Shown one piece after another: positions 1 through 46,667 of a stretch of 46,667 nt of DNA (position 1 is the first letter of the stretch; each line of letters starts with the position of its first letter). Source of the stretch: a virus; the IMG/VR virus record IMGVR_UViG_3300010400_000012, positions 1 through 46,667 of that record, one strand, 5' to 3'. The position numbers and the translations under genes were made by a program. Below the pieces are notes generated by a model. It was not told the origin of the DNA, did not search any database, and saw nothing but the letters and a program-made list of their open reading frames with translations.

Positions 1-123
1 CGGTCCTCGAGCACAAGCTCGATCAACTGCGCGCGGAGCTCGCGACCGATCGGCGGCTGCTCCCGAAAGCCCTTCGTGACGCCATCCTCCTGGCAGGACG
101 GGCCGGCTGATGGGGACCTATCC
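1..123. repeat. terminal direct repeat, left copy (contig closure overlap)
   Basis: Identical base for base to 46545-46667. It spans the last codons of the tape-measure gene and the first codons of the next tail gene. Both genes read continuously across the joined ends, so the contig is a circular or circularly permuted genome of 46,544 bp. The overlap is most simply an assembly overlap, not a biological terminal repeat. Confidence 0.95.
3..110 (+). CDS. tape measure protein, C-terminal fragment (window edge)
   Basis: These 35 codons duplicate the end of the tape-measure gene at 43085-46654 and are truncated only by the contig edge. The stop TGA (108-110) overlaps the ATG of the next tail gene (110). 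This is not a separate gene in the circular genome. Confidence 0.9.
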   Translation, partial: VLEHKLDQLRAELATDRRLLPKALRDAILLAGRAG

Positions 124-1630
124 CGTGAAACCGACCGTTGGCGTGGACGTCGAATTGAGCGGCGCCGGCGCTGGATGGACGGACATCTCTACCGATGTCC
201 TCCGCGACGAAACGGTCACCATCGTCCGCGGCATCCGGGGCAGTAGTCCGATCGATGCCGTGGCCGGCGCCGGAACGGCCAGCTTCGCCGTCCGCAATGA
301 CGCCCTGAACAGCGCGCACGTCCTGGGCTACTACTCCCTGTATCACGCGAACAAACGCACGGGATGGCGGCTCGGCATCGGCTGCCGCATTCGTCTGGAC
401 GGTGGAATCCAATTCGTCGGGCGCATCGATGGCGTCGAACCCGCGCCCGGTATTGAGCAGCGTGTCCGGGTGACGGTCGTCGATTGGATGGACGAGGCGG
501 CGCGCTGGTCACTGACGCCTGAAGTCGGGGAACAGATCGAAAAACGCGGCGACCAGGTCCTGACGGCGATCCTGGCGGCCATGCCGTCCCAACCGACCGC
601 GCTCGCGTTCGATGCCGGCTCCGACGTGTATCCGGTGGCCCTGGACACGAGCGCGGACACGAAAGCGCTGGAGGAATTCGGCAAACTGGCCGCGAGTGAG
701 CGCGCGTACATCTATCTCAGACGAGACGGCACCCTCCGCTACGAAGGCCGCCACGCCCGCATGTTGGCCGCGGCCAGCGTGTGGACACTGGTGGATACCG
801 AACTGCAAGGGCTCACCTTGCCCTCGACAAGGGACGAGATTCTGAACACGGTCCGGACGACCACGCATCCGCGCACCATTGATCCCGACCCGACGACCAT
901 CGTCTACAACCAGGCCAACGTGATCGAGGTGGAGCCCGGTGGCCCCCCTGGCAAGATGCTGATGGGCGAGTTCCGTGATCCGGTCACCGGCGATCCGATC
1001 GGGGCCACGGCGATTCAACCGCTGGAGCCCTACACGGATTACCTCGCGAGCCGTGACAGTCCGACGGGCGACGACCGCACGACCTACATGAACCAGTCGT
1101 TCGATCTGGTGGTCGGCCAGAACGGCGCACGGTTCTTCGCCTGGCACAGCCATATCACGAAGTTGTTCCTGACCAAGTTGCAGCTGCGCGGCCGCGGCAT
1201 TTATGACCGTGGCCTGGTCCACCTCGAAGCGAAGGACACGGCCAGCATCGCGCTCTACGGCGAGCACGCCGTGGATTTCGACATGCCCTATCAGGCGGAT
1301 GACGTGGTCGGGCAAGCTGCGGCGGATTACCTGCTGCTGAAATTCAAGAACCCGTTCGCACAGGTTAAAACGATCACGGTCTTGGCCCAGACCACGACGT
1401 TGCTGGGGCAGATGCTCGCGCGGGATATCAGCGATCGCATCACGGTGCGTGAAGCCGTGACGGGAGTGAACGGCGCGTTCTTCATCAACGGGGTGGATCT
1501 CGTCGTGACGCCGAGCGGAGAGTTGCAGGGAACCTATACGTTGACGACGGCGCAGGATCCATTCAACGGGGTGTACTGGGTGTTGGATACGAGCACGCTC
1601 GGCACGAACACGGTGCCGGCGCCGTTCTAG
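110..1630 (+). CDS. minor tail protein
   Basis: A 506-residue protein directly downstream of the tape measure, with the start overlapping its stop (TGATG). In siphoviruses this position holds the distal tail or minor tail protein at the tail tip. The sequence is rich in Thr, Gly and beta-type residues, with no signal peptide or membrane segment. The C-terminus ends WVLDTSTLGT..., like the WVLG-type ends of minor tail proteins in other siphophages. No catalytic motif is seen. The call rests on position and general character. It could also be described as a baseplate hub. Confidence 0.7.
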   Translation: MGTYPVKPTVGVDVELSGAGAGWTDISTDVLRDETVTIVRGIRGSSPIDAVAGAGTASFAVRNDALNSAHVLGYYSLYHANKRTGWRLGIGCRIRLDGGIQFVGRIDGVEPAPGIEQRVRVTVVDWMDEAARWSLTPEVGEQIEKRGDQVLTAILAAMPSQPTALAFDAGSDVYPVALDTSADTKALEEFGKLAASERAYIYLRRDGTLRYEGRHARMLAAASVWTLVDTELQGLTLPSTRDEILNTVRTTTHPRTIDPDPTTIVYNQANVIEVEPGGPPGKMLMGEFRDPVTGDPIGATAIQPLEPYTDYLASRDSPTGDDRTTYMNQSFDLVVGQNGARFFAWHSHITKLFLTKLQLRGRGIYDRGLVHLEAKDTASIALYGEHAVDFDMPYQADDVVGQAAADYLLLKFKNPFAQVKTITVLAQTTTLLGQMLARDISDRITVREAVTGVNGAFFINGVDLVVTPSGELQGTYTLTTAQDPFNGVYWVLDTSTLGTNTVPAPF

Positions 1631-1683
1631 AGACTGAGGGTACTGGTACGAGCTGGAATTCGCCGATCACCTGGAGCTCGACC

Positions 1684-2967
1684 GTGGTCACGGCCGCGCA
1701 GATGAACGCGCAGATCCGTGACAACGAGAATTTTCTCTACACAGAACGCGCCGGCATGTTTCGCGGGCTGCACCTGCGGACACATCTTGACAGCGACGTC
1801 GCGGCCAATAAGGTCTCGCTCTTAGGGCTCGACGACATCGTGATGGACACGGGGGCTCGGTACTCCGGCCTGACGCTGCCGCTGGTCGCCGACATTACGG
1901 CAAGCGGCGCGGCAGGGCTCGATACCGGCTCCAGGGTGGCGAGCAATTGGTACGAAACCTACCTGATTGGGAAGTCGAGTTCGAATGCGGTGGCGGATCT
2001 TCGGCTGCTCCTGCATCGCGCCAAGGGCTATTCGCTGAATCAGCTGCAGACGGCCAGCGACGCCACCCAGATCCTGCGGTCAGGGGCCACGACGAACATC
2101 AAACTCGGCCAGAGTTTTCAAACGGCCAACACCGGTCTAATCGAGTTCATTGACCTCTCACTCGTGAAGACAGGCGCGCCGACCGGCAACATCTGGGTCA
2201 CCCTCGAAACCGACAGCGGTGGCGGCCTGCCCAGCGGGACCGCGCTCGCCACGTCGCAAAAGATCAATGTCGCCAACATCGCCACGACCGCCACCGTGCT
2301 GCGGTTCGTGTTCAACACGCCGGCGTCGTTCACGGCCGCGACGAAATACTTCATCGTGCTGCAGGCCGACTACGCCGTCAGTGCGACGGTGCAGGTGGCG
2401 TGGTCCTCCAAGAGTGCCGATCCGTACCCGACCGGCGACATGTTCAAATTCGACGGTACGAGCTGGGTGCTTTCGGCCGGGCCGGATTTCTACTTTCGCA
2501 TTTATGTCACGGTCAACTCGACCGCGGTGAGCATGCCGTCTGGCTGGGATCAGAAACTCAAAATTGGCTACGTTTACAACACGGCCGGGAATGCCCTGCA
2601 GCCGTTCATTCAACGCGAGCGCCGCGTGGTCCAGTTGGCTGCCCTCGCGTCTGGCAGCTTCGGGGTCACGGTCCCCACGCTCATTGATTGCTCGGCCTTC
2701 GTCCCGCCGTGTCCAGTCGTCATCCAGATAGCCGCGGCCAACGATACCAACGCGACATTCACGATTGTTGGGGGCGTGCCGGACGGGTTCTTCTTAAATA
2801 CGTATCGTGGCGGTGGCGGTTCGATCTTTGTCGTCGGCAATACCGCCGCCGGCGTCGGGGCGGCGACCTATCTCGGCGACATCCCAACGCAGGCGCAAGC
2901 GGTGTACGCATGGGTGACGGCCGCCAACGGCCAAGTGTGGGTCAGTTCGTACGACTGGTTGAACTGA
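1684..2967 (+). CDS. tail fibre / minor tail protein with adhesin-like domain
   Basis: 427 residues starting at GTG, with GGAG 7 bases upstream (1673-1676). The N-terminal motif VVTAAQMNAQIRDN is common at the start of phage tail-fibre and minor tail proteins and probably attaches to the tail. Residues about 130-260 resemble the 'choice-of-anchor' beta-sandwich repeats of surface proteins (SGTALATS, YFIVLQADYAV). The C-terminal third is Gly/Ala/Val-rich and may be a receptor-binding tip. The same frame is open upstream past 1630 without an ATG, GTG or TTG, so the true N-terminus is uncertain. Confidence 0.65.
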   Translation: MVTAAQMNAQIRDNENFLYTERAGMFRGLHLRTHLDSDVAANKVSLLGLDDIVMDTGARYSGLTLPLVADITASGAAGLDTGSRVASNWYETYLIGKSSSNAVADLRLLLHRAKGYSLNQLQTASDATQILRSGATTNIKLGQSFQTANTGLIEFIDLSLVKTGAPTGNIWVTLETDSGGGLPSGTALATSQKINVANIATTATVLRFVFNTPASFTAATKYFIVLQADYAVSATVQVAWSSKSADPYPTGDMFKFDGTSWVLSAGPDFYFRIYVTVNSTAVSMPSGWDQKLKIGYVYNTAGNALQPFIQRERRVVQLAALASGSFGVTVPTLIDCSAFVPPCPVVIQIAAANDTNATFTIVGGVPDGFFLNTYRGGGGSIFVVGNTAAGVGAATYLGDIPTQAQAVYAWVTAANGQVWVSSYDWLN

Positions 2968-2968
2968 G

Positions 2969-3328
2969 ATGGCGATCAGCACCTGGGTCTACGACAAAGC
3001 GACCGGCCGGTTTCTCTACGGCGGGTACTATGCGCCGACGTTCGACGCCGGTACGCAGGCACTTGCGCTGTTCGCCGACCACCATCCGGATCCGGCGCGC
3101 GACAAATGGGACGCCGTCAATAGCGTTGTCGTTCCAGTGACGCCTGCGGAGGCCAGCGCCGATGCGGCGGCGATCATTTCTTCGCAAGCGGATCGGGATG
3201 GTGGGCAGCGGGCGATCGCGGCCAACGTCTACTACGCGCTCCGGCTGAACCTCGGACGGAACCCAACCGCGCCGGAATTCGCGGCGGGCCTCGCGGTGTG
3301 GAAAACCATCTATCGGGCGCTGCCCTGA
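2969..3328 (+). CDS. small tail-associated protein
   Basis: 119 residues, starting one base after the fibre gene stop, so probably translationally coupled. It begins ISTWVYDKATGRFLYGGYY, a pattern like a short beta-hairpin head. The middle is Ala/Asp-rich, and the C-terminus has aromatic residues spaced as in a helix (NVYYALRLNLG). It lacks Cys motifs and membrane segments. Position between fibre and lysis-side genes suggests a fibre-tip or fibre-assembly role. Function is not recognised. Confidence 0.7.
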   Translation: MAISTWVYDKATGRFLYGGYYAPTFDAGTQALALFADHHPDPARDKWDAVNSVVVPVTPAEASADAAAIISSQADRDGGQRAIAANVYYALRLNLGRNPTAPEFAAGLAVWKTIYRALP

Positions 3329-3340
3329 AAGGACTGAACG

Positions 3341-3472
3341 ATGCTGACTCCGCATACGGTGCTCTATCTCGTCGCGTTCGTGTGCTTCATCATCGCGGCA
3401 TGTCCGACCGGTAGCCGGTTCCGGTTCGACTGCTTCGCGTTCGCGGCGTTGACGCTCACGTTGCTGGTGTGA
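3341..3472 (+). CDS. small membrane protein, two hydrophobic segments
   Basis: 43 residues from an ATG with AAAGGA upstream (3328-3333). Residues about 6-21 (VLYLVAFVCFIIAAC) and 33-43 are hydrophobic, with a short basic loop (SRFRF) between, giving a hairpin topology. It is the first of three consecutive membrane genes (3341-3976) and could be a holin partner or an antiholin. Too short for a family assignment. Confidence 0.55.
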   Translation: MLTPHTVLYLVAFVCFIIAACPTGSRFRFDCFAFAALTLTLLV

Positions 3473-3555
3473 CGGACTCCGACGTGGCGCGGTCTGTGCT
3501 CTATGTCCTGTTGGTGCTGATCATGGTGCTGTTGATGATGTGGCGCTGTGGCTGA
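3469..3555 (+). CDS. micro membrane protein
   Basis: 28 residues starting at a GTG that overlaps the previous stop (GTGTGA context). An acidic start (TDSDVARS) precedes one membrane segment (VLYVLLVLIMVLLMM) and a basic end. The stop overlaps the start of the next gene (GTG at 3548). The overlapping spacing supports real translation. Function unknown; a lysis-related accessory role is possible. Confidence 0.5.
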   Translation: MTDSDVARSVLYVLLVLIMVLLMMWRCG

Positions 3556-3976
3556 CGACCCCATCGCGGTCTCAATTGCGAGTCCGAATCCGATTCCGGT
3601 GACGCTCGCGCCGGGGTCGAGCGCGGGCGCCTCTCCCCCGAATACCACCGAGGAACAAGACCGGCAGACCGCCTCGGTCCGGCTGGCGGCGCGAACCGCT
3701 CCCCCGCAGACGACCGAAGAACAGGACCGCGTCTCGGCGGGGCAGCGGCACATCAACGTCAAATGGGAAACCACCCAACAATGGATTTCGCTGTCGGTGA
3801 CGTGGGTCGTCTTGGTGGTCTGCGCCTGGATCATTTTCTATGGGACGACCGAACTGAAGCTCTTGGCGTTCACGCTCTTGAGCAACACGTTCTTTCTCGT
3901 CGTCGGGACGTACTTTCAGCGGACCAATCACACGAAGAGCGGGGGCATCGGCGGGGACACGGCGGGGCCACGATGA
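3548..3976 (+). CDS. membrane protein with two C-terminal TM segments (holin-like topology)
   Basis: 142 residues from GTG. The first half is soluble, Pro/Thr/Ser-rich, and carries the same heptapeptide TTEEQDR twice about 22 residues apart. Two membrane segments follow at about 79-98 (SLSVTWVVLVVCAWIIFY) and 104-122 (LLAFTLLSNTFFLVVGTYF), then a short Gly-rich tail. Two TM segments near the lysis region resemble class II holins, but a better holin candidate sits next to the endolysin (6301-6555). It may instead be a spanin-like or superinfection-exclusion protein. Confidence 0.6.
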   Translation: MADDPIAVSIASPNPIPVTLAPGSSAGASPPNTTEEQDRQTASVRLAARTAPPQTTEEQDRVSAGQRHINVKWETTQQWISLSVTWVVLVVCAWIIFYGTTELKLLAFTLLSNTFFLVVGTYFQRTNHTKSGGIGGDTAGPR

Positions 3977-4170
3977 CCGAGAGCAACTGGGCGAACGCGC
4001 ACGCGCCGGACCATGTGCCCTTGACCTGTCCCAAATGCGGCGCGCTCGACCTCATGAACGGCGCGGCATTGACGCTGGAACGACTCCAAGGCGGCAAGAT
4101 TCATTGCACTGTCTGCTCGTACGTTTTCTATCCTCCAACCCCGACGATTCCACCGAGGTCTGCTGCATGA
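3973..4170 (+). CDS. small zinc-ribbon protein
   Basis: 65 residues. The ATG overlaps the previous stop (ATGA). Two cysteine pairs, CPKC (about residues 19-22) and CTVC (about 45-48), are spaced as in a zinc ribbon, with a Pro-rich tail. Small zinc-ribbon proteins recur throughout this genome. Function unknown; a nucleic-acid or protein contact is usual for such folds. Confidence 0.65.
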   Translation: MTESNWANAHAPDHVPLTCPKCGALDLMNGAALTLERLQGGKIHCTVCSYVFYPPTPTIPPRSAA

Positions 4171-4589
4171 CAAGACTGATCCTGATCGTGGCCTTGTGCC
4201 TGGTAGCCGCGACACTGGCCGCGCAACCGCCGCCCGTCTCCGGCTACACCTTGAAGATTTTCAATCAAGGTGCGACCACACCGTTGACGACCACGACGCT
4301 GCCGGCGTCGTCGTTTACGTGCAACCAGACGCCCCCGCCGGATACGTCCAACGTGGCTAACCCGACGACAGTCGTGTTCGACGATCCGGCGAATGTCGGC
4401 AAGGTCTGTCTCTACACCGATCCTGGGACGGGGCCCTTGCTCGCGTTGCCATTCAGCACGGGCATCTATTTCGCACGGATCGCGGCGCTGAACAGTGCGG
4501 GGACGGGGCCTGACAGTCTGCCCTCGCCCCCTTTTACGCGACCCGGAGTCGTGGGCGCTGCGCCTTCGGGGTTGAAGGTGTATCGGTAA
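4167..4589 (+). CDS. secreted protein with Fn3-like C-terminus
   Basis: 140 residues. ATG overlaps the previous stop (ATGA). The N-terminus is a signal peptide (basic TR, hydrophobic LILIVALCLVAATLA, likely cleavage before QPPP). The rest is Thr/Pro-rich, and the end (FARIAALNSAGTGPDSLPSP) matches the last strands of fibronectin type III domains. A signal peptide inside a late phage operon suggests an envelope target, such as lysis aid, exclusion or an exported adhesin. A lipobox is not seen. Confidence 0.6.
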   Translation: MTRLILIVALCLVAATLAAQPPPVSGYTLKIFNQGATTPLTTTTLPASSFTCNQTPPPDTSNVANPTTVVFDDPANVGKVCLYTDPGTGPLLALPFSTGIYFARIAALNSAGTGPDSLPSPPFTRPGVVGAAPSGLKVYR

Positions 4590-4651
4590 TGGCGCAACTA
4601 GGCACGGCGGCCAAGTGGCAACCGCTGGTGATCTGCGGCGTGGTGCCATGA
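4589..4651 (+). CDS. 20-residue coupled micro-ORF
   Basis: ATG shares a base with the previous stop (TAATG at 4587-4591), and its own stop overlaps the next start (ATGA at 4648-4651). The peptide is 20 residues ending LVICGVVP. The double overlap is the only evidence. It may simply carry ribosomes from one gene to the next. Confidence 0.3.
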   Translation: MAQLGTAAKWQPLVICGVVP

Positions 4652-4830
4652 GAAGCCAGAGCTGTCACCGTGGGCATGTGTGGACCGCAGCGAACACGTA
4701 TGTCCTGGCCGACGGCGGGCGGCAATGCCGAGCGTGTAAGGTGGCGCGGGAGTTCGCTAAAAACCGTGCGCTCGGTCGCGCGGTCCGACGGAAAGGGCGG
4801 GCGAGAGAGGCCATGAAGGACACGCCATGA
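4648..4830 (+). CDS. HNH-type zinc-finger protein without the nuclease half
   Basis: 60 residues. The pattern C-H-x-GH ... N-Y-x-x-x-DGxRxCRxC (SCHRGHVWTAANTYVLADGG) is the zinc-finger leader found in front of many phage HNH endonucleases. The catalytic HNH core is absent and a basic tail follows (KNRALGRAVRRKGRAREA). It probably binds nucleic acid. The ATG at 4648 overlaps the preceding micro-ORF; an in-frame GTG at 4615 is the alternative start. Confidence 0.6.
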   Translation: MRSQSCHRGHVWTAANTYVLADGGRQCRACKVAREFAKNRALGRAVRRKGRAREAMKDTP

Positions 4831-6029
4831 GTTCCCCAGACGGCACGTTCGGCACCTCCATCGTCGATGCGCAAGGCCGCACGTGGGGACTCGGCCCCAA
4901 CGGCGAAACCGCGATCCACGTCGATCGCGGCGTCGGCCGCCTCTTGTGCTTCGTCGGGCAGCGCGTCTACGTCAAGGGCCTGCCGGGCAACGACAACTGG
5001 TACATCCTCGAGCCTGGCGATCACTGGCGTGGGCCGGTCCCGCTGCCGATTCCAGAACCGGGGCCGCCCCCTTTTGAATCCTTGCCGCGCTTGACCGTGC
5101 GCGGCGACCGCTTCGCCCGGGAGACCGGCGAACGGTGGACCATCATCGAATGCACCGACTTTCAGTTGTATCACCGGTATCTGCGGCTCGAGGATATCCG
5201 GCCCGTGCTCGACCAGCGCGCCGCGCTCGGCTTCAACATGGTCCGCGTCCTCGGCATGTGCCACGGGATGTTCCATCTCTATCCCCGCGAGCATCCGCAG
5301 TTCTACGACGAGCTCGGTCCGTTCTGCGACAGCTGCGCGAGCTTCGGCCTCTATGTGGAATTCACCGTGTTTGCGGATGCGACGATGGCGATGCCGCGCC
5401 GCGAGGACCAGACGGTCCACTGGCTGTCGGTCGGCGGCGTCGCGCGGCCGATCACGAACATCCTGCTCGAAGTCGTCAACGAAGCCAACCAGCCGATCAA
5501 TAAACTGGACGCGCTCGCTGGCCTGATGCCGATTTCCGGTGTGCTCTGCTCACATGGATCAAATGGCTCGCAGGCGCAACCCGTCAGGCCGTGGTGGAAC
5601 TACGAAACGTTCCACACGAACGGCGCGCCGGAGTGGTGGCGCAAAGGCGGTCATAACGGCCGCGAATTCTCGCAGGGCGATGCCGAAGGAAAGATCGTCC
5701 CGTCGCGCGTGCCGGTGCTGGTGAACGAGAACACGCGCTTTCCAGATCAAGACGGCAACCCGAATCACATTCACGATGCGTCGTGGGGCTGCTCAGGGCT
5801 GGTCGGCGGCTCGGCTTTCCATAGTCCGGAAGGCAAGTCCAGCACGCTCTGGACGGGCGCCAGTCTCGCCGGCGCGCAGGCGCACGTCGCTGGCGCTCGC
5901 AAGTTCAATCTGGAATTTCAGGACGGGCGCTACTCGCACGTCATCGCGGACGAACGGCCAGACGAACTCCGCGTCTATCGGATGACGCTGCCGGATGGAC
6001 GGGTCGAGTTCATCAGGATTCGGAAATGA
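4827..6029 (+). CDS. GH5-like (clan GH-A) glycoside hydrolase, likely virion-associated
   Basis: 400 residues, ATGA overlap with the previous gene. Residues 1-90 form a beta-rich head (TWGLGPNGETAIHV...). From about residue 95 a TIM-barrel hydrolase is visible: LGFNMVRVLGM (strand 2), YVEFTVFAD (strand 3), ILLEVVNEANQP (strand 4 with the Asn-Glu acid/base pair) and PVLVNENTR (candidate nucleophile Glu). This matches cellulase family 5 and relatives, which cleave beta-glycosidic bonds. There is no signal peptide, so it probably acts as part of the particle or is released at lysis to break capsule or cell-wall polysaccharide. The substrate is not predictable from sequence. Confidence 0.7.
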   Translation: MSSPDGTFGTSIVDAQGRTWGLGPNGETAIHVDRGVGRLLCFVGQRVYVKGLPGNDNWYILEPGDHWRGPVPLPIPEPGPPPFESLPRLTVRGDRFARETGERWTIIECTDFQLYHRYLRLEDIRPVLDQRAALGFNMVRVLGMCHGMFHLYPREHPQFYDELGPFCDSCASFGLYVEFTVFADATMAMPRREDQTVHWLSVGGVARPITNILLEVVNEANQPINKLDALAGLMPISGVLCSHGSNGSQAQPVRPWWNYETFHTNGAPEWWRKGGHNGREFSQGDAEGKIVPSRVPVLVNENTRFPDQDGNPNHIHDASWGCSGLVGGSAFHSPEGKSSTLWTGASLAGAQAHVAGARKFNLEFQDGRYSHVIADERPDELRVYRMTLPDGRVEFIRIRK

Positions 6030-6189
6030 GCTTAGGGTGCTTGGGGTGGCGAGCTCCGCAACTGCACGGCCAATATTCAGGCACATCCGTCCATGACGCA
6101 TAGAGGCTCAGTGCCACACCCATGCGTAACGGACACTGCAGCGCCACGGGCCAAGCAGTCAGTCTCAGTTGGGGCTGGAACTCAGTCAT
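6013..6189 (-). CDS. possible small leftward Cys-containing protein
   Basis: 58 residues read leftward in the only coding-free gap of this operon. It has a CSCGARHP motif near the C-terminus and amphipathic hydrophobic stretches (LYASWTDVPEYWP). There is no ribosome site upstream and its end overlaps the glycosidase 3' end. The composition is more protein-like than a typical antisense frame, but the call is weak. If it is not a gene, 6030-6187 holds nothing else I can recognise. Confidence 0.3.
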   Translation of the reverse strand: MTEFQPQLRLTAWPVALQCPLRMGVALSLYASWTDVPEYWPCSCGARHPKHPKLISES

Positions 6190-6205
6190 GGTTGGCGAGT
6201 CTAGC

Positions 6206-6301
6206 ATGGTGAACATCATCGTGCTGATCATCATCTCGCCCGTGATCCTCGTGGTCGTCGTGCTCAACGCGGTGTCGGCGCTGTTTGCCCGGAGCGAGTG
6301 A
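6206..6301 (+). CDS. micro membrane protein upstream of holin
   Basis: 31 residues, almost entirely one membrane segment (IIVLIIISPVILVVVVL) with a basic end (FARSE). GGCGAG lies 6 bases upstream; an in-frame ATG at 6188 is the alternative start. The stop overlaps the ATG of the holin (ATGA at 6301). Its place at the head of the lysis cassette suggests a holin modulator. Confidence 0.5.
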   Translation: MVNIIVLIIISPVILVVVVLNAVSALFARSE

Positions 6302-6555
6302 TGCAGCCTGAGTGTGCGGCCATCGTCGTGGAGCCGGAGCCGTTACCGTCACGGAATCTGACGGCAGCCACGGTGATGATCGTTTGGCTCTTTGTCGCGG
6401 CGGCGATCTTCGAATGGTGGGCGGTGAAGACGAAACGCCGCACGATTTCGCAGCGCATTCAGAAGTTGATGCGCGGGCATCGTCGCTGGCAATGGGCGGC
6501 GCTCGGCGCCTTCGTCGTCTTCGGGTGGCATTTGATTTTCGGTGGACCGCTGTGA
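6301..6555 (+). CDS. putative holin
   Basis: 84 residues with two membrane segments: about 22-42 (ATVMIVWLFVAAAIFEWWAV) and 66-84 (WAALGAFVVFGWHLIFGG). A strongly basic loop (KTKRRTISQRIQK...RGHRR) separates them. Size, topology and direct overlap with the endolysin (GTGA at 6552) fit a class II holin, which would permeabilise the inner membrane so that the peptidase reaches the wall. In a two-TM holin both ends lie on the same side. Confidence 0.7.
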   Translation: MQPECAAIVVEPEPLPSRNLTAATVMIVWLFVAAAIFEWWAVKTKRRTISQRIQKLMRGHRRWQWAALGAFVVFGWHLIFGGPL

Positions 6556-6890
6556 CACTGAGAGAAAAACAAAGCCTGTTCGCGGAACTGGTGCCCGGCC
6601 TGATTGAGTTCGCAGTGGAGTCTGGCTATCAGGTCACGTTCGGCGAAGCCTACCGGTCGCCAGAGGAAGCGGCGCGGCTCGCGAAACTCGGGCTCGGCAT
6701 CGCCAAGTCACTGCACACGGTGCGCCTCGCGATTGATCTGAACCTGTTCAAGGACGGTCGCTATTTGTCATCGAACAAGGCGCATCAACCGCTCGGCGAG
6801 TTCTGGGAACTGTTGCATCCTCTTTGTCGATGGGGCGGCCGGTTCGGGGATGGGAACCACTACAGCCTCGCGCATGACGGCCGGGCCTGA
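6552..6890 (+). CDS. endolysin, peptidase M15 family (T5-type L-alanyl-D-glutamate peptidase-like)
   Basis: 112 residues starting at GTG overlapping the holin stop. The M15 zinc-peptidase pattern is complete: AYRSPEEA, then SLHTVRLAIDL (zinc ligands His and Asp) and GRFGDGNHYSL (Asp and third ligand His near the end). The compact length equals single-domain phage peptidases that cut peptidoglycan stem peptides. There is no signal or wall-binding domain, so export depends on the holin. The gene closes the late operon's lysis cassette. Confidence 0.85.
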   Translation: MTLREKQSLFAELVPGLIEFAVESGYQVTFGEAYRSPEEAARLAKLGLGIAKSLHTVRLAIDLNLFKDGRYLSSNKAHQPLGEFWELLHPLCRWGGRFGDGNHYSLAHDGRA

Positions 6891-6912
6891 TGGGGTGGGA
6901 GGTCATCGGACC

Positions 6913-7155
6913 ATGATCTACACGTGTAAGACCTGTGGTCGGCGATTCGACCGCCGGCGTCTGCCCTCCGGCGACGTCCCCGCGTATTGCTGTACCGAAC
7001 ATGAACAGCAGGCGGTCGCACAGACCAGCCGGCCGTGGCCTAGTCGTCGCGAACGGAAGGCAGCCCGCCAAAAAGCGCGGGACGCGCAAGCAGTCGAGGA
7101 TCTGGCCGATCAGATTGACGACGTACAGGCGACGCTGAAGCCGCCGACACCATGA
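6913..7155 (+). CDS. small zinc-finger, basic coiled-coil protein
   Basis: 80 residues. The N-terminal CKTCGRRF plus YCCTEH form a likely zinc site. A basic Arg/Lys-rich helix follows (PSRRERKAARQKARDAQ), then an acidic amphipathic helix. Twenty-two bases separate it from the endolysin, so it is probably the end of the late transcript. Function unknown; the shape suggests nucleic-acid binding. Confidence 0.6.
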   Translation: MIYTCKTCGRRFDRRRLPSGDVPAYCCTEHEQQAVAQTSRPWPSRRERKAARQKARDAQAVEDLADQIDDVQATLKPPTP

Positions 7156-7226
7156 GCCCGCGGACGGTCGGGATCGCGGCGATCGGTGTGATCCTGTTCC
7201 TGCTCGGTTACTGCTGGTGGGGGTGA
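7152..7226 (+). CDS. micro membrane protein
   Basis: 24 residues, one membrane helix (VGIAAIGVILFLLGYCWWG). ATG overlaps the previous stop (ATGA). It is the last rightward gene before the convergent moron gene ends at 7232. The call rests on overlap and hydrophobicity only. Confidence 0.4.
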   Translation: MSPRTVGIAAIGVILFLLGYCWWG

Positions 7227-7231
7227 GCCCG

Positions 7232-7690
7232 TCAGCGCACCTCGGTGAGTTTGGCGCGGTTGGTCTCGATCCACTGCTCGACCTGCTTGGCCACTTTTCC
7301 CGCGGCTCGTCCCCAGGCGCCGCCGCTCATCATTGCGCCGCCCTGGGCGGAGGCGGACATCTCCGTTTCCGTGCCCGCATAGACGAACTTGATCCGGACG
7401 GTGACATCACGAGCGGGATCGCCGAGCAGGCCGGCCGTGATCTGGGCCTTCTCGCGGCTCATGACGACCAGGACGATGTCAGCGGCCTCTCGGGTGTCGA
7501 CGAGCGCGATGGACTTGCGGCCCTTCAGGCTGCCGCGCAAATCCTTCATCGTGTCCTGGTTGCCTTTGTTCGGGTCGGTGAACCCGTTGGCGGCCCCGTC
7601 TGACGTCACGAAGATCGCGATGGGCTTGTCGAGGGCGACGAGCGGCGCGGCAACGAACAGGAAGGCGAGCGCGGCAATCAGGTTCTTCAT
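7232..7690 (-). CDS. secreted moron protein
   Basis: 152 residues, leftward, against the direction of its neighbours. The ATG at 7690 has AAAGG about 8 bases upstream; an upstream in-frame ATG would add 21 residues before the signal peptide. A clear signal peptide (KNLIAALAFLFVAAPLVALD) is followed by an alternating alpha/beta domain (IAIFVTSDGA, IALVDTREAADIVLVVMS). It is probably expressed from its own promoter in the prophage and exported. A single secreted leftward gene next to the attachment site is a typical lysogenic-conversion cargo. No family is recognised. Confidence 0.75.
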   Translation of the reverse strand: MKNLIAALAFLFVAAPLVALDKPIAIFVTSDGAANGFTDPNKGNQDTMKDLRGSLKGRKSIALVDTREAADIVLVVMSREKAQITAGLLGDPARDVTVRIKFVYAGTETEMSASAQGGAMMSGGAWGRAAGKVAKQVEQWIETNRAKLTEVR

Positions 7691-7849
7691 GGACGACCTT
7701 TCGAAACTGGGCGCGATGGGTGGCCGAACGCGGACGTCAGAGAGAGCGTACACCGTCGGCTCGACAAATAGCTACAGCAGGCAATCCCCATTCGGATAAC
7801 CGCCGTAGCGTATCTGCGCGAAAGTGCACGAAGATTCCTAGATCGGCCG

Positions 7850-7865
7850 TATCCTATACAGGGTT
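7850..7865. promoter_or_regulatory. operator-like site upstream of the second XRE regulator
   Basis: TATCCTATACAGGGTT matches 12 of 16 bases of the perfect inverted repeat TATCCTAATCAGGATA at 11646-11661 in front of the paralogous repressor. It lies about 45 bases before the start codon at 7910. Inference: the two related regulators recognise related operators. Confidence 0.45.
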
Positions 7866-7892
7866 CAAAAATCTAGCCAGTTGCCCCACCGA

Positions 7893-7898
7893 TATACT
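7893..7898 (+). promoter_or_regulatory. -10 element of the second XRE regulator
   Basis: TATACT (5 of 6 to TATAAT) ends 11 bases before the ATG at 7910, and no ribosome site precedes that ATG. Transcription would start about at or just before the start codon, so the mRNA may be leaderless, as phage repressor mRNAs often are. No good -35 box is visible. Confidence 0.4.
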
Positions 7899-7909
7899 CG
7901 GTGACGGCG

Positions 7910-8395
7910 ATGGAATGGAAGCACATCCGAGCGACCTACGAACGCGCCTTCAAGGACGCTAGGAAGCGCGGGGCGACACAGGCGAAGGTCGCGAAGGCTG
8001 GCGGCGTCGGCCAAAACGATATCTCGCGACTCCTGAACTCAGACGACGCCTCGCTCGGCCCGCAGGTTCTGACATTCGTAAAGGCGGTCGAAGGATTACA
8101 AAACTGGACCGGCATGCCAGTCTCGATGTTTTTCGCCCAAATCGAACGATCACAGAATTCGCCATTGAAACCCGGGGCGACACAAGGGCACAATTTGGCA
8201 CCCCAAGAACAGGTACCACATGGCCTCGGTGTTCCCATTCAGGCGCCGGACGACGAAGAAGCGTGGTCGAAAGTCGGGCATGCCATTGGGCGAGCCATCG
8301 TCCGCGAAGTCCGCCTGGCTCAGTCTCGCGAACAAGCTCCAAATCCTGGCGCTCGAAGAAGCGGGCGTCGTATACGCACTGGAAAGCATCGTTGA
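7910..8395 (+). CDS. XRE-family regulator, paralog of the main repressor
   Basis: 161 residues. The first 75 residues align with the protein encoded at 11012-11635: both begin M-E/D-W..IR..Y, then share DARxxGxTQ.xVAKAG, QN.ISxLL, GP.V.TF.KAV.GL and S.FFA.IE. This is a helix-turn-helix of the Cro/CI type. The C-terminal half is different and has no cleavage domain of the LexA/CI type. The ATG at 7910 is preferred over the GTG at 7901 because the paralog starts at the same place. It could be a second repressor, an immunity modulator or an antirepressor. Confidence 0.75.
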   Translation: MEWKHIRATYERAFKDARKRGATQAKVAKAGGVGQNDISRLLNSDDASLGPQVLTFVKAVEGLQNWTGMPVSMFFAQIERSQNSPLKPGATQGHNLAPQEQVPHGLGVPIQAPDDEEAWSKVGHAIGRAIVREVRLAQSREQAPNPGARRSGRRIRTGKHR

Positions 8396-8441
8396 CGGCG
8401 CACTCGACGAACTACGCAAGAAGCGCGAATTGAACCCCTGA
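8220..8441 (+). CDS. possible overlapping small protein
   Basis: 73 residues in a second frame, overlapping the last 176 bases of the XRE gene. The C-terminal half reads as an amphipathic helix (LQILALEEAGVVYALESI, then LDELRKKREL) and looks more protein-like than the XRE frame at the same place, which ends in a run of Arg, Gly and Ser. Either this is a true overlapping gene, or the XRE gene has shifted frame near 8300 and lost its original tail. The ribosome site is weak. Confidence 0.4.
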   Translation: MASVFPFRRRTTKKRGRKSGMPLGEPSSAKSAWLSLANKLQILALEEAGVVYALESIVDGALDELRKKRELNP

Positions 8442-8453
8442 CCCCCCCATGTG

Positions 8454-8756
8454 TCAGCGATCGCTGGCGATCGCTTTCCGCCATTCCTCGGCCCACTGAA
8501 TCGCGAGCTCGCGCGGCGGCCGCGTCGGATCCATTCGCCGGTCGAACCGCCGGCCGATCTCGAGCACCTCGTTTCGGAAGAACTGCGCTTCGACGCCGTA
8601 GACGGCGCCGTGGTCACGGAGCTCGCAGCGCCAGCGCGAATGATCACGCTCGCGATAGAACTCGAAGAGGAGCTCGCCGGGCTGCGGTTGCCGCACCGGC
8701 GCAGCCGACGCGTTGTGCGTGAGGGCAGCCTGGTCCTTCGGCGAGGTGTCGCTCAT
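8454..8756 (-). CDS. hypothetical protein next to attP
   Basis: 100 residues, leftward, starting at the ATG at 8756 (a second ATG lies at 8765). Residues 25-100 look folded: GELLFEFYRERDHSRWRCEL, VYGVEAQFFRNEVLEIGRRF, AIQWAEEWRK. It sits on the opposite side of attP from the integrase, so in a prophage it would lie at the far end of the element. No family recognised. Confidence 0.65.
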   Translation of the reverse strand: MSDTSPKDQAALTHNASAAPVRQPQPGELLFEFYRERDHSRWRCELRDHGAVYGVEAQFFRNEVLEIGRRFDRRMDPTRPPRELAIQWAEEWRKAIASDR

Positions 8757-8772
8757 CCGGTCCACGCTCCGG

Positions 8773-8790
8773 ATCGCTCGCGCGAGCGAT
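8773..8790. repeat. 18-bp perfect palindrome
   Basis: ATCGCTCGCGCGAGCGAT reads identically on both strands. It lies just upstream of the leftward gene at 8454-8756 and could be an operator for it or a structural element of attP. No U-tract follows on either strand. Confidence 0.6.
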
Positions 8791-8806
8791 GACTGCCCCA
8801 GAGCCT

Positions 8807-8828
8807 GGTAACTTTTCTGGTAACTTTT
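8807..8828. promoter_or_regulatory. integrase arm-site pair, left
   Basis: Two direct copies of GGTAACTTTT at 8807-8816 and 8819-8828 (12-bp spacing). The same pair, with the same spacing and orientation, occurs at 9038-9059 on the other side of the tRNA-like core. This is the arrangement of arm-type binding sites of lambda-class integrases. Confidence 0.7.
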
Positions 8829-8861
8829 GTGACCGTCGAACGGTCCTTTGTGGGCACGAAT

Positions 8862-8892
8862 GGGCCCGCCGCGATCTGTGGCTGGCGGGCCC
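8862..8892. repeat. strong GC-rich hairpin in attP
   Basis: GGGCCCGCC (8862-8870) pairs with GGCGGGCCC (8884-8892), a 9-bp stem with a 13-base loop. No T-run follows, so it is not a standard terminator. It lies between the left arm sites and the core. A smaller hairpin (GACCGT/ACGGTC) sits at 8831-8845. Confidence 0.6.
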
Positions 8893-8943
8893 GGCGAGAT
8901 GATTTTCTGAGCAATTCAGCCAATGTTTACGTGCTTTGATGAG

Positions 8944-8988
8944 TGGAGCGGGCTACGGGGATCGAACCCGTGTCCGAGGCTTGGGAAG
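8944..8988 (-). other. attP: attP core: 3' half of a tRNA-Gly(CCC) gene
   Basis: Read leftward, this gives anticodon loop TTCCCAA, a T-arm ACGGG-TTCGATC-CCCGT, acceptor strand AGCCCGC, T and CCA: the 3' half of a glycine tRNA. Upstream of the anticodon loop the pairing partner is lost, so it is not a full tRNA gene. It abuts the integrase stop codon (8990-8992). Tyrosine integrases commonly use this part of tRNA genes as crossover core, and the copied half restores the host tRNA after integration. The host attB should be a tRNA-Gly(CCC) gene. Confidence 0.85.
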
Positions 8989-8989
8989 C

Positions 8990-10123
8990 TTATGCCCCGC
9001 GCCGGAACCGCTTATCGTGCAACACTTTCGAGACGCTGGTAACTTTTGGGGTAACTTTTGGGACCGGCGGCGGTACCGCCCGCGCCGCGCTGACCGCGTC
9101 CACGGCCGCTCGATCCACCTCCGCGTGGGCGCCGAGCGCGTACTGCGCCGTCGCCCTCGAGCCGGGCGCGTGATTCAGCATCCGGCCGACGGTCGCCAGG
9201 TCTCCCTTCACGCGATACGTATCGGCGCCGATGCTGTGGCGCATCGAGTAAAGATGGACCGGCGTGTCGGGTCCATCAATGCGGCGCGCGGCCCGCTTGA
9301 ATGAATGGCTGATCGCTTCTGGCTTGAAGGGCGGCATTCCGGCGGCGATGTAGGCATCGAAGCCTGCCTCGCCTTCCGCTGACAGCGGCGTCCACTTCGC
9401 GGTGACACCTTTGCCCTTCTCGCTCGCCGGCCACAAGAACTCGCGGCGACCGTCCACGCCGACTCTGAAGTGGCGCAGCTTCACCTTCAGCAAGTCCACC
9501 GCACGGAGACCGACGGCGATAATGACGCCGCAGGCGAGCTTCGCGGCCGATGATTGCGTGATGCCCTTCTTCACATACCGGACGGCCGGCATTGCATCGA
9601 CGATCGCGCGCAGCGTGGCGAACGGTACCGAATGGTCCGCCGGGATCCACGACTTCGGGCACGTCGTTTCTTTGACGGGGTTGGCTGCACCCGGGCCATC
9701 GAGCACGGTGAAGAGCGAGACCAGCGCCGCGCGCCGGTGGTAGACGGTCGGTTCCGCGAATAGCTTCAGCCAGCCCTGGATGACCGCTTCGATCTCGTCC
9801 TTCTCGATACTCGAGCGCGGCCGGTCACGGCCAAGGGCCTCGAGCCAGAGTTCGAGATAGGCACGGAGATGCCCGACGTACTTCTGTGCCGCGATTTCCG
9901 GCTTCGCGAGAAACGTCTCGACGTCCGCCGCGAATGACCCGGCCGCGCGCGGCCGGCGCTTGCCGTACTTTCCCACCTGGAGCTCGCGCCACGCTTGCAT
10001 CTTGGCGGGCGTGGCGTCGAGGTCAAACGTTGTGCTCTTCAACCCGCCTGGGCCTGGATGGACGCGGACAAATACGCGGCGCTTATTCCCGCGGCGAGTG
10101 ACACCTGTTAGCCTACGAGCCAT
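8990..10123 (-). CDS. int: tyrosine integrase
   Basis: 377 residues. AAGGAG lies upstream of the ATG at 10123. Residues 1-60 form a basic N-terminal arm-binding region, and about 65-145 a SAM-like core-binding domain. The catalytic domain follows with Arg207 (GLRAVDLLKVK), a Lys pair near 236-238, Arg295 (LYSMRHS, with Tyr in place of the usual first His), His318 (GRMLNH) and the nucleophile Tyr328 (TAQYALG). It cuts and joins DNA through a 3'-phosphotyrosine to integrate the phage at a tRNA-Gly gene. The last codons contain two arm-type repeats, and the stop abuts the attP core. It is the last gene of the leftward lysogeny operon. Confidence 0.95.
   Translation of the reverse strand: MARRLTGVTRRGNKRRVFVRVHPGPGGLKSTTFDLDATPAKMQAWRELQVGKYGKRRPRAAGSFAADVETFLAKPEIAAQKYVGHLRAYLELWLEALGRDRPRSSIEKDEIEAVIQGWLKLFAEPTVYHRRAALVSLFTVLDGPGAANPVKETTCPKSWIPADHSVPFATLRAIVDAMPAVRYVKKGITQSSAAKLACGVIIAVGLRAVDLLKVKLRHFRVGVDGRREFLWPASEKGKGVTAKWTPLSAEGEAGFDAYIAAGMPPFKPEAISHSFKRAARRIDGPDTPVHLYSMRHSIGADTYRVKGDLATVGRMLNHAPGSRATAQYALGAHAEVDRAAVDAVSAARAVPPPVPKVTPKVTSVSKVLHDKRFRRGA
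9038..9059. promoter_or_regulatory. integrase arm-site pair, right (inside int)
   Basis: GGTAACTTTT at 9038-9047 and 9050-9059, spaced 12 bp like the pair at 8807-8828. It lies inside the integrase gene, where it encodes the repeated tripeptide KVT (PKVTPKVTSV). The coding sequence thus also serves as part of attP. Confidence 0.65.
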
Positions 10124-10138
10124 CGTTTCACTCCTTCG

Positions 10139-10438
10139 TCATCCAAGCGTGATCTTCGCCGGTGGGTTGTCTTGAGGGCTCAATGCCGTCAGATAGTCGG
10201 ATAGCCACTGCTCGTAGCGTCTGACTTCTCGTCCCATCTCCTCGGTGATCGCCCGTTCGTATTCCTCCTGGCTGATGATGCCTTTCTCCAAGAGCAATCG
10301 GACGAGCGCGGCGTGGTCGCACATCGCGGAATTCACGCCGACCCGCAAATGCTTCGGCGATGTCTCGCTCGCGTCGTAGTTCATTTTCATGGCCACGCCT
10401 GACTGCATCGCGTGCGCCCTCTTCGTGTAGTCGCTCAT
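10139..10438 (-). CDS. hypothetical protein of the lysogeny operon
   Basis: 99 residues from the ATG at 10438, with GGAGG upstream. Residues 40-95 are helical: CDHAALVRLLLEKGIISQEE, then YERAITEEMGREVRRYEQWL. The LLLEKGIIS.EEY pattern occurs in many small phage and prophage proteins of unknown function. It lies 15 bases upstream of integrase and is probably co-transcribed. Confidence 0.75.
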   Translation of the reverse strand: MSDYTKRAHAMQSGVAMKMNYDASETSPKHLRVGVNSAMCDHAALVRLLLEKGIISQEEYERAITEEMGREVRRYEQWLSDYLTALSPQDNPPAKITLG

Positions 10439-10452
10439 AGATGTGCCCTCCT

Positions 10453-10740
10453 TCATTCGTCCACGTTCATTGGAAAGATCACGACCGGTGTATGTATCAG
10501 GTGGAGTTCGTTGCGGTGTGTCACGCGTCGTTTGAAGACGGTGCCCATCACGACCTCGGATGTGTCGACGAGTGCGTCCGAAATTCGGAGGCCGACGAGC
10601 AGCACTTCGAACTCCGCACACGTCCCCTTCAAACCCATATCCTTCGCGGACCATCGGTACTTCTGCGTCTGGAGCCGTTCGGGCGGGATGTTTAGCTTCC
10701 CGCGTGGGTCTTCGTTCGCCCATTCATTGATGGCCATCAC
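10453..10740 (-). CDS. hypothetical protein of the lysogeny operon
   Basis: 95 residues. Its ATG at 10740 overlaps the stop of the upstream gene (ATGA read leftward), and GAGG precedes it. It reads as a mixed alpha/beta protein (FEVLLVGLRISDALVDTSEV, VFKRRVTHRNELHLIHTPVV) without Cys motifs or membrane segments. Function unknown. Confidence 0.65.
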   Translation of the reverse strand: MMAINEWANEDPRGKLNIPPERLQTQKYRWSAKDMGLKGTCAEFEVLLVGLRISDALVDTSEVVMGTVFKRRVTHRNELHLIHTPVVIFPMNVDE

Positions 10741-10907
10741 CGCCTCGGGTTGCCGCGATCGCAGAGTGCGCAGACGCCGCTCTCGGTCAGCAATTCGTCG
10801 CAGTCGTGACCCGCGCCGGCCGCCACCAGCTCCCGGAGCTCGGCAAGCATATCGGCCGTGATGCGGCTGAGCGGCCCCAGATCCGGATTGTGATCAGTGT
10901 TCGCCAT
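10737..10907 (-). CDS. small Cys-containing protein
   Basis: 56 residues from the ATG at 10907, with AAAGGG upstream. A helix (SRITADMLAELRELVAAG) precedes HDCDELLTESGVCALC, where His and three Cys could bind zinc. Coupled to the next gene by a four-base overlap. A longer upstream start is possible but would begin with a low-complexity Arg-rich run. Confidence 0.6.
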   Translation of the reverse strand: MANTDHNPDLGPLSRITADMLAELRELVAAGAGHDCDELLTESGVCALCDRGNPRR

Positions 10908-11011
10908 CGGTGCCCTTTGCTTTTCGAGTGAGCCAGAACCAGTCGGAGTTGCGCGGGTCGCGTTCAGCCTTACAGGGCCTCGGCCTTGCCCACCGCGTCG
11001 ACGCCGTGAGG

Positions 11012-11635
11012 TCAAGCAGTCTTGCGAGACCGACGATGAGCACGCGCGCGTGATGTGGGCGCTCCAGAATCAGCTGCTCCATTCGCGTCGCGACGTTTTT
11101 CCAGATGATCAGTAAGGCGTTCGAGTCGATGAGCGAGGACGTCAATGCGCGATCCGACAGCCGCCTCGAACTGCTGCATATCGAATCGGTCGACGGTGGA
11201 GATGTGGTTGTTGATGACGCCTGATGGTGAGCCTGAAACGGAAGTAGCGCCATGCGGCCTCCTGTGCGTGGCACCCGGCGACGCATGTGCGCCGAGTGCC
11301 AGCGACGACGACGACAACGTAGGTTGCGACGACGAGGCGATGGCTTCGAGTGCCAGCTCCAGGTCCACGATGCGATCGAGGATCGGTCTGTCTGTTGGCG
11401 GCGCGGCGGCGTGTTCGATCTCGGCGAAGAACACCGAGACCTCTTTGCCGAGGCCCTTCACGGCTTTGATGAACGTCTCCACGGACGGCCCGAGATTGTG
11501 GTTGGCCAGCAGCTTCGAGATCGCATTCTGGCCGCTGAGGTCGCCGGCCTTCGCGACCGATTCCTGCGTGACGCCGGCCCGCCGCGCGTCGGCGAGCAAC
11601 CGGGCGTAATGACTCCGAATCAGCTCCCAATCCAC
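11012..11635 (-). CDS. XRE-family repressor (main lysogeny regulator candidate)
   Basis: 207 residues from the GTG at 11635. The first 75 residues are an XRE helix-turn-helix (GVTQESVAKAG, QNAISKLLANH) closely matching the regulator at 7910-8395. A low-complexity Ser/Ala/His/Pro linker follows, then a helical C-terminus (DMQQFEAAVGSRIDVLAHRL...DHLEKRRD) that may dimerise. There is no Ser-Lys self-cleavage domain. It is divergent from a Cro-like gene at 11768 and heads the leftward operon ending in int, the expected place of a CI-type repressor. A perfect inverted repeat overlaps its -10 box, consistent with self-control. Confidence 0.8.
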   Translation of the reverse strand: MDWELIRSHYARLLADARRAGVTQESVAKAGDLSGQNAISKLLANHNLGPSVETFIKAVKGLGKEVSVFFAEIEHAAAPPTDRPILDRIVDLELALEAIASSSQPTLSSSSLALGAHASPGATHRRPHGATSVSGSPSGVINNHISTVDRFDMQQFEAAVGSRIDVLAHRLERLTDHLEKRRDANGAADSGAPTSRARAHRRSRKTA

Positions 11636-11641
11636 GGGCGC

Positions 11642-11647
11642 AATATA
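11642..11647 (-). promoter_or_regulatory. repressor promoter -10
   Basis: Read leftward this is TATATT (5 of 6), with TTGCGA about 18 bases upstream as a weak -35. It is only six bases before the GTG start and no ribosome site is present, so the repressor mRNA is probably leaderless. Confidence 0.45.
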
Positions 11648-11661
11648 TCCTAATCAGGATA
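11646..11661. promoter_or_regulatory. operator: perfect inverted repeat
   Basis: TATCCT-AATC-AGGATA, six-base arms and a four-base spacer, overlapping the repressor -10. A 12 of 16 match lies at 7850-7865 before the paralogous regulator. Confidence 0.65.
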
Positions 11662-11726
11662 GACTTCGCAATTTCAGAATTCGCCTACGCCTGACAGGCC
11701 AAATCTCTTAGGGATTTTACACATCC

Positions 11727-11757
11727 TTGACAGATTATCCCTTTAGGGAAGTAGCAT
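11727..11757 (+). promoter_or_regulatory. early rightward promoter
   Basis: A consensus -35 TTGACA at 11727-11732 and a weaker -10 TAGCAT at 11752-11757 with a long 19-base spacer. Transcription would begin close to the ATG at 11768, which has no ribosome site. It would drive the whole early operon. Confidence 0.5.
11738..11749. promoter_or_regulatory. operator-like inverted repeat in the early promoter
   Basis: TCCCT-TT-AGGGA lies between the -35 and -10 of the early promoter. Its half TTAGGGA recurs at 11708-11714, 35 bases upstream. It differs from the operator at 11646, so it may be the site of the Cro-like protein. Confidence 0.45.
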
Positions 11758-11767
11758 CCGTCTTCAC

Positions 11768-12007
11768 ATGAAGGCTATCTATCTCGTCACTAAACGCGAG
11801 CGCCTCGGCCTGACCCAGGCGCAGCTCGCCGCCAAGAGTGGCGTCTCGCAGAACAACATCAGCCGGCTGGAGAACGGCACGACGACGAACCCCGGCGCCG
11901 CCATTCTGCTGGCATTGGCGACGGCCGTCGCCGTCGACCCGCGCGCGCTGCGCTTCGGGCCCGACCCACGGCGACGGATTCGCCGCAAAGCCCGGGCGGC
12001 GGCATGA
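11768..12007 (+). CDS. Cro-like XRE regulator
   Basis: 79 residues. A compact helix-turn-helix fills residues 6-62: RERLGLTQAQLAAKSGVSQ and NNISRLENGTT, with a helix of the AILLALATAVAV type. A basic tail (RRRIRRKARAAA) ends it. The single-domain size, divergent orientation to the repressor and first place in the early operon match Cro. It probably shuts off the repressor or early promoter. The ATG is expected to be leaderless. Confidence 0.8.
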   Translation: MKAIYLVTKRERLGLTQAQLAAKSGVSQNNISRLENGTTTNPGAAILLALATAVAVDPRALRFGPDPRRRIRRKARAAA

Positions 12008-12228
12008 GCGAGTCGCGCTGCTACACGGTCCCGGAGCTGCTCAAGAAGCTCCAGATGTCGAAGACCACCTTCACCACGCTGAAGCGGAAGGGGAAGTTGC
12101 CGTTCCTCGAGGAGCTCCGGCCACGCCTCGGCCGGCGAGTGCGCTATCGCGCCGACCTGGTGGACCGGTATCTGAACGGCGAGTGGAACCGGCAGCCGCT
12201 CTCGATCGCGCGGCGCGCTGCTCGGTAG
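12004..12228 (+). CDS. excisionase-like / MerR-type helix-turn-helix protein
   Basis: 74 residues. ATGA overlap with the Cro-like gene. It starts CYTVPELLKKLQMSKTTFTT, the winged-helix DNA-binding pattern of HTH_17 and excisionases, followed by the RVRYRADLVDRYL motif typical of the wing and last helix. It could be the directionality factor for the integrase or an early-gene regulator. Position in the early operon, not beside int, leaves both possible. Confidence 0.7.
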   Translation: MSESRCYTVPELLKKLQMSKTTFTTLKRKGKLPFLEELRPRLGRRVRYRADLVDRYLNGEWNRQPLSIARRAAR

Positions 12229-12230
12229 GA

Positions 12231-12259
12231 AAACGAAGGCCCGCGCTAGCACGCGGGCC
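12231..12259 (-). terminator. leftward Rho-independent terminator candidate
   Basis: Read leftward: an 8-bp GC stem GGCCCGCG/CGCGGGCC (12238-12259, six-base loop) followed by TTCGTTTT. On the rightward strand no T-run follows. It would stop antisense transcripts before they enter the immunity region while letting the early operon through. Confidence 0.45.
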
Positions 12260-12285
12260 GCAGCATCAGCGAAGTGGAGGCTCGC

Positions 12286-12702
12286 ATGACACCGACTGAC
12301 AGCAGCGTAACACAACCAAACGAGACGACCGACCCGCGGCGCGCGTACGTGAACGGGCTTCGTCAACTCGCGGCGTTCATCGAACAGCATCCGGACCTGC
12401 CGTGTCCAGGCCAGGAGAATCATTTGATCCCTGCCGGCAGTAAGGCGCGGCTGGTCGCCATCATGCGCGCGGCGCCAAGTGTGCGTTGGGAGAAGGACTT
12501 CAACGGCGGCGATTACTTCTCGATCAAGACGACGTTCGACGGCGGCCACGTCTACGACGTGTACGTTGAGCGCGGGGAAATCTGCCGCAAGGTGATCACC
12601 GGCCGGCGGATCGAACCGGCGAAGCCTGAACACGAGGTCGAAGAGTTCGAGTGGGTGTGCGACGAACCGCTGCTCGCGACCAAGCCTGAGCTCGAGGGCT
12701 GA
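12286..12702 (+). CDS. hypothetical early protein
   Basis: 138 residues with GGAGG 6 bases before the ATG. The first 45 residues contain RAYVNGLRQLAAFIEQHPDL, a helix-plus-HPD pattern that recurs in small actinophage and prophage proteins. The rest is beta-rich (YFSIKTTFDGGHVYDVYVER) and ends acidic. Cytoplasmic. No function assigned. Confidence 0.75.
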   Translation: MTPTDSSVTQPNETTDPRRAYVNGLRQLAAFIEQHPDLPCPGQENHLIPAGSKARLVAIMRAAPSVRWEKDFNGGDYFSIKTTFDGGHVYDVYVERGEICRKVITGRRIEPAKPEHEVEEFEWVCDEPLLATKPELEG

Positions 12703-12703
12703 G

Positions 12704-12958
12704 ATGGCCCTCGCCTTCGCCTTCACCCTGCAACCGCCGATCGAGATCCCCACGATCGACGTGGCCGACATCGGCGTCGTCGCGATCGTCGGCGTGCTGG
12801 TCGGCATCGCGCTGGCCCTGGCGTTCCTCGGCGGGGCGCGAAAGTTCACCGTCGACGAACCAGACCCAAAGCCGGACGCCGATTTGGACGACAGCCGCTG
12901 CCGATCTGACGCGGTACGGCGTGCCCACCTGGAGCTCCATTCCCGGGTGAAGAGGTAA
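12704..12958 (+). CDS. small membrane protein
   Basis: 84 residues, starting one base after the preceding stop. The N-terminus is amphipathic, then residues about 22-43 form one membrane segment (IGVVAIVGVLVGIALALAFLGG), and the C-terminal half is charged and soluble. One of three single-span proteins tucked between recombination genes (with 14490-14582 and 16515-16670). Function unknown. Confidence 0.6.
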   Translation: MALAFAFTLQPPIEIPTIDVADIGVVAIVGVLVGIALALAFLGGARKFTVDEPDPKPDADLDDSRCRSDAVRRAHLELHSRVKR

Positions 12959-12964
12959 GCCGCC

Positions 12965-13603
12965 ATGGCCACCACAAAGCGCCCAGGCCTCCCGTACGTC
13001 TGGGTCACCTGGCTCACGAAGATTCTCGCCGGCGAAGGCCAGTGCCTCTATCAGCCATGGCTGAAGGCGCATTTTCGGTACGACAAGCGGCCGGATACCA
13101 CTTTCAATCTCGCGGCCTGGACGACGGAGCACGATGCGCTCGTCCAGACGCGCGCCGCGGAGCTCCGTCTCGAGGGCTGGGTGGTCACCCTCGAGCGGCA
13201 GAACGCGTTTCAACTCTTCGGCAAGAGCGCCATCCTCGCCGGCCAGCCGGATATCGTCGCCGTGCGCCCTGGCGAGACGCTCGTCGTCGACGGGAAAACG
13301 GGGCAGCAGCGGCACAGCGATCTCTGGCAGGTCCTCGTCTACATGGTCGTGCTGCCGCGCTGCCGGGAGAGCCTGACAAATATCCGCGGCGAGGTCTGTT
13401 ACAAGAGCCATCGGGTCCCCGTCGAGCGTGAGGAGCTCACGCCGGCGCGGGCCGAGGCGATCTACAAGCTCCTGCGCACGATCGCCGGCGAGCGGCTAGC
13501 GACCACGCCGAGTCAGAAGGAATGCGGCTTCTGCGATGTCGCGGACTGCGCCGATCGGTTCGTTGAGAGCGAGGCCGGGCGCGCCATGGCGACGGAGTTC
13601 TAA
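12965..13603 (+). CDS. Cas4-like PD-(D/E)XK nuclease with iron-sulfur cysteines
   Basis: 212 residues. A nuclease core is visible in GQPDIVAVRPGETLVVDGKTG (metal-binding Asp, then D-x-K) followed by the Q-rich helix QQRHSDLWQVLVYMV. Four cysteines fit the Cas4/AddB iron-sulfur pattern: Cys27 (GQCLYQPWLKAHF), and Cys187, Cys190 and Cys195 (ECGFCDVADC). Such nucleases resect DNA ends 5' to 3'. There is no CRISPR array or other cas gene, so it most likely works in phage recombination with the RecE-like enzyme next door. Confidence 0.8.
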   Translation: MATTKRPGLPYVWVTWLTKILAGEGQCLYQPWLKAHFRYDKRPDTTFNLAAWTTEHDALVQTRAAELRLEGWVVTLERQNAFQLFGKSAILAGQPDIVAVRPGETLVVDGKTGQQRHSDLWQVLVYMVVLPRCRESLTNIRGEVCYKSHRVPVEREELTPARAEAIYKLLRTIAGERLATTPSQKECGFCDVADCADRFVESEAGRAMATEF

Positions 13604-13605
13604 CC

Positions 13606-14490
13606 ATGGCGAAGGCCCCGACTGTCCTCGCACCTGGTATCTACGATCTGCCGGCGGCTGTCTATCATCAAGATCCCTGCCCGGAGCCGTCGCTCTCCTC
13701 GTCGATCGCGAAGTTGATCTGTCTCTCGTCCCCGGCGCACGCGCGCCAGGCGCATCCCCGGCTGAACCCCGCGGCCGTCGAAGAGGAGGCTGAGAAGTTC
13801 GACATCGGTACCGCCGCGCACGCCGTCCTCTTGGAAGGGACTGCGGCCGTCGAGATCGTCGACGCGAAGGACTGGCGGACCAATGCGGCAAAAGAGGCCC
13901 GCGACGCCGCGCGCTTGAAGGGCCGCACGCCGTTGCTCGCGAGAGTATGGGCGGATGTACAGGCGATGGTCACCGCCGCACGGGTGCAGCTCGATCGTCA
14001 CAAGGACGGCGGCGCGAAGATGTTCACCGCCGGGGAGCCGGAGCGCACGCTCATCTGGCAGGACGACGGCATCTGGTGCCGGGCGCGCGTCGACTGGCTG
14101 CGGCCTGACCCGGGGCCCTTCGCGCAGTGGGCGATCGACGATTACAAGTCGACGAGCGCCAGCGCGAACCCGGACGACTGGACGCGGACGATGTTCTCGA
14201 CCGGCTTCGACCTGCAGGCGGCGTGGTATCTGCGCGGGCTCAAACAGCTGACCGGTTTCGAGGGTACCTTTCGGTTCGCGGTTCAGGAAACCTATCCACC
14301 CTACGCGCTGTCTGTCATCTCGCTCAATTCCGACGCACTCATGATCGCCGAGAAGAAATGCCTGTACGCGCTCGAGGCGTGGCGTGCATCGCTCGAGGAC
14401 GGCGACTGGCCGGGCTATGCGCGGCGAACCTGCTACGCGACCGTGCCGCCGTGGCACGAGGCGTGGTGGCTCGAACGGGAGATGCAGTGA
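13606..14490 (+). CDS. RecE/exonuclease VIII-like PD-(D/E)XK exonuclease
   Basis: 294 residues. The N-terminal YHQDPCPEPSLSSSIAKLI followed by SPAHA is the signature start of the RecE C-terminal / DUF3799 family. Further on are DIGTAAHAVLLEG (conserved His), CRARVDWLR and AIDDYKSTSA (nuclease motifs about residues 160-182), then the GFDLQAAWYL helix. This enzyme degrades the 5' strand of duplex ends to leave 3' tails for annealing. It forms the recombination module with the Sak4-like ATPase at 15568 and the Cas4-like nuclease. Confidence 0.85.
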   Translation: MAKAPTVLAPGIYDLPAAVYHQDPCPEPSLSSSIAKLICLSSPAHARQAHPRLNPAAVEEEAEKFDIGTAAHAVLLEGTAAVEIVDAKDWRTNAAKEARDAARLKGRTPLLARVWADVQAMVTAARVQLDRHKDGGAKMFTAGEPERTLIWQDDGIWCRARVDWLRPDPGPFAQWAIDDYKSTSASANPDDWTRTMFSTGFDLQAAWYLRGLKQLTGFEGTFRFAVQETYPPYALSVISLNSDALMIAEKKCLYALEAWRASLEDGDWPGYARRTCYATVPPWHEAWWLEREMQ

Positions 14491-14582
14491 TGGACGACCA
14501 CCCGCAGATCCCGATGCCCGAGGTGCTCGCCGCGTTGCTCGTCGTGGCACTGATCGGCGTCCTGGCCTTCGGGAACTGCTGA
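14490..14582 (+). CDS. micro membrane protein between exonuclease and methyltransferase
   Basis: 30 residues. Start overlaps the exonuclease stop (TGATG) and its own stop overlaps the methyltransferase start (TGATG). One membrane segment (VLAALLVVALIGVLAFG) follows an acidic, Pro-containing head. Tight coupling on both sides is the main support. Confidence 0.5.
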   Translation: MDDHPQIPMPEVLAALLVVALIGVLAFGNC

Positions 14583-15568
14583 TGATCCTAGAACCAGAAA
14601 CGCCGATCGGTGGCTGGGCCGAGCATTCGTCGGGACTGATCGTGCCCGACTACGTCATCGAGCCGCCGCGTCCGATTGGGATTGACCTGTTCGCCGGATG
14701 CGGCGGCATGTCGTGCGGAATGCACCAGGGCGGCTGGCACGTCATCGCGGCGCTCGAGTTCTCCTTCGACGCGGCGGTCACCTACATGGTCAACCTCGCG
14801 CGGCCCGGTGTGCAGATTCATTTCGACAGCGCCGAGCGTCGCGAGGGGTTCGAGCGCCATCTCGAAAAACGGATGGGCCTCACGGCAGCGGAGCGGTCGC
14901 ACGGCCGGAAGAAGCGTGGCAAAAAGAAACGCAAGCACCGCAAGGTGCAGCGCGTGATCGAACCGCTGGTCGCGGGCTCTGGCTGGATCTCGTGTTTCGA
15001 CCAGTGCGACTGCCCGCCCGGGGCGCACGAGGGCATCGGCTACGACGGCAAATACAACGACTACCTCGCCGAGATCAACCAGCGCCCGGCGCACGGCCTC
15101 GGCTGCGAGCACTTCTGGATAGCGGACGCGCGCACAATCACAGGGAAGGAAATTCTCGACACGCTCGGAATGCAGCGCGGCGAGGTCGACTGCGTGTTCG
15201 GTGGTCCGCCGTGTCAGGGATTCAGCTTCTGCGGCCGCCGCAACGTCCTCGACCCGCGCAACAGTCTGGTCTTTGAATTTCTCCGGCTCGTGATCGAGAT
15301 CCATCCGAAGGCCGTCGTCTTCGAGAACGTGCCCGGCATGATGTCGATGACGACGCCAGAAGGAATTCCAGTCGTCGACGCCATGTGCCGAGTGTTGGAG
15401 GACGGCGGGTTCGGTGGCTACGACGCGCTGAGGCAATCGCTGCTCGGTGAGCCGACGAAGCGGCGTGGTGCGTTGCGCGGTCGACCGAAGCCGACGAAGG
15501 CTCTGCCCGACGACGAGGACACCGAGCCTGATCGGGAACCGTCGCTCTTCGAATGTCTGGAGGGCTGA
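14582..15568 (+). CDS. C5-cytosine DNA methyltransferase, C-terminally reduced
   Basis: 328 residues. Motif I (GIDLFAGCGGMSCGM, about 33-47), motif IV with the catalytic Cys (FGGPPCQGFSF, about 214-224) and motif VI (VFENVPGM) are intact. Between motifs I and IV is a large insertion holding a basic stretch (KKRGKKKRKHRK) and a Cys cluster (CFDQCDCPPG). The QRRxR-type motif VIII, the target-recognition domain and motifs IX-X are not found. The protein ends in an acidic tail soon after motif VI. Base transfer may therefore need a partner. Phage methyltransferases usually protect DNA from host restriction. Confidence 0.8.
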   Translation: MILEPETPIGGWAEHSSGLIVPDYVIEPPRPIGIDLFAGCGGMSCGMHQGGWHVIAALEFSFDAAVTYMVNLARPGVQIHFDSAERREGFERHLEKRMGLTAAERSHGRKKRGKKKRKHRKVQRVIEPLVAGSGWISCFDQCDCPPGAHEGIGYDGKYNDYLAEINQRPAHGLGCEHFWIADARTITGKEILDTLGMQRGEVDCVFGGPPCQGFSFCGRRNVLDPRNSLVFEFLRLVIEIHPKAVVFENVPGMMSMTTPEGIPVVDAMCRVLEDGGFGGYDALRQSLLGEPTKRRGALRGRPKPTKALPDDEDTEPDREPSLFECLEG

Positions 15569-16518
15569 TGGCGTTCATATTCCGGCCCGCCGTGCGCGAG
15601 AACATCAGCCTCTTGCTCGGCCTCTCCGGGGGCACGGGCAGCGGCAAGACCTACACCGCGATGCGCCTGGCGAAGGGCATCGCCGGCGACACGCCATTCG
15701 CGGTCATCGATACCGAGGCCGGCCGCGCGAAGCACTACGCCGAACAATTCCGATTCGACCACGGTGATCTGAAACCGCCCTTCAGGCCCGACGCCTACGC
15801 CGCAGCGATCGCTGCCGCCGATGCGGCGAAGTATCCAGTCATCGTGGTCGACAGCGCCTCGCACGAGTGGGCAGGGGAGGGCGGCATCCTCGACTGGCAA
15901 GAGGACGAACTCACGCGCATGGCCAAGGACGACTACAAGAAACGCGAGGCCTGCAAGATGGCCGCGTGGATCAAACCGAAGATGTCGCACAAGCAAATGG
16001 TGCAGCGGCTCCTGCAGGTCCGGGCCCACCTGATTCTCTGCTTCCGGGCCGAGCCGAAGATCGAGATGGTCCGCGGCGCCGACGGCAAGATGGAGATCGT
16101 CGAGAAGAAATCCCTGACCGGCCTGCACGGGTGGATTCCGATCTGTGAAAAGTCGCTGCCGTACGAGCTGAGCGCCAGCTTTCTGCTGATGGCCGACAAG
16201 CCGGGCTACCCGAACCCGATCAAACTCGAGCGCCAGCATCGCGAGCTGTTCCCACTCGACCAACCGATCACGGAGCAGTCTGGCGCGCGCCTGGCCGCCT
16301 GGGCGAAGGGCGGCGCCGCGCCGGCTGCCGAGTCACCGGCGGTCGATGAGTGGCGCACGAAGATCGCCGACGCGCGCTCGCGCGACGAGCTGCTCGCCGT
16401 CGGCCGCGAGCTGGCGAAGGCCAAGCTCCCGGCCGAGACGATGACGGCCGTCCGCGCTGCCTACGAGGCGCGCATGAAGCGCCTGAAAAGCAGCCAGCCA
16501 GCCGCGAGGACCGCGTGA
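15568..16518 (+). CDS. Sak4-like RecA-fold ATPase (single-strand annealing partner)
   Basis: 316 residues, TGATG overlap with the methyltransferase. Walker A GGTGSGKT at 21-28, DTEAGRAKHYAE after the second strand, Walker B VIVVDSASHEW near residue 90 and a CFRAEPKIE strand later. This is the AAA_24/Sak4 type found beside phage exonucleases. The C-terminal 60 residues are a separate Ala-rich helical domain (WRTKIADARSRDELLAVGRE) found in several phage recombinases. It probably loads or acts as the recombinase on resected ends. Confidence 0.8.
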   Translation: MAFIFRPAVRENISLLLGLSGGTGSGKTYTAMRLAKGIAGDTPFAVIDTEAGRAKHYAEQFRFDHGDLKPPFRPDAYAAAIAAADAAKYPVIVVDSASHEWAGEGGILDWQEDELTRMAKDDYKKREACKMAAWIKPKMSHKQMVQRLLQVRAHLILCFRAEPKIEMVRGADGKMEIVEKKSLTGLHGWIPICEKSLPYELSASFLLMADKPGYPNPIKLERQHRELFPLDQPITEQSGARLAAWAKGGAAPAAESPAVDEWRTKIADARSRDELLAVGRELAKAKLPAETMTAVRAAYEARMKRLKSSQPAARTA

Positions 16519-16670
16519 TCGCCTGGGGCATTCTCGGGGCGGTGCTCATCGTCGCCGTGATCGTGAGAGTCCTCACGGGTCGATCGAAGCCGTACGAGGG
16601 CGACAAGGTCAGCCGGCAATGGTTGATCGAGCACCACGGCACCGACGGCACACACGGACGGAGAGAGTAA
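16515..16670 (+). CDS. small single-span membrane protein
   Basis: 51 residues from a GTG overlapping the ATPase stop (GTGA). N-terminal membrane anchor (IAWGILGAVLIVAVIVRVL) followed by a charged, His-rich cytoplasmic tail (EHHGTDGTHGRRE). Third micro membrane gene in the recombination module. Confidence 0.55.
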   Translation: MIAWGILGAVLIVAVIVRVLTGRSKPYEGDKVSRQWLIEHHGTDGTHGRRE

Positions 16671-16675
16671 CCAAC

Positions 16676-17239
16676 GTGCGGATTCGCCTGCTCCATCCAG
16701 AGTTTTTCAGCGACGCCACGTTGGCCAGCTTGCCGGACTTCACCCGGCTGATTTTCGTCGGCCTCTGGCTCTTGGCGGACCGGGAAGGCCGGTTATTAGA
16801 AAACTATAAAGCGATCGACGGAGCACTGCTCCCGTTGGACCAAAGATCGTCCGCGCGGGCCATCTCCGAGCTCGCCGCGTGTGGCCGGATTCTGCGGTAC
16901 GAGACACCGGTAGGGCCAGTGATCCAAGTCGTTAACTTCTTGAAATACCAGCACATCCACCCACGCGAGAAGCCCAGTAAATTACCGGGCCCAGCCAGTG
17001 GCTCAGCCCGGAAAAATAACGGGCCCGGCCCGTCGGCTAGTACTTCTACTTCTACTTCTACTTCTAGGGCGCAGCGCGCGCCTAGTGCGCGCGCGTCGGC
17101 CCGAGATCGGGGTACTTCGAAGAGGACAGGTCCGGTCGCTCCGGGCGGACGCGCTGCACGGCGCGCCGCCTCCGCGCCGGCCGGCGGCAGTATCAGTTCA
17201 GAGCAACAGGCGTTGCTGAAGAAACACGGGCTGGACTGA
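16676..17239 (+). CDS. replication initiator-like protein (replisome organiser N-terminal domain)
   Basis: 187 residues from GTG. Residues 1-85 (RLLHPEFFSDATLASLPDFT, RLIFVGLWLLADREGRLL, ISELAACGRILRY) match the winged-helix N-terminal domain of phage replisome organisers and DnaD-like proteins. A low-complexity linker containing STSTSTST and many Ala/Arg follows, then a short C-terminal helix (SSEQQALLKKHGLD). Its DNA holds hexamer repeats and a GC palindrome, like the origin inside lambda O. The ATG of the loader-like gene overlaps its stop. Confidence 0.65.
   Translation: MRIRLLHPEFFSDATLASLPDFTRLIFVGLWLLADREGRLLENYKAIDGALLPLDQRSSARAISELAACGRILRYETPVGPVIQVVNFLKYQHIHPREKPSKLPGPASGSARKNNGPGPSASTSTSTSTSRAQRAPSARASARDRGTSKRTGPVAPGGRAARRAASAPAGGSISSEQQALLKKHGLD
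17041..17100. repeat. hexamer repeats and GC palindrome, candidate replication origin
   Basis: Four perfect tandem copies of TACTTC (17041-17064) are followed within 10 bases by an alternating GC stretch that can fold (GCGCGC ... GCGCGC, 17074-17092). The site lies in the linker region of the initiator-like gene, where lambda-type phages keep their origin iterons. The hexamer unit keeps the reading frame. Confidence 0.4.
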
Positions 17240-17826
17240 TGCACGCCGACGATCGGCCCGTGTTCGACCGCGCCTTCCGGCGCCTCACCGTCGGGTTTCG
17301 GTTGAAGCTGAAGCCCGTGCAGCAGGACGAGCTGCTGCAGATCTATTTCAAAGCGTTCGAGGCGATCGAGCTGCACGAGGTACTCGCGGCGGCGGCCGCG
17401 TGCCTGAACACCGGCAAGAAGTTTCCGACCGTTGCCGAATGGTTGAAGGCGCTCCCGGGCGCACCTGGCGGCGGCGATCCCGACTGCCGTGTGATGGGCC
17501 GCGACGAGCTCGTCGACTATCACCGCGCGGAACGCCTGCACTACCAGGACGATCCATGCGATTGCCTCATGTGCCAGGCTGCCGCGGTCACGATGCGGTC
17601 GTTGCGATTCGTGCCGGACTTCCTCGACGACGGGCGGGCGGAGCGCGCACTGGACAACGAGCGCAACCGCGTGATCGTCGTCGGCCATTGGGCGCACGGC
17701 GAGGAGCTCCGTCGCTGGTATGCCGCTCGAGCAGCGTTCTATGCGAGCGTGCCGCGATGCTCGCCGATGGCGCGCGCGGTCGCGGTGTTGGTGGGCGTTG
17801 AGCGTGAGCCAGGACAGGAGGGCTGA
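17239..17826 (+). CDS. helicase loader-like replication protein
   Basis: 195 residues. Residues 10-72 (FRRLTVGFRLKLKPVQQDEL, IYFKAFEAIELHEVLAAAAA, GKKFPTVAEWLKAL) form a helical domain resembling the N-terminus of phage helicase-loading proteins (G39P/lambda P-like context). The centre has CDCLMC, a possible zinc site, and the C-terminus is helical. It directly follows the initiator-like gene, the usual place of the loader. The assignment is by resemblance and order. Confidence 0.55.
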   Translation: MHADDRPVFDRAFRRLTVGFRLKLKPVQQDELLQIYFKAFEAIELHEVLAAAAACLNTGKKFPTVAEWLKALPGAPGGGDPDCRVMGRDELVDYHRAERLHYQDDPCDCLMCQAAAVTMRSLRFVPDFLDDGRAERALDNERNRVIVVGHWAHGEELRRWYAARAAFYASVPRCSPMARAVAVLVGVEREPGQEG

Positions 17827-18035
17827 TGCCGAAGACCAAGCGTGCCGCGAGAAAGCTCTCCGTCAACCGCGTGATTGTGAACGCCGGCGCGGCCAAGCAA
17901 GCGATCAAACTACTCCGCTGGTGGGCCGAAGACTGCAGCGACGAGCCGAGAGTCGTCGAGATGATCAAGCAATCGAAAGAATGCGCGCGCGATCTCGAGC
18001 ATAGCCTCGCCGCCGCCGCATCGAAGGAAGCCTAG
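17826..18035 (+). CDS. small hypothetical protein
   Basis: 69 residues, TGATG overlap. A basic N-terminus (PKTKRAARKLSVNRV) and two helices (AKQAIKLLRWWAEDC, VVEMIKQSKECARDLEHSL). Compact helical protein, perhaps DNA- or protein-binding. Not recognised. Confidence 0.6.
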   Translation: MPKTKRAARKLSVNRVIVNAGAAKQAIKLLRWWAEDCSDEPRVVEMIKQSKECARDLEHSLAAAASKEA

Positions 18036-18037
18036 AT

Positions 18038-18295
18038 ATGCCGATTCTGAAGATCTACCAGGATTCCCGCGCGCCTGGGACGTGTCGATCCTGCGGTGCT
18101 TCGATCGAGTGGGCTGAGCTCACGAGCGGCAAGCGGCATCCGTTCGACCGTCCCATCAGGCCCGCCAGCGTGCAGGGCGCCATCATCGGCGGGCGGGTCG
18201 TCGAGGAGGTCGACACGTCGGTGTCGTCGACGCACTTCGCCACCTGTCCGGACAGCAAGGACTGGCAGCGACGAAAGACGAAGGCGCACGCATGA
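18038..18295 (+). CDS. small zinc-binding protein
   Basis: 85 residues. CRSCGASIEWAELTSGKRHP followed by STHFATCPDS gives Cys2-His-Cys ligands, an arrangement seen in many small phage zinc proteins that precede resolvase genes. The stop overlaps the resolvase start (ATGA). Confidence 0.7.
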   Translation: MPILKIYQDSRAPGTCRSCGASIEWAELTSGKRHPFDRPIRPASVQGAIIGGRVVEEVDTSVSSTHFATCPDSKDWQRRKTKAHA

Positions 18296-18765
18296 TTTAC
18301 ATCGGCATTGACCCTGGCGTCGCCGGCGGGATCGCCGCGGTCTCTCACCACGGCGCGATCGTGTTCGCCGTGCCGATGCCGTCGTCTGAGCGCGACGTCC
18401 TGAACGTATTCGAACCGCTCGCGCCGACGGACGACTCGAAGACTCGCGCCACGCTCGAGCGCGTCTACTCGTCACCGCAGATGGGCGTTGTGTCAGCGTT
18501 CACATTCGGCAAGGGCTACGGCGCGCTACTGATGGCCCTGACCGCGGCGCGGATCCCATTCGACCAGGTCGTGCCGGCGAAATGGCAAGGCGTCATGGGC
18601 TGCCTCTCGAGAGGCGACAAGAACATCACGAAGCGTCGGGCCCAGCAGCTGTTTCCTGACTTCAAGGTGACGCACGCGATCGCCGACGCACTGCTGCTGG
18701 CGGAATACAGCCGGCGGCTCGAGGTCCGCGTGCCGCCCACCGATTTGATCGAGGCGGCGCGCTGA
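18292..18765 (+). CDS. RuvC-like Holliday junction resolvase
   Basis: 157 residues. The RNase H-fold catalytic positions are visible: Asp7 in YIGIDPGVAGG, Glu in LERVYSSPQMG (about 64), and the C-terminal His/Asp pair in THAIADALLLAEY. FTFGKGYGALLMAL and VPAKWQ complete the phage RuvC pattern. It cuts four-way junctions made by recombination or replication before packaging. It is the same length class as phage RuvC homologs. Confidence 0.85.
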   Translation: MIYIGIDPGVAGGIAAVSHHGAIVFAVPMPSSERDVLNVFEPLAPTDDSKTRATLERVYSSPQMGVVSAFTFGKGYGALLMALTAARIPFDQVVPAKWQGVMGCLSRGDKNITKRRAQQLFPDFKVTHAIADALLLAEYSRRLEVRVPPTDLIEAAR

Positions 18766-18977
18766 TGCCTGGCTTGAGACCGGCGCCACGGACGCTGATG
18801 ACGCGCGGCGACTTCACCCGATGGCTGCGGCGGAATCGGATTTCCGTCTACGTCTGGCCGTACGAGATTGCGCCGTGCAGCTGCGGCGACCACAACTGCC
18901 ACGGCTGGCGCCTGGTGCCGCGCACGCTCCGGCCGATTGCGCCGGTCACCGCTCGCGAGTCGATGGTGGCGCGGTGA
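18765..18977 (+). CDS. small Cys/His protein
   Basis: 70 residues, TGATG overlap with the resolvase. CSCGDHNCHGW is a compact Cys/His cluster in the middle, preceded by a helix (RGDFTRWLRRNRI) and followed by a basic tail. A likely zinc site. Function unknown. Confidence 0.6.
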   Translation: MPGLRPAPRTLMTRGDFTRWLRRNRISVYVWPYEIAPCSCGDHNCHGWRLVPRTLRPIAPVTARESMVAR

Positions 18978-19081
18978 TGCGCGTCGAGATCCCGATCTCG
19001 CGCTCGTCCGAGGTGATCGATGGGCGCCCGGTGTTCAGCGAGGTCGACGCGCACAGCGTCGAGATTGAGTCAGGAGGACAG

Positions 19082-19474
19082 ATGGCGAAGACGAAGAAAG
19101 CCAAATCCGCAGGCGCATCGAAGAACCGGCACAAGGTCAAGCGCGCGAAGGCCGCGGCGCCCCGGCGCGCGCGGACTCCCGCGCTGCCGGGGATGGAGGA
19201 CAGCGCTATTCAACCCCTCGAAGACGCGGCGCTGGCGTATGCCGATATCCGCGATCAGCGCATGGCGTTGAACGTCGAAGAGGTCGGTCTGAAGGCGACG
19301 CTGCTCCGGCTGATGAAGAAGTTCGGCAAGCAGACGTACCAGCGCGACGGTGTGTCGATCGAGATCGTGGCCGAGGAAGAGACGGTCAAGGTTCGCGTAA
19401 AGAAGCCCGAGGACGACAACGAGGAGGACGCGGACGTTGGCGCCGGCGGCAGTGGCGAGAGCGCAGAGGCGTGA
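19082..19474 (+). CDS. conserved phage protein with basic N-terminus
   Basis: 130 residues. ATG at 19082 has AGGAGG at ideal spacing; the same frame is open back to an ATG at 18977, which would add 35 residues and fill the 104-base gap. A Lys/Arg/Ala-rich head (KTKKAKSAGASKNRHKVKRA) precedes a helix (YADIRDQRMALNVEEVGLKA, LLRLMKKFGK) and a strand pair (GVSIEIVAEEETVKVRVKK) ending in a very acidic tail. This helix-hairpin layout is common in phage early operons. The role is unknown. Confidence 0.7.
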   Translation: MAKTKKAKSAGASKNRHKVKRAKAAAPRRARTPALPGMEDSAIQPLEDAALAYADIRDQRMALNVEEVGLKATLLRLMKKFGKQTYQRDGVSIEIVAEEETVKVRVKKPEDDNEEDADVGAGGSGESAEA

Positions 19475-19480
19475 TGGCTT

Positions 19481-19774
19481 ATGAGCGACGACGATGACCC
19501 AGACATCGACGACGACGAGCCATCGCCGCACTGGTGCCCGTATTGCGGACTACCGGATCACGTCTGTGAATGTCGAGAGTTCGACGGGCCCTATGGTGAC
19601 GAGGACGAGGATTGGGATAGCGCGTGCGCCGACTGCGGCCGCGCGGGTACCGATCACTGCATCTGCGGCGCGCCGCTCTGTCACATGTGTTTCGAAACCG
19701 GCGGCGGATTCTGTCACGACTCCGGCGACGACGAGCACTTGAAACTCTGCCAAGAGTGGATGGGCGAACCGTGA
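19481..19774 (+). CDS. acidic Cys-rich protein
   Basis: 97 residues, strongly acidic, with CPYC, CEC, CADC, CICG and CHMC: at least three zinc-binding pairs (treble-clef or ribbon type). The Asp/Glu clusters are typical of DNA-mimic-like proteins, though that is only a resemblance. It overlaps the next gene by four bases. Confidence 0.65.
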   Translation: MSDDDDPDIDDDEPSPHWCPYCGLPDHVCECREFDGPYGDEDEDWDSACADCGRAGTDHCICGAPLCHMCFETGGGFCHDSGDDEHLKLCQEWMGEP

Positions 19775-20406
19775 ACGTGCAGGCGATTTACGACGGCTCG
19801 GACGGCGAGGCTACGAAGGCGCTCTATGCACGCCTCGCCGCCATGGGTCCGGCCGGCGAGCTCGCCGTCAACCTGTTCAGGGCGCAGAAGTCATCGTCGC
19901 GCGCGAAGGTGTATCGCGGTGGCGTGCGGGGGAGAGGCAGCTACAAGGCCATGGCCTACGACAAGAAGGGCTGGGCGATGTCGAACCTCTGCGCCATCCT
20001 CGCGCAACACGCTCCAGCGCTGGGCGTGAGGTACGGGTGGCAGCACGACGACCACACGGCGGGCTACGCCTGGATCCTGTACGTCGACATCAGCACAGGA
20101 CAGGTGTCGTTCCATTCGCCCTCGCGCGGCGCCGGCCCGGACTACGTCGGCCGGTGGGACGGCGTGCTCGGCGTCTCGGCGGATCGGATTGTGCGCTGGT
20201 GCGAGGAGCTACTCGGAGTTGGTGCGCCGCCGGTACTCGAGGCGGTGGTCACTCCGCGGTGGCTGTGGTGTCGGCACTGCTGCTCTTGGTGGGCAAATCG
20301 TCGAACGTGTCCGGTGCATCCGGCGACGCCCCTCGAGGCCAAGCCCCTGCCGCCGCCGGAATTGCGACCAGGCGTCCACGCGGAATGGGACGAGCCGACA
20401 CCGTGA
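19771..20406 (+). CDS. conserved phage/genomic-island hypothetical protein with zinc tail
   Basis: 211 residues from a GTG overlapping the previous stop. Residues 15-145 match a widespread family of unknown function: LFRAQKSSSRAKVYRGG, GRGSYKAMAYDKKGWAMSNL, WILYVDISTGQVSFHS, GPDYVGRWDG and the SADRIVRW helix. An extra C-terminal CRHC...CPVH zinc-knuckle-like segment (about 173-190) and a Pro-rich tail are added here. The family is frequent beside recombination genes in prophages. Confidence 0.75.
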   Translation: MNVQAIYDGSDGEATKALYARLAAMGPAGELAVNLFRAQKSSSRAKVYRGGVRGRGSYKAMAYDKKGWAMSNLCAILAQHAPALGVRYGWQHDDHTAGYAWILYVDISTGQVSFHSPSRGAGPDYVGRWDGVLGVSADRIVRWCEELLGVGAPPVLEAVVTPRWLWCRHCCSWWANRRTCPVHPATPLEAKPLPPPELRPGVHAEWDEPTP

Positions 20407-20696
20407 ACCAAAGCATTCTGCTCGACGTCACGTTGGACGAGCTCGAGCACATCGTCCTCGGGCTCTCCATGCTGCCGGTCGCTGCCGAACTGCACCGACG
20501 CTTCGCGGCGCACCTCCACGTCGAGAGGATCTACCAACTGCCGGCGGACGTTCGGCGGGTCTGGTGGCGGTCGTTCAAGGCCGGCGACGAGCGGAGTGTG
20601 GAGTTCTACGACGAGGCGACCTGCGATCGGATCGATCGGGCGGTGATTCGGGCCATGCTCCGGCCGGCAGCTGCGCGCAGTCGAGGCTGGAGGTGA
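20403..20696 (+). CDS. hypothetical early protein
   Basis: 97 residues from a GTG (GTGA overlap). Helical N-terminus (LDVTLDELEHIVLGLSMLPV, AAELHRRFAAHLHVER), then VWWRSFKAGDERSVEFYD and a basic end. Last rightward gene before the inserted leftward pair. Not recognised. Confidence 0.6.
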   Translation: MNQSILLDVTLDELEHIVLGLSMLPVAAELHRRFAAHLHVERIYQLPADVRRVWWRSFKAGDERSVEFYDEATCDRIDRAVIRAMLRPAAARSRGWR

Positions 20697-20710
20697 GCGT
20701 GGGCGTTACG

Positions 20711-20929
20711 TCATGTGTTCTCAGTGTCCCCCGGCTTCATACCGCTCGGAGTTGGAAGGCCGACCCGCATGTTGTTCTGCTCGTTCGTGAGCTGCACGAG
20801 CGAGCTCTGAACCTGGATGAGCGACACCATGTTTTTCGAAATCGCCGCGAGCGTGGTGACGATAGCGCCCAAGTTCTCATTCATCGTACCCAGCAGGTCG
20901 ATCAGTGCCTTCTCGTTTTCTTCGGTCAT
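20711..20929 (-). CDS. leftward coiled-coil protein
   Basis: 72 residues from the ATG at 20929, with AGGAG upstream. Nearly all coiled-coil: EKALIDLLGTMNENLGAIVT, TLAAISKNMVSLIQVQ, SLVQLTNEQNN. One of two leftward genes inside the rightward early operon, so likely expressed separately. Confidence 0.7.
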   Translation of the reverse strand: MTEENEKALIDLLGTMNENLGAIVTTLAAISKNMVSLIQVQSSLVQLTNEQNNMRVGLPTPSGMKPGDTENT

Positions 20930-20973
20930 GCCTGGCTCCTGAAGCCCGCAAGCGTAGATCGGACCGAACGGCG

Positions 20974-21045
20974 ATGACAACAACACGATCGTTGCAGTTG
21001 GCGAAGGACCTGACGCTGCCGCTCGACGCGGTGACGCAGCTGACG
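20974..21045 (+). pseudogene. relic of the 5' end of a HerA-like ATPase gene
   Basis: The peptide SLQLAKDLTLPLDAVTQ read from the ATG at 20974 matches the start of the intact ATPase at 21522 (KLKLAEGLSLPLDTVTE), and is the usual N-terminus of the family. After VTQ the similarity stops and the frame runs antisense through the leftward gene at 21051-21491. It is a truncated remnant left when the leftward genes and a second ATPase allele were brought in. Confidence 0.65.
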
Positions 21046-21050
21046 AGCGA

Positions 21051-21491
21051 TTATGGCTTCGATGGCGCCGGCGTGGTGACGGTTTGCGGCACTTCAGCTT
21101 TCCTCAATTCGACCCAGACCAGCGCGCCAGTGGCTAGCGCGAGCAAGAGCGTCACGGCTGCCAGTACGGCGGTCCAATGCGCAAGGTACCTCGTCGCGCT
21201 GTCGGCCCGATCTGAGAACGATCGGATCTCGCGAGAGAGCAGTGCCATGTGTTCGCTAAACACCTCCGTGCTCTTCAGGGACGTCCGCGTCAGCGAATCC
21301 AGATACTTTCCGAGCAGGTCCGTCTGGTGGAGCGTGAAAACGCCAGCCTCTCGTCGGCTGTATGCGGCAAGTATCGCACTCTCCTTCTGGACGAGCAACG
21401 CGTCTCGAGTTGTGGCCGTCTGTTTTAGGAGATCGATCTGTTCCTGGACCAGCCTCTGTGCCAGTTGCAATGCCGATGGGTCGTCAGTCAT
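21051..21491 (-). CDS. leftward membrane-anchored coiled-coil protein
   Basis: 146 residues. A long helical domain (LQLAQRLVQEQIDLLKQTAT, REIRSFSDRADSATRYLA) is followed near residues 106-126 by a single membrane span (WTAVLAAVTLLLALATGALV) and a short Pro/Thr tail. The layout suggests a tail-anchored inner-membrane protein. Leftward orientation within the early operon marks it as a moron; exclusion or host modification is possible but not shown. Confidence 0.7.
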   Translation of the reverse strand: MTDDPSALQLAQRLVQEQIDLLKQTATTRDALLVQKESAILAAYSRREAGVFTLHQTDLLGKYLDSLTRTSLKSTEVFSEHMALLSREIRSFSDRADSATRYLAHWTAVLAAVTLLLALATGALVWVELRKAEVPQTVTTPAPSKP

Positions 21492-21521
21492 GCCGCGGAT
21501 TCTAGTCCGCGCGGAGCGGGT

Positions 21522-22178
21522 ATGAAGCTAAAACTCGCCGAGGGCCTCTCGCTCCCGCTCGACACCGTCACGGAGAAGCTGTGTTGGCTCGGGCGTACCG
21601 GCAGCGGGAAGACGTACGGCGCCATGAAGCTGGCCGAACTGATGCTCGAGGCCGGCGCCCAGGTCGGCGCGCTCGACCCGGTCGGCGTCTGGCGTGCGCT
21701 GCGCGTGCCGGCAGAGAAGGGCGGCCAGTCCTTCGAGGTCGTCGTCTTCGGCGGGCTGTACGGTGACCTGCCGCTCGAGCCGCACGCCGGTGACCTGATC
21801 GCCGATCTCGTCGTCGACCGCGGCCTGTCGTTCGTGCTCGACGTCAGCCAGTTCATTCCAGCCGAGCAGCAGCGCTTCGTCCGCGCGTTCGCCGATCGAT
21901 TCTTCCACCGGAAGAAGTCGGCGCCGTCGGCGGTGCATCTGTTCATGGAGGAATGCCAGGAGTTCATCCCGGAGAATCCGTCCGGCGAGGAGGCGAAGAC
22001 GCTCGGCGTGATGCAGCGTCTGTGGAAGCTGGGGCGGAACTTCGGGATTGGCGGCAGCCTGATCAGCCAGCGGCCGCAGGAGGATCTCGAAGAAGGCGCT
22101 GAATATGTCGGGCACGATGTTCGCGTTCCAGATGACCGGGCCACAGGAGCGCAAGACGGTTCGGGCCTGGGTCGCTGA
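21522..22178 (+). CDS. HerA/VirD4-like ATPase, 5' part of a frameshifted gene
   Basis: 218 codons. Walker A GRTGSGKT at 24-31, then MKLAELMLEAGAQVGALDPV, and Walker B HLFMEECQEF near 145 followed by GIGGSLISQRPQ. At 22079-22084 (CAGGAGGATC) the frame goes wrong: after QRPQE the family continues with SKKALNMSGTMFAFQMTGPQ, which is found in the +1 frame. Removing one G from the GAGG run restores a 575-residue ATPase ending at 23250. As written, this part stops at 22178 after about 30 unrelated residues. Confidence 0.7.
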   Translation: MKLKLAEGLSLPLDTVTEKLCWLGRTGSGKTYGAMKLAELMLEAGAQVGALDPVGVWRALRVPAEKGGQSFEVVVFGGLYGDLPLEPHAGDLIADLVVDRGLSFVLDVSQFIPAEQQRFVRAFADRFFHRKKSAPSAVHLFMEECQEFIPENPSGEEAKTLGVMQRLWKLGRNFGIGGSLISQRPQEDLEEGAEYVGHDVRVPDDRATGAQDGSGLGR

Positions 22179-23250
22179 CCATGGCATCGCGACCGACATC
22201 GAGAGCGTGCTTCAAAAGCTGAAGACAGGTGAGCCGCACGTCGAGAGTCCGACCTTTCTCGAAATCTCGAAGACGGTGCGCATTCTGCCGCGTGTGACGG
22301 CCGATCTCTCGAGCACGCCGAAGGTCGGCGCCTCAACGGCGGCGAAGCGGCCGCTGACGCCGATCGACGTGGAGCGGTTGAAAGAGTCGATGGCCGCGAC
22401 GATCGAGAAGGCGAAGGCCGAGGACCCGCGCGAGCTCAGGAAACAGATCGCCGAGCTAAAGAAAGAAATCACCGCCAAATGTTCCATAGCGCAGGTGAAA
22501 GAAAAGCCGGTGAAGCGAGTCGAAGTGCCGGTCCTGAAGGACGGCCAGCTCGCCCGCGCAGAGAAGCTTGGCCAGCAGATCGACAAGGTTGGTGATCGAT
22601 TCAGCGAGTTCGAAGAGGACCTCCGAGTCATCGTCAAGGAGATCCGCGATGCCATCGCGAAGACCGCCGCGCCGATCATGCCCACGCTGAAGCCACAGCG
22701 CGAATGGCCCAAGCCCGAAGACGTCGCGCCGCGGCGATCGTTCGACCCACCTGAGCGCCCACGTGCGCGAGTTCCCGGCGGCAACGTCGACGTCGACCTT
22801 CCGCCTGGCGAGCTCGCCACGCTGACCGCGGCGCTCCAGTATCCGGACGGCCTCGACCGTAAACGGCTCGGCATTCTCACCGGCTACAAGCGCTCGTCGC
22901 GCGACGCCTACATCAACCGCCTCTCGACGAAGGGACTCGTCCAGGTGAACGGCGCGCTGCTGTATCCAACCGACGCCGGCCGAGCCGCACTCAACGGCGA
23001 CTTCGAACCATTGCCAACTGGAAATGACCTCATTGCGTACTGGCGCGCCCGGCTGCCGGAGGGCGAGCGCAAGACGCTCGAGGTCCTGCTGAAGGGTGGC
23101 CCGCGCGACGTGGCCCGGGAAGAAATCGACGACATCACCGGCTACAAACGATCGAGCCGCGACGCTTATCTGGTACGCCTGAAGGCGCGCGGCCTCGTGG
23201 AATTTTCCGGCCGCGGGACGGTCCGCGCCAGCGAGGAACTGTTCTCATGA
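22105..23250 (+). CDS. HerA-like ATPase, 3' part with two winged-helix repeats
   Basis: 381 residues from the ATG at 22105, though the natural protein begins upstream (see 21522). MSGTMFAFQMTGPQERK is core ATPase, then VLQKLKTGEPHVESPTFLEI. A coiled-coil (KEDPRELRKQIAELKKEI-like, about 95-165) leads to two winged-helix domains carrying the duplicated segment TGYKRSSRDAY, at about 268 and 344. Such ATPases may move or position DNA. If the shift is real, this part could be made alone from its internal ATG. Confidence 0.7.
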   Translation: MSGTMFAFQMTGPQERKTVRAWVADHGIATDIESVLQKLKTGEPHVESPTFLEISKTVRILPRVTADLSSTPKVGASTAAKRPLTPIDVERLKESMAATIEKAKAEDPRELRKQIAELKKEITAKCSIAQVKEKPVKRVEVPVLKDGQLARAEKLGQQIDKVGDRFSEFEEDLRVIVKEIRDAIAKTAAPIMPTLKPQREWPKPEDVAPRRSFDPPERPRARVPGGNVDVDLPPGELATLTAALQYPDGLDRKRLGILTGYKRSSRDAYINRLSTKGLVQVNGALLYPTDAGRAALNGDFEPLPTGNDLIAYWRARLPEGERKTLEVLLKGGPRDVAREEIDDITGYKRSSRDAYLVRLKARGLVEFSGRGTVRASEELFS

Positions 23251-23756
23251 GCGACGCGGTCCTGAAGACGATCGAGATTCTCGAGATGGAGATCGAAGCC
23301 ATCGACCAGCGTCGTGGCGAGATGGTCAAGGCGATCGATTCGTTGCGCCCGCTCGTCGGCGACGCACCCGTACATCGGACTCGCCGCGCCGGCCGGCGTG
23401 GCAAGCCAGGGCCGAAGCCAGGTCGACGAAAAAAGGCAGCGAAGAAGACGGACGGACGGACGGACGGACGGAGCAAGGTCCGCGCCAGCGCGCAGCGCGG
23501 AGCCTCCCTGATCGAGCCGTCCAGGAGCCTCCCTGACCGGACCGCATCAGATGTCGTCGTCGCGCGTGACGCCGCGATTCTCAGGGAACTCAAGAAAGGA
23601 ACGCGCGCATTCGCAGCGCTGTGCGAAGTGATGCCGACTGAGCCAGGCCAGACCGAAGAGCAGCGCTCCCGCGCGTGCAGCAACGCGCTGACGCGGTTGC
23701 GGTTGAAGAAAGAGATTCGAGCGACAGACAACGGAGAGTGGGAGCTCGCGGGCTGA
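23247..23756 (+). CDS. coiled-coil, basic-linker protein with HTH-like end
   Basis: 169 residues, ATGA overlap with the ATPase. An N-terminal coiled-coil (VLKTIEILEMEIEAIDQRRG), then a strongly basic linker (RRAGRRGKPGPKPGRRKKAA) and a C-terminal domain from about 100 (DAAILRELKKGTRAFAALCE, ACSNALTRLRLKKEIRATD) that resembles a winged helix. The linker DNA contains the slippery heptamer AAAAAAG and six GACG repeats. Likely DNA-binding, partner to the preceding ATPase. Confidence 0.65.
   Translation: MSDAVLKTIEILEMEIEAIDQRRGEMVKAIDSLRPLVGDAPVHRTRRAGRRGKPGPKPGRRKKAAKKTDGRTDGRSKVRASAQRGASLIEPSRSLPDRTASDVVVARDAAILRELKKGTRAFAALCEVMPTEPGQTEEQRSRACSNALTRLRLKKEIRATDNGEWELAG
23447..23470 (+). repeat. 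tetranucleotide repeat (GACG)6 in a coding region
   Basis: Six tandem GACG units in the linker of the 23247-23756 gene. Because four is not a multiple of three, gain or loss of a unit would shift the reading frame, a known basis of phase variation. The in-phase slippery sequence A-AAA-AAG lies 12 bases before it (23429-23435). Confidence 0.6.
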
Positions 23757-23757
23757 T

Positions 23758-24525
23758 ATGGGGGAGTTGGGAGCGGTCTTCTATCGTGGCCCGTCACTGC
23801 TGACCGGCGATCCGATCGTCGGTATTCTGACCGGCCTCGAGGGTGGGTCGCACAATCCGAAGACGGGGCCGATGGTGCAGGCATGGATTCTCCGGCCGGA
23901 GCTCGCGCCGATGGACGCCAAGCGGCAGAACCTCGACGACGCGATCTGCGGCGACTGCGCGCTGCGCGGGCGGGACGGGATCAACAGCACATGCTACGTC
24001 ACGCCATGGCTCGGCCCGTACAACACCTGGAAGATGTTCCGCCGCGGCGGCTACGTCGAGGCGACTTGGCCCGAGCTGCAGGCGCTCGTCGAAGGCCGCT
24101 TCATCCGATGCGGGGCTTACGGCGATCCGGCTGCACTCCCGTTCGAAGTCTGGCGCACGCTCCTCGTCGCCGCGGCGGGCTGGGTCGCCTACACCCACGC
24201 CTGGCGTATCTGCGATCGCCGCCTCAAGGCGATGGCGATGGCCAGCGTCGACAACGAACGCGAATTCTGGGAGGCGCGCGAGGCTGGCTGGCGGACGTTC
24301 CGTGTCCGCGGCCGCACGGAGCCGTTGGTCGCAAGCGGCTTCGGCGTGCCGCTCGAGGTCACGTGTCCGGCCAGCGACGAGGCCGACCGTCGCACGACGT
24401 GTCAGCGGTGTCAGCTCTGTCGCGGCAACAACCGGCCGGCGCGCTCAGTCGCCATCATTGCGCACGGCAAACCCGGGAACGTCGCCGCGTTCTACCGCGG
24501 CCGGGCGGAGGCCGTCGCGTCATGA
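23758..24525 (+). CDS. conserved Cys-rich phage protein of unknown function
   Basis: 255 residues. KTGPMVQAWIL, DDAICGDCALRG...STCYV and GPYNTWKMFRRGGYVEA form a segment shared by a widespread family in phages and plasmids. Later comes CQRCQLCRG near 215. The cysteines suggest two zinc sites. The family has no proven function that I know of. It is followed directly by a winged-helix gene. Confidence 0.7.
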   Translation: MGELGAVFYRGPSLLTGDPIVGILTGLEGGSHNPKTGPMVQAWILRPELAPMDAKRQNLDDAICGDCALRGRDGINSTCYVTPWLGPYNTWKMFRRGGYVEATWPELQALVEGRFIRCGAYGDPAALPFEVWRTLLVAAAGWVAYTHAWRICDRRLKAMAMASVDNEREFWEAREAGWRTFRVRGRTEPLVASGFGVPLEVTCPASDEADRRTTCQRCQLCRGNNRPARSVAIIAHGKPGNVAAFYRGRAEAVAS

Positions 24526-24974
24526 AGGCCAACCGCTCGGATGTGCACCTGGTCAACCGCGCCGACGTCCTTGCGCTGCTCGAGGATGGACCGAAGGACA
24601 CCGGCGTGCTCGCCACCTGGTTGGGGCAACCGAGTCCGCGCCTCATCGCCGCGCTCAACACGATGGCCAGAGACGGCCTGGTCAAACGCGTCGGCGCCGC
24701 GAGACTGTGGGCGCTCGCGAACTATGTGGCGCCGATCGGTCGTCCGTCGAAGTCCCCCTGGCGAACTCCGAAGGAGCCTGCTGTCATCGGCGAATCCCAT
24801 GCGACGGTGATCACGCTGAAGAAACTGCCGGTTGCGGTCGAATCCTGGTGGACGAAGTACGCGACGCCGGATACACCGTTCGAAGAGTTCCGCGCCGCCG
24901 CGGCCGCGCGCGATGCCGAGATGAGCGAGAAGTCGCACGCCTGGCGATCGCTGAAAGCGGTGCCCACCACGTGA
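24522..24974 (+). CDS. winged-helix DNA-binding protein
   Basis: 150 residues, ATGA overlap. Residues 10-72 read as a winged helix: VNRADVLALLEDGPKDTGVL, ATWLGQPSPRLIAALNTMAR, DGLVKRVGAARLWAL. The remainder is charged and probably flexible, with a C-terminal helix (FEEFRAAAAARDAEM). It may regulate the switch to late genes, since it lies at the end of the early operon. Confidence 0.65.
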   Translation: MKANRSDVHLVNRADVLALLEDGPKDTGVLATWLGQPSPRLIAALNTMARDGLVKRVGAARLWALANYVAPIGRPSKSPWRTPKEPAVIGESHATVITLKKLPVAVESWWTKYATPDTPFEEFRAAAAARDAEMSEKSHAWRSLKAVPTT

Positions 24975-24979
24975 GAGCG

Positions 24980-25162
24980 ATGCCGACCGGTCAAGAAGCG
25001 CTCAGCCTTCAAGAAGCCGCTCGCCTGCTCAGCGTGCACGAGGACACGTTGCTCAACTGGGCGAAACACAAGCCCCCGATCATTCACCTCGTGAAGATCG
25101 GGCACCGCTGGCGCGTGCCCCGGTCTGAAATTCCACGTCTGCTCAGGCAGAACCAAGCCTAA
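24980..25162 (+). CDS. HTH_17 / excisionase-like protein
   Basis: 60 residues. ALSLQEAARLLSVHEDTLLN, then WAKHKPPIIHLVKIGHRWRV and PRSEIPRLL give the full helix-turn-helix plus wing of the excisionase/MerR-like family. ATG at 24980; an in-frame GTG is three codons upstream. Last gene of the early operon, and a second candidate directionality factor besides 12004-12228. Confidence 0.7.
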   Translation: MPTGQEALSLQEAARLLSVHEDTLLNWAKHKPPIIHLVKIGHRWRVPRSEIPRLLRQNQA

Positions 25163-25254
25163 CGAAGCCAAAAACTCCCACTTACAATCAGCGAGGGCGC
25201 ACACTCAACAGCGCACGTGCCCATTCCATCTACCTTCCCTGCGCAGAGGGTTCC

Positions 25255-25551
25255 ATGTCTGTAGGTCTCCCCCCAACGAAAGCCCAGCTCGATAGTCTCG
25301 CCGGCTCCCTCCCGATGGCGCTGGAGGATTGGATCGTCCGCATCGAACGCTTTCAGACCTATCTGGTCGCGACCGTGGACGCGACCTTGCTCGCGGCGCC
25401 GTACAGTTACTCCCAGGCGGAAATCAACCTGTTGAAGTCGGCCTATACCGACATGACGCAGTTGATTGCGATCTATCGAGGAACCCAGAACTTGTCCGTT
25501 GCGAAGGACTTTAGAACGTTCACGAAGCAGCTCATTGGGACTGGACTGTAA
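25255..25551 (+). CDS. first late-operon protein, unknown
   Basis: 98 residues with GAGGG before the ATG. The 92-base gap upstream (25163-25254) is the only break between early and late genes and probably holds the late promoter, though no clear box is visible. The sequence is mostly helical (KAQLDSLAGSLPMALEDWIV, YSQAEINLLKSAYTDMTQLI). A similar short helical protein often opens virion gene blocks. Confidence 0.65.
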   Translation: MSVGLPPTKAQLDSLAGSLPMALEDWIVRIERFQTYLVATVDATLLAAPYSYSQAEINLLKSAYTDMTQLIAIYRGTQNLSVAKDFRTFTKQLIGTGL

Positions 25552-25554
25552 TGT

Positions 25555-26226
25555 GTGGCGGTCACGTTTCGCAGCAAGACCTCCACACAACGCACGGCGA
25601 CCGGAAACGAGACGGTGACAGAGCCTGCCGGTGCGACCTCTGGTGATGCGCTTATCGCCCTCGTGGTGGCCGATGCCGCTACGACCATTGGCATACCTGC
25701 CGGGTGGCATTCGCTCTATACAGGCACGACCGGCAGTGCGGATTTTAGTGTGTCGTGGATCGAGCGAGGAGGTTCGGCACCGAGTCTGACATGGACGTTT
25801 ACAGGTACCAACATCTACCGCGAAGTACAGATCCTATGTCTCCAAGGCTCCGCCGCGATCACACTAGATTCGCAGTCTGCATCGGGCGGAACCGGTACCA
25901 GTGACCACAATCCGGACCCGCCATCGACGACCGCAGTTGCGTCGACTTCACTCGCCGTCGCGGGTGCAGTCAACTTCGCTAGCTTCTTCTCGTATACGGC
26001 TTCGACTGGCTACACGATTCGCACTGATACAACAAGTAACCTTTACGATGGCGTGATGGAAACGAAGTCGCTGTCGGCGAGCGGAGCGGAGAACCCCTCT
26101 GCAATCGCAGATGGGAATAACGGCGATTGGTGGGAGGGGTGCACGGTCACGTTCACGGATGTGAGCGCGAGCGGCCAGGTTCCCTATCAACCGCAGTATC
26201 TGAATGCTCCGGTGATGGCGCAGTAA
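25555..26226 (+). CDS. virion surface / fibre protein
   Basis: 223 residues from GTG. A jelly-roll or Ig-like pattern: TSGDALIALVVADAATTIGI, PAGWHSLYTGTTGSADFSVS, SLTWTFTGTNIYREVQILCL. Repeats of this kind occur in phage head or tail fibres. Ser/Thr/Gly-rich, no signal, and it lies between two other presumed structural genes. Likely exposed on the particle. Confidence 0.6.
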   Translation: MAVTFRSKTSTQRTATGNETVTEPAGATSGDALIALVVADAATTIGIPAGWHSLYTGTTGSADFSVSWIERGGSAPSLTWTFTGTNIYREVQILCLQGSAAITLDSQSASGGTGTSDHNPDPPSTTAVASTSLAVAGAVNFASFFSYTASTGYTIRTDTTSNLYDGVMETKSLSASGAENPSAIADGNNGDWWEGCTVTFTDVSASGQVPYQPQYLNAPVMAQ

Positions 26227-26232
26227 CGACCA

Positions 26233-26508
26233 ATGCGAGGACGATGGACAAAGCAGCGTGAGGTGGTGCCGTTTATCGCGGTGCCGGTCGGCTGGATGCC
26301 GTGTGTCGCCTGCAGGGATTTCCGGACGCAGCCTGGCCGCATGTGGCTCGGCTACTCACGGACGGGCGAGGATCTGACGATCACCTGCCCGGTGTGCAAG
26401 GGCGCCGCGCAAGTGCCACGGTTCAAGCACATCGACGTGCGAACCGGTCAAGAGATCGATTACGAGAAGCCAGGGCAGAAATTCGTATACCTCTCGGACA
26501 CAACGTAG
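26233..26508 (+). CDS. zinc-ribbon protein in the structural block
   Basis: 91 residues. CVACRDFR near 25 and CPVCKGAA near 52 form a zinc ribbon with beta strands around (VVPFIAVPVGWMP, FVYLSDTT). It sits among presumed virion genes and may be structural or a regulator of late transcription. Confidence 0.6.
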   Translation: MRGRWTKQREVVPFIAVPVGWMPCVACRDFRTQPGRMWLGYSRTGEDLTITCPVCKGAAQVPRFKHIDVRTGQEIDYEKPGQKFVYLSDTT

Positions 26509-26522
26509 AAGGAGCAGCGATC

Positions 26523-27020
26523 ATGGCGCGTGAATACACGGTGAGCGGTGACAACCAGACTGTCGTTGCCGCTCCACAGCTCGTCCACCTCAACCCGTCG
26601 GCTGGCGGCGCCGGTATTCCAGGCTTCGAGGTCTTGCGGGCATGGTGTTCGCAGCGGGCGAACGCGACGTCCAACCAACAGGGCATCAAGTTGGGCACGA
26701 AGGTGACGGCGTTTCCAACGCTCGTCTCCGCGACGCCAGCCAAGACCAAGCTGGGTGACCCGACCGCGAACCTGGTCGGCGGCACGACCGGAGCGGCCGG
26801 CCAGGCCGGCATCAACAGCTCGGCCAACGGTGCCGGCGCTGAGGTCACCGTGTATCCCGACAACTTCAACGTTCTCAACGGCTGGCTCTGGGTGGCCACG
26901 CCGCCCGAAACGTTCATGTTCATGCCGGGCGGCACGTCGTCGTTCATCGAGGCGTTCACCAGCACACCGATCACGTTGACCGGTTGGTCGTTCGGCGTCT
27001 GCTACAGGGAAATCGGCTAA
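26523..27020 (+). CDS. virion structural protein (candidate)
   Basis: 165 residues with AAGGAG before the ATG. Rich in Gly, Ala, Thr and beta strands (TVVAAPQLVHLNPS, KVTAFPTLVSATPAKT, AEVTVYPDNFNVLNGWLW, SSFIEAFTSTPITLTGW). No enzyme motif. The composition is like a head decoration or fibre domain. Position among virion genes supports this. Confidence 0.6.
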   Translation: MAREYTVSGDNQTVVAAPQLVHLNPSAGGAGIPGFEVLRAWCSQRANATSNQQGIKLGTKVTAFPTLVSATPAKTKLGDPTANLVGGTTGAAGQAGINSSANGAGAEVTVYPDNFNVLNGWLWVATPPETFMFMPGGTSSFIEAFTSTPITLTGWSFGVCYREIG

Positions 27021-27070
27021 CACGCGCACGGCTGGGCCGCGAGAACGTCGTGGCCCGCTCGTGTCCCGTC

Positions 27071-28576
27071 ATGGGTATTTTCTACAATCCGCCACCGCCG
27101 GCCGGGCGTACCGCCGTCACGCCGCCGGAGCCGCACGTCCCGGTTGGGACCCAAGGCAGCCAACCGCCTCGTTTCACGACGGCGCTCATGTTGGCGGCGG
27201 TCTTGGCCTCGTGGCCTCAGGATCTCGAGCCTCGCCTTGCCAGACCCAACGATCAACGCCAGAAGATCGCTCCGCTCACGCTGAGTTACGGTCAGCAGCC
27301 GCCGCGATTCTCCGTGGCGTCGATGATGGCGCAGGCTGGCCTCGCGTGGCCGGCCGATCTTGAGCCGAGGCTCACGCGACCCAACGACCAGCGACAGAAA
27401 ATCGCGCCACTCACGTTCACCTATGGGGCGCAACCGCCCCCGGCGCCTCCGCTCGCGATCGCCGAGCTGCTGCCGATTGTCACGAGTTGGGCGACGACGT
27501 GGGACGCCCAAACAGCGCCAAAGAACGCCGCCTGGAACGTCCCGCCGGTGGTGGCGTTCGTGCCGTACACCGGATTGCCCGAACTGATTTGGACGGCGTG
27601 GGAGCCGCCGTTTGTTCGTCCGCAGACCCTCGTCAGTATTGCGCCGCTCACGCTGACGTACGGGAGTGCGCCGATCCCGCAATCGCCGATCTCCGTGTTG
27701 GAGGTCGCCCAGATTCTCGGCACATGGGCGCAGACGTGGGATACACAGACGGCTCCGAAAGGCGCAGCCTGGAACGTCCCAGCGCTTCCACTGGCGTTTG
27801 TCGCCTTCGCGCCACTACCAAAGCACATCTGGATGGCGTGGGTCGATCCGTTCATCCGACCGCCCACACCGGTCGACATCGCGCCGCTGACGCTCGTCTA
27901 CGGCCAGGCGCCGTCACCGCAGTCCGCGCTGTCGGTGCTCGAGCTCGGCCAGATCGTGTCGACGTGGGCGGTCACCTGGGATGCCCAGACGGCGGCGAAG
28001 AATGCGGGTTGGAACGTCCCGCCGCTCCTCATCGTTCTGCCGCATGTCTCGGCGCCTGGACTGATCTGGACGGCGTGGGAGCCGCCATTCATCAGCCCAC
28101 CGCGGCCGGTCGCGATTGCGCCGCTCACGTTGCCGTTCGGGAGTCAGCCTCCAGTTCAGCCACCGCTGACGAGAACCGTCGCCGGGATCATCATTCCGGC
28201 CTGGCCGGCCGATCTCGAGCCGCGCCTCGGTCGACCGAATGCCGACCGGACGCGGATTGTTCCGCTGACGTTCATCTACGGCACGCCGCCGATCCCGCGC
28301 GGGCCGTTGTCGTTGGTGCAGATGCGCGTGATCAGCGGCACGTGGGAACCGCCGTTCATGGCGCCGCCCGAACTGGTCGCTTTCACGATCGGCGCGCCCG
28401 CGTTTCCGCTCGTCTTGGCACCAGACGAGTTCTTTGTGGTGCGCGCTCAAGATCGATTCTTCCTGGTCGATGCGGTGGGTCGTTTCATCATCGTGCCCGC
28501 TGGGCAGCGGTTCGCCGTCGATGCGCAAGGCCGCTTTATCAACGTGTCCGATCAGGATCGCGAGTTCGACGTATGA
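27071..28576 (+). CDS. repeat-built virion protein
   Basis: 501 residues from ATG 27071. Built of imperfect repeats: a short type (WPADLEPRL.RPN..R..I.PLT.YG, three clear copies) and a longer type of about 75 residues (TW..TWDAQTA.K.A.WNVP, IW.AWEPPF..P, IAPLTL.YG, three copies), Pro/Trp-rich throughout. The last 55 residues are a different ladder of about 10-residue strands (FFVVRAQDRFFLVDAVGRFI, FAVDAQGRFINV). Such repeats build fibrous or shell-surface proteins. Unrecognised, and the repeat number may vary between related phages. Confidence 0.65.
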   Translation: MGIFYNPPPPAGRTAVTPPEPHVPVGTQGSQPPRFTTALMLAAVLASWPQDLEPRLARPNDQRQKIAPLTLSYGQQPPRFSVASMMAQAGLAWPADLEPRLTRPNDQRQKIAPLTFTYGAQPPPAPPLAIAELLPIVTSWATTWDAQTAPKNAAWNVPPVVAFVPYTGLPELIWTAWEPPFVRPQTLVSIAPLTLTYGSAPIPQSPISVLEVAQILGTWAQTWDTQTAPKGAAWNVPALPLAFVAFAPLPKHIWMAWVDPFIRPPTPVDIAPLTLVYGQAPSPQSALSVLELGQIVSTWAVTWDAQTAAKNAGWNVPPLLIVLPHVSAPGLIWTAWEPPFISPPRPVAIAPLTLPFGSQPPVQPPLTRTVAGIIIPAWPADLEPRLGRPNADRTRIVPLTFIYGTPPIPRGPLSLVQMRVISGTWEPPFMAPPELVAFTIGAPAFPLVLAPDEFFVVRAQDRFFLVDAVGRFIIVPAGQRFAVDAQGRFINVSDQDREFDV

Positions 28577-28887
28577 GCCGCAAACCCGGCGATCTCATCG
28601 TGAAGGATCCCAGTTCCGATGAACCCCAAGGATTCGATTGGACGGCGTGGCTCCTGGAACTCGGCGCTGGCGTCATCGTCAACACCAGCACGTGGACGAT
28701 TACCGGTCCAGATGCTGTGCTGACGAAGCACGATGACACGATCGTGGCGGCTGGCTTAAAAACACAGCTGTACCTCGCCGCTGGTACGGCTGGTGGACGC
28801 TACACGGTCACCAATCGGGTGATTACCAATAGTTCGCCGGCCGTGACGGATGAACGGTCCTTCGATGTCCTGGTCCAGCAGAGGTGA
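28573..28887 (+). CDS. Ig-like virion protein
   Basis: 104 residues, ATGA overlap with the repeat protein. FDWTAWLLELGAGVIVNTST then TAGGRYTVTNRVITNSSPAV and TDERSFDVLVQQR match the small beta-sandwich family that follows head/fibre genes in many phages. Probably a capsid or fibre domain. Confidence 0.65.
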   Translation: MSRKPGDLIVKDPSSDEPQGFDWTAWLLELGAGVIVNTSTWTITGPDAVLTKHDDTIVAAGLKTQLYLAAGTAGGRYTVTNRVITNSSPAVTDERSFDVLVQQR

Positions 28888-28889
28888 GT

Positions 28890-29147
28890 ATGGACAGCCG
28901 GCGACTCGAACGGTGGCTCGTGACGCCTCAGATGTTCATCGAGGTCGCGAAACATGGACTCAAGGCACCGATTGAAGTCGTGGCGCATGGGCTCCCTGAA
29001 GACGCGAGGTATGTAGCGGCCACGTTCGACCACGATCGGTTCTGCGTGGTCCTATTCATCGAGAGCGAGACCTTCGCCGTGGTGCCTGAGAACGGCACCG
29101 TCCCACTCAGGGAACCCACTCAGTTCCGTAGGGTGGAGCAGGGCTGA
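28890..29147 (+). CDS. small protein upstream of HNH gene
   Basis: 85 residues from ATG 28890, with GAGGTGAG upstream (a GTG at 28884 would sit on that site). Alpha/beta layout: MDSRRLERWLVTPQMFIEVA, YVAATFDHDRFCVVLFIE. Its stop overlaps the HNH gene start. Unknown. Confidence 0.6.
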   Translation: MDSRRLERWLVTPQMFIEVAKHGLKAPIEVVAHGLPEDARYVAATFDHDRFCVVLFIESETFAVVPENGTVPLREPTQFRRVEQG

Positions 29148-29491
29148 TGCCTACTGCACCCTTACGTGTGTGCGCTCAGCCTGGCTGTGGGACGCTGGTA
29201 CCCACCGGACGTTGCTCTGCCCATGCTCGCCCAGCTTGGAGTCATGCGCAACCAGTGCAACGCATCCGAGGGCGAAGGCTACAGCGTATGCGGAACCGGC
29301 TGTTCAACGAGCAGCCCTTGTGTGTGCTGTGCATGAAGGAAGGACGTACCACCGTGGCCACCATCAGGGACCACATCATCCCGCTCGCTGAGGGTGGGCC
29401 AGACGATGAGACCAACGAGCAGCCGCTCTGCCAGGCATGCAGCGATGCCAAGACCGCAGTAGAAGCGCAGCGCGGTCGGGAGCGCATCTGA
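29147..29491 (+). CDS. HNH endonuclease of the packaging module
   Basis: 114 residues. A zinc-binding Cys-rich head (CAQPGCGTLVPTGRCSAH) precedes RLFNEQPLCVLC, then IRDHIIPLAEGG and NEQPLCQACSDAK, the full HNH core with catalytic His in the RDHI motif and two zinc Cys pairs. HNH proteins placed just before the terminase genes help the terminase cut DNA at cos in HK97-type phages. Followed immediately by a cos-like non-coding stretch. Confidence 0.9.
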   Translation: MPTAPLRVCAQPGCGTLVPTGRCSAHARPAWSHAQPVQRIRGRRLQRMRNRLFNEQPLCVLCMKEGRTTVATIRDHIIPLAEGGPDDETNEQPLCQACSDAKTAVEAQRGRERI

Positions 29492-29600
29492 TGGTAGAGG
29501 GGAGGGGGGATCAAATCTTCGACGTCGACGAGTCTGGAAACCGGTCCCCTCTCGAATTTTTGCACGTGCTAAACCTCGCGGCCCCAAAACCGTCAGTCGA
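29491..29600. other. candidate cos / packaging site
   Basis: The 110 bases between HNH and terminase start with GTAGAGGGGAGGGGGGATCA and contain GAAACCGGTCCCCTCTCG and TTTTTGCACGTGCT. This G-run, GG-ACCGG-type and TTTTGCAC series closely resembles the spacer that precedes the terminase in HNH-type cos phages. A 37-codon frame (29491-29604) spans it, with no recognisable protein character. No separate small-terminase gene is present here. Confidence 0.45.
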
Positions 29601-31460
29601 ATGAAGAAGAAGAGCAAGAAGAAGGCAGCGCGCCGGCACCGAGTGAAGAGCGTGATTCGTCCACGCCCCAAGAAGGGCGGTCGTCCGCGCCTCAGCGATG
29701 TCGAGAAGGCGCGTCGTGGCACGTTGCAGCCGAGTCGGGCCCGGGACAGGAAGCCACCACGCCAGAGTCGAGTGTCCGAGCCACCAGCGACGCGACGGGA
29801 TTACGTTGGCATCGCGCGTCGGTACGCGGCCGATGTCCTCAGCGGAACAATAACCGCGGGCGTCTGGGTCAAGCTCGCCTGCGAGCGGCAGGACCGCGAC
29901 GCGATGCGCGCCGAAACCGATCCGAGCTGGCCGTTTGTGTGGTCCGACGCGCACGCGGTTGAGGCCTGCGCCTTCATCGAGCGACTGCCGCACGTAGAGG
30001 GCACCTGGTCCAGGCCGCTGATTCACCTCGAGCCGGCGCAGGTCTTCATCGTCACATTGCTCTTCGGCTGGCGTCAGCGGGCCCACCTCGCGCGCCGCCG
30101 GTTCACGGTCTTCTACTTCGAGCTCGGCCGGAAAGGCGCGAAGAGCACGCTGATGGCGGCGATCGCGCTGTTCCACGTGCAGCGCGAGCACGAGCCTGGC
30201 GCCAGCGTCGTGTGCGGAGCGACGACGGGATCGCAGGCGCGGATCGTCTTCGGCATCGCGCAAAAGATGGTGAACAACCGGATGTCGGCCTGGCTGCGCG
30301 CAGAGGGCGTCGAGGCGCTCGCCAACTCCATCATCACCAGCGATGGCTCCATTCGACCAGTCAACGCCAAGGCCTCGACACAAGACGGTCTGAATCCATC
30401 CTGCATCGTGCTCGACGAATCGCACGCGCAGAAATTTGCTCTGCATGACGTGTTGAAGAGCGCACAGGGCGCCCGGCTGAATCCGTTGCTGCTCTGTCCG
30501 ACGACCGCCGGGTATGACTTGCTGTCGGTTGGCTACGCGCTGCGCACGACGTTGACGAAGGTGCTCCAGCAGGTGTTCGAGGCCGATCACTTTCTTGGGA
30601 TTATCTACACGCTCGACGAGGGTGATGACTGGCGCGATCCGCTCGTCTGGGTGAAAGCCAATCCGATGCTCGGCGTCACGCCGACGCTCGAGTGGGTGCG
30701 CAGCTACTGCGCGGACGCGAAGCAGACACCTGGGATGGAGGGAGAGTTCCGCGTCAAGGTTTGTTCGGAGTGGATGCAGTCCGCCATGTCATGGCTATCG
30801 ATGACTCGGTGGGACGCCTGCGCGGATGACACGTTGAAACTGGAGGACTTCGCTGGGCAGCGGTGCTGGATCGGCGGCGACCTCGCACAGCTCGATGACA
30901 TCGCGGCGGTCGCGCTCGTCTTTCAAAGCGGTGAGGACTTGTGCGTGTTCACGAAGTTCTATCTCCCTCGCGGCGTGGTCGAGGAGCGGGCGCGGGCGGT
31001 TCCAGCCTATCAGTCCTGGGTGAAGGCCGGGATCTTGGACCTGACCGACGGCAATATGATCGACTACAGCCATATCGAAGCCGACGTGAGAGTCTGGTGC
31101 CAGACCTTCAACGTCGCCGCCCTCCGCTTCGATCAGTACGGGTCGGCCGGCATCGTCTCGGCGCTTGCGGCGGATGGCTTTCCGGCGGCCATCCTGGACA
31201 AGAATCGAAAGAACATCACGCCACCCGCACGCGAGCTGGAAACGCGCGTGAAGCATCGTCGGTTCCGTCATGACGGGAATTCCTGCCTGAAGTGGATGGC
31301 GAGCAATGCGGTCGTCACGCGAGGCGTGGATGATAGTCTCTTGCCGAAAAAGGAAAGCCCGGATTCACCCAACAAGATCGACGGGATCGACGCGCTGCTC
31401 CAAGCGATGAGCGCGATCACCATTGAACAGCCGACCGGCGTCATGGCGGAGTGGCTCTGA
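29601..31460 (+). CDS. terL: terminase large subunit
   Basis: 619 residues. Walker A (ELGRKGAKSTLMAA, about 173-186), Walker B (CIVLDESHA, about 268), then the RNase H-like nuclease: GGDLAQLDD (about 424), LRFDQYGSAG and KIDGIDALLQ with its Asp residues. The protein cuts concatemers and pumps DNA into proheads. The first 65 residues are an unusual basic leader with GRPRLSDVEKARRGTLQPSR, resembling the start of small terminase proteins. The ATG overlaps the end of the preceding short frame. Strong call. Confidence 0.9.
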   Translation: MKKKSKKKAARRHRVKSVIRPRPKKGGRPRLSDVEKARRGTLQPSRARDRKPPRQSRVSEPPATRRDYVGIARRYAADVLSGTITAGVWVKLACERQDRDAMRAETDPSWPFVWSDAHAVEACAFIERLPHVEGTWSRPLIHLEPAQVFIVTLLFGWRQRAHLARRRFTVFYFELGRKGAKSTLMAAIALFHVQREHEPGASVVCGATTGSQARIVFGIAQKMVNNRMSAWLRAEGVEALANSIITSDGSIRPVNAKASTQDGLNPSCIVLDESHAQKFALHDVLKSAQGARLNPLLLCPTTAGYDLLSVGYALRTTLTKVLQQVFEADHFLGIIYTLDEGDDWRDPLVWVKANPMLGVTPTLEWVRSYCADAKQTPGMEGEFRVKVCSEWMQSAMSWLSMTRWDACADDTLKLEDFAGQRCWIGGDLAQLDDIAAVALVFQSGEDLCVFTKFYLPRGVVEERARAVPAYQSWVKAGILDLTDGNMIDYSHIEADVRVWCQTFNVAALRFDQYGSAGIVSALAADGFPAAILDKNRKNITPPARELETRVKHRRFRHDGNSCLKWMASNAVVTRGVDDSLLPKKESPDSPNKIDGIDALLQAMSAITIEQPTGVMAEWL

Positions 31461-33904
31461 TGTCTAAACTCCAGCGGTATCGCGTCGTCCAGGATCACGA
31501 TTCGTGGCCGGCGCGCCTGGCTGAGTCATTCCGTTCGTTCTTGAAGGGACCCTACACGCTCTCGTCGCTGACGGCGAAGTACTTCAACGATGATGCGACG
31601 CCGAGCAGCACGGGTCTGAGCGTCACCCAGCAGACCGCCCTCACTTATTCCGCTTTCTTCGCCTGCGTGAACGCCATCTCGACCGACGTCGCTTCCTATC
31701 CCCTGATTCACTACAAACGCGCCTCGAGTGGGGGCAAAGACCGCTACACCGACTCCAGACTCTACCGAATGGTCCACGACGAGCCCAATCCGGAGATGAC
31801 CTCGTTCACCATGCGGCAGATGATGACGGCGCACGTATTGACCTGGGGAAATGCCTACGCGGAAATCGAGCGCGACCAACTGGACCGGCCGAAATATCTC
31901 TGGCCCATCACACCGGATCGGGTGACGGTAGACCGAGACCGCTCTGGCGGCGTCGTGTATCTGGTGGCGGCGCCGAGCGGCGGCGTTCCCGTCCCCATCC
32001 CGGCCGCAGACATGCTGCATCTTCCGGGGCTCGGGTTCAATGGGACCGTCGGCTATTCCGTCGTGGCGATGGCGCGGGAGAGCATCGGGCTCGGCTTGGC
32101 GACGGAACAGTTCGGGGGGACGTTCTTCGGCAATGGCGCGACATTCGGCGGTGTCGTGTCGTACCCTGGCGCGCGGCCGACCGAACTCTCAGATAAGAAC
32201 TACCGGGAAGCGCTCGAAGGAAAACATCAGGGCGTCCAGCGGGCGCACAAGCTGCTCGCGCTCTACAACGGGGCGAAGTACGAGCGGATGGGCATCCCGC
32301 CCAACGATGCGCAGTTTCTGGAGACCCGGCTGCACCAGGTCGAAGAGATGTGCCGCTGGTTTCGGATGCCGCCCCACAAGATCCAGCATCTGCTGCGGTC
32401 GACCAACAACAACATCGAACACCAGGGCATCGAGTACTACACCGACACGACGCGACCGTGGTGTGTACGCTGGGAACAAGAGTGCAATCGGAAGCTGATC
32501 TCGGCGCCTGAACGTCGGATTCAGTTCTTCGAACACATGATCGAGGGGGCGCTCCGCGGGGATCTCCCGAGCCGGTATGCCGCGTATGCCGTCGGTCGAC
32601 AGTGGGGCTGGCTCTCGGCCGACGACGTGCGCGACAAGGAAAACATGAACCCGCTGCCCGGTGGCATTGGGAAAGTTTATCTCCTGCCGCTGAACATGAC
32701 GCCGGCGGATCGCATCAACGAGATCATCGACAAGCAGGTCGCGCCCACGCCGGCACCGGCTCCACCGCCAGCGCCGAACGACGACGCCGCCGCGGCCGCG
32801 AATGCGCGGGCAGAGTTTGCGGAGCGCGCCGCCGCTGAAGCGCGCGCGCTCGCCCAGCAAGAACGCGAGCGACGGATTGCGGCGGAAGCCACTGGCACTG
32901 CGACGGCTGAGGAGCTCGCGCTGAGACGGACGTCAGAAGCCGGGGCGCTGGCGCTGGCCGCGCAGTTGACGCAGCTCTCAAGCGAACTGCGGGCACGGGC
33001 CGATCAGGAGGCGACCTTGCGTGCGGCGGCGGAAGCGCCTTGTTCGACCTGCAACGATGTCGGGTTGTTGCCGGAAGCCTATATGGGCGACCCGCAAGGG
33101 CAAGTCCCCTGTCCAGACTGCCCGATCGGCGCCAAGGTGGCTGCAGAAATCAAAGCAAAGACGTCCGAGCAGGCATGCGCTGGGCTTCGCGCGGCGGTTG
33201 CGACGAGCGAAACGGCGATGCTCGCGGCGCAGACCGCTCTCACGAACCTGACGGCTGAGCGCGATGCCATACAGGCGATCCTAGACACGCGCGCCGAGCC
33301 GGATCCGCGGCTCGCGGCTCTGGAAACCGAGATCGCCAAGTTGACCACCGTTGTCGCTGAGCGCACGGCACACGTCGAGGCCGCACAAGCGGCCCTGGCG
33401 GCAGCTGAGGCACGGGTCGCGGTAGAAACAGAGGCGCGCGCGGCGGCGGAAACGGCGACCGTAGCTGAGCGGCAGCGAGCCGCTGACCGAGACGCCGGCA
33501 TGATCGCCGCGCATCGCGCGCTGATTGTCGACGCGATGGGCCGGATGGTTCGGCAGGAAGTCTCCAAGGCTCGTCAGCACCACGCGACACCCGAGAAGCT
33601 GCGCCGGTGGCTGGCGTCGTATGACGTGCTCCACGAGCCGGTGTGTATCGATGCGGTGACGCCGGCGCTTCGGGCGCATCTCGCGTGGATGGGCTCGACA
33701 CAAGACGTGTCCGCGTTGGCGACCGACCTAGCCAAGACGCATCTCGCCGAGTTCAGACGGAGAGTCGGGGCCGCGCTCGAGACGGATCCGCAAGACTTCT
33801 CGGTCGTGCTCGATCGCGTGCTCGACGCCTGGGAATCGACGAGAGCCGATGAAGTGGCGACCGTCTTCATGCAGCGAGAGATTGACTATGCCCGAACACG
33901 CTGA
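31460..33904 (+). CDS. portal protein with long C-terminal extension
   Basis: 814 residues; HK97-type portals are about 400-430. Residues 1-420 hold the portal fold: LTYSAFFACVNAISTDVASY, EPNPEMTSFTMRQMMTAHVL, TWGNAYAEIERD, FFGNGATFGGVVSYPG, and TNNNIEHQGIEYYTDT. Beyond that are about 390 residues of Ala/Glu/Arg-rich coiled coil with a CSTC...CPDC zinc-like cluster at about 528-552, ending in a folded helical domain (RMVRQEVSKARQHHATPEKL). TGATG overlap with terminase. The extension may fuse a scaffold or internal head protein to the portal. Confidence 0.85.
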   Translation: MSKLQRYRVVQDHDSWPARLAESFRSFLKGPYTLSSLTAKYFNDDATPSSTGLSVTQQTALTYSAFFACVNAISTDVASYPLIHYKRASSGGKDRYTDSRLYRMVHDEPNPEMTSFTMRQMMTAHVLTWGNAYAEIERDQLDRPKYLWPITPDRVTVDRDRSGGVVYLVAAPSGGVPVPIPAADMLHLPGLGFNGTVGYSVVAMARESIGLGLATEQFGGTFFGNGATFGGVVSYPGARPTELSDKNYREALEGKHQGVQRAHKLLALYNGAKYERMGIPPNDAQFLETRLHQVEEMCRWFRMPPHKIQHLLRSTNNNIEHQGIEYYTDTTRPWCVRWEQECNRKLISAPERRIQFFEHMIEGALRGDLPSRYAAYAVGRQWGWLSADDVRDKENMNPLPGGIGKVYLLPLNMTPADRINEIIDKQVAPTPAPAPPPAPNDDAAAAANARAEFAERAAAEARALAQQERERRIAAEATGTATAEELALRRTSEAGALALAAQLTQLSSELRARADQEATLRAAAEAPCSTCNDVGLLPEAYMGDPQGQVPCPDCPIGAKVAAEIKAKTSEQACAGLRAAVATSETAMLAAQTALTNLTAERDAIQAILDTRAEPDPRLAALETEIAKLTTVVAERTAHVEAAQAALAAAEARVAVETEARAAAETATVAERQRAADRDAGMIAAHRALIVDAMGRMVRQEVSKARQHHATPEKLRRWLASYDVLHEPVCIDAVTPALRAHLAWMGSTQDVSALATDLAKTHLAEFRRRVGAALETDPQDFSVVLDRVLDAWESTRADEVATVFMQREIDYARTR

Positions 33905-34661
33905 CGCGCCCATTGAATACGCTATGACGCGGGCTGTCGGCCAGGACGGCACGTGGCGGGCGATCTCTCGACCAGCCGGGATCGTCGCGATGTCACGACG
34001 GATGTACGCCTGGCGGTCCAGTCAAGAGTTTTGCGCGCGCTGCGCCAAGCCGGCCACGGCCATCGTGAACCAGACGTCTTACTGTGCGACCTGTCGTTTT
34101 GAGCAGCGACAACGCGCGGCAGAGGCGTTGCCGTGGCATGGTCGGTCCGCACGACGCCCGGAACTCCGAGGCACCGAGCAGCCCATCATCACAGGGCATC
34201 CGATTGTGTTCGATTCGCGCAGCCTCGACCTCGGAGGATTTTTCGAGTACATCCGGCCGGAGGCCGTCGATCGGACCATTCATGAAAGCACCGATCTGCT
34301 GGCGCTTTGGAACCACAATGCGGATGTGCCGTTGGGCCGGTCGACTGGCGGCACGCTCGCCTATTGGAAAGACGGCAAAGGGCTGGCGATGTCGATCACG
34401 ACGCCGCGGTCGGCTGGGGCCGTCGTCGAATCGATCGAACTCCGGACGGTCACCGGCGGCTCGTTCGCGTTTCGGACTGTCGATGACGCGTGGCACATGG
34501 AGGATGAGATCCCGATCCGTGAAATCCTGGACATGAAGATCAGCGAATTGAGCCCGGTCGCATTTCCCGCGTATCCTGGAACGGATGTGCAGGTCGGCAA
34601 ATCAGGGAAACATTCGAGGGAGTGGTGGGAACGGTTGCACCGTACCCAGCTCGCACGCTAG
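33888..34661 (+). CDS. HK97-family prohead protease with N-terminal zinc domain
   Basis: 257 residues. From about 105: IITGHPIVFDSRSLDLGGFF, ALWNHNADVPLGR (catalytic His), GGSFAFRTVDD and ISELSPVAFPAYPGT (catalytic Ser region) define the S78 prohead protease. It cleaves the capsid protein's delta domain and itself during head maturation. Residues 1-90 are extra: a basic head and a CARC...CATC zinc-ribbon-like module (about 59-80). The portal stop overlaps its start and the glycosyltransferase starts 40 bases before its end. Confidence 0.85.
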   Translation: MPEHADAPIEYAMTRAVGQDGTWRAISRPAGIVAMSRRMYAWRSSQEFCARCAKPATAIVNQTSYCATCRFEQRQRAAEALPWHGRSARRPELRGTEQPIITGHPIVFDSRSLDLGGFFEYIRPEAVDRTIHESTDLLALWNHNADVPLGRSTGGTLAYWKDGKGLAMSITTPRSAGAVVESIELRTVTGGSFAFRTVDDAWHMEDEIPIREILDMKISELSPVAFPAYPGTDVQVGKSGKHSREWWERLHRTQLAR

Positions 34662-36121
34662 CGCGGTGGACGGCCGCGCTGGCAGCCGTCTGCGCTCAAC
34701 GGAAAGCCTGGGCTCAGACGGAATGGCTCGTGCGGCGCCTGCTACGCTCCGGGTACCACACACCAGAAGTCTATCGAGCGCTCGGTATGGCGCTGGCGCA
34801 GCTCGGTCGCACGCCTGAGGCCATCGAGTGTTACCGGCGAGTCCTGGCCCTGAATCCGCACGCGGTGGCGACGCACGACGCCCTGATTCTGTTGCTGGAC
34901 GTGCAGCCGAGCACGACGTTCAAGCAGGCGCAGGCCGAACGCCGGCTCTGGTGGCGTCGACACGGCGCAGCCATCTATGCGCGGCGGCAGCCGCATCCGA
35001 ATGATCGGGATCCCGATCGGCCGATTCGCGTGGGGTATGTCTCCGGCGATTTCCGTGCGCACTCCGTCGCGCTCGCGATCCATCGGTTGATTCTCAGACA
35101 CAGCGAAGCGATCGTTCCGTTCTATTACTCGTCGGTACCGTCGCATCTGCACGATCTGGTCACGAAGGATTACGCGAGCCATCCTGGCTGGCGCGACGTC
35201 GCGCGGCTGAGCGATGCAGCTCTTGCGGATCTGATTCGTCGAGACCGGATCGATATCCTCGTTGACCTCTCCGGTTATACACCGTGGAATCGTCTCTTGA
35301 CGTTTTGCCGCGCACCGGCGCCGATTCAAATCACGGCATTTGGCTATGCGACCGGTGTGGGCTGGCCGGCGATGCAGTATCTGCTCGCCGATCCGGTGGT
35401 CATTCCTTCTGCGGTCCGGCCGCAGTACGTTGAAACGGTGATCGATCTGCCGAGTCTGCTGTGGTACGACGGGATGGACGAAAGCCCTCCGGCCAATCGG
35501 TTACCCTGCCTGACGCGTCCGCAGACGTTTGGCGTCTTTCAGCGGTCGGCCAAGTTGCACGAGCCATTCTTGCAGCTCTTGGCCGCGCTGCTGCGAAGGC
35601 TTCCCGAGAGTCGACTAATATTCAAGGACTCCACGTACAACGCCTCGGTCCGCGCGTGGATTCGTCGCGTGATGGGCGACACGGCCCAGCAGCTCGTGTT
35701 CCGCGGCGCGAGTCCGCACGTCGATCACCTGGCGGCCTACCACGAGATCGATCTGACGCTCGATACCTACCCGCAAACCGGCGGTGTCACCAGCTGCGAA
35801 ACACTCTGGCAGGGCGTACCGCCGATGACCCTCATCGGAGAGCGGATGATTCAACGCACGACCGCGTCACTGCTGACGACGCTCGGACTGACGGACTTCA
35901 TCGCGATGACGCCAGAGCAGTACATCAATCGCGCGGTCGAATGGGTCACAACAAGACGTCTGGAGTTGTCGTGGATTCGGGAACATCTCCGGCCAACGAT
36001 GGCGGCCTCTCCTATTTGTGCAGGCTACGGCGCGGCGGTCGAAACGATCTACCGTGACATCTGGCGGCTTTCGTGCCACACTGATCGAAACCTGAGCGTT
36101 CAGACCGTCTCGGCTACCTGA
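34622..36121 (+). CDS. GT41-like O-GlcNAc transferase (OGT/SPINDLY family)
   Basis: 499 residues. A short TPR region (VYRALGMALAQLGRTPEAIE, CYRRVLALNPH, about 50-80) leads to a two-lobed GT-B transferase: RVGYVSGDFRAHSV (His147 equals the conserved catalytic-site His of OGT), IDILVDLSGYT, RAPAPIQITAFGYATGVGWP, DYLLADP-type YLLADPVVIP, FGVFQRSAKLHEPFLQLL (Lys311 equals the essential UDP-binding Lys), LTLDTYPQTGGVTSCETLWQ and GERMIQRTTASLL. These are the order and spacing of GT41 enzymes, which move a sugar from a nucleotide sugar to Ser/Thr. It is placed between prohead protease and major capsid protein, so a virion protein is the likely target. Confidence 0.85.
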   Translation: MVGTVAPYPARTLARWTAALAAVCAQRKAWAQTEWLVRRLLRSGYHTPEVYRALGMALAQLGRTPEAIECYRRVLALNPHAVATHDALILLLDVQPSTTFKQAQAERRLWWRRHGAAIYARRQPHPNDRDPDRPIRVGYVSGDFRAHSVALAIHRLILRHSEAIVPFYYSSVPSHLHDLVTKDYASHPGWRDVARLSDAALADLIRRDRIDILVDLSGYTPWNRLLTFCRAPAPIQITAFGYATGVGWPAMQYLLADPVVIPSAVRPQYVETVIDLPSLLWYDGMDESPPANRLPCLTRPQTFGVFQRSAKLHEPFLQLLAALLRRLPESRLIFKDSTYNASVRAWIRRVMGDTAQQLVFRGASPHVDHLAAYHEIDLTLDTYPQTGGVTSCETLWQGVPPMTLIGERMIQRTTASLLTTLGLTDFIAMTPEQYINRAVEWVTTRRLELSWIREHLRPTMAASPICAGYGAAVETIYRDIWRLSCHTDRNLSVQTVSAT

Positions 36122-36259
36122 AACGGTCCTGTTCGCGATAGCACCGTCCACCATCCCCGGCTACCTGGGCGTGGTCGACACGGCGAATTCATTTCGCCTG
36201 TTGATCAACGCCCTTTGCATTTTTGGGCGCTTCCCTCAGGCGATCCACGAGGGAAGAGC

Positions 36260-37951
36260 ATGGACAAGCATCGAGTCACCGTCGTCCCCTTCATGCTGGC
36301 GTTCATGGCGGGTTTGCTCGCCATGCCGACCAACGTCTATCAGATTTGCGCGTGGAATCACGGCACCGAAGAGATTGAACCGTGGCGCTCGCGAGCCTCG
36401 ACAGCGATCCGCGCGGTGACGCGTGCGATTTCGCAGTGGTTCGCCACGTTCTGGACGCCGCGCGTCCGGTTGCTCTGTGCCGCGATCGTGCTCGCCATCG
36501 TGGTGAGTCAGCTCACGGGTCATGCGCAGCACGCTCCATTCATCGCCGGCCTGACGATTCAGGATCTGCTCCAGGAAAAGGGACAGCTTGCCGAGCAGGC
36601 GAAAGCCCTCATCGGGGAGAACGGCATCCGGTCTGAGGATGAAGGCAACTTCAACACGATTCACGAGAAGATCGACAAAATTACCAAACAGGTCGAGATG
36701 CTCGCGAAGCAGGATGCAGTAGATAGGAGCCTCACAGAATCGCAGGGCCGACGCAGCGACCCGAACCCACTCGAAGAGCGCAGCCAGCCGACCTATCGCG
36801 GCAGCCTGGGAAAGATCACCGAACGCGACCGCACTGAAGCTCTGCGCACCTGGATGTGCGCTGGCAGCGCCGAGTTCGAGGCGACACCTCAGCAACGCGA
36901 ACATGCGCGCCGTTGCGGGATCAATGTGGACTCCAAGCGGCTCCTGATCCACATGTTCGCGCCGAAGGCCATGCGGACTTCTGAGTGGCATGCGGGCGCG
37001 GAGGCGTTTCGGCCGAGCGTTGACGACAAGCGCAGTTTCCAGGCGCATATCGATGAGGAACGCGCGGCGCTGACCGGGTTGCAGTCCACCACGACGACCG
37101 GCGGGTACACGGTGGCCGATGAACTCATGCGGTCGCTCGAAGTGGCGCTGTTGGCGTTTGGTGGCATGCGCTCGGTCGCCACGGTCATCCGTACCGATAC
37201 CGGCGGCCCGCTGCCCATCCCGACGACGAACGACACGGCGAACAAGGGCGTGATCATCGGTGAGAACACGACCACGACCGAGCTCGAAATGACCTTCGGG
37301 CAGCTCGTGCTGGACGCCTGGAAGTACAGCTCCAAGTACATCCTGGCCTCAATGGAGTTCCTGCAGGACACCTCGATCAACGTCTCGGGGTTTCTCGGCG
37401 AAGCCCTCGCCAATCGTATCGGGCGCATTCAAAACGATCACTTCACGACCGGCAGCGGGTCGCAGCCGAACGGGATCGTGACGGCCGCCACCTCGTCTGG
37501 CGTGACGTTCGCCGGCTCGGCGACGGTCAGTTACGACAACCTGGTGGACCTGGTGCATTCGGTGGATCCGGCCTATCGCTCGAACGGTCGGTTCATGTTC
37601 CACGATGGTGCGCTGAAGATGATCAAGAAGGTCAAGGTGCTGCAGTACTCCGGTGACACCACCGGGATGCCGCTGTGGGCGCCAGGGCTGACGGCGGGAC
37701 AGCCAGACACGATTCTCGGGTATCCCTACGTCATCAATCAGTCGATGACGACTCCCGCGACGACGGTCAAGTCGATCCTCTTCGGCGATTTCTCGAAGTA
37801 CATCATTCGCGATGTGCGGACCGTCGAAGTGCGACGACTGGATGAACTCTTCGCGCTCCTTGGCCAGACAGCCTTCCTTGCGTTCGCACGCGCGGACGGC
37901 GATCTGCTCGATGCGGGCACCAACCCGGTCAAGTACGGCACGCAAGCCTAA
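36260..37951 (+). CDS. HK97-type major capsid protein with hydrophobic N-terminal extension
   Basis: 563 residues from ATG 36260 with GAGGGAAG upstream. The capsid fold starts about residue 250-270: GLQSTTTTGGYTVADELMRS, GGPLPIPTTNDTANKGVIIG, ITTTELEMTFGQLVLDAWKY-type strands, NDHFTTGSGSQPNGIVTAAT, DTILGYPYVINQSM and LFGDFSKYIIRDVRTVEV. Residues 98-150 are a charged coiled coil like the HK97 delta (scaffold) domain. Unusually, residues 1-95 add two membrane-like segments (about 7-28 and 69-84). The start has a good ribosome site, so the extension is probably made and removed by the protease. A later GTG start (near 36502) is possible. Confidence 0.9.
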   Translation: MDKHRVTVVPFMLAFMAGLLAMPTNVYQICAWNHGTEEIEPWRSRASTAIRAVTRAISQWFATFWTPRVRLLCAAIVLAIVVSQLTGHAQHAPFIAGLTIQDLLQEKGQLAEQAKALIGENGIRSEDEGNFNTIHEKIDKITKQVEMLAKQDAVDRSLTESQGRRSDPNPLEERSQPTYRGSLGKITERDRTEALRTWMCAGSAEFEATPQQREHARRCGINVDSKRLLIHMFAPKAMRTSEWHAGAEAFRPSVDDKRSFQAHIDEERAALTGLQSTTTTGGYTVADELMRSLEVALLAFGGMRSVATVIRTDTGGPLPIPTTNDTANKGVIIGENTTTTELEMTFGQLVLDAWKYSSKYILASMEFLQDTSINVSGFLGEALANRIGRIQNDHFTTGSGSQPNGIVTAATSSGVTFAGSATVSYDNLVDLVHSVDPAYRSNGRFMFHDGALKMIKKVKVLQYSGDTTGMPLWAPGLTAGQPDTILGYPYVINQSMTTPATTVKSILFGDFSKYIIRDVRTVEVRRLDELFALLGQTAFLAFARADGDLLDAGTNPVKYGTQA

Positions 37952-37958
37952 CCCTGAC

Positions 37959-37988
37959 GGCCGGCGTGATCGCGTGATCGCGCCGGCC
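37959..37988 (+). repeat. hairpin after the major capsid gene
   Basis: GGCCGGCG (37959-37966) pairs perfectly with CGCCGGCC (37981-37988). The 14-base loop holds the direct repeat TGATCGCG. No T-run follows, so it is better explained as mRNA stabiliser or attenuator behind a highly expressed gene. Confidence 0.5.
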
Positions 37989-38012
37989 ATGCTGCAGAGA
38001 AGGACAAGCACA

Positions 38013-38198
38013 ATGGCCAAGATTCATCTTCATATCCGCACGCAGGTCACCACCGACGACACCCAAGCGATCGAGGACGCCGTCGACGCTCTTCGAAAGG
38101 CTGTGGAAGCGGCTGGCGGAGACGCGCATGCGGTGAGCGCAACGGTGGAACCTGATGCCGTCGCCGCCGAGGAACTGCCGCCGGCGCAGACGGATTAA
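38013..38198 (+). CDS. small head-region protein
   Basis: 61 residues with AAGGA before the ATG. AKIHLHIRTQVTTDDTQAIE then DAVDALRKAVEAAGG: one strand and one helix, ferredoxin-like half. Acidic Pro-rich tail. It follows the major capsid gene, a common place for decoration or head-completion proteins. Not recognised. Confidence 0.6.
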   Translation: MAKIHLHIRTQVTTDDTQAIEDAVDALRKAVEAAGGDAHAVSATVEPDAVAAEELPPAQTD

Positions 38199-38207
38199 GG
38201 CTGCGTC

Positions 38208-38612
38208 ATGTTCATTGATGATTGCAAGATCACGGCTGAAGCGCCGACGGCCGCCGGCACCTCGACAATCGATAGCGCTGCCTATGATATGTCGGGGTTC
38301 GCGGAAATCTGTTTCGTGGTGCGCTTCGGGACGCCGGCGGCCAACAACAACATTCGGGTTCGACAAGACGTGGCCTCCGGCGGAGCCTACGCGGATCTCG
38401 CGGGCACGCTGGTCAATGACGTCGCAAAAAATCAGCACATGGTGACGGTGTCGCGACCGGGCAAGCGGTTTATCCAATGTCGGGTAACACGCGGCACCTC
38501 CACGACGATCGATAGCCTGGTCGTGATTCAGGCCCGCGCCAGGACGCGGCCGGTGGTGCAGCCGACCTCGGTGAGCGAATCCTGGGTGTCGCCTGCGGAG
38601 GGCACGGCCTGA
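38208..38612 (+). CDS. head decoration-like protein
   Basis: 134 residues. Beta-rich throughout (FAEICFVVRFGTPAANNNIR, VRQDVASGGAYADLAGT, FIQCRVTRGTSTTIDSLVVI), with Ser/Thr/Gly surface composition and no catalytic motif. A small all-beta protein just after the capsid gene would fit a capsid cement or decoration protein. Inference from position and composition. Confidence 0.6.
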   Translation: MFIDDCKITAEAPTAAGTSTIDSAAYDMSGFAEICFVVRFGTPAANNNIRVRQDVASGGAYADLAGTLVNDVAKNQHMVTVSRPGKRFIQCRVTRGTSTTIDSLVVIQARARTRPVVQPTSVSESWVSPAEGTA

Positions 38613-38614
38613 TC

Positions 38615-38842
38615 ATGCGGATTCGCTTCCTGCAGACGACCGACTCTGACAATCCTGATGTGCCGTTTCGGGCGGGTCAGATCATCGAAGTCGAGACGCT
38701 CACGCCGAAGATGCGGGCTTGGCTCGAGACGCCATCCAACGGGGATCGCCCCTCTGCGGAAGTGCTGAAAGAGGACGCGCCGGAAATGGCGGTCAGCCGC
38801 GATCCGGAACGTGCGGTGAAACGGACGAAGGCTCATGTATGA
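38615..38842 (+). CDS. small head-region protein
   Basis: 75 residues. The pattern MRIRFLQTTDSDNPDVPFRA, GQIIEVETLTPKMRAWLETP is the usual fold of small phage proteins placed between capsid and head-tail connector genes. Basic end. Its last bases overlap the connector gene. Function unknown. Confidence 0.6.
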   Translation: MRIRFLQTTDSDNPDVPFRAGQIIEVETLTPKMRAWLETPSNGDRPSAEVLKEDAPEMAVSRDPERAVKRTKAHV

Positions 38843-39449
38843 CGTCTGTGCCTCTGAGGGCTGCGAGTGGGCGCTCCTGACGGCGCCGACCGAAGAACCG
38901 CTCTCGATCGCGGAAGCGAAAGCGCAGGCCCGCGTGACGCACGACGACGAAGACGGCGTGTGGGACGGCTACATCAGCGCCGCTCGGGCTGCCGCGGAAG
39001 ACTACATGAGCCGCGGACTGCTCACGCAGACATGGGTCTTCACGCTACCGTATTTCGCGGACAGCATCTGGCTGCCGATGGCCGCGCCGCTCCAGTCGGT
39101 GACCTCCATCAAGTACTACGACTCGGCCGGCGTGCAACAAACGCTCTCGACCACAATCTACGATGTCGACACGACGAGTCGGCCAGGGCGGATCGTGCGC
39201 AAGCCGCAGCAGACGTGGCCATCGGTGCAAAGCGATCGGATCGTCAGTCGCATCGAGATCACCTACAAGGTTGGCTGGACCTCCAAGGAGTTAATCCCGG
39301 ACCGCATCCGGCAAGGGCTCCTCGTGTATGTCGGATATCTCGATTGCGATCGGGAAGGACTCCAAGAGTACGGCGAGCGAGCACGGCAGGCCGCGGAGGC
39401 CTGCTGGTCTGACCGCGTGTTCTGGAAACCGCCGTCGTTCGTATGGTAG
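38835..39449 (+). CDS. head-tail connector protein (gp6-like adaptor)
   Basis: 204 residues. The N-terminal LSIAEAKAQARVTHDDEDGV, then YISAARAAAEDYMSRGLLTQ and TWVFTL is the signature of the phage gp6/phiE125 gp8 connector family. The middle is beta (PLQSVTSIKYYDSAGV) and the C-terminus helical (GLLVYVGYLDCDREGLQEYG). It forms the ring below the portal. Order with the next three genes (stopper, tail completion, terminator) agrees. Confidence 0.85.
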   Translation: MYDVCASEGCEWALLTAPTEEPLSIAEAKAQARVTHDDEDGVWDGYISAARAAAEDYMSRGLLTQTWVFTLPYFADSIWLPMAAPLQSVTSIKYYDSAGVQQTLSTTIYDVDTTSRPGRIVRKPQQTWPSVQSDRIVSRIEITYKVGWTSKELIPDRIRQGLLVYVGYLDCDREGLQEYGERARQAAEACWSDRVFWKPPSFVW

Positions 39450-39778
39450 ACGCGGGGCGCCGTGGTCGCACGACGGCCGGAGACCTCCGCTATCGCGTCG
39501 ATTTGCAAATCCCAGCCGGCACCAGCGGCGACGGATACGTCACGACAGTCGGACATGTCCCGGCTCACATTCGAAGCGCAGGAGGGAACGAGTTGCTGAA
39601 GTTCGGCGCCCAGGTCGCCGTCAACGCCATGGTGATCACCCTGCGGTATCGGACCGACATCAGGGCCGATTGGCGAATCTCGTGGCCCTTCGAAAACCGG
39701 ACGTTCCAGATCGTGAACTACGGCGACGAGGCCGGGGACAGGCGCTGGCTGACCGTGTACGCGACGGAGTTGCTGTGA
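39443..39778 (+). CDS. head-tail joining protein (stopper)
   Basis: 111 residues. AGDLRYRVDLQIPAGTSGDG then VPAHIRSAGGNELLKFGAQV and ITLRYRTDIRADWRISW match the SPP1 gp16 / HK97 head closure family, a small beta-barrel that seals the portal. Start overlaps the connector stop. Confidence 0.8.
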   Translation: MVDAGRRGRTTAGDLRYRVDLQIPAGTSGDGYVTTVGHVPAHIRSAGGNELLKFGAQVAVNAMVITLRYRTDIRADWRISWPFENRTFQIVNYGDEAGDRRWLTVYATELL

Positions 39779-40188
39779 AGGCCCTCTTTACCCTCGACGG
39801 CGTCCGCGGCCTGGAACGCGCCCTCGAGCGCGGCGGGGAGACGCTCCGCGCTCGTGTCGGGGCCGCGTGCGCCCAGACCGCGAGGAACGTCCAGTTGTCC
39901 GCCCAGGGGTTCGCGCCGCGTCGAGAGGGGAGCCTGATTCGCGCCATCAAGGTCGAGGGAAAGGGCCTGAACTGGCGCGTCGGCCTTGACAACGTGACGC
40001 TGCCAGGGCGCGGCGGGACGACGTCCCATCAGACCCCAGCGGTGTATGGCGTCTGGTACGAACTGGGGTTCGTGACGCGGAACATCTCGGCGCGGCCGTT
40101 CATGAAGCCGGCGGCGGACGGCCAGGAGCGGCCGCACATTGATCGCACCGAGCAGGCGATCAACGCGGCGATCGGAGACATGAACTGA
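39775..40188 (+). CDS. HK97 gp10-like tail component
   Basis: 137 residues from GTG (GTGA overlap). GVRGLERALERGGETLRARV, ARNVQLSAQGFAPRREGSLI, VYGVWYELGFVTRNISARPF and MKPA are the hallmark pattern of the gp10 family: helix, the Y-x-x-x-x-E-F-G-like element (YELGF) and the ARPFMKPA end. It connects head and tail. Confidence 0.85.
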   Translation: MKALFTLDGVRGLERALERGGETLRARVGAACAQTARNVQLSAQGFAPRREGSLIRAIKVEGKGLNWRVGLDNVTLPGRGGTTSHQTPAVYGVWYELGFVTRNISARPFMKPAADGQERPHIDRTEQAINAAIGDMN

Positions 40189-40445
40189 TGACTCTGAACG
40201 TTCATCGTCGCCGAGACCTTCGTCGTACTCGGTTGAACCACACGCGCGTGTGCCGCGTCGAGGTGACGAACCGTTGCTTCTACGCCGATGGCCGGCGCGG
40301 TGTGGTACGGCTCTATCGGTTGAACGCGGAAGGTCGGAAGTACGTCGAGCACGGCGAATTCCGGCACTGGAACGTGCCCCCGCAGCTGCGTCCTCGTATC
40401 GCGACCGAAGAACTCCGTGGGCATGTGGAATGGGGGCGGCGCTGA
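40188..40445 (+). CDS. small basic protein
   Basis: 85 residues, TGATG overlaps on both sides. Very basic head (NVHRRRDLRRTRLNHTRV), then RVEVTNRCFYADGRRGVVRL and a strand-rich centre. Inserted between gp10-like and tail terminator genes. Not recognised. Confidence 0.55.
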   Translation: MTLNVHRRRDLRRTRLNHTRVCRVEVTNRCFYADGRRGVVRLYRLNAEGRKYVEHGEFRHWNVPPQLRPRIATEELRGHVEWGRR

Positions 40446-40879
40446 TGGCTAGCACCTTAGCCCTCGCGCCGGTTCATGCGGCGGTCCTCGCGAAGCTCCA
40501 GGCGACGGCCGCGCTCACGGCGGTCGTGCCGGCCGCGCGGATTACCGATCAGCCGGCAGGCGTGACCATGCCCTACGTGCTGGTCGAAGGGGTCGACGAA
40601 ACGCCCTTCAATACGATGGGCGATGCGAACCTGTCGAAGTGGGGCGGTGTCGCCACGCTCCATGTGCGGGTCGTCAGCAACTATCGCGGCGATGCGGAAG
40701 TGAATGCGACGCTCTCGCTCGTAAAGGCGGCGCTCGACGGCCTTCCGCTTATCGTCGCCGGCTATCCGACCGCGATCGTCGAATTCGTGCGCGCCGATCT
40801 CTTGAAGGACACGATCAACAACGTGGTGACACGCGAGCTGGTGGGTACGTTCCGTATCACCGCTCACCAGTCGTCGTAA
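40445..40879 (+). CDS. tail terminator / completion protein (DUF3168-like)
   Basis: 144 residues. PVHAAVLAKLQATAALTAVV, MPYVLVEGVDETPFNTMGD, VATLHVRVVSNYRGDAEVNA and LPLIVAGYPTAIVEF match the DUF3168 / gp17 tail terminator fold. It stops tail-tube growth and joins the tail to the head. Order before the tail tube genes is standard. Confidence 0.85.
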   Translation: MASTLALAPVHAAVLAKLQATAALTAVVPAARITDQPAGVTMPYVLVEGVDETPFNTMGDANLSKWGGVATLHVRVVSNYRGDAEVNATLSLVKAALDGLPLIVAGYPTAIVEFVRADLLKDTINNVVTRELVGTFRITAHQSS

Positions 40880-40895
40880 GAAGGAGAGTAGTCCG

Positions 40896-41399
40896 ATGCC
40901 TCTTGACTCACAAGTCATCAGTGTTCGTGTTCGCAACACGTTGTCCGCCGTGGCGGGCCTCACCACGGTGAGCGCGCCGGTCGATGTACTGGACGAAGTC
41001 ATCTGCACCAGCGGCGTCGGCGCGAATCAGGCCGACAAGGTGTACTCGGCTCAGTTCTCCATTGTCGGCAGCGCGACGCAGAGCATCGACCTGGCGGGCG
41101 TCCTGACCGATGCGTTCGGGGCGGCCCTGTCCTTCGTGAAGGTGAAGACGATCTTCGTCAAGCACGTGTCAGGCCTGAACACGCTGCGGATCGAACGCCC
41201 CGCGGCGAACGGCGCGATCCTCTTCGGCGCCGCGAGCGGGGCGCTGGCGGTGCTGACGGCGGGCGGGCGCTTTCTGTGGGATGACCCGGCGGCCGGGTTC
41301 GCGGTGACCGCTGGCACGGGAGACTTGATCTCGCTGGTCAACACGGCGGCGACCAACACCATCGTGGTGAACGTGGTCATTGTGGGCACGAGTGCCTAA
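40896..41399 (+). CDS. virion or tail-associated beta protein
   Basis: 167 residues. Beta-rich and Val/Ala/Gly-rich (VYSAQFSIVGSATQSIDLAG, FVKVKTIFVKHVSGLNTLRI, FAVTAGTGDLISLVNTAATN). It resembles jelly-roll structural proteins found near phage tail genes. It lies before the tail tube gene. Function not assigned. Confidence 0.55.
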   Translation: MPLDSQVISVRVRNTLSAVAGLTTVSAPVDVLDEVICTSGVGANQADKVYSAQFSIVGSATQSIDLAGVLTDAFGAALSFVKVKTIFVKHVSGLNTLRIERPAANGAILFGAASGALAVLTAGGRFLWDDPAAGFAVTAGTGDLISLVNTAATNTIVVNVVIVGTSA

Positions 41400-41665
41400 T
41401 GGCCTACGTGCCACCGGATCCGGACGCAGTCGCTCTCAGAGCGCTCGTAGAAGGCTCTGTCGACCGAGCGTTTACGCGTGACGCATGGATAGCACGGCTG
41501 GTGTCCATGCGGGCGCTGATCGATTCGATGCTGGCAAGCGCCGAGGCGATTCCAATCGATCCGCCGGCGTGCCCGCACCTCGAGACGGAGAACATCGGAA
41601 CGTTCGGGGTACCGGAGTACCGATGCACGATGTGCAAAGCGAGCGTGCCGGCGCCGGCCGGATGA
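41399..41665 (+). CDS. small zinc-binding protein
   Basis: 88 residues. A helix (DAWIARLVSMRALIDSMLAS) is followed by CPHLETENIGTFGVPEYRCT and MCKAS: Cys-His plus CTMC as a zinc-ribbon-like site. Both ends overlap neighbours (TAATG, ATGA). Function unknown. Confidence 0.6.
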   Translation: MAYVPPDPDAVALRALVEGSVDRAFTRDAWIARLVSMRALIDSMLASAEAIPIDPPACPHLETENIGTFGVPEYRCTMCKASVPAPAG

Positions 41666-41841
41666 CGCCCGACACGGTGCATCACATCGCGCAGGAGATT
41701 CGACATTTCCGCGCGCTGCTCACCGTGGAGGAAACGTGGGCGCAGCGGCAGGGGCGCAGTGAGACGGTGAGCGAGGTGTTTCGCCGGATCAATTTCTGGC
41801 GGGGCATCTTGAAGGTCGCAGAAGATCGATTGAGTCGGTAA
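41662..41841 (+). CDS. small helical protein before the tail tube gene
   Basis: 59 residues, ATGA overlap. HHIAQEIRHFRALLTVEETW then AQRQGRSETVSEVFRRINFW: two long amphipathic helices. A start further upstream (41623) is possible. Unknown. Confidence 0.5.
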   Translation: MTPDTVHHIAQEIRHFRALLTVEETWAQRQGRSETVSEVFRRINFWRGILKVAEDRLSR

Positions 41842-41906
41842 TCGGGGCGGTAGCACTCCTCCGCGGTCCTTGAGGGAAGCCGGATCGCCGCGCGTGCGCT
41901 GTGAAG

Positions 41907-41927
41907 CCTCTTGGTTTCATCAAGAGG
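41907..41927 (+). promoter_or_regulatory. hairpin covering the tail tube ribosome site
   Basis: CCTCTTG (41907-41913) pairs with CAAGAGG (41921-41927) across a 7-base loop. The downstream arm contains part of the GAGGAG ribosome site (41924-41929) of the tail tube gene at 41935. Folding could limit translation of that gene. No T-run follows. Confidence 0.5.
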
Positions 41928-41934
41928 AGCGCGC

Positions 41935-42351
41935 ATGGCCATCAGTGGCGTCGGCACCAGCTTCAAACTCGACAACGCAGCGGCGGTGCTGACCGACATC
42001 AGCACGTATCTCGACGGCGTCGATGGGTCGAGCGACACCGAAGAGCAGGACGGCACCACGTTCCAGCCAGGCGTGGCCATCCCGATCAAGAACATCATCC
42101 CGGGCTTTGCCACGAAGGGCTTTGAGCTCTCCGGCAAATGGTCCCCCGCGGCTGAGACGTTCTTCTCCGGCATCGAAGGCCGGCAGGGACTCAATTACCA
42201 GTACGGCCCTGGCGGGACGACAACCGGGCTGACGAAGATCACCGGCCTCTGCACCTGTCTGAGCTACAGCGGGCCGCAATCGAGCGTGGACGGCATCACC
42301 ACATTCAGTGCGAGCTTACGCGTAAGTTCACGCACCGTCGGCGTGTTCTAA
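41935..42351 (+). CDS. major tail tube protein
   Basis: 138 residues with a full GAGGAG site. SFKLDNAAAVLTDISTYLDG, TTFQPGVAIPIKNIIPGFAT, FELSGKWSPAAETFFSGIEG and GITTFSASLRVSSRTVGVF match the short phage tail tube proteins of siphoviruses: alternating beta strands and a Gly-rich end. It polymerises on the tape measure. Precedes the frameshifted chaperone pair as usual. Confidence 0.8.
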   Translation: MAISGVGTSFKLDNAAAVLTDISTYLDGVDGSSDTEEQDGTTFQPGVAIPIKNIIPGFATKGFELSGKWSPAAETFFSGIEGRQGLNYQYGPGGTTTGLTKITGLCTCLSYSGPQSSVDGITTFSASLRVSSRTVGVF

Positions 42352-42365
42352 CGCACGGTCCACAT

Positions 42366-42383
42366 GTCCTGCGGGGGCAGGAC
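42366..42383 (+). repeat. hairpin after the tail tube gene
   Basis: GTCCTGC-GGGG-GCAGGAC: 7-bp stem with a 4-base loop in the 104-base gap after the tail tube stop. Without a T-run it is more likely an attenuator or mRNA stabiliser, separating a highly expressed gene from the poorly expressed chaperones. The gap 42352-42455 otherwise holds only the ribosome site of the next gene. Confidence 0.5.
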
Positions 42384-42455
42384 CACGGACGCGATCGCAT
42401 CGGTCGGAGGGCGTCTGGCCTTCCGGCCGGTTCTGTCGCGTCAAGGAGTAGAAGG

Positions 42456-42827
42456 ATGACTTCCGTTTCGTTCCCGCTCATTCCCGGCAAGCCCGACGTC
42501 GACTTCCGGTTCACCATCTCGACGGCGCGACAACTCGATCGCGCGTCGCAATACGGCATCCAGGTCTTGCTCAAGAACGGGCAGACCACCGAGGCGATCG
42601 TGCTGATGACCTGCTACGGCCTGAAGCACATCAACCCTCGGATGACCGAAACCAAGGCGGAAGAGTTGATCCAGCAGTTCATCGACAACGGCGGGGACGC
42701 CACGGACCTGTTTACCGCCCTGTTCAAGGCCCTCCAGGCTTCCGGCGTGTTCGGGAAGGCTGACGGCGGTGAGGAAAACCCTACGACAGCGGCAGCGAGT
42801 CAGACGGCGTCGCTGGCGACGGACTGA
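42456..42827 (+). CDS. tail assembly chaperone (gpG-like)
   Basis: 123 residues with AAGGAG upstream. SFPLIPGKPDVDFRFTISTA, LDRASQYGIQVLLKNGQTTE and DLFTALFKALQASGVF form the helical chaperone that binds the tape measure. Near its end (42776-42782) the heptamer A-AAC-CCT is in the correct phase for a -1 ribosomal frameshift, giving a 206-residue gpGT-like product that ends at 43075. Confidence 0.8.
   Translation: MTSVSFPLIPGKPDVDFRFTISTARQLDRASQYGIQVLLKNGQTTEAIVLMTCYGLKHINPRMTETKAEELIQQFIDNGGDATDLFTALFKALQASGVFGKADGGEENPTTAAASQTASLATD
42776..42782 (+). promoter_or_regulatory. -1 programmed frameshift slippery site
   Basis: AAACCCT reads as A AAC CCT in the chaperone frame and slips to AAA CCC. 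The -1 frame is then open without a stop and continues YDSGSESDGVAGDGLTPFER into the 42854-43075 product. This is the standard way siphoviruses make their second tail chaperone. Confidence 0.7.
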
Positions 42828-42853
42828 CGCCGTTCGAACGGTGGGCGGAACGC

Positions 42854-43075
42854 ATGGAACGTGTGGGCATCGGGTTTCTCGGACTTTCAGCGACCGCGTT
42901 CGGCGCGTTGACCCCGCTGGAACTGTCGTGGCGGCTCGAGGCGGCGTTCGAACGCGAGAACCGGGAACTGGAACGACTGGCCCAGCTCGCCTGTTGGGTG
43001 CTGAACCCCTGGTTGGGACGCGGGAACACGCTGACGGTGAAGAAACTGCTCAAGCGCCGCGTGCGGACTGAATAG
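42854..43075 (+). CDS. tail assembly chaperone, frameshift extension (gpT-like)
   Basis: 73 residues from an internal ATG, but most probably translated as an extension of the 42456 gene. VGIGFLGLSATAFGALTPLE and LSWRLEAAFERENRELERLA form the helical C-terminal domain that recruits tail tube subunits to the tape measure. It ends with a basic stretch (KKLLKRRVRTE). The frame between 42782 and 42854 is open and protein-like, which supports the fusion. Confidence 0.7.
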   Translation: MERVGIGFLGLSATAFGALTPLELSWRLEAAFERENRELERLAQLACWVLNPWLGRGNTLTVKKLLKRRVRTE

Positions 43076-43084
43076 GAGACGGTT

Positions 43085-46000
43085 ACGGGCATCACCTCTC
43101 TGGTCGTCAAGATCGGCGCCAAGGACGAGGAGATCCAGAAGGCGCTGGACTCACTCGGCAAGCAGGCGAAGACTGTCGATGGTGAACTTGCACGCCTTGG
43201 ATCGACGCCGGTCGGCCGTGAAGCCCTCAAGTCCTTAGATCAGATCGCCGTGGCCATGAAGGCTGTCACGACTGCTCAACAGACACTGGCCGATCGCGCG
43301 GTGAATGCGGCCCGTGGTCTGGAACTGGTCGGCGGCGTCACGAAGGTCACCAGCGACGAACTCAACGCGATGGCGAGGACTGTGGCGAAGGGCCTGGATG
43401 CGTTCCGCGCGTTAGGCACGGACGTCCCGCCGGAGCTGACCAAGGTATCGAAAGCGATTCAGGCACAGCAGGCGGCACTGAAAGGCGCGGCGTCAGAGGC
43501 CGGGACGCTCACAACGCGCATGGTCGCGGTCGGGGCAGCTATCGGTACGTTCGCGGGCAACTTGGCAGCGGATGCCTTCAAGCGCATCGGCAGCGCCATG
43601 ATCGGCGTCGTGACCGACGCTTTCAAGATGAACGCGTCGCTCGAGACGACCAAGCTGAAATTCACCACCCTAATGGGGGACTCGGATCAAGCCGCCTCGC
43701 ACGTCAAGGACCTCTTCGAGATCGCGAAGAAAACCCCATTCGAAACCGGCCCGATTATCGAAGCGTCGCTGAAGCTGCAGACCTTCGGTGGTGCGGCCCT
43801 GAATACCAAAGCCAACATCCTGCTGCTCGGCGATGCGTCCGCGGCGACTGGCGCGCCCATCAATGAGCTCGGGTTCTGGGTCGGCCGCATGTACGCGATG
43901 TTGCAGAGCGGCAAGCCCTTCGGCGAAGCCGCCATGCGCCTGCAGGAACTGGCCGTGCTCAGCCCACAGGCGCGCGACCAGATGGAGGCGATGCAGAAGA
44001 GCGGCAAGTCGGCCGCTGAAATCTTCGATGTGTTCAAGGACAGCCTGAGCGGGTTCACCGGGGCGATGGCCACGCAGGCTGGCACGTGGGAAGGTGTCAT
44101 GTCGACGTTCACCGACACGGTGAACATGATGATGGCCGGCACATTGCTGCCCTACTTTGAAGTCATCCGCGATCTGGGCAAGAACGTCAACGATGCGCTG
44201 GATGGGATGTCCTCCAGCCTGGATGGTGTGGCCGCCTCCACCGCGAGGACCAAGCAAGGATTCGCAGACTTCGTGACTGGCTCGTTGAGCGCCACGATCA
44301 CGGCGATCTCGTTCGTCATGGTGGAGTTCAACGCGCTGCAGGTCGTGTTCCGAGACGTCATGCAGGTCGTGCAGGGCGTGGCGCTGGCGTTCGAATATGC
44401 GGCGCTTGGCGTCGCGCGTCTTCTGAACGTGGCGTCGTTCGGGAAGGCGTTCGGTGACGACATCGTGCGCATCAATAGCAACATCGACTCGCTCCTGCAA
44501 TCGATCGCCGCTCGCGGCGCCGCGCTCCAGCAGGATAAGGCCGCAGAGAAAGACTGGATCGACTGGGGCAATAAAGCCGTCGAGAGCATAAAGGCTCTGA
44601 CGGACGGGATCGGCAAGGCTTCAACCGTGACGGCGGTTCATACCGGGAAGGTAACTGCGGCCGTCACACAGGCGACGAAACTGACGGCGGCGCAGAAGTC
44701 AGCCGCGAACACCCTTCGTGAATACAACTCCGTCGCCGAGACGGCGCAGAAGACTGTGGACGGGATGAACCAGGCCACGGTCGAGGGGATCCGTTCCGAC
44801 ATCGCCCGCGGCATTGCTCAGGGCACCATCGGGAAAATCTACGGGGTCACCAAAGAACAGATCGACGCAATCATCAACGTCGACAAAGAGAACCAAAAGA
44901 GCCTCGACGAGACCATCAAACGGATGGACGCGTTCGGAAAGGTCGGCGAGCAGGGCGCGAAGGCTGTGGCCGATGGAATGAAGGGCATGAGCTTCGTGCT
45001 CAAGGACCTCGCGATCCAGATGGGTGACCTGCAACTCGCGGCGACGAAGTCCTTCGCTGGGATGCAGGGGCTGATGCCGGACCTGTCTGCGAACGCTCAG
45101 AAGAACATGCGGGAAATGCGAGACGGCGGTGTCGCCAGTCTCGACGACCTCGCGCGGTCCTTCGAACAACTCGCCAATATCGCCGGCGGCGCATTCGGCG
45201 GCATCGTGAAGGATATCGGGATCGTGATAGCGGCCATGAGCGCTGGCGCCAAAGCCGGCGAGACCTTCATGAAGGGCCTGGACAAGATCAAGGCGGGTCA
45301 GACGAAAGCCGGCTTCGCGGAACTCTCGACAGGCGTATTCGGCATGGTCGGCGCGATGGACGCCGCCACGCAAAGCACAAGCCGGGTCAAGGCGACGCTG
45401 GGCGGAGCGGCGACCGGCATGAAAATCGGAATGCAGGTCGCTGGGCCATACGGGGCGGCGGTCGGCGCTGTGGCCGGCGCCCTGATCGGGTACTTCCGGT
45501 CGGCTGGTGCCGCCGAGCGCGAAACCAACAAGCTGCGGCAAGCCTGGGTGGATGCTGCCGGCGGACTCGGCGCGCTGAACGAGAAAGCCGCTGCGGCCGG
45601 CGTCACGCTGGACAAATTGCTGCAAGCCAAGAACGCGGTCGATTACAAGAAGGCAATCGACGACCTCACCGCAGCCTTCGCCGCTCAGGAAAAGAAGGTC
45701 AAGGAGAACTCGACGGCCGTCGCTGACTTCCTGTCTGTCGTGCAGCGGACGGGTGGCGTGATTCCAGAGGCATTGAAGGCTGGGATCCAGAAGCTGATCG
45801 ACATGAAGCTGATCACTGGCGACGTCGCGGCGGCGTTCGCCGGGTTGGCGTCGAACACGGAGGTGGATTTCAAGACACTGCAGGACATCGCCCAGAAGTA
45901 CGGGGCGGACCTGACAAAGCTGGGGCCGGCCTTCGAGGCCGCCCGGTTACGTGATCTCGCCAAAGACGTGGTCAACGACTTCGATACCCTCGCGCGCGGC

Positions 46001-46654
46001 CTCGGCGACGTCGACGAAGCGCTGCGGATCATGAAGAAGCCGATCAACGACCTCGTGAACGACTCATTGAAGGCCGGCATCGCGATTCCCGAAAACTTCC
46101 GGCCGTGGATTGAGCAGCTGCTGAAGACGGGGCAGCTCACCGACGAGAATGGCGACAAGATCACCGACATTTCCAAGCTGACCTTCGCGCCGCCGATCGT
46201 CTCTGAGTTCGACAAGATCATCGCCAAGCTGCAGGAGTTGATCGACAAGATCGGCGGGACGATTGGCCGCATCGGCGACATTCCACGCAATGTCGATGTC
46301 GACATCAACTATCGGGACAACCGTCCCAATCGCGACGAAAACAACTTCGCCGCACAAGGGGGACTCGTCACGAGGAACGGCATTCTCCACGCCTCGCGCG
46401 GGGCGCGGCTGCTGCCGTTTCTCCCACGTGGCACCGACACCGTGCCGGCGATGTTGACGCCTGGAGAGCGCGTGTTGACGGTGCGGGAGACGCAGGCGTA
46501 TGAGGCCGGAGGCACTACGCTGGTTCAGCGCGGGATGAGTACGGCGGTCCTCGAGCACAAGCTCGATCAACTGCGCGCGGAGCTCGCGACCGATCGGCGG
46601 CTGCTCCCGAAAGCCCTTCGTGACGCCATCCTCCTGGCAGGACGGGCCGGCTGA
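43085..46654 (+). CDS. tape measure protein
   Basis: 1189 residues; its length fixes the tail length. The frame continues from 43076 without an ATG, GTG or TTG. AGGAG (43074-43078) is six bases before ACG at 43085, the position expected for a start, giving ITSLVVKIGAKDEEIQKALD. ACG is rare as a start. Otherwise ATG 43250 applies. Hydrophobic helices appear about 150-185 and in the Gly/Ala-rich centre (VAGPYGAAVGAVAGALIGYF). Coiled coils flank them. The C-terminus ends in a Leu/Arg-rich helix (LEHKLDQLRAELATD). It spans the contig junction with the next tail gene. Confidence 0.9.
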   Translation, partial: TGITSLVVKIGAKDEEIQKALDSLGKQAKTVDGELARLGSTPVGREALKSLDQIAVAMKAVTTAQQTLADRAVNAARGLELVGGVTKVTSDELNAMARTVAKGLDAFRALGTDVPPELTKVSKAIQAQQAALKGAASEAGTLTTRMVAVGAAIGTFAGNLAADAFKRIGSAMIGVVTDAFKMNASLETTKLKFTTLMGDSDQAASHVKDLFEIAKKTPFETGPIIEASLKLQTFGGAALNTKANILLLGDASAATGAPINELGFWVGRMYAMLQSGKPFGEAAMRLQELAVLSPQARDQMEAMQKSGKSAAEIFDVFKDSLSGFTGAMATQAGTWEGVMSTFTDTVNMMMAGTLLPYFEVIRDLGKNVNDALDGMSSSLDGVAASTARTKQGFADFVTGSLSATITAISFVMVEFNALQVVFRDVMQVVQGVALAFEYAALGVARLLNVASFGKAFGDDIVRINSNIDSLLQSIAARGAALQQDKAAEKDWIDWGNKAVESIKALTDGIGKASTVTAVHTGKVTAAVTQATKLTAAQKSAANTLREYNSVAETAQKTVDGMNQATVEGIRSDIARGIAQGTIGKIYGVTKEQIDAIINVDKENQKSLDETIKRMDAFGKVGEQGAKAVADGMKGMSFVLKDLAIQMGDLQLAATKSFAGMQGLMPDLSANAQKNMREMRDGGVASLDDLARSFEQLANIAGGAFGGIVKDIGIVIAAMSAGAKAGETFMKGLDKIKAGQTKAGFAELSTGVFGMVGAMDAATQSTSRVKATLGGAATGMKIGMQVAGPYGAAVGAVAGALIGYFRSAGAAERETNKLRQAWVDAAGGLGALNEKAAAAGVTLDKLLQAKNAVDYKKAIDDLTAAFAAQEKKVKENSTAVADFLSVVQRTGGVIPEALKAGIQKLIDMKLITGDVAAAFAGLASNTEVDFKTLQDIAQKYGADLTKLGPAFEAARLRDLAKDVVNDFDTLARGLGDVDEALRIMKKPINDLVNDSLKAGIAIPENFRPWIEQLLKTGQLTDENGDKITDISKLTFAPPIVSEFDKIIAKLQELIDKIGGTIGRIGDIPRNVDVDINYRDNRPNRDENNFAAQGGLVTRNGILHASRGARLLPFLPRGTDTVPAMLTPGERVLTVRETQAYEAGGTTLVQRGMSTAVLEHKLDQLRAELATDRRLLPKALRDAILLAGRAG

Positions 46655-46667
46655 TGGGGACCTATCC
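46545..46667. repeat. terminal direct repeat, right copy (contig closure overlap)
   Basis: Exact copy of bases 1-123. The tape-measure gene ends at 46654, and the ATG at 46654 is the same start codon as that of the tail gene at 110. The final 14 bases are therefore the start of that gene. Confidence 0.95.

Follow-up and report, generated by a model that had tools for sequence, protein, structure and literature searches.

GT41 is the enzyme family responsible for O-glycosylation of proteins within plant and animal cells, to which it attaches single sugars; it includes O-GlcNAc transferase (OGT) and SPINDLY (SPY) (PMC10027727). The donor signatures of these two enzymes differ at three positions, K689/A731/Y744 in SPY versus L866/R904/C917 in OGT; SPY K689 contacts guanine, and OGT has leucine at the same position (PMC10027727). 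The residue at SPY Y744 / OGT C917 was argued to set the size of the sugar site, and K665 is essential in SPY (PMC9715652, also the source of the SPY residue numbering).

Glycosylation of phage particles has been described in mycobacteriophages Che8 and Rita, whose capsid and tail-tube subunits carry glycans (Freeman 2023, as reported in PMC11256854, PMC10877033 and PMC12619734). According to the accounts in PMC11256854 and PMC12619734, phage-encoded glycosyltransferases act on these proteins; the locus described here resembles such systems as far as genes alone can tell. In the relative Maravista, the glycosyltransferase genes are situated close to the 3' genome end (PMC11256854). Here, on the other hand, the GT41 gene is located in the head operon, and some relatives add a sugar pathway.

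The window, that is, the whole 46,667 bp stretch analysed, is the record of an uncultivated virus, a soil phage. Its early region contains two adjoining PD-(D/E)XK nuclease-like genes, one Cas4-like and one of the DUF3799 type (12965-14490). The head genes are all on the plus strand: the terminase large subunit (29601..31460; phrog_9, 4e-134), the portal protein (31451..33904; PF04860, 2.3e-96), the prohead serine protease (33849..34661; PF04586, 1.6e-30; phrog_80, 7.8e-33), a GT41 glycosyltransferase of 499 aa with an open frame and a GTG start (34622..36121; PF13844, 3e-29), and the HK97-type major capsid protein, which is the candidate acceptor (36260..37951; PF05065, 7.4e-64). The start of the capsid gene at 36260 was inferred via comparison of conserved leaders. 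The protease ORF ends at 34661, 40 bp into the GT41 gene, and the PF04586 and PF05065 matches of the two neighbours agree with the first-pass annotation, which had placed the gene between the prohead protease and the major capsid gene.

The gene overlaps suggest late co-expression and translational coupling. We consider it fairly probable that the GT41 protein is a late cytoplasmic glycosyltransferase putting sugar on a virion protein during assembly. The enzyme would be made late, alongside the head proteins, and would modify Ser/Thr residues of a virion protein before or during assembly. The acceptor would most likely be the major capsid protein, encoded next on the same message, or otherwise another head or tail protein. 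Candidate benefits would be shielding, stability or adsorption.

The assignment of the ORF to GT41 is far past chance level as judged from sequence. The Glyco_transf_41 profile scores 102 bits against a cut-off of 25, and TPR_2 matches residues 48-80 (2.5e-8). In the PDB, the best sequence matches are SPY (1e-65), Thermobaculum OGT (7e-54) and human OGT (9e-35). NCBIfam gave no informative match for this protein and PHROGs gave no match, and therefore the enzyme is named by Pfam, PDB and fold. The AlphaFold (AF2) model, built from 47 window and locus sequences, has a mean pLDDT of 93.4. It contains a short TPR region (residues ~10-94, from the Pfam match and model helices) followed by a GT-B fold, with N-Cat at residues ~131-276 and C-Cat at ~300-486. 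The top solved structure found by Foldseek is SPY (TMq 0.88, E 5e-36; PDB 7y4i, 8dtg), the plant protein O-fucosyltransferase, which is thus nearest both in sequence and in fold. It is followed by TtOGT (5djs; 0.87) and XcOGT (2jlb; 0.77), which share the TPR and GT-B architecture and have a similar size; both are encoded on chromosomes. Human OGT superimposes with a TM of about 0.68 and about 19% identity in the structural alignment. As modelled, the ORF is a complete TPR-GT41 enzyme, predicted to be soluble.

The catalytic positions are conserved. Alignments equate His147 (codon 35060..35062, plus strand) with OGT H498 / SPY H495, and Lys311 (35552..35554, plus strand) with OGT K842 / SPY K665. 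Among the 35 viral and 68 bacterial homologues sampled, the histidine is kept in 34 and 65, respectively (99/103), and the lysine in all 103. The first-pass annotation correctly identified these as the OGT active-site positions; however, Lys311 need not bind UDP, as had been assumed. Its claim that all main GT41 elements are present stands, but the intervening domain of metazoan OGT is absent from the window enzyme. The first Pfam stretch of this enzyme stops at profile position 224, and in the GT41 phage relatives profile positions ~225-366 are skipped between two Pfam stretches.

The donor pocket is not that of OGT. On the nucleotide side it is of the SPY type: Lys335 (35624..35626, plus strand) aligns with SPY K689, where OGT has leucine, and Ala372 aligns with SPY A731. 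The window enzyme has no equivalents of human Leu866, Arg904 and Cys917, the UDP-GlcNAc signature of the OGT clan, and on the basis of its K335, A372 and Q385 we rejected an OGT-type donor specificity. On the sugar side, Gln385 (35774..35776, plus strand) occupies the sugar-selecting position of SPY Y744 / OGT C917. Thus the tyrosine signature of the GDP-fucose-using SPY clan is not found either, and SPY Thr747/748 are replaced by Gly/Val. TtOGT and XcOGT have tyrosine at the SPY 744 position (PMC9715652). All 35 non-redundant viral GT41 enzymes have Q, H or I at position 385; Tyr, Phe and Cys are common in the 68 sampled bacterial enzymes, and none of these three occurs in the viral ones. The label of O-GlcNAc transferase originally given to this gene is not supported, as the nucleotide side of the pocket is SPY-like and Gln385 belongs to neither OGT nor SPY. 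Because Lys335 is present and there is no arginine at the OGT R904 position, the donor may be a purine-linked nucleotide sugar. The transferred sugar would then not be GlcNAc, and probably not fucose.

IMG/VR was scanned for relatives, using a GT41 alignment and the capsid protein as queries, and all ORFs were then searched with profiles. Back-translated peptides of the window GT41 protein by itself gave no relatives; they were recovered with an alignment of this protein with SPY and TtOGT. The order portal-protease-GT41-capsid was observed in 11 further non-redundant contigs (L203, L206, L209, L221, L224, L226, L227, L228, L233, L236, L244), and a twelfth relative, L225, breaks off past the GT41 gene. 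Hence, when conservation of the place was checked, the gene was present in the same slot of at least 12 other uncultivated phages. Six of the 11 contigs were also fetched with the capsid protein alone, and therefore these are no artefact of GT41-based searching. In five of the 12 relatives the protease stop and the GT41 start share 4 bp, and in four more the two lie within about 7 bp of each other. The slot enzymes of the 13 phages are 36-50% identical and retain the active site; lysine at position 335 is present in 13/13 and alanine at position 372 in 8/13. In a quick, unrooted maximum likelihood tree of 105 proteins, with bacterial rows drawn from the best 80 matches of one scan, all 13 slot enzymes share a clade of 19 viral rows (SH-aLRT 97), which contains none of the 68 bacterial rows. 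TtOGT groups with bacteria outside this clade; XcOGT was not in the tree. A glycosyltransferase gene is thus conserved among structural genes, as expected of a phage virion-glycosylation system.

In other members of the capsid clade the same slot contains different genes. L031, L041, L053 and L175 have a GT4-like glycosyltransferase (PF13524) paired with either a GT2-like enzyme or a methyltransferase, the GT2-like calls being made by reading the sequence, with no Pfam match to a glycosyltransferase. A TylF-type methyltransferase fills the slot in L026 and L028, and a B12-binding radical SAM enzyme in L044 (2345-3733) and L046 (5510-6937). The slot is unfilled, with at most a short gap, in 43 of the 75 operons of this clade examined. 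GT41 is missing from most relatives, and therefore it is an accessory gene. As the contents of the slot vary and many relatives have none, the gene could be a neutral passenger (moron) in a permissive slot, with no role in the particle. We regard this as highly unlikely, since the active site has been conserved at 36-50% identity across 13 phages, there are stop and start overlaps, the phage enzymes form a clade of their own, and the slot has been repeatedly occupied by glycan- or protein-modifying enzymes. An attempt to find the host among Acidobacteriota yielded a moderately close capsid (39%) in one of 396 genomes, where the protease-capsid gap is short (L257).

The presence of other modifying enzymes in the slot supports glycosylation of a virion protein. 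On the other hand, examination of the structural proteins of the window for Ser/Thr-rich acceptor tails or an acceptor motif gave nothing decisive, and the lack of a standout motif counts against this reading. So does the short TPR region, which leaves limited space for a peptide groove as long as that of OGT. With no acceptor identified among the structural proteins, one could assume that the enzyme has a host protein as its target in late infection, serving takeover, lysis timing or counter-defence, and that its place in the head operon merely reflects late expression. Indeed, the GT41 members OGT and SPY act on intracellular proteins (PMC10027727). However, in 12 other phages the gene has the same fixed place between protease and capsid, and elsewhere this slot is refilled by other modifying enzymes; both observations point to a local substrate. 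Besides, an enzyme made late would scarcely have time to affect the host. A host target thus seems unlikely.

Glycosylation of a virion protein is further strengthened by the conserved head-operon slot combined with a phage-borne sugar pathway in three relatives. In the GT41 phages L233, L236 and L203, a heptose-type nucleotide-sugar pathway is encoded between terminase and portal. In L233 it comprises an NAD-dependent epimerase, an RfaE domain II-like nucleotidyltransferase, an RfaE domain I-like kinase and a GmhA-like SIS isomerase, next to which lie a radical SAM-SPASM enzyme and a two-subunit E1-type thiamine (TPP) enzyme. The best NCBIfam matches, all under the curated cut-offs, are TIGR02199 for the nucleotidyltransferase (1.4e-33), TIGR02198 for the kinase, and PRK13936 and TIGR00441 for the isomerase; the epimerase is nearest to GalE, with ADP-heptose epimerase matched too. 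Thus the heptose nucleotide pathway (GmhA, HldE, HldD) provides best or near-best matches for four L233 genes, but these lie between terminase and portal, and the radical SAM-SPASM and TPP enzymes are additions to it. L236 has the same gene set in the same order before the portal gene; in L203 the set is rearranged and has no radical SAM match. An overlapping contig, L014, links kinase, portal, protease, GT41 and capsid. The coordinates of terminase-portal loci with the pathway, the radical SAM enzyme and the two-subunit TPP enzyme are 1142-6142 in L233, 4987-10676 in L253 and 4315-8450 in L254. Parts of the set also occur near more distant viral GT41 genes (L010, L011, L012, L015, L017, L021).

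Judging by gene content, L233, L236 and L203 seem to produce a heptose-type sugar themselves, and this suggests that phages of this type coat their own particles with sugar. No sugar-pathway genes were recognised within the window, and hence the window phage would tap a host nucleotide sugar as the GT41 donor. Residue 385 is isoleucine in the three slot enzymes that have the cassette, and glutamine in the ten with no detected cassette, absence being weak evidence because many contigs are fragments. In the GT41 tree the three enzymes with Ile385 belong to a single subclade, so the match may reflect a single evolutionary event, and the connection of residue 385 with the cassette is suggestive only. 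A broader possibility, which we put forward as tentative and somewhat short of an even chance, is that a widespread lineage of soil phages has self-contained particle glycosylation in the head operon, with the slot as an exchange site and residue 385 matched to the supplied sugar. It would consist of a phage GT41 lineage, some members having a heptose-type NDP-sugar pathway to which radical SAM and TPP enzymes add tailoring steps, and the capsid or another head protein would be glycosylated while being made.

Many relatives contain a second cassette downstream of the neck genes, formed by a GT2-like and a GT4-like enzyme, in some cases with a radical SAM-SPASM enzyme between them, as in L036 (12167-14959), L042 (9755-12419), L060 (8388-11034) and L067 (3360-6006). 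In the GT41 phages L206, L226 and L244 it is present as two glycosyltransferases. These GT2/GT4-like enzymes, together with the heptose genes, are also of types used for lipopolysaccharide, and serotype-converting phages encode glycosyltransferases. The GT41 enzyme might accordingly modify a glycan, either a host surface polysaccharide, leading to superinfection exclusion or receptor change, or another phage-made glycan. This is very unlikely, as TPR-bearing members of GT41 transfer sugars to proteins, and the modelled enzyme is a soluble protein of TPR and GT-B parts; besides, a lysogen does not normally express the late head genes.

The most improbable of the alternatives is glycosylation of modified bases in phage DNA. 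Some phage glycosyltransferases do act on DNA bases (Pyle 2024, as cited in PMC12619734), and the window encodes a C5-cytosine methylase (14384-15568). However, such methylases were undetected in the slot-GT41 relatives searched, most of which are fragments. A Tet/JBP hydroxylase (PF12851), the partner enzyme that would hydroxylate the base, was found neither in the window nor in 20 other records, a weak argument given that the control genomes were silent as well. Finally, the GT41 fold with TPRs is a protein-acceptor architecture.

Two different queries gave no GT41 matches in 50,697 phage records, whereas the same search found the family in 94 plasmid records. No GT41 was present among the viral structure models of BFVD (best TM 0.48-0.49), and a literature search for phage GT41 returned only one entry in the CAZyme table of a vinegar virome (PMC9602057). 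This agrees with the earlier remark that no described case of a GT41 gene in a capsid operon was known to its author. Both GT41 and phage virion glycosylation were already known; as far as we searched, what is new is the joining of the two, the slot in the head operon and the associated sugar pathway. If the prediction of virion-protein glycosylation is true, particle glycosylation would extend past the mycobacteriophage cases, and there would be small TPR-GT41 enzymes with a new donor specificity. With GT41 fixed in the capsid operon, the reason for soil phages to cover their particles with sugar would become open to testing, and the exchangeable slot offers a ready route to more protein- or glycan-modifying enzymes.

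The leader of the capsid gene contains a candidate regulatory structure, the hairpin CTTCCCTC-(11 nt)-GAGGGAAG (36230..36256, plus strand). It stands directly upstream of the start codon, and the Shine-Dalgarno box of the capsid gene is in its 3' arm. The hairpin was also observed in the leaders of L026, L041, L052, L057, L206, L227, L244 and others, and its arms change together (TCCCTC/GAGGGA, TTCCTC/GAGGAA). In mononucleotide shuffles the mean fold z is -2.2 for 66 distinct capsid leaders and about 0 for the portal, protease, connector and terminase leaders. The structure thus rests on fold energies and on arm changes seen by eye, the sequence-only alignment of the leaders being too gappy for covariation counts. 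A search of Rfam with the hairpin gave no match. The structure resembles an element controlling translation of the capsid gene, and the conserved hairpin is predicted to sequester the capsid ribosome-binding site in this clade.

The capsid gene of the window has about 95 extra in-frame codons (36260-36550) between the conserved start and the usual N-terminus. This segment contains two hydrophobic stretches and is absent from all relatives compared. Three contigs, L091, L093 and L094, have two capsid-family genes (PF05065) each, one of them upstream of the copy that matches the window.
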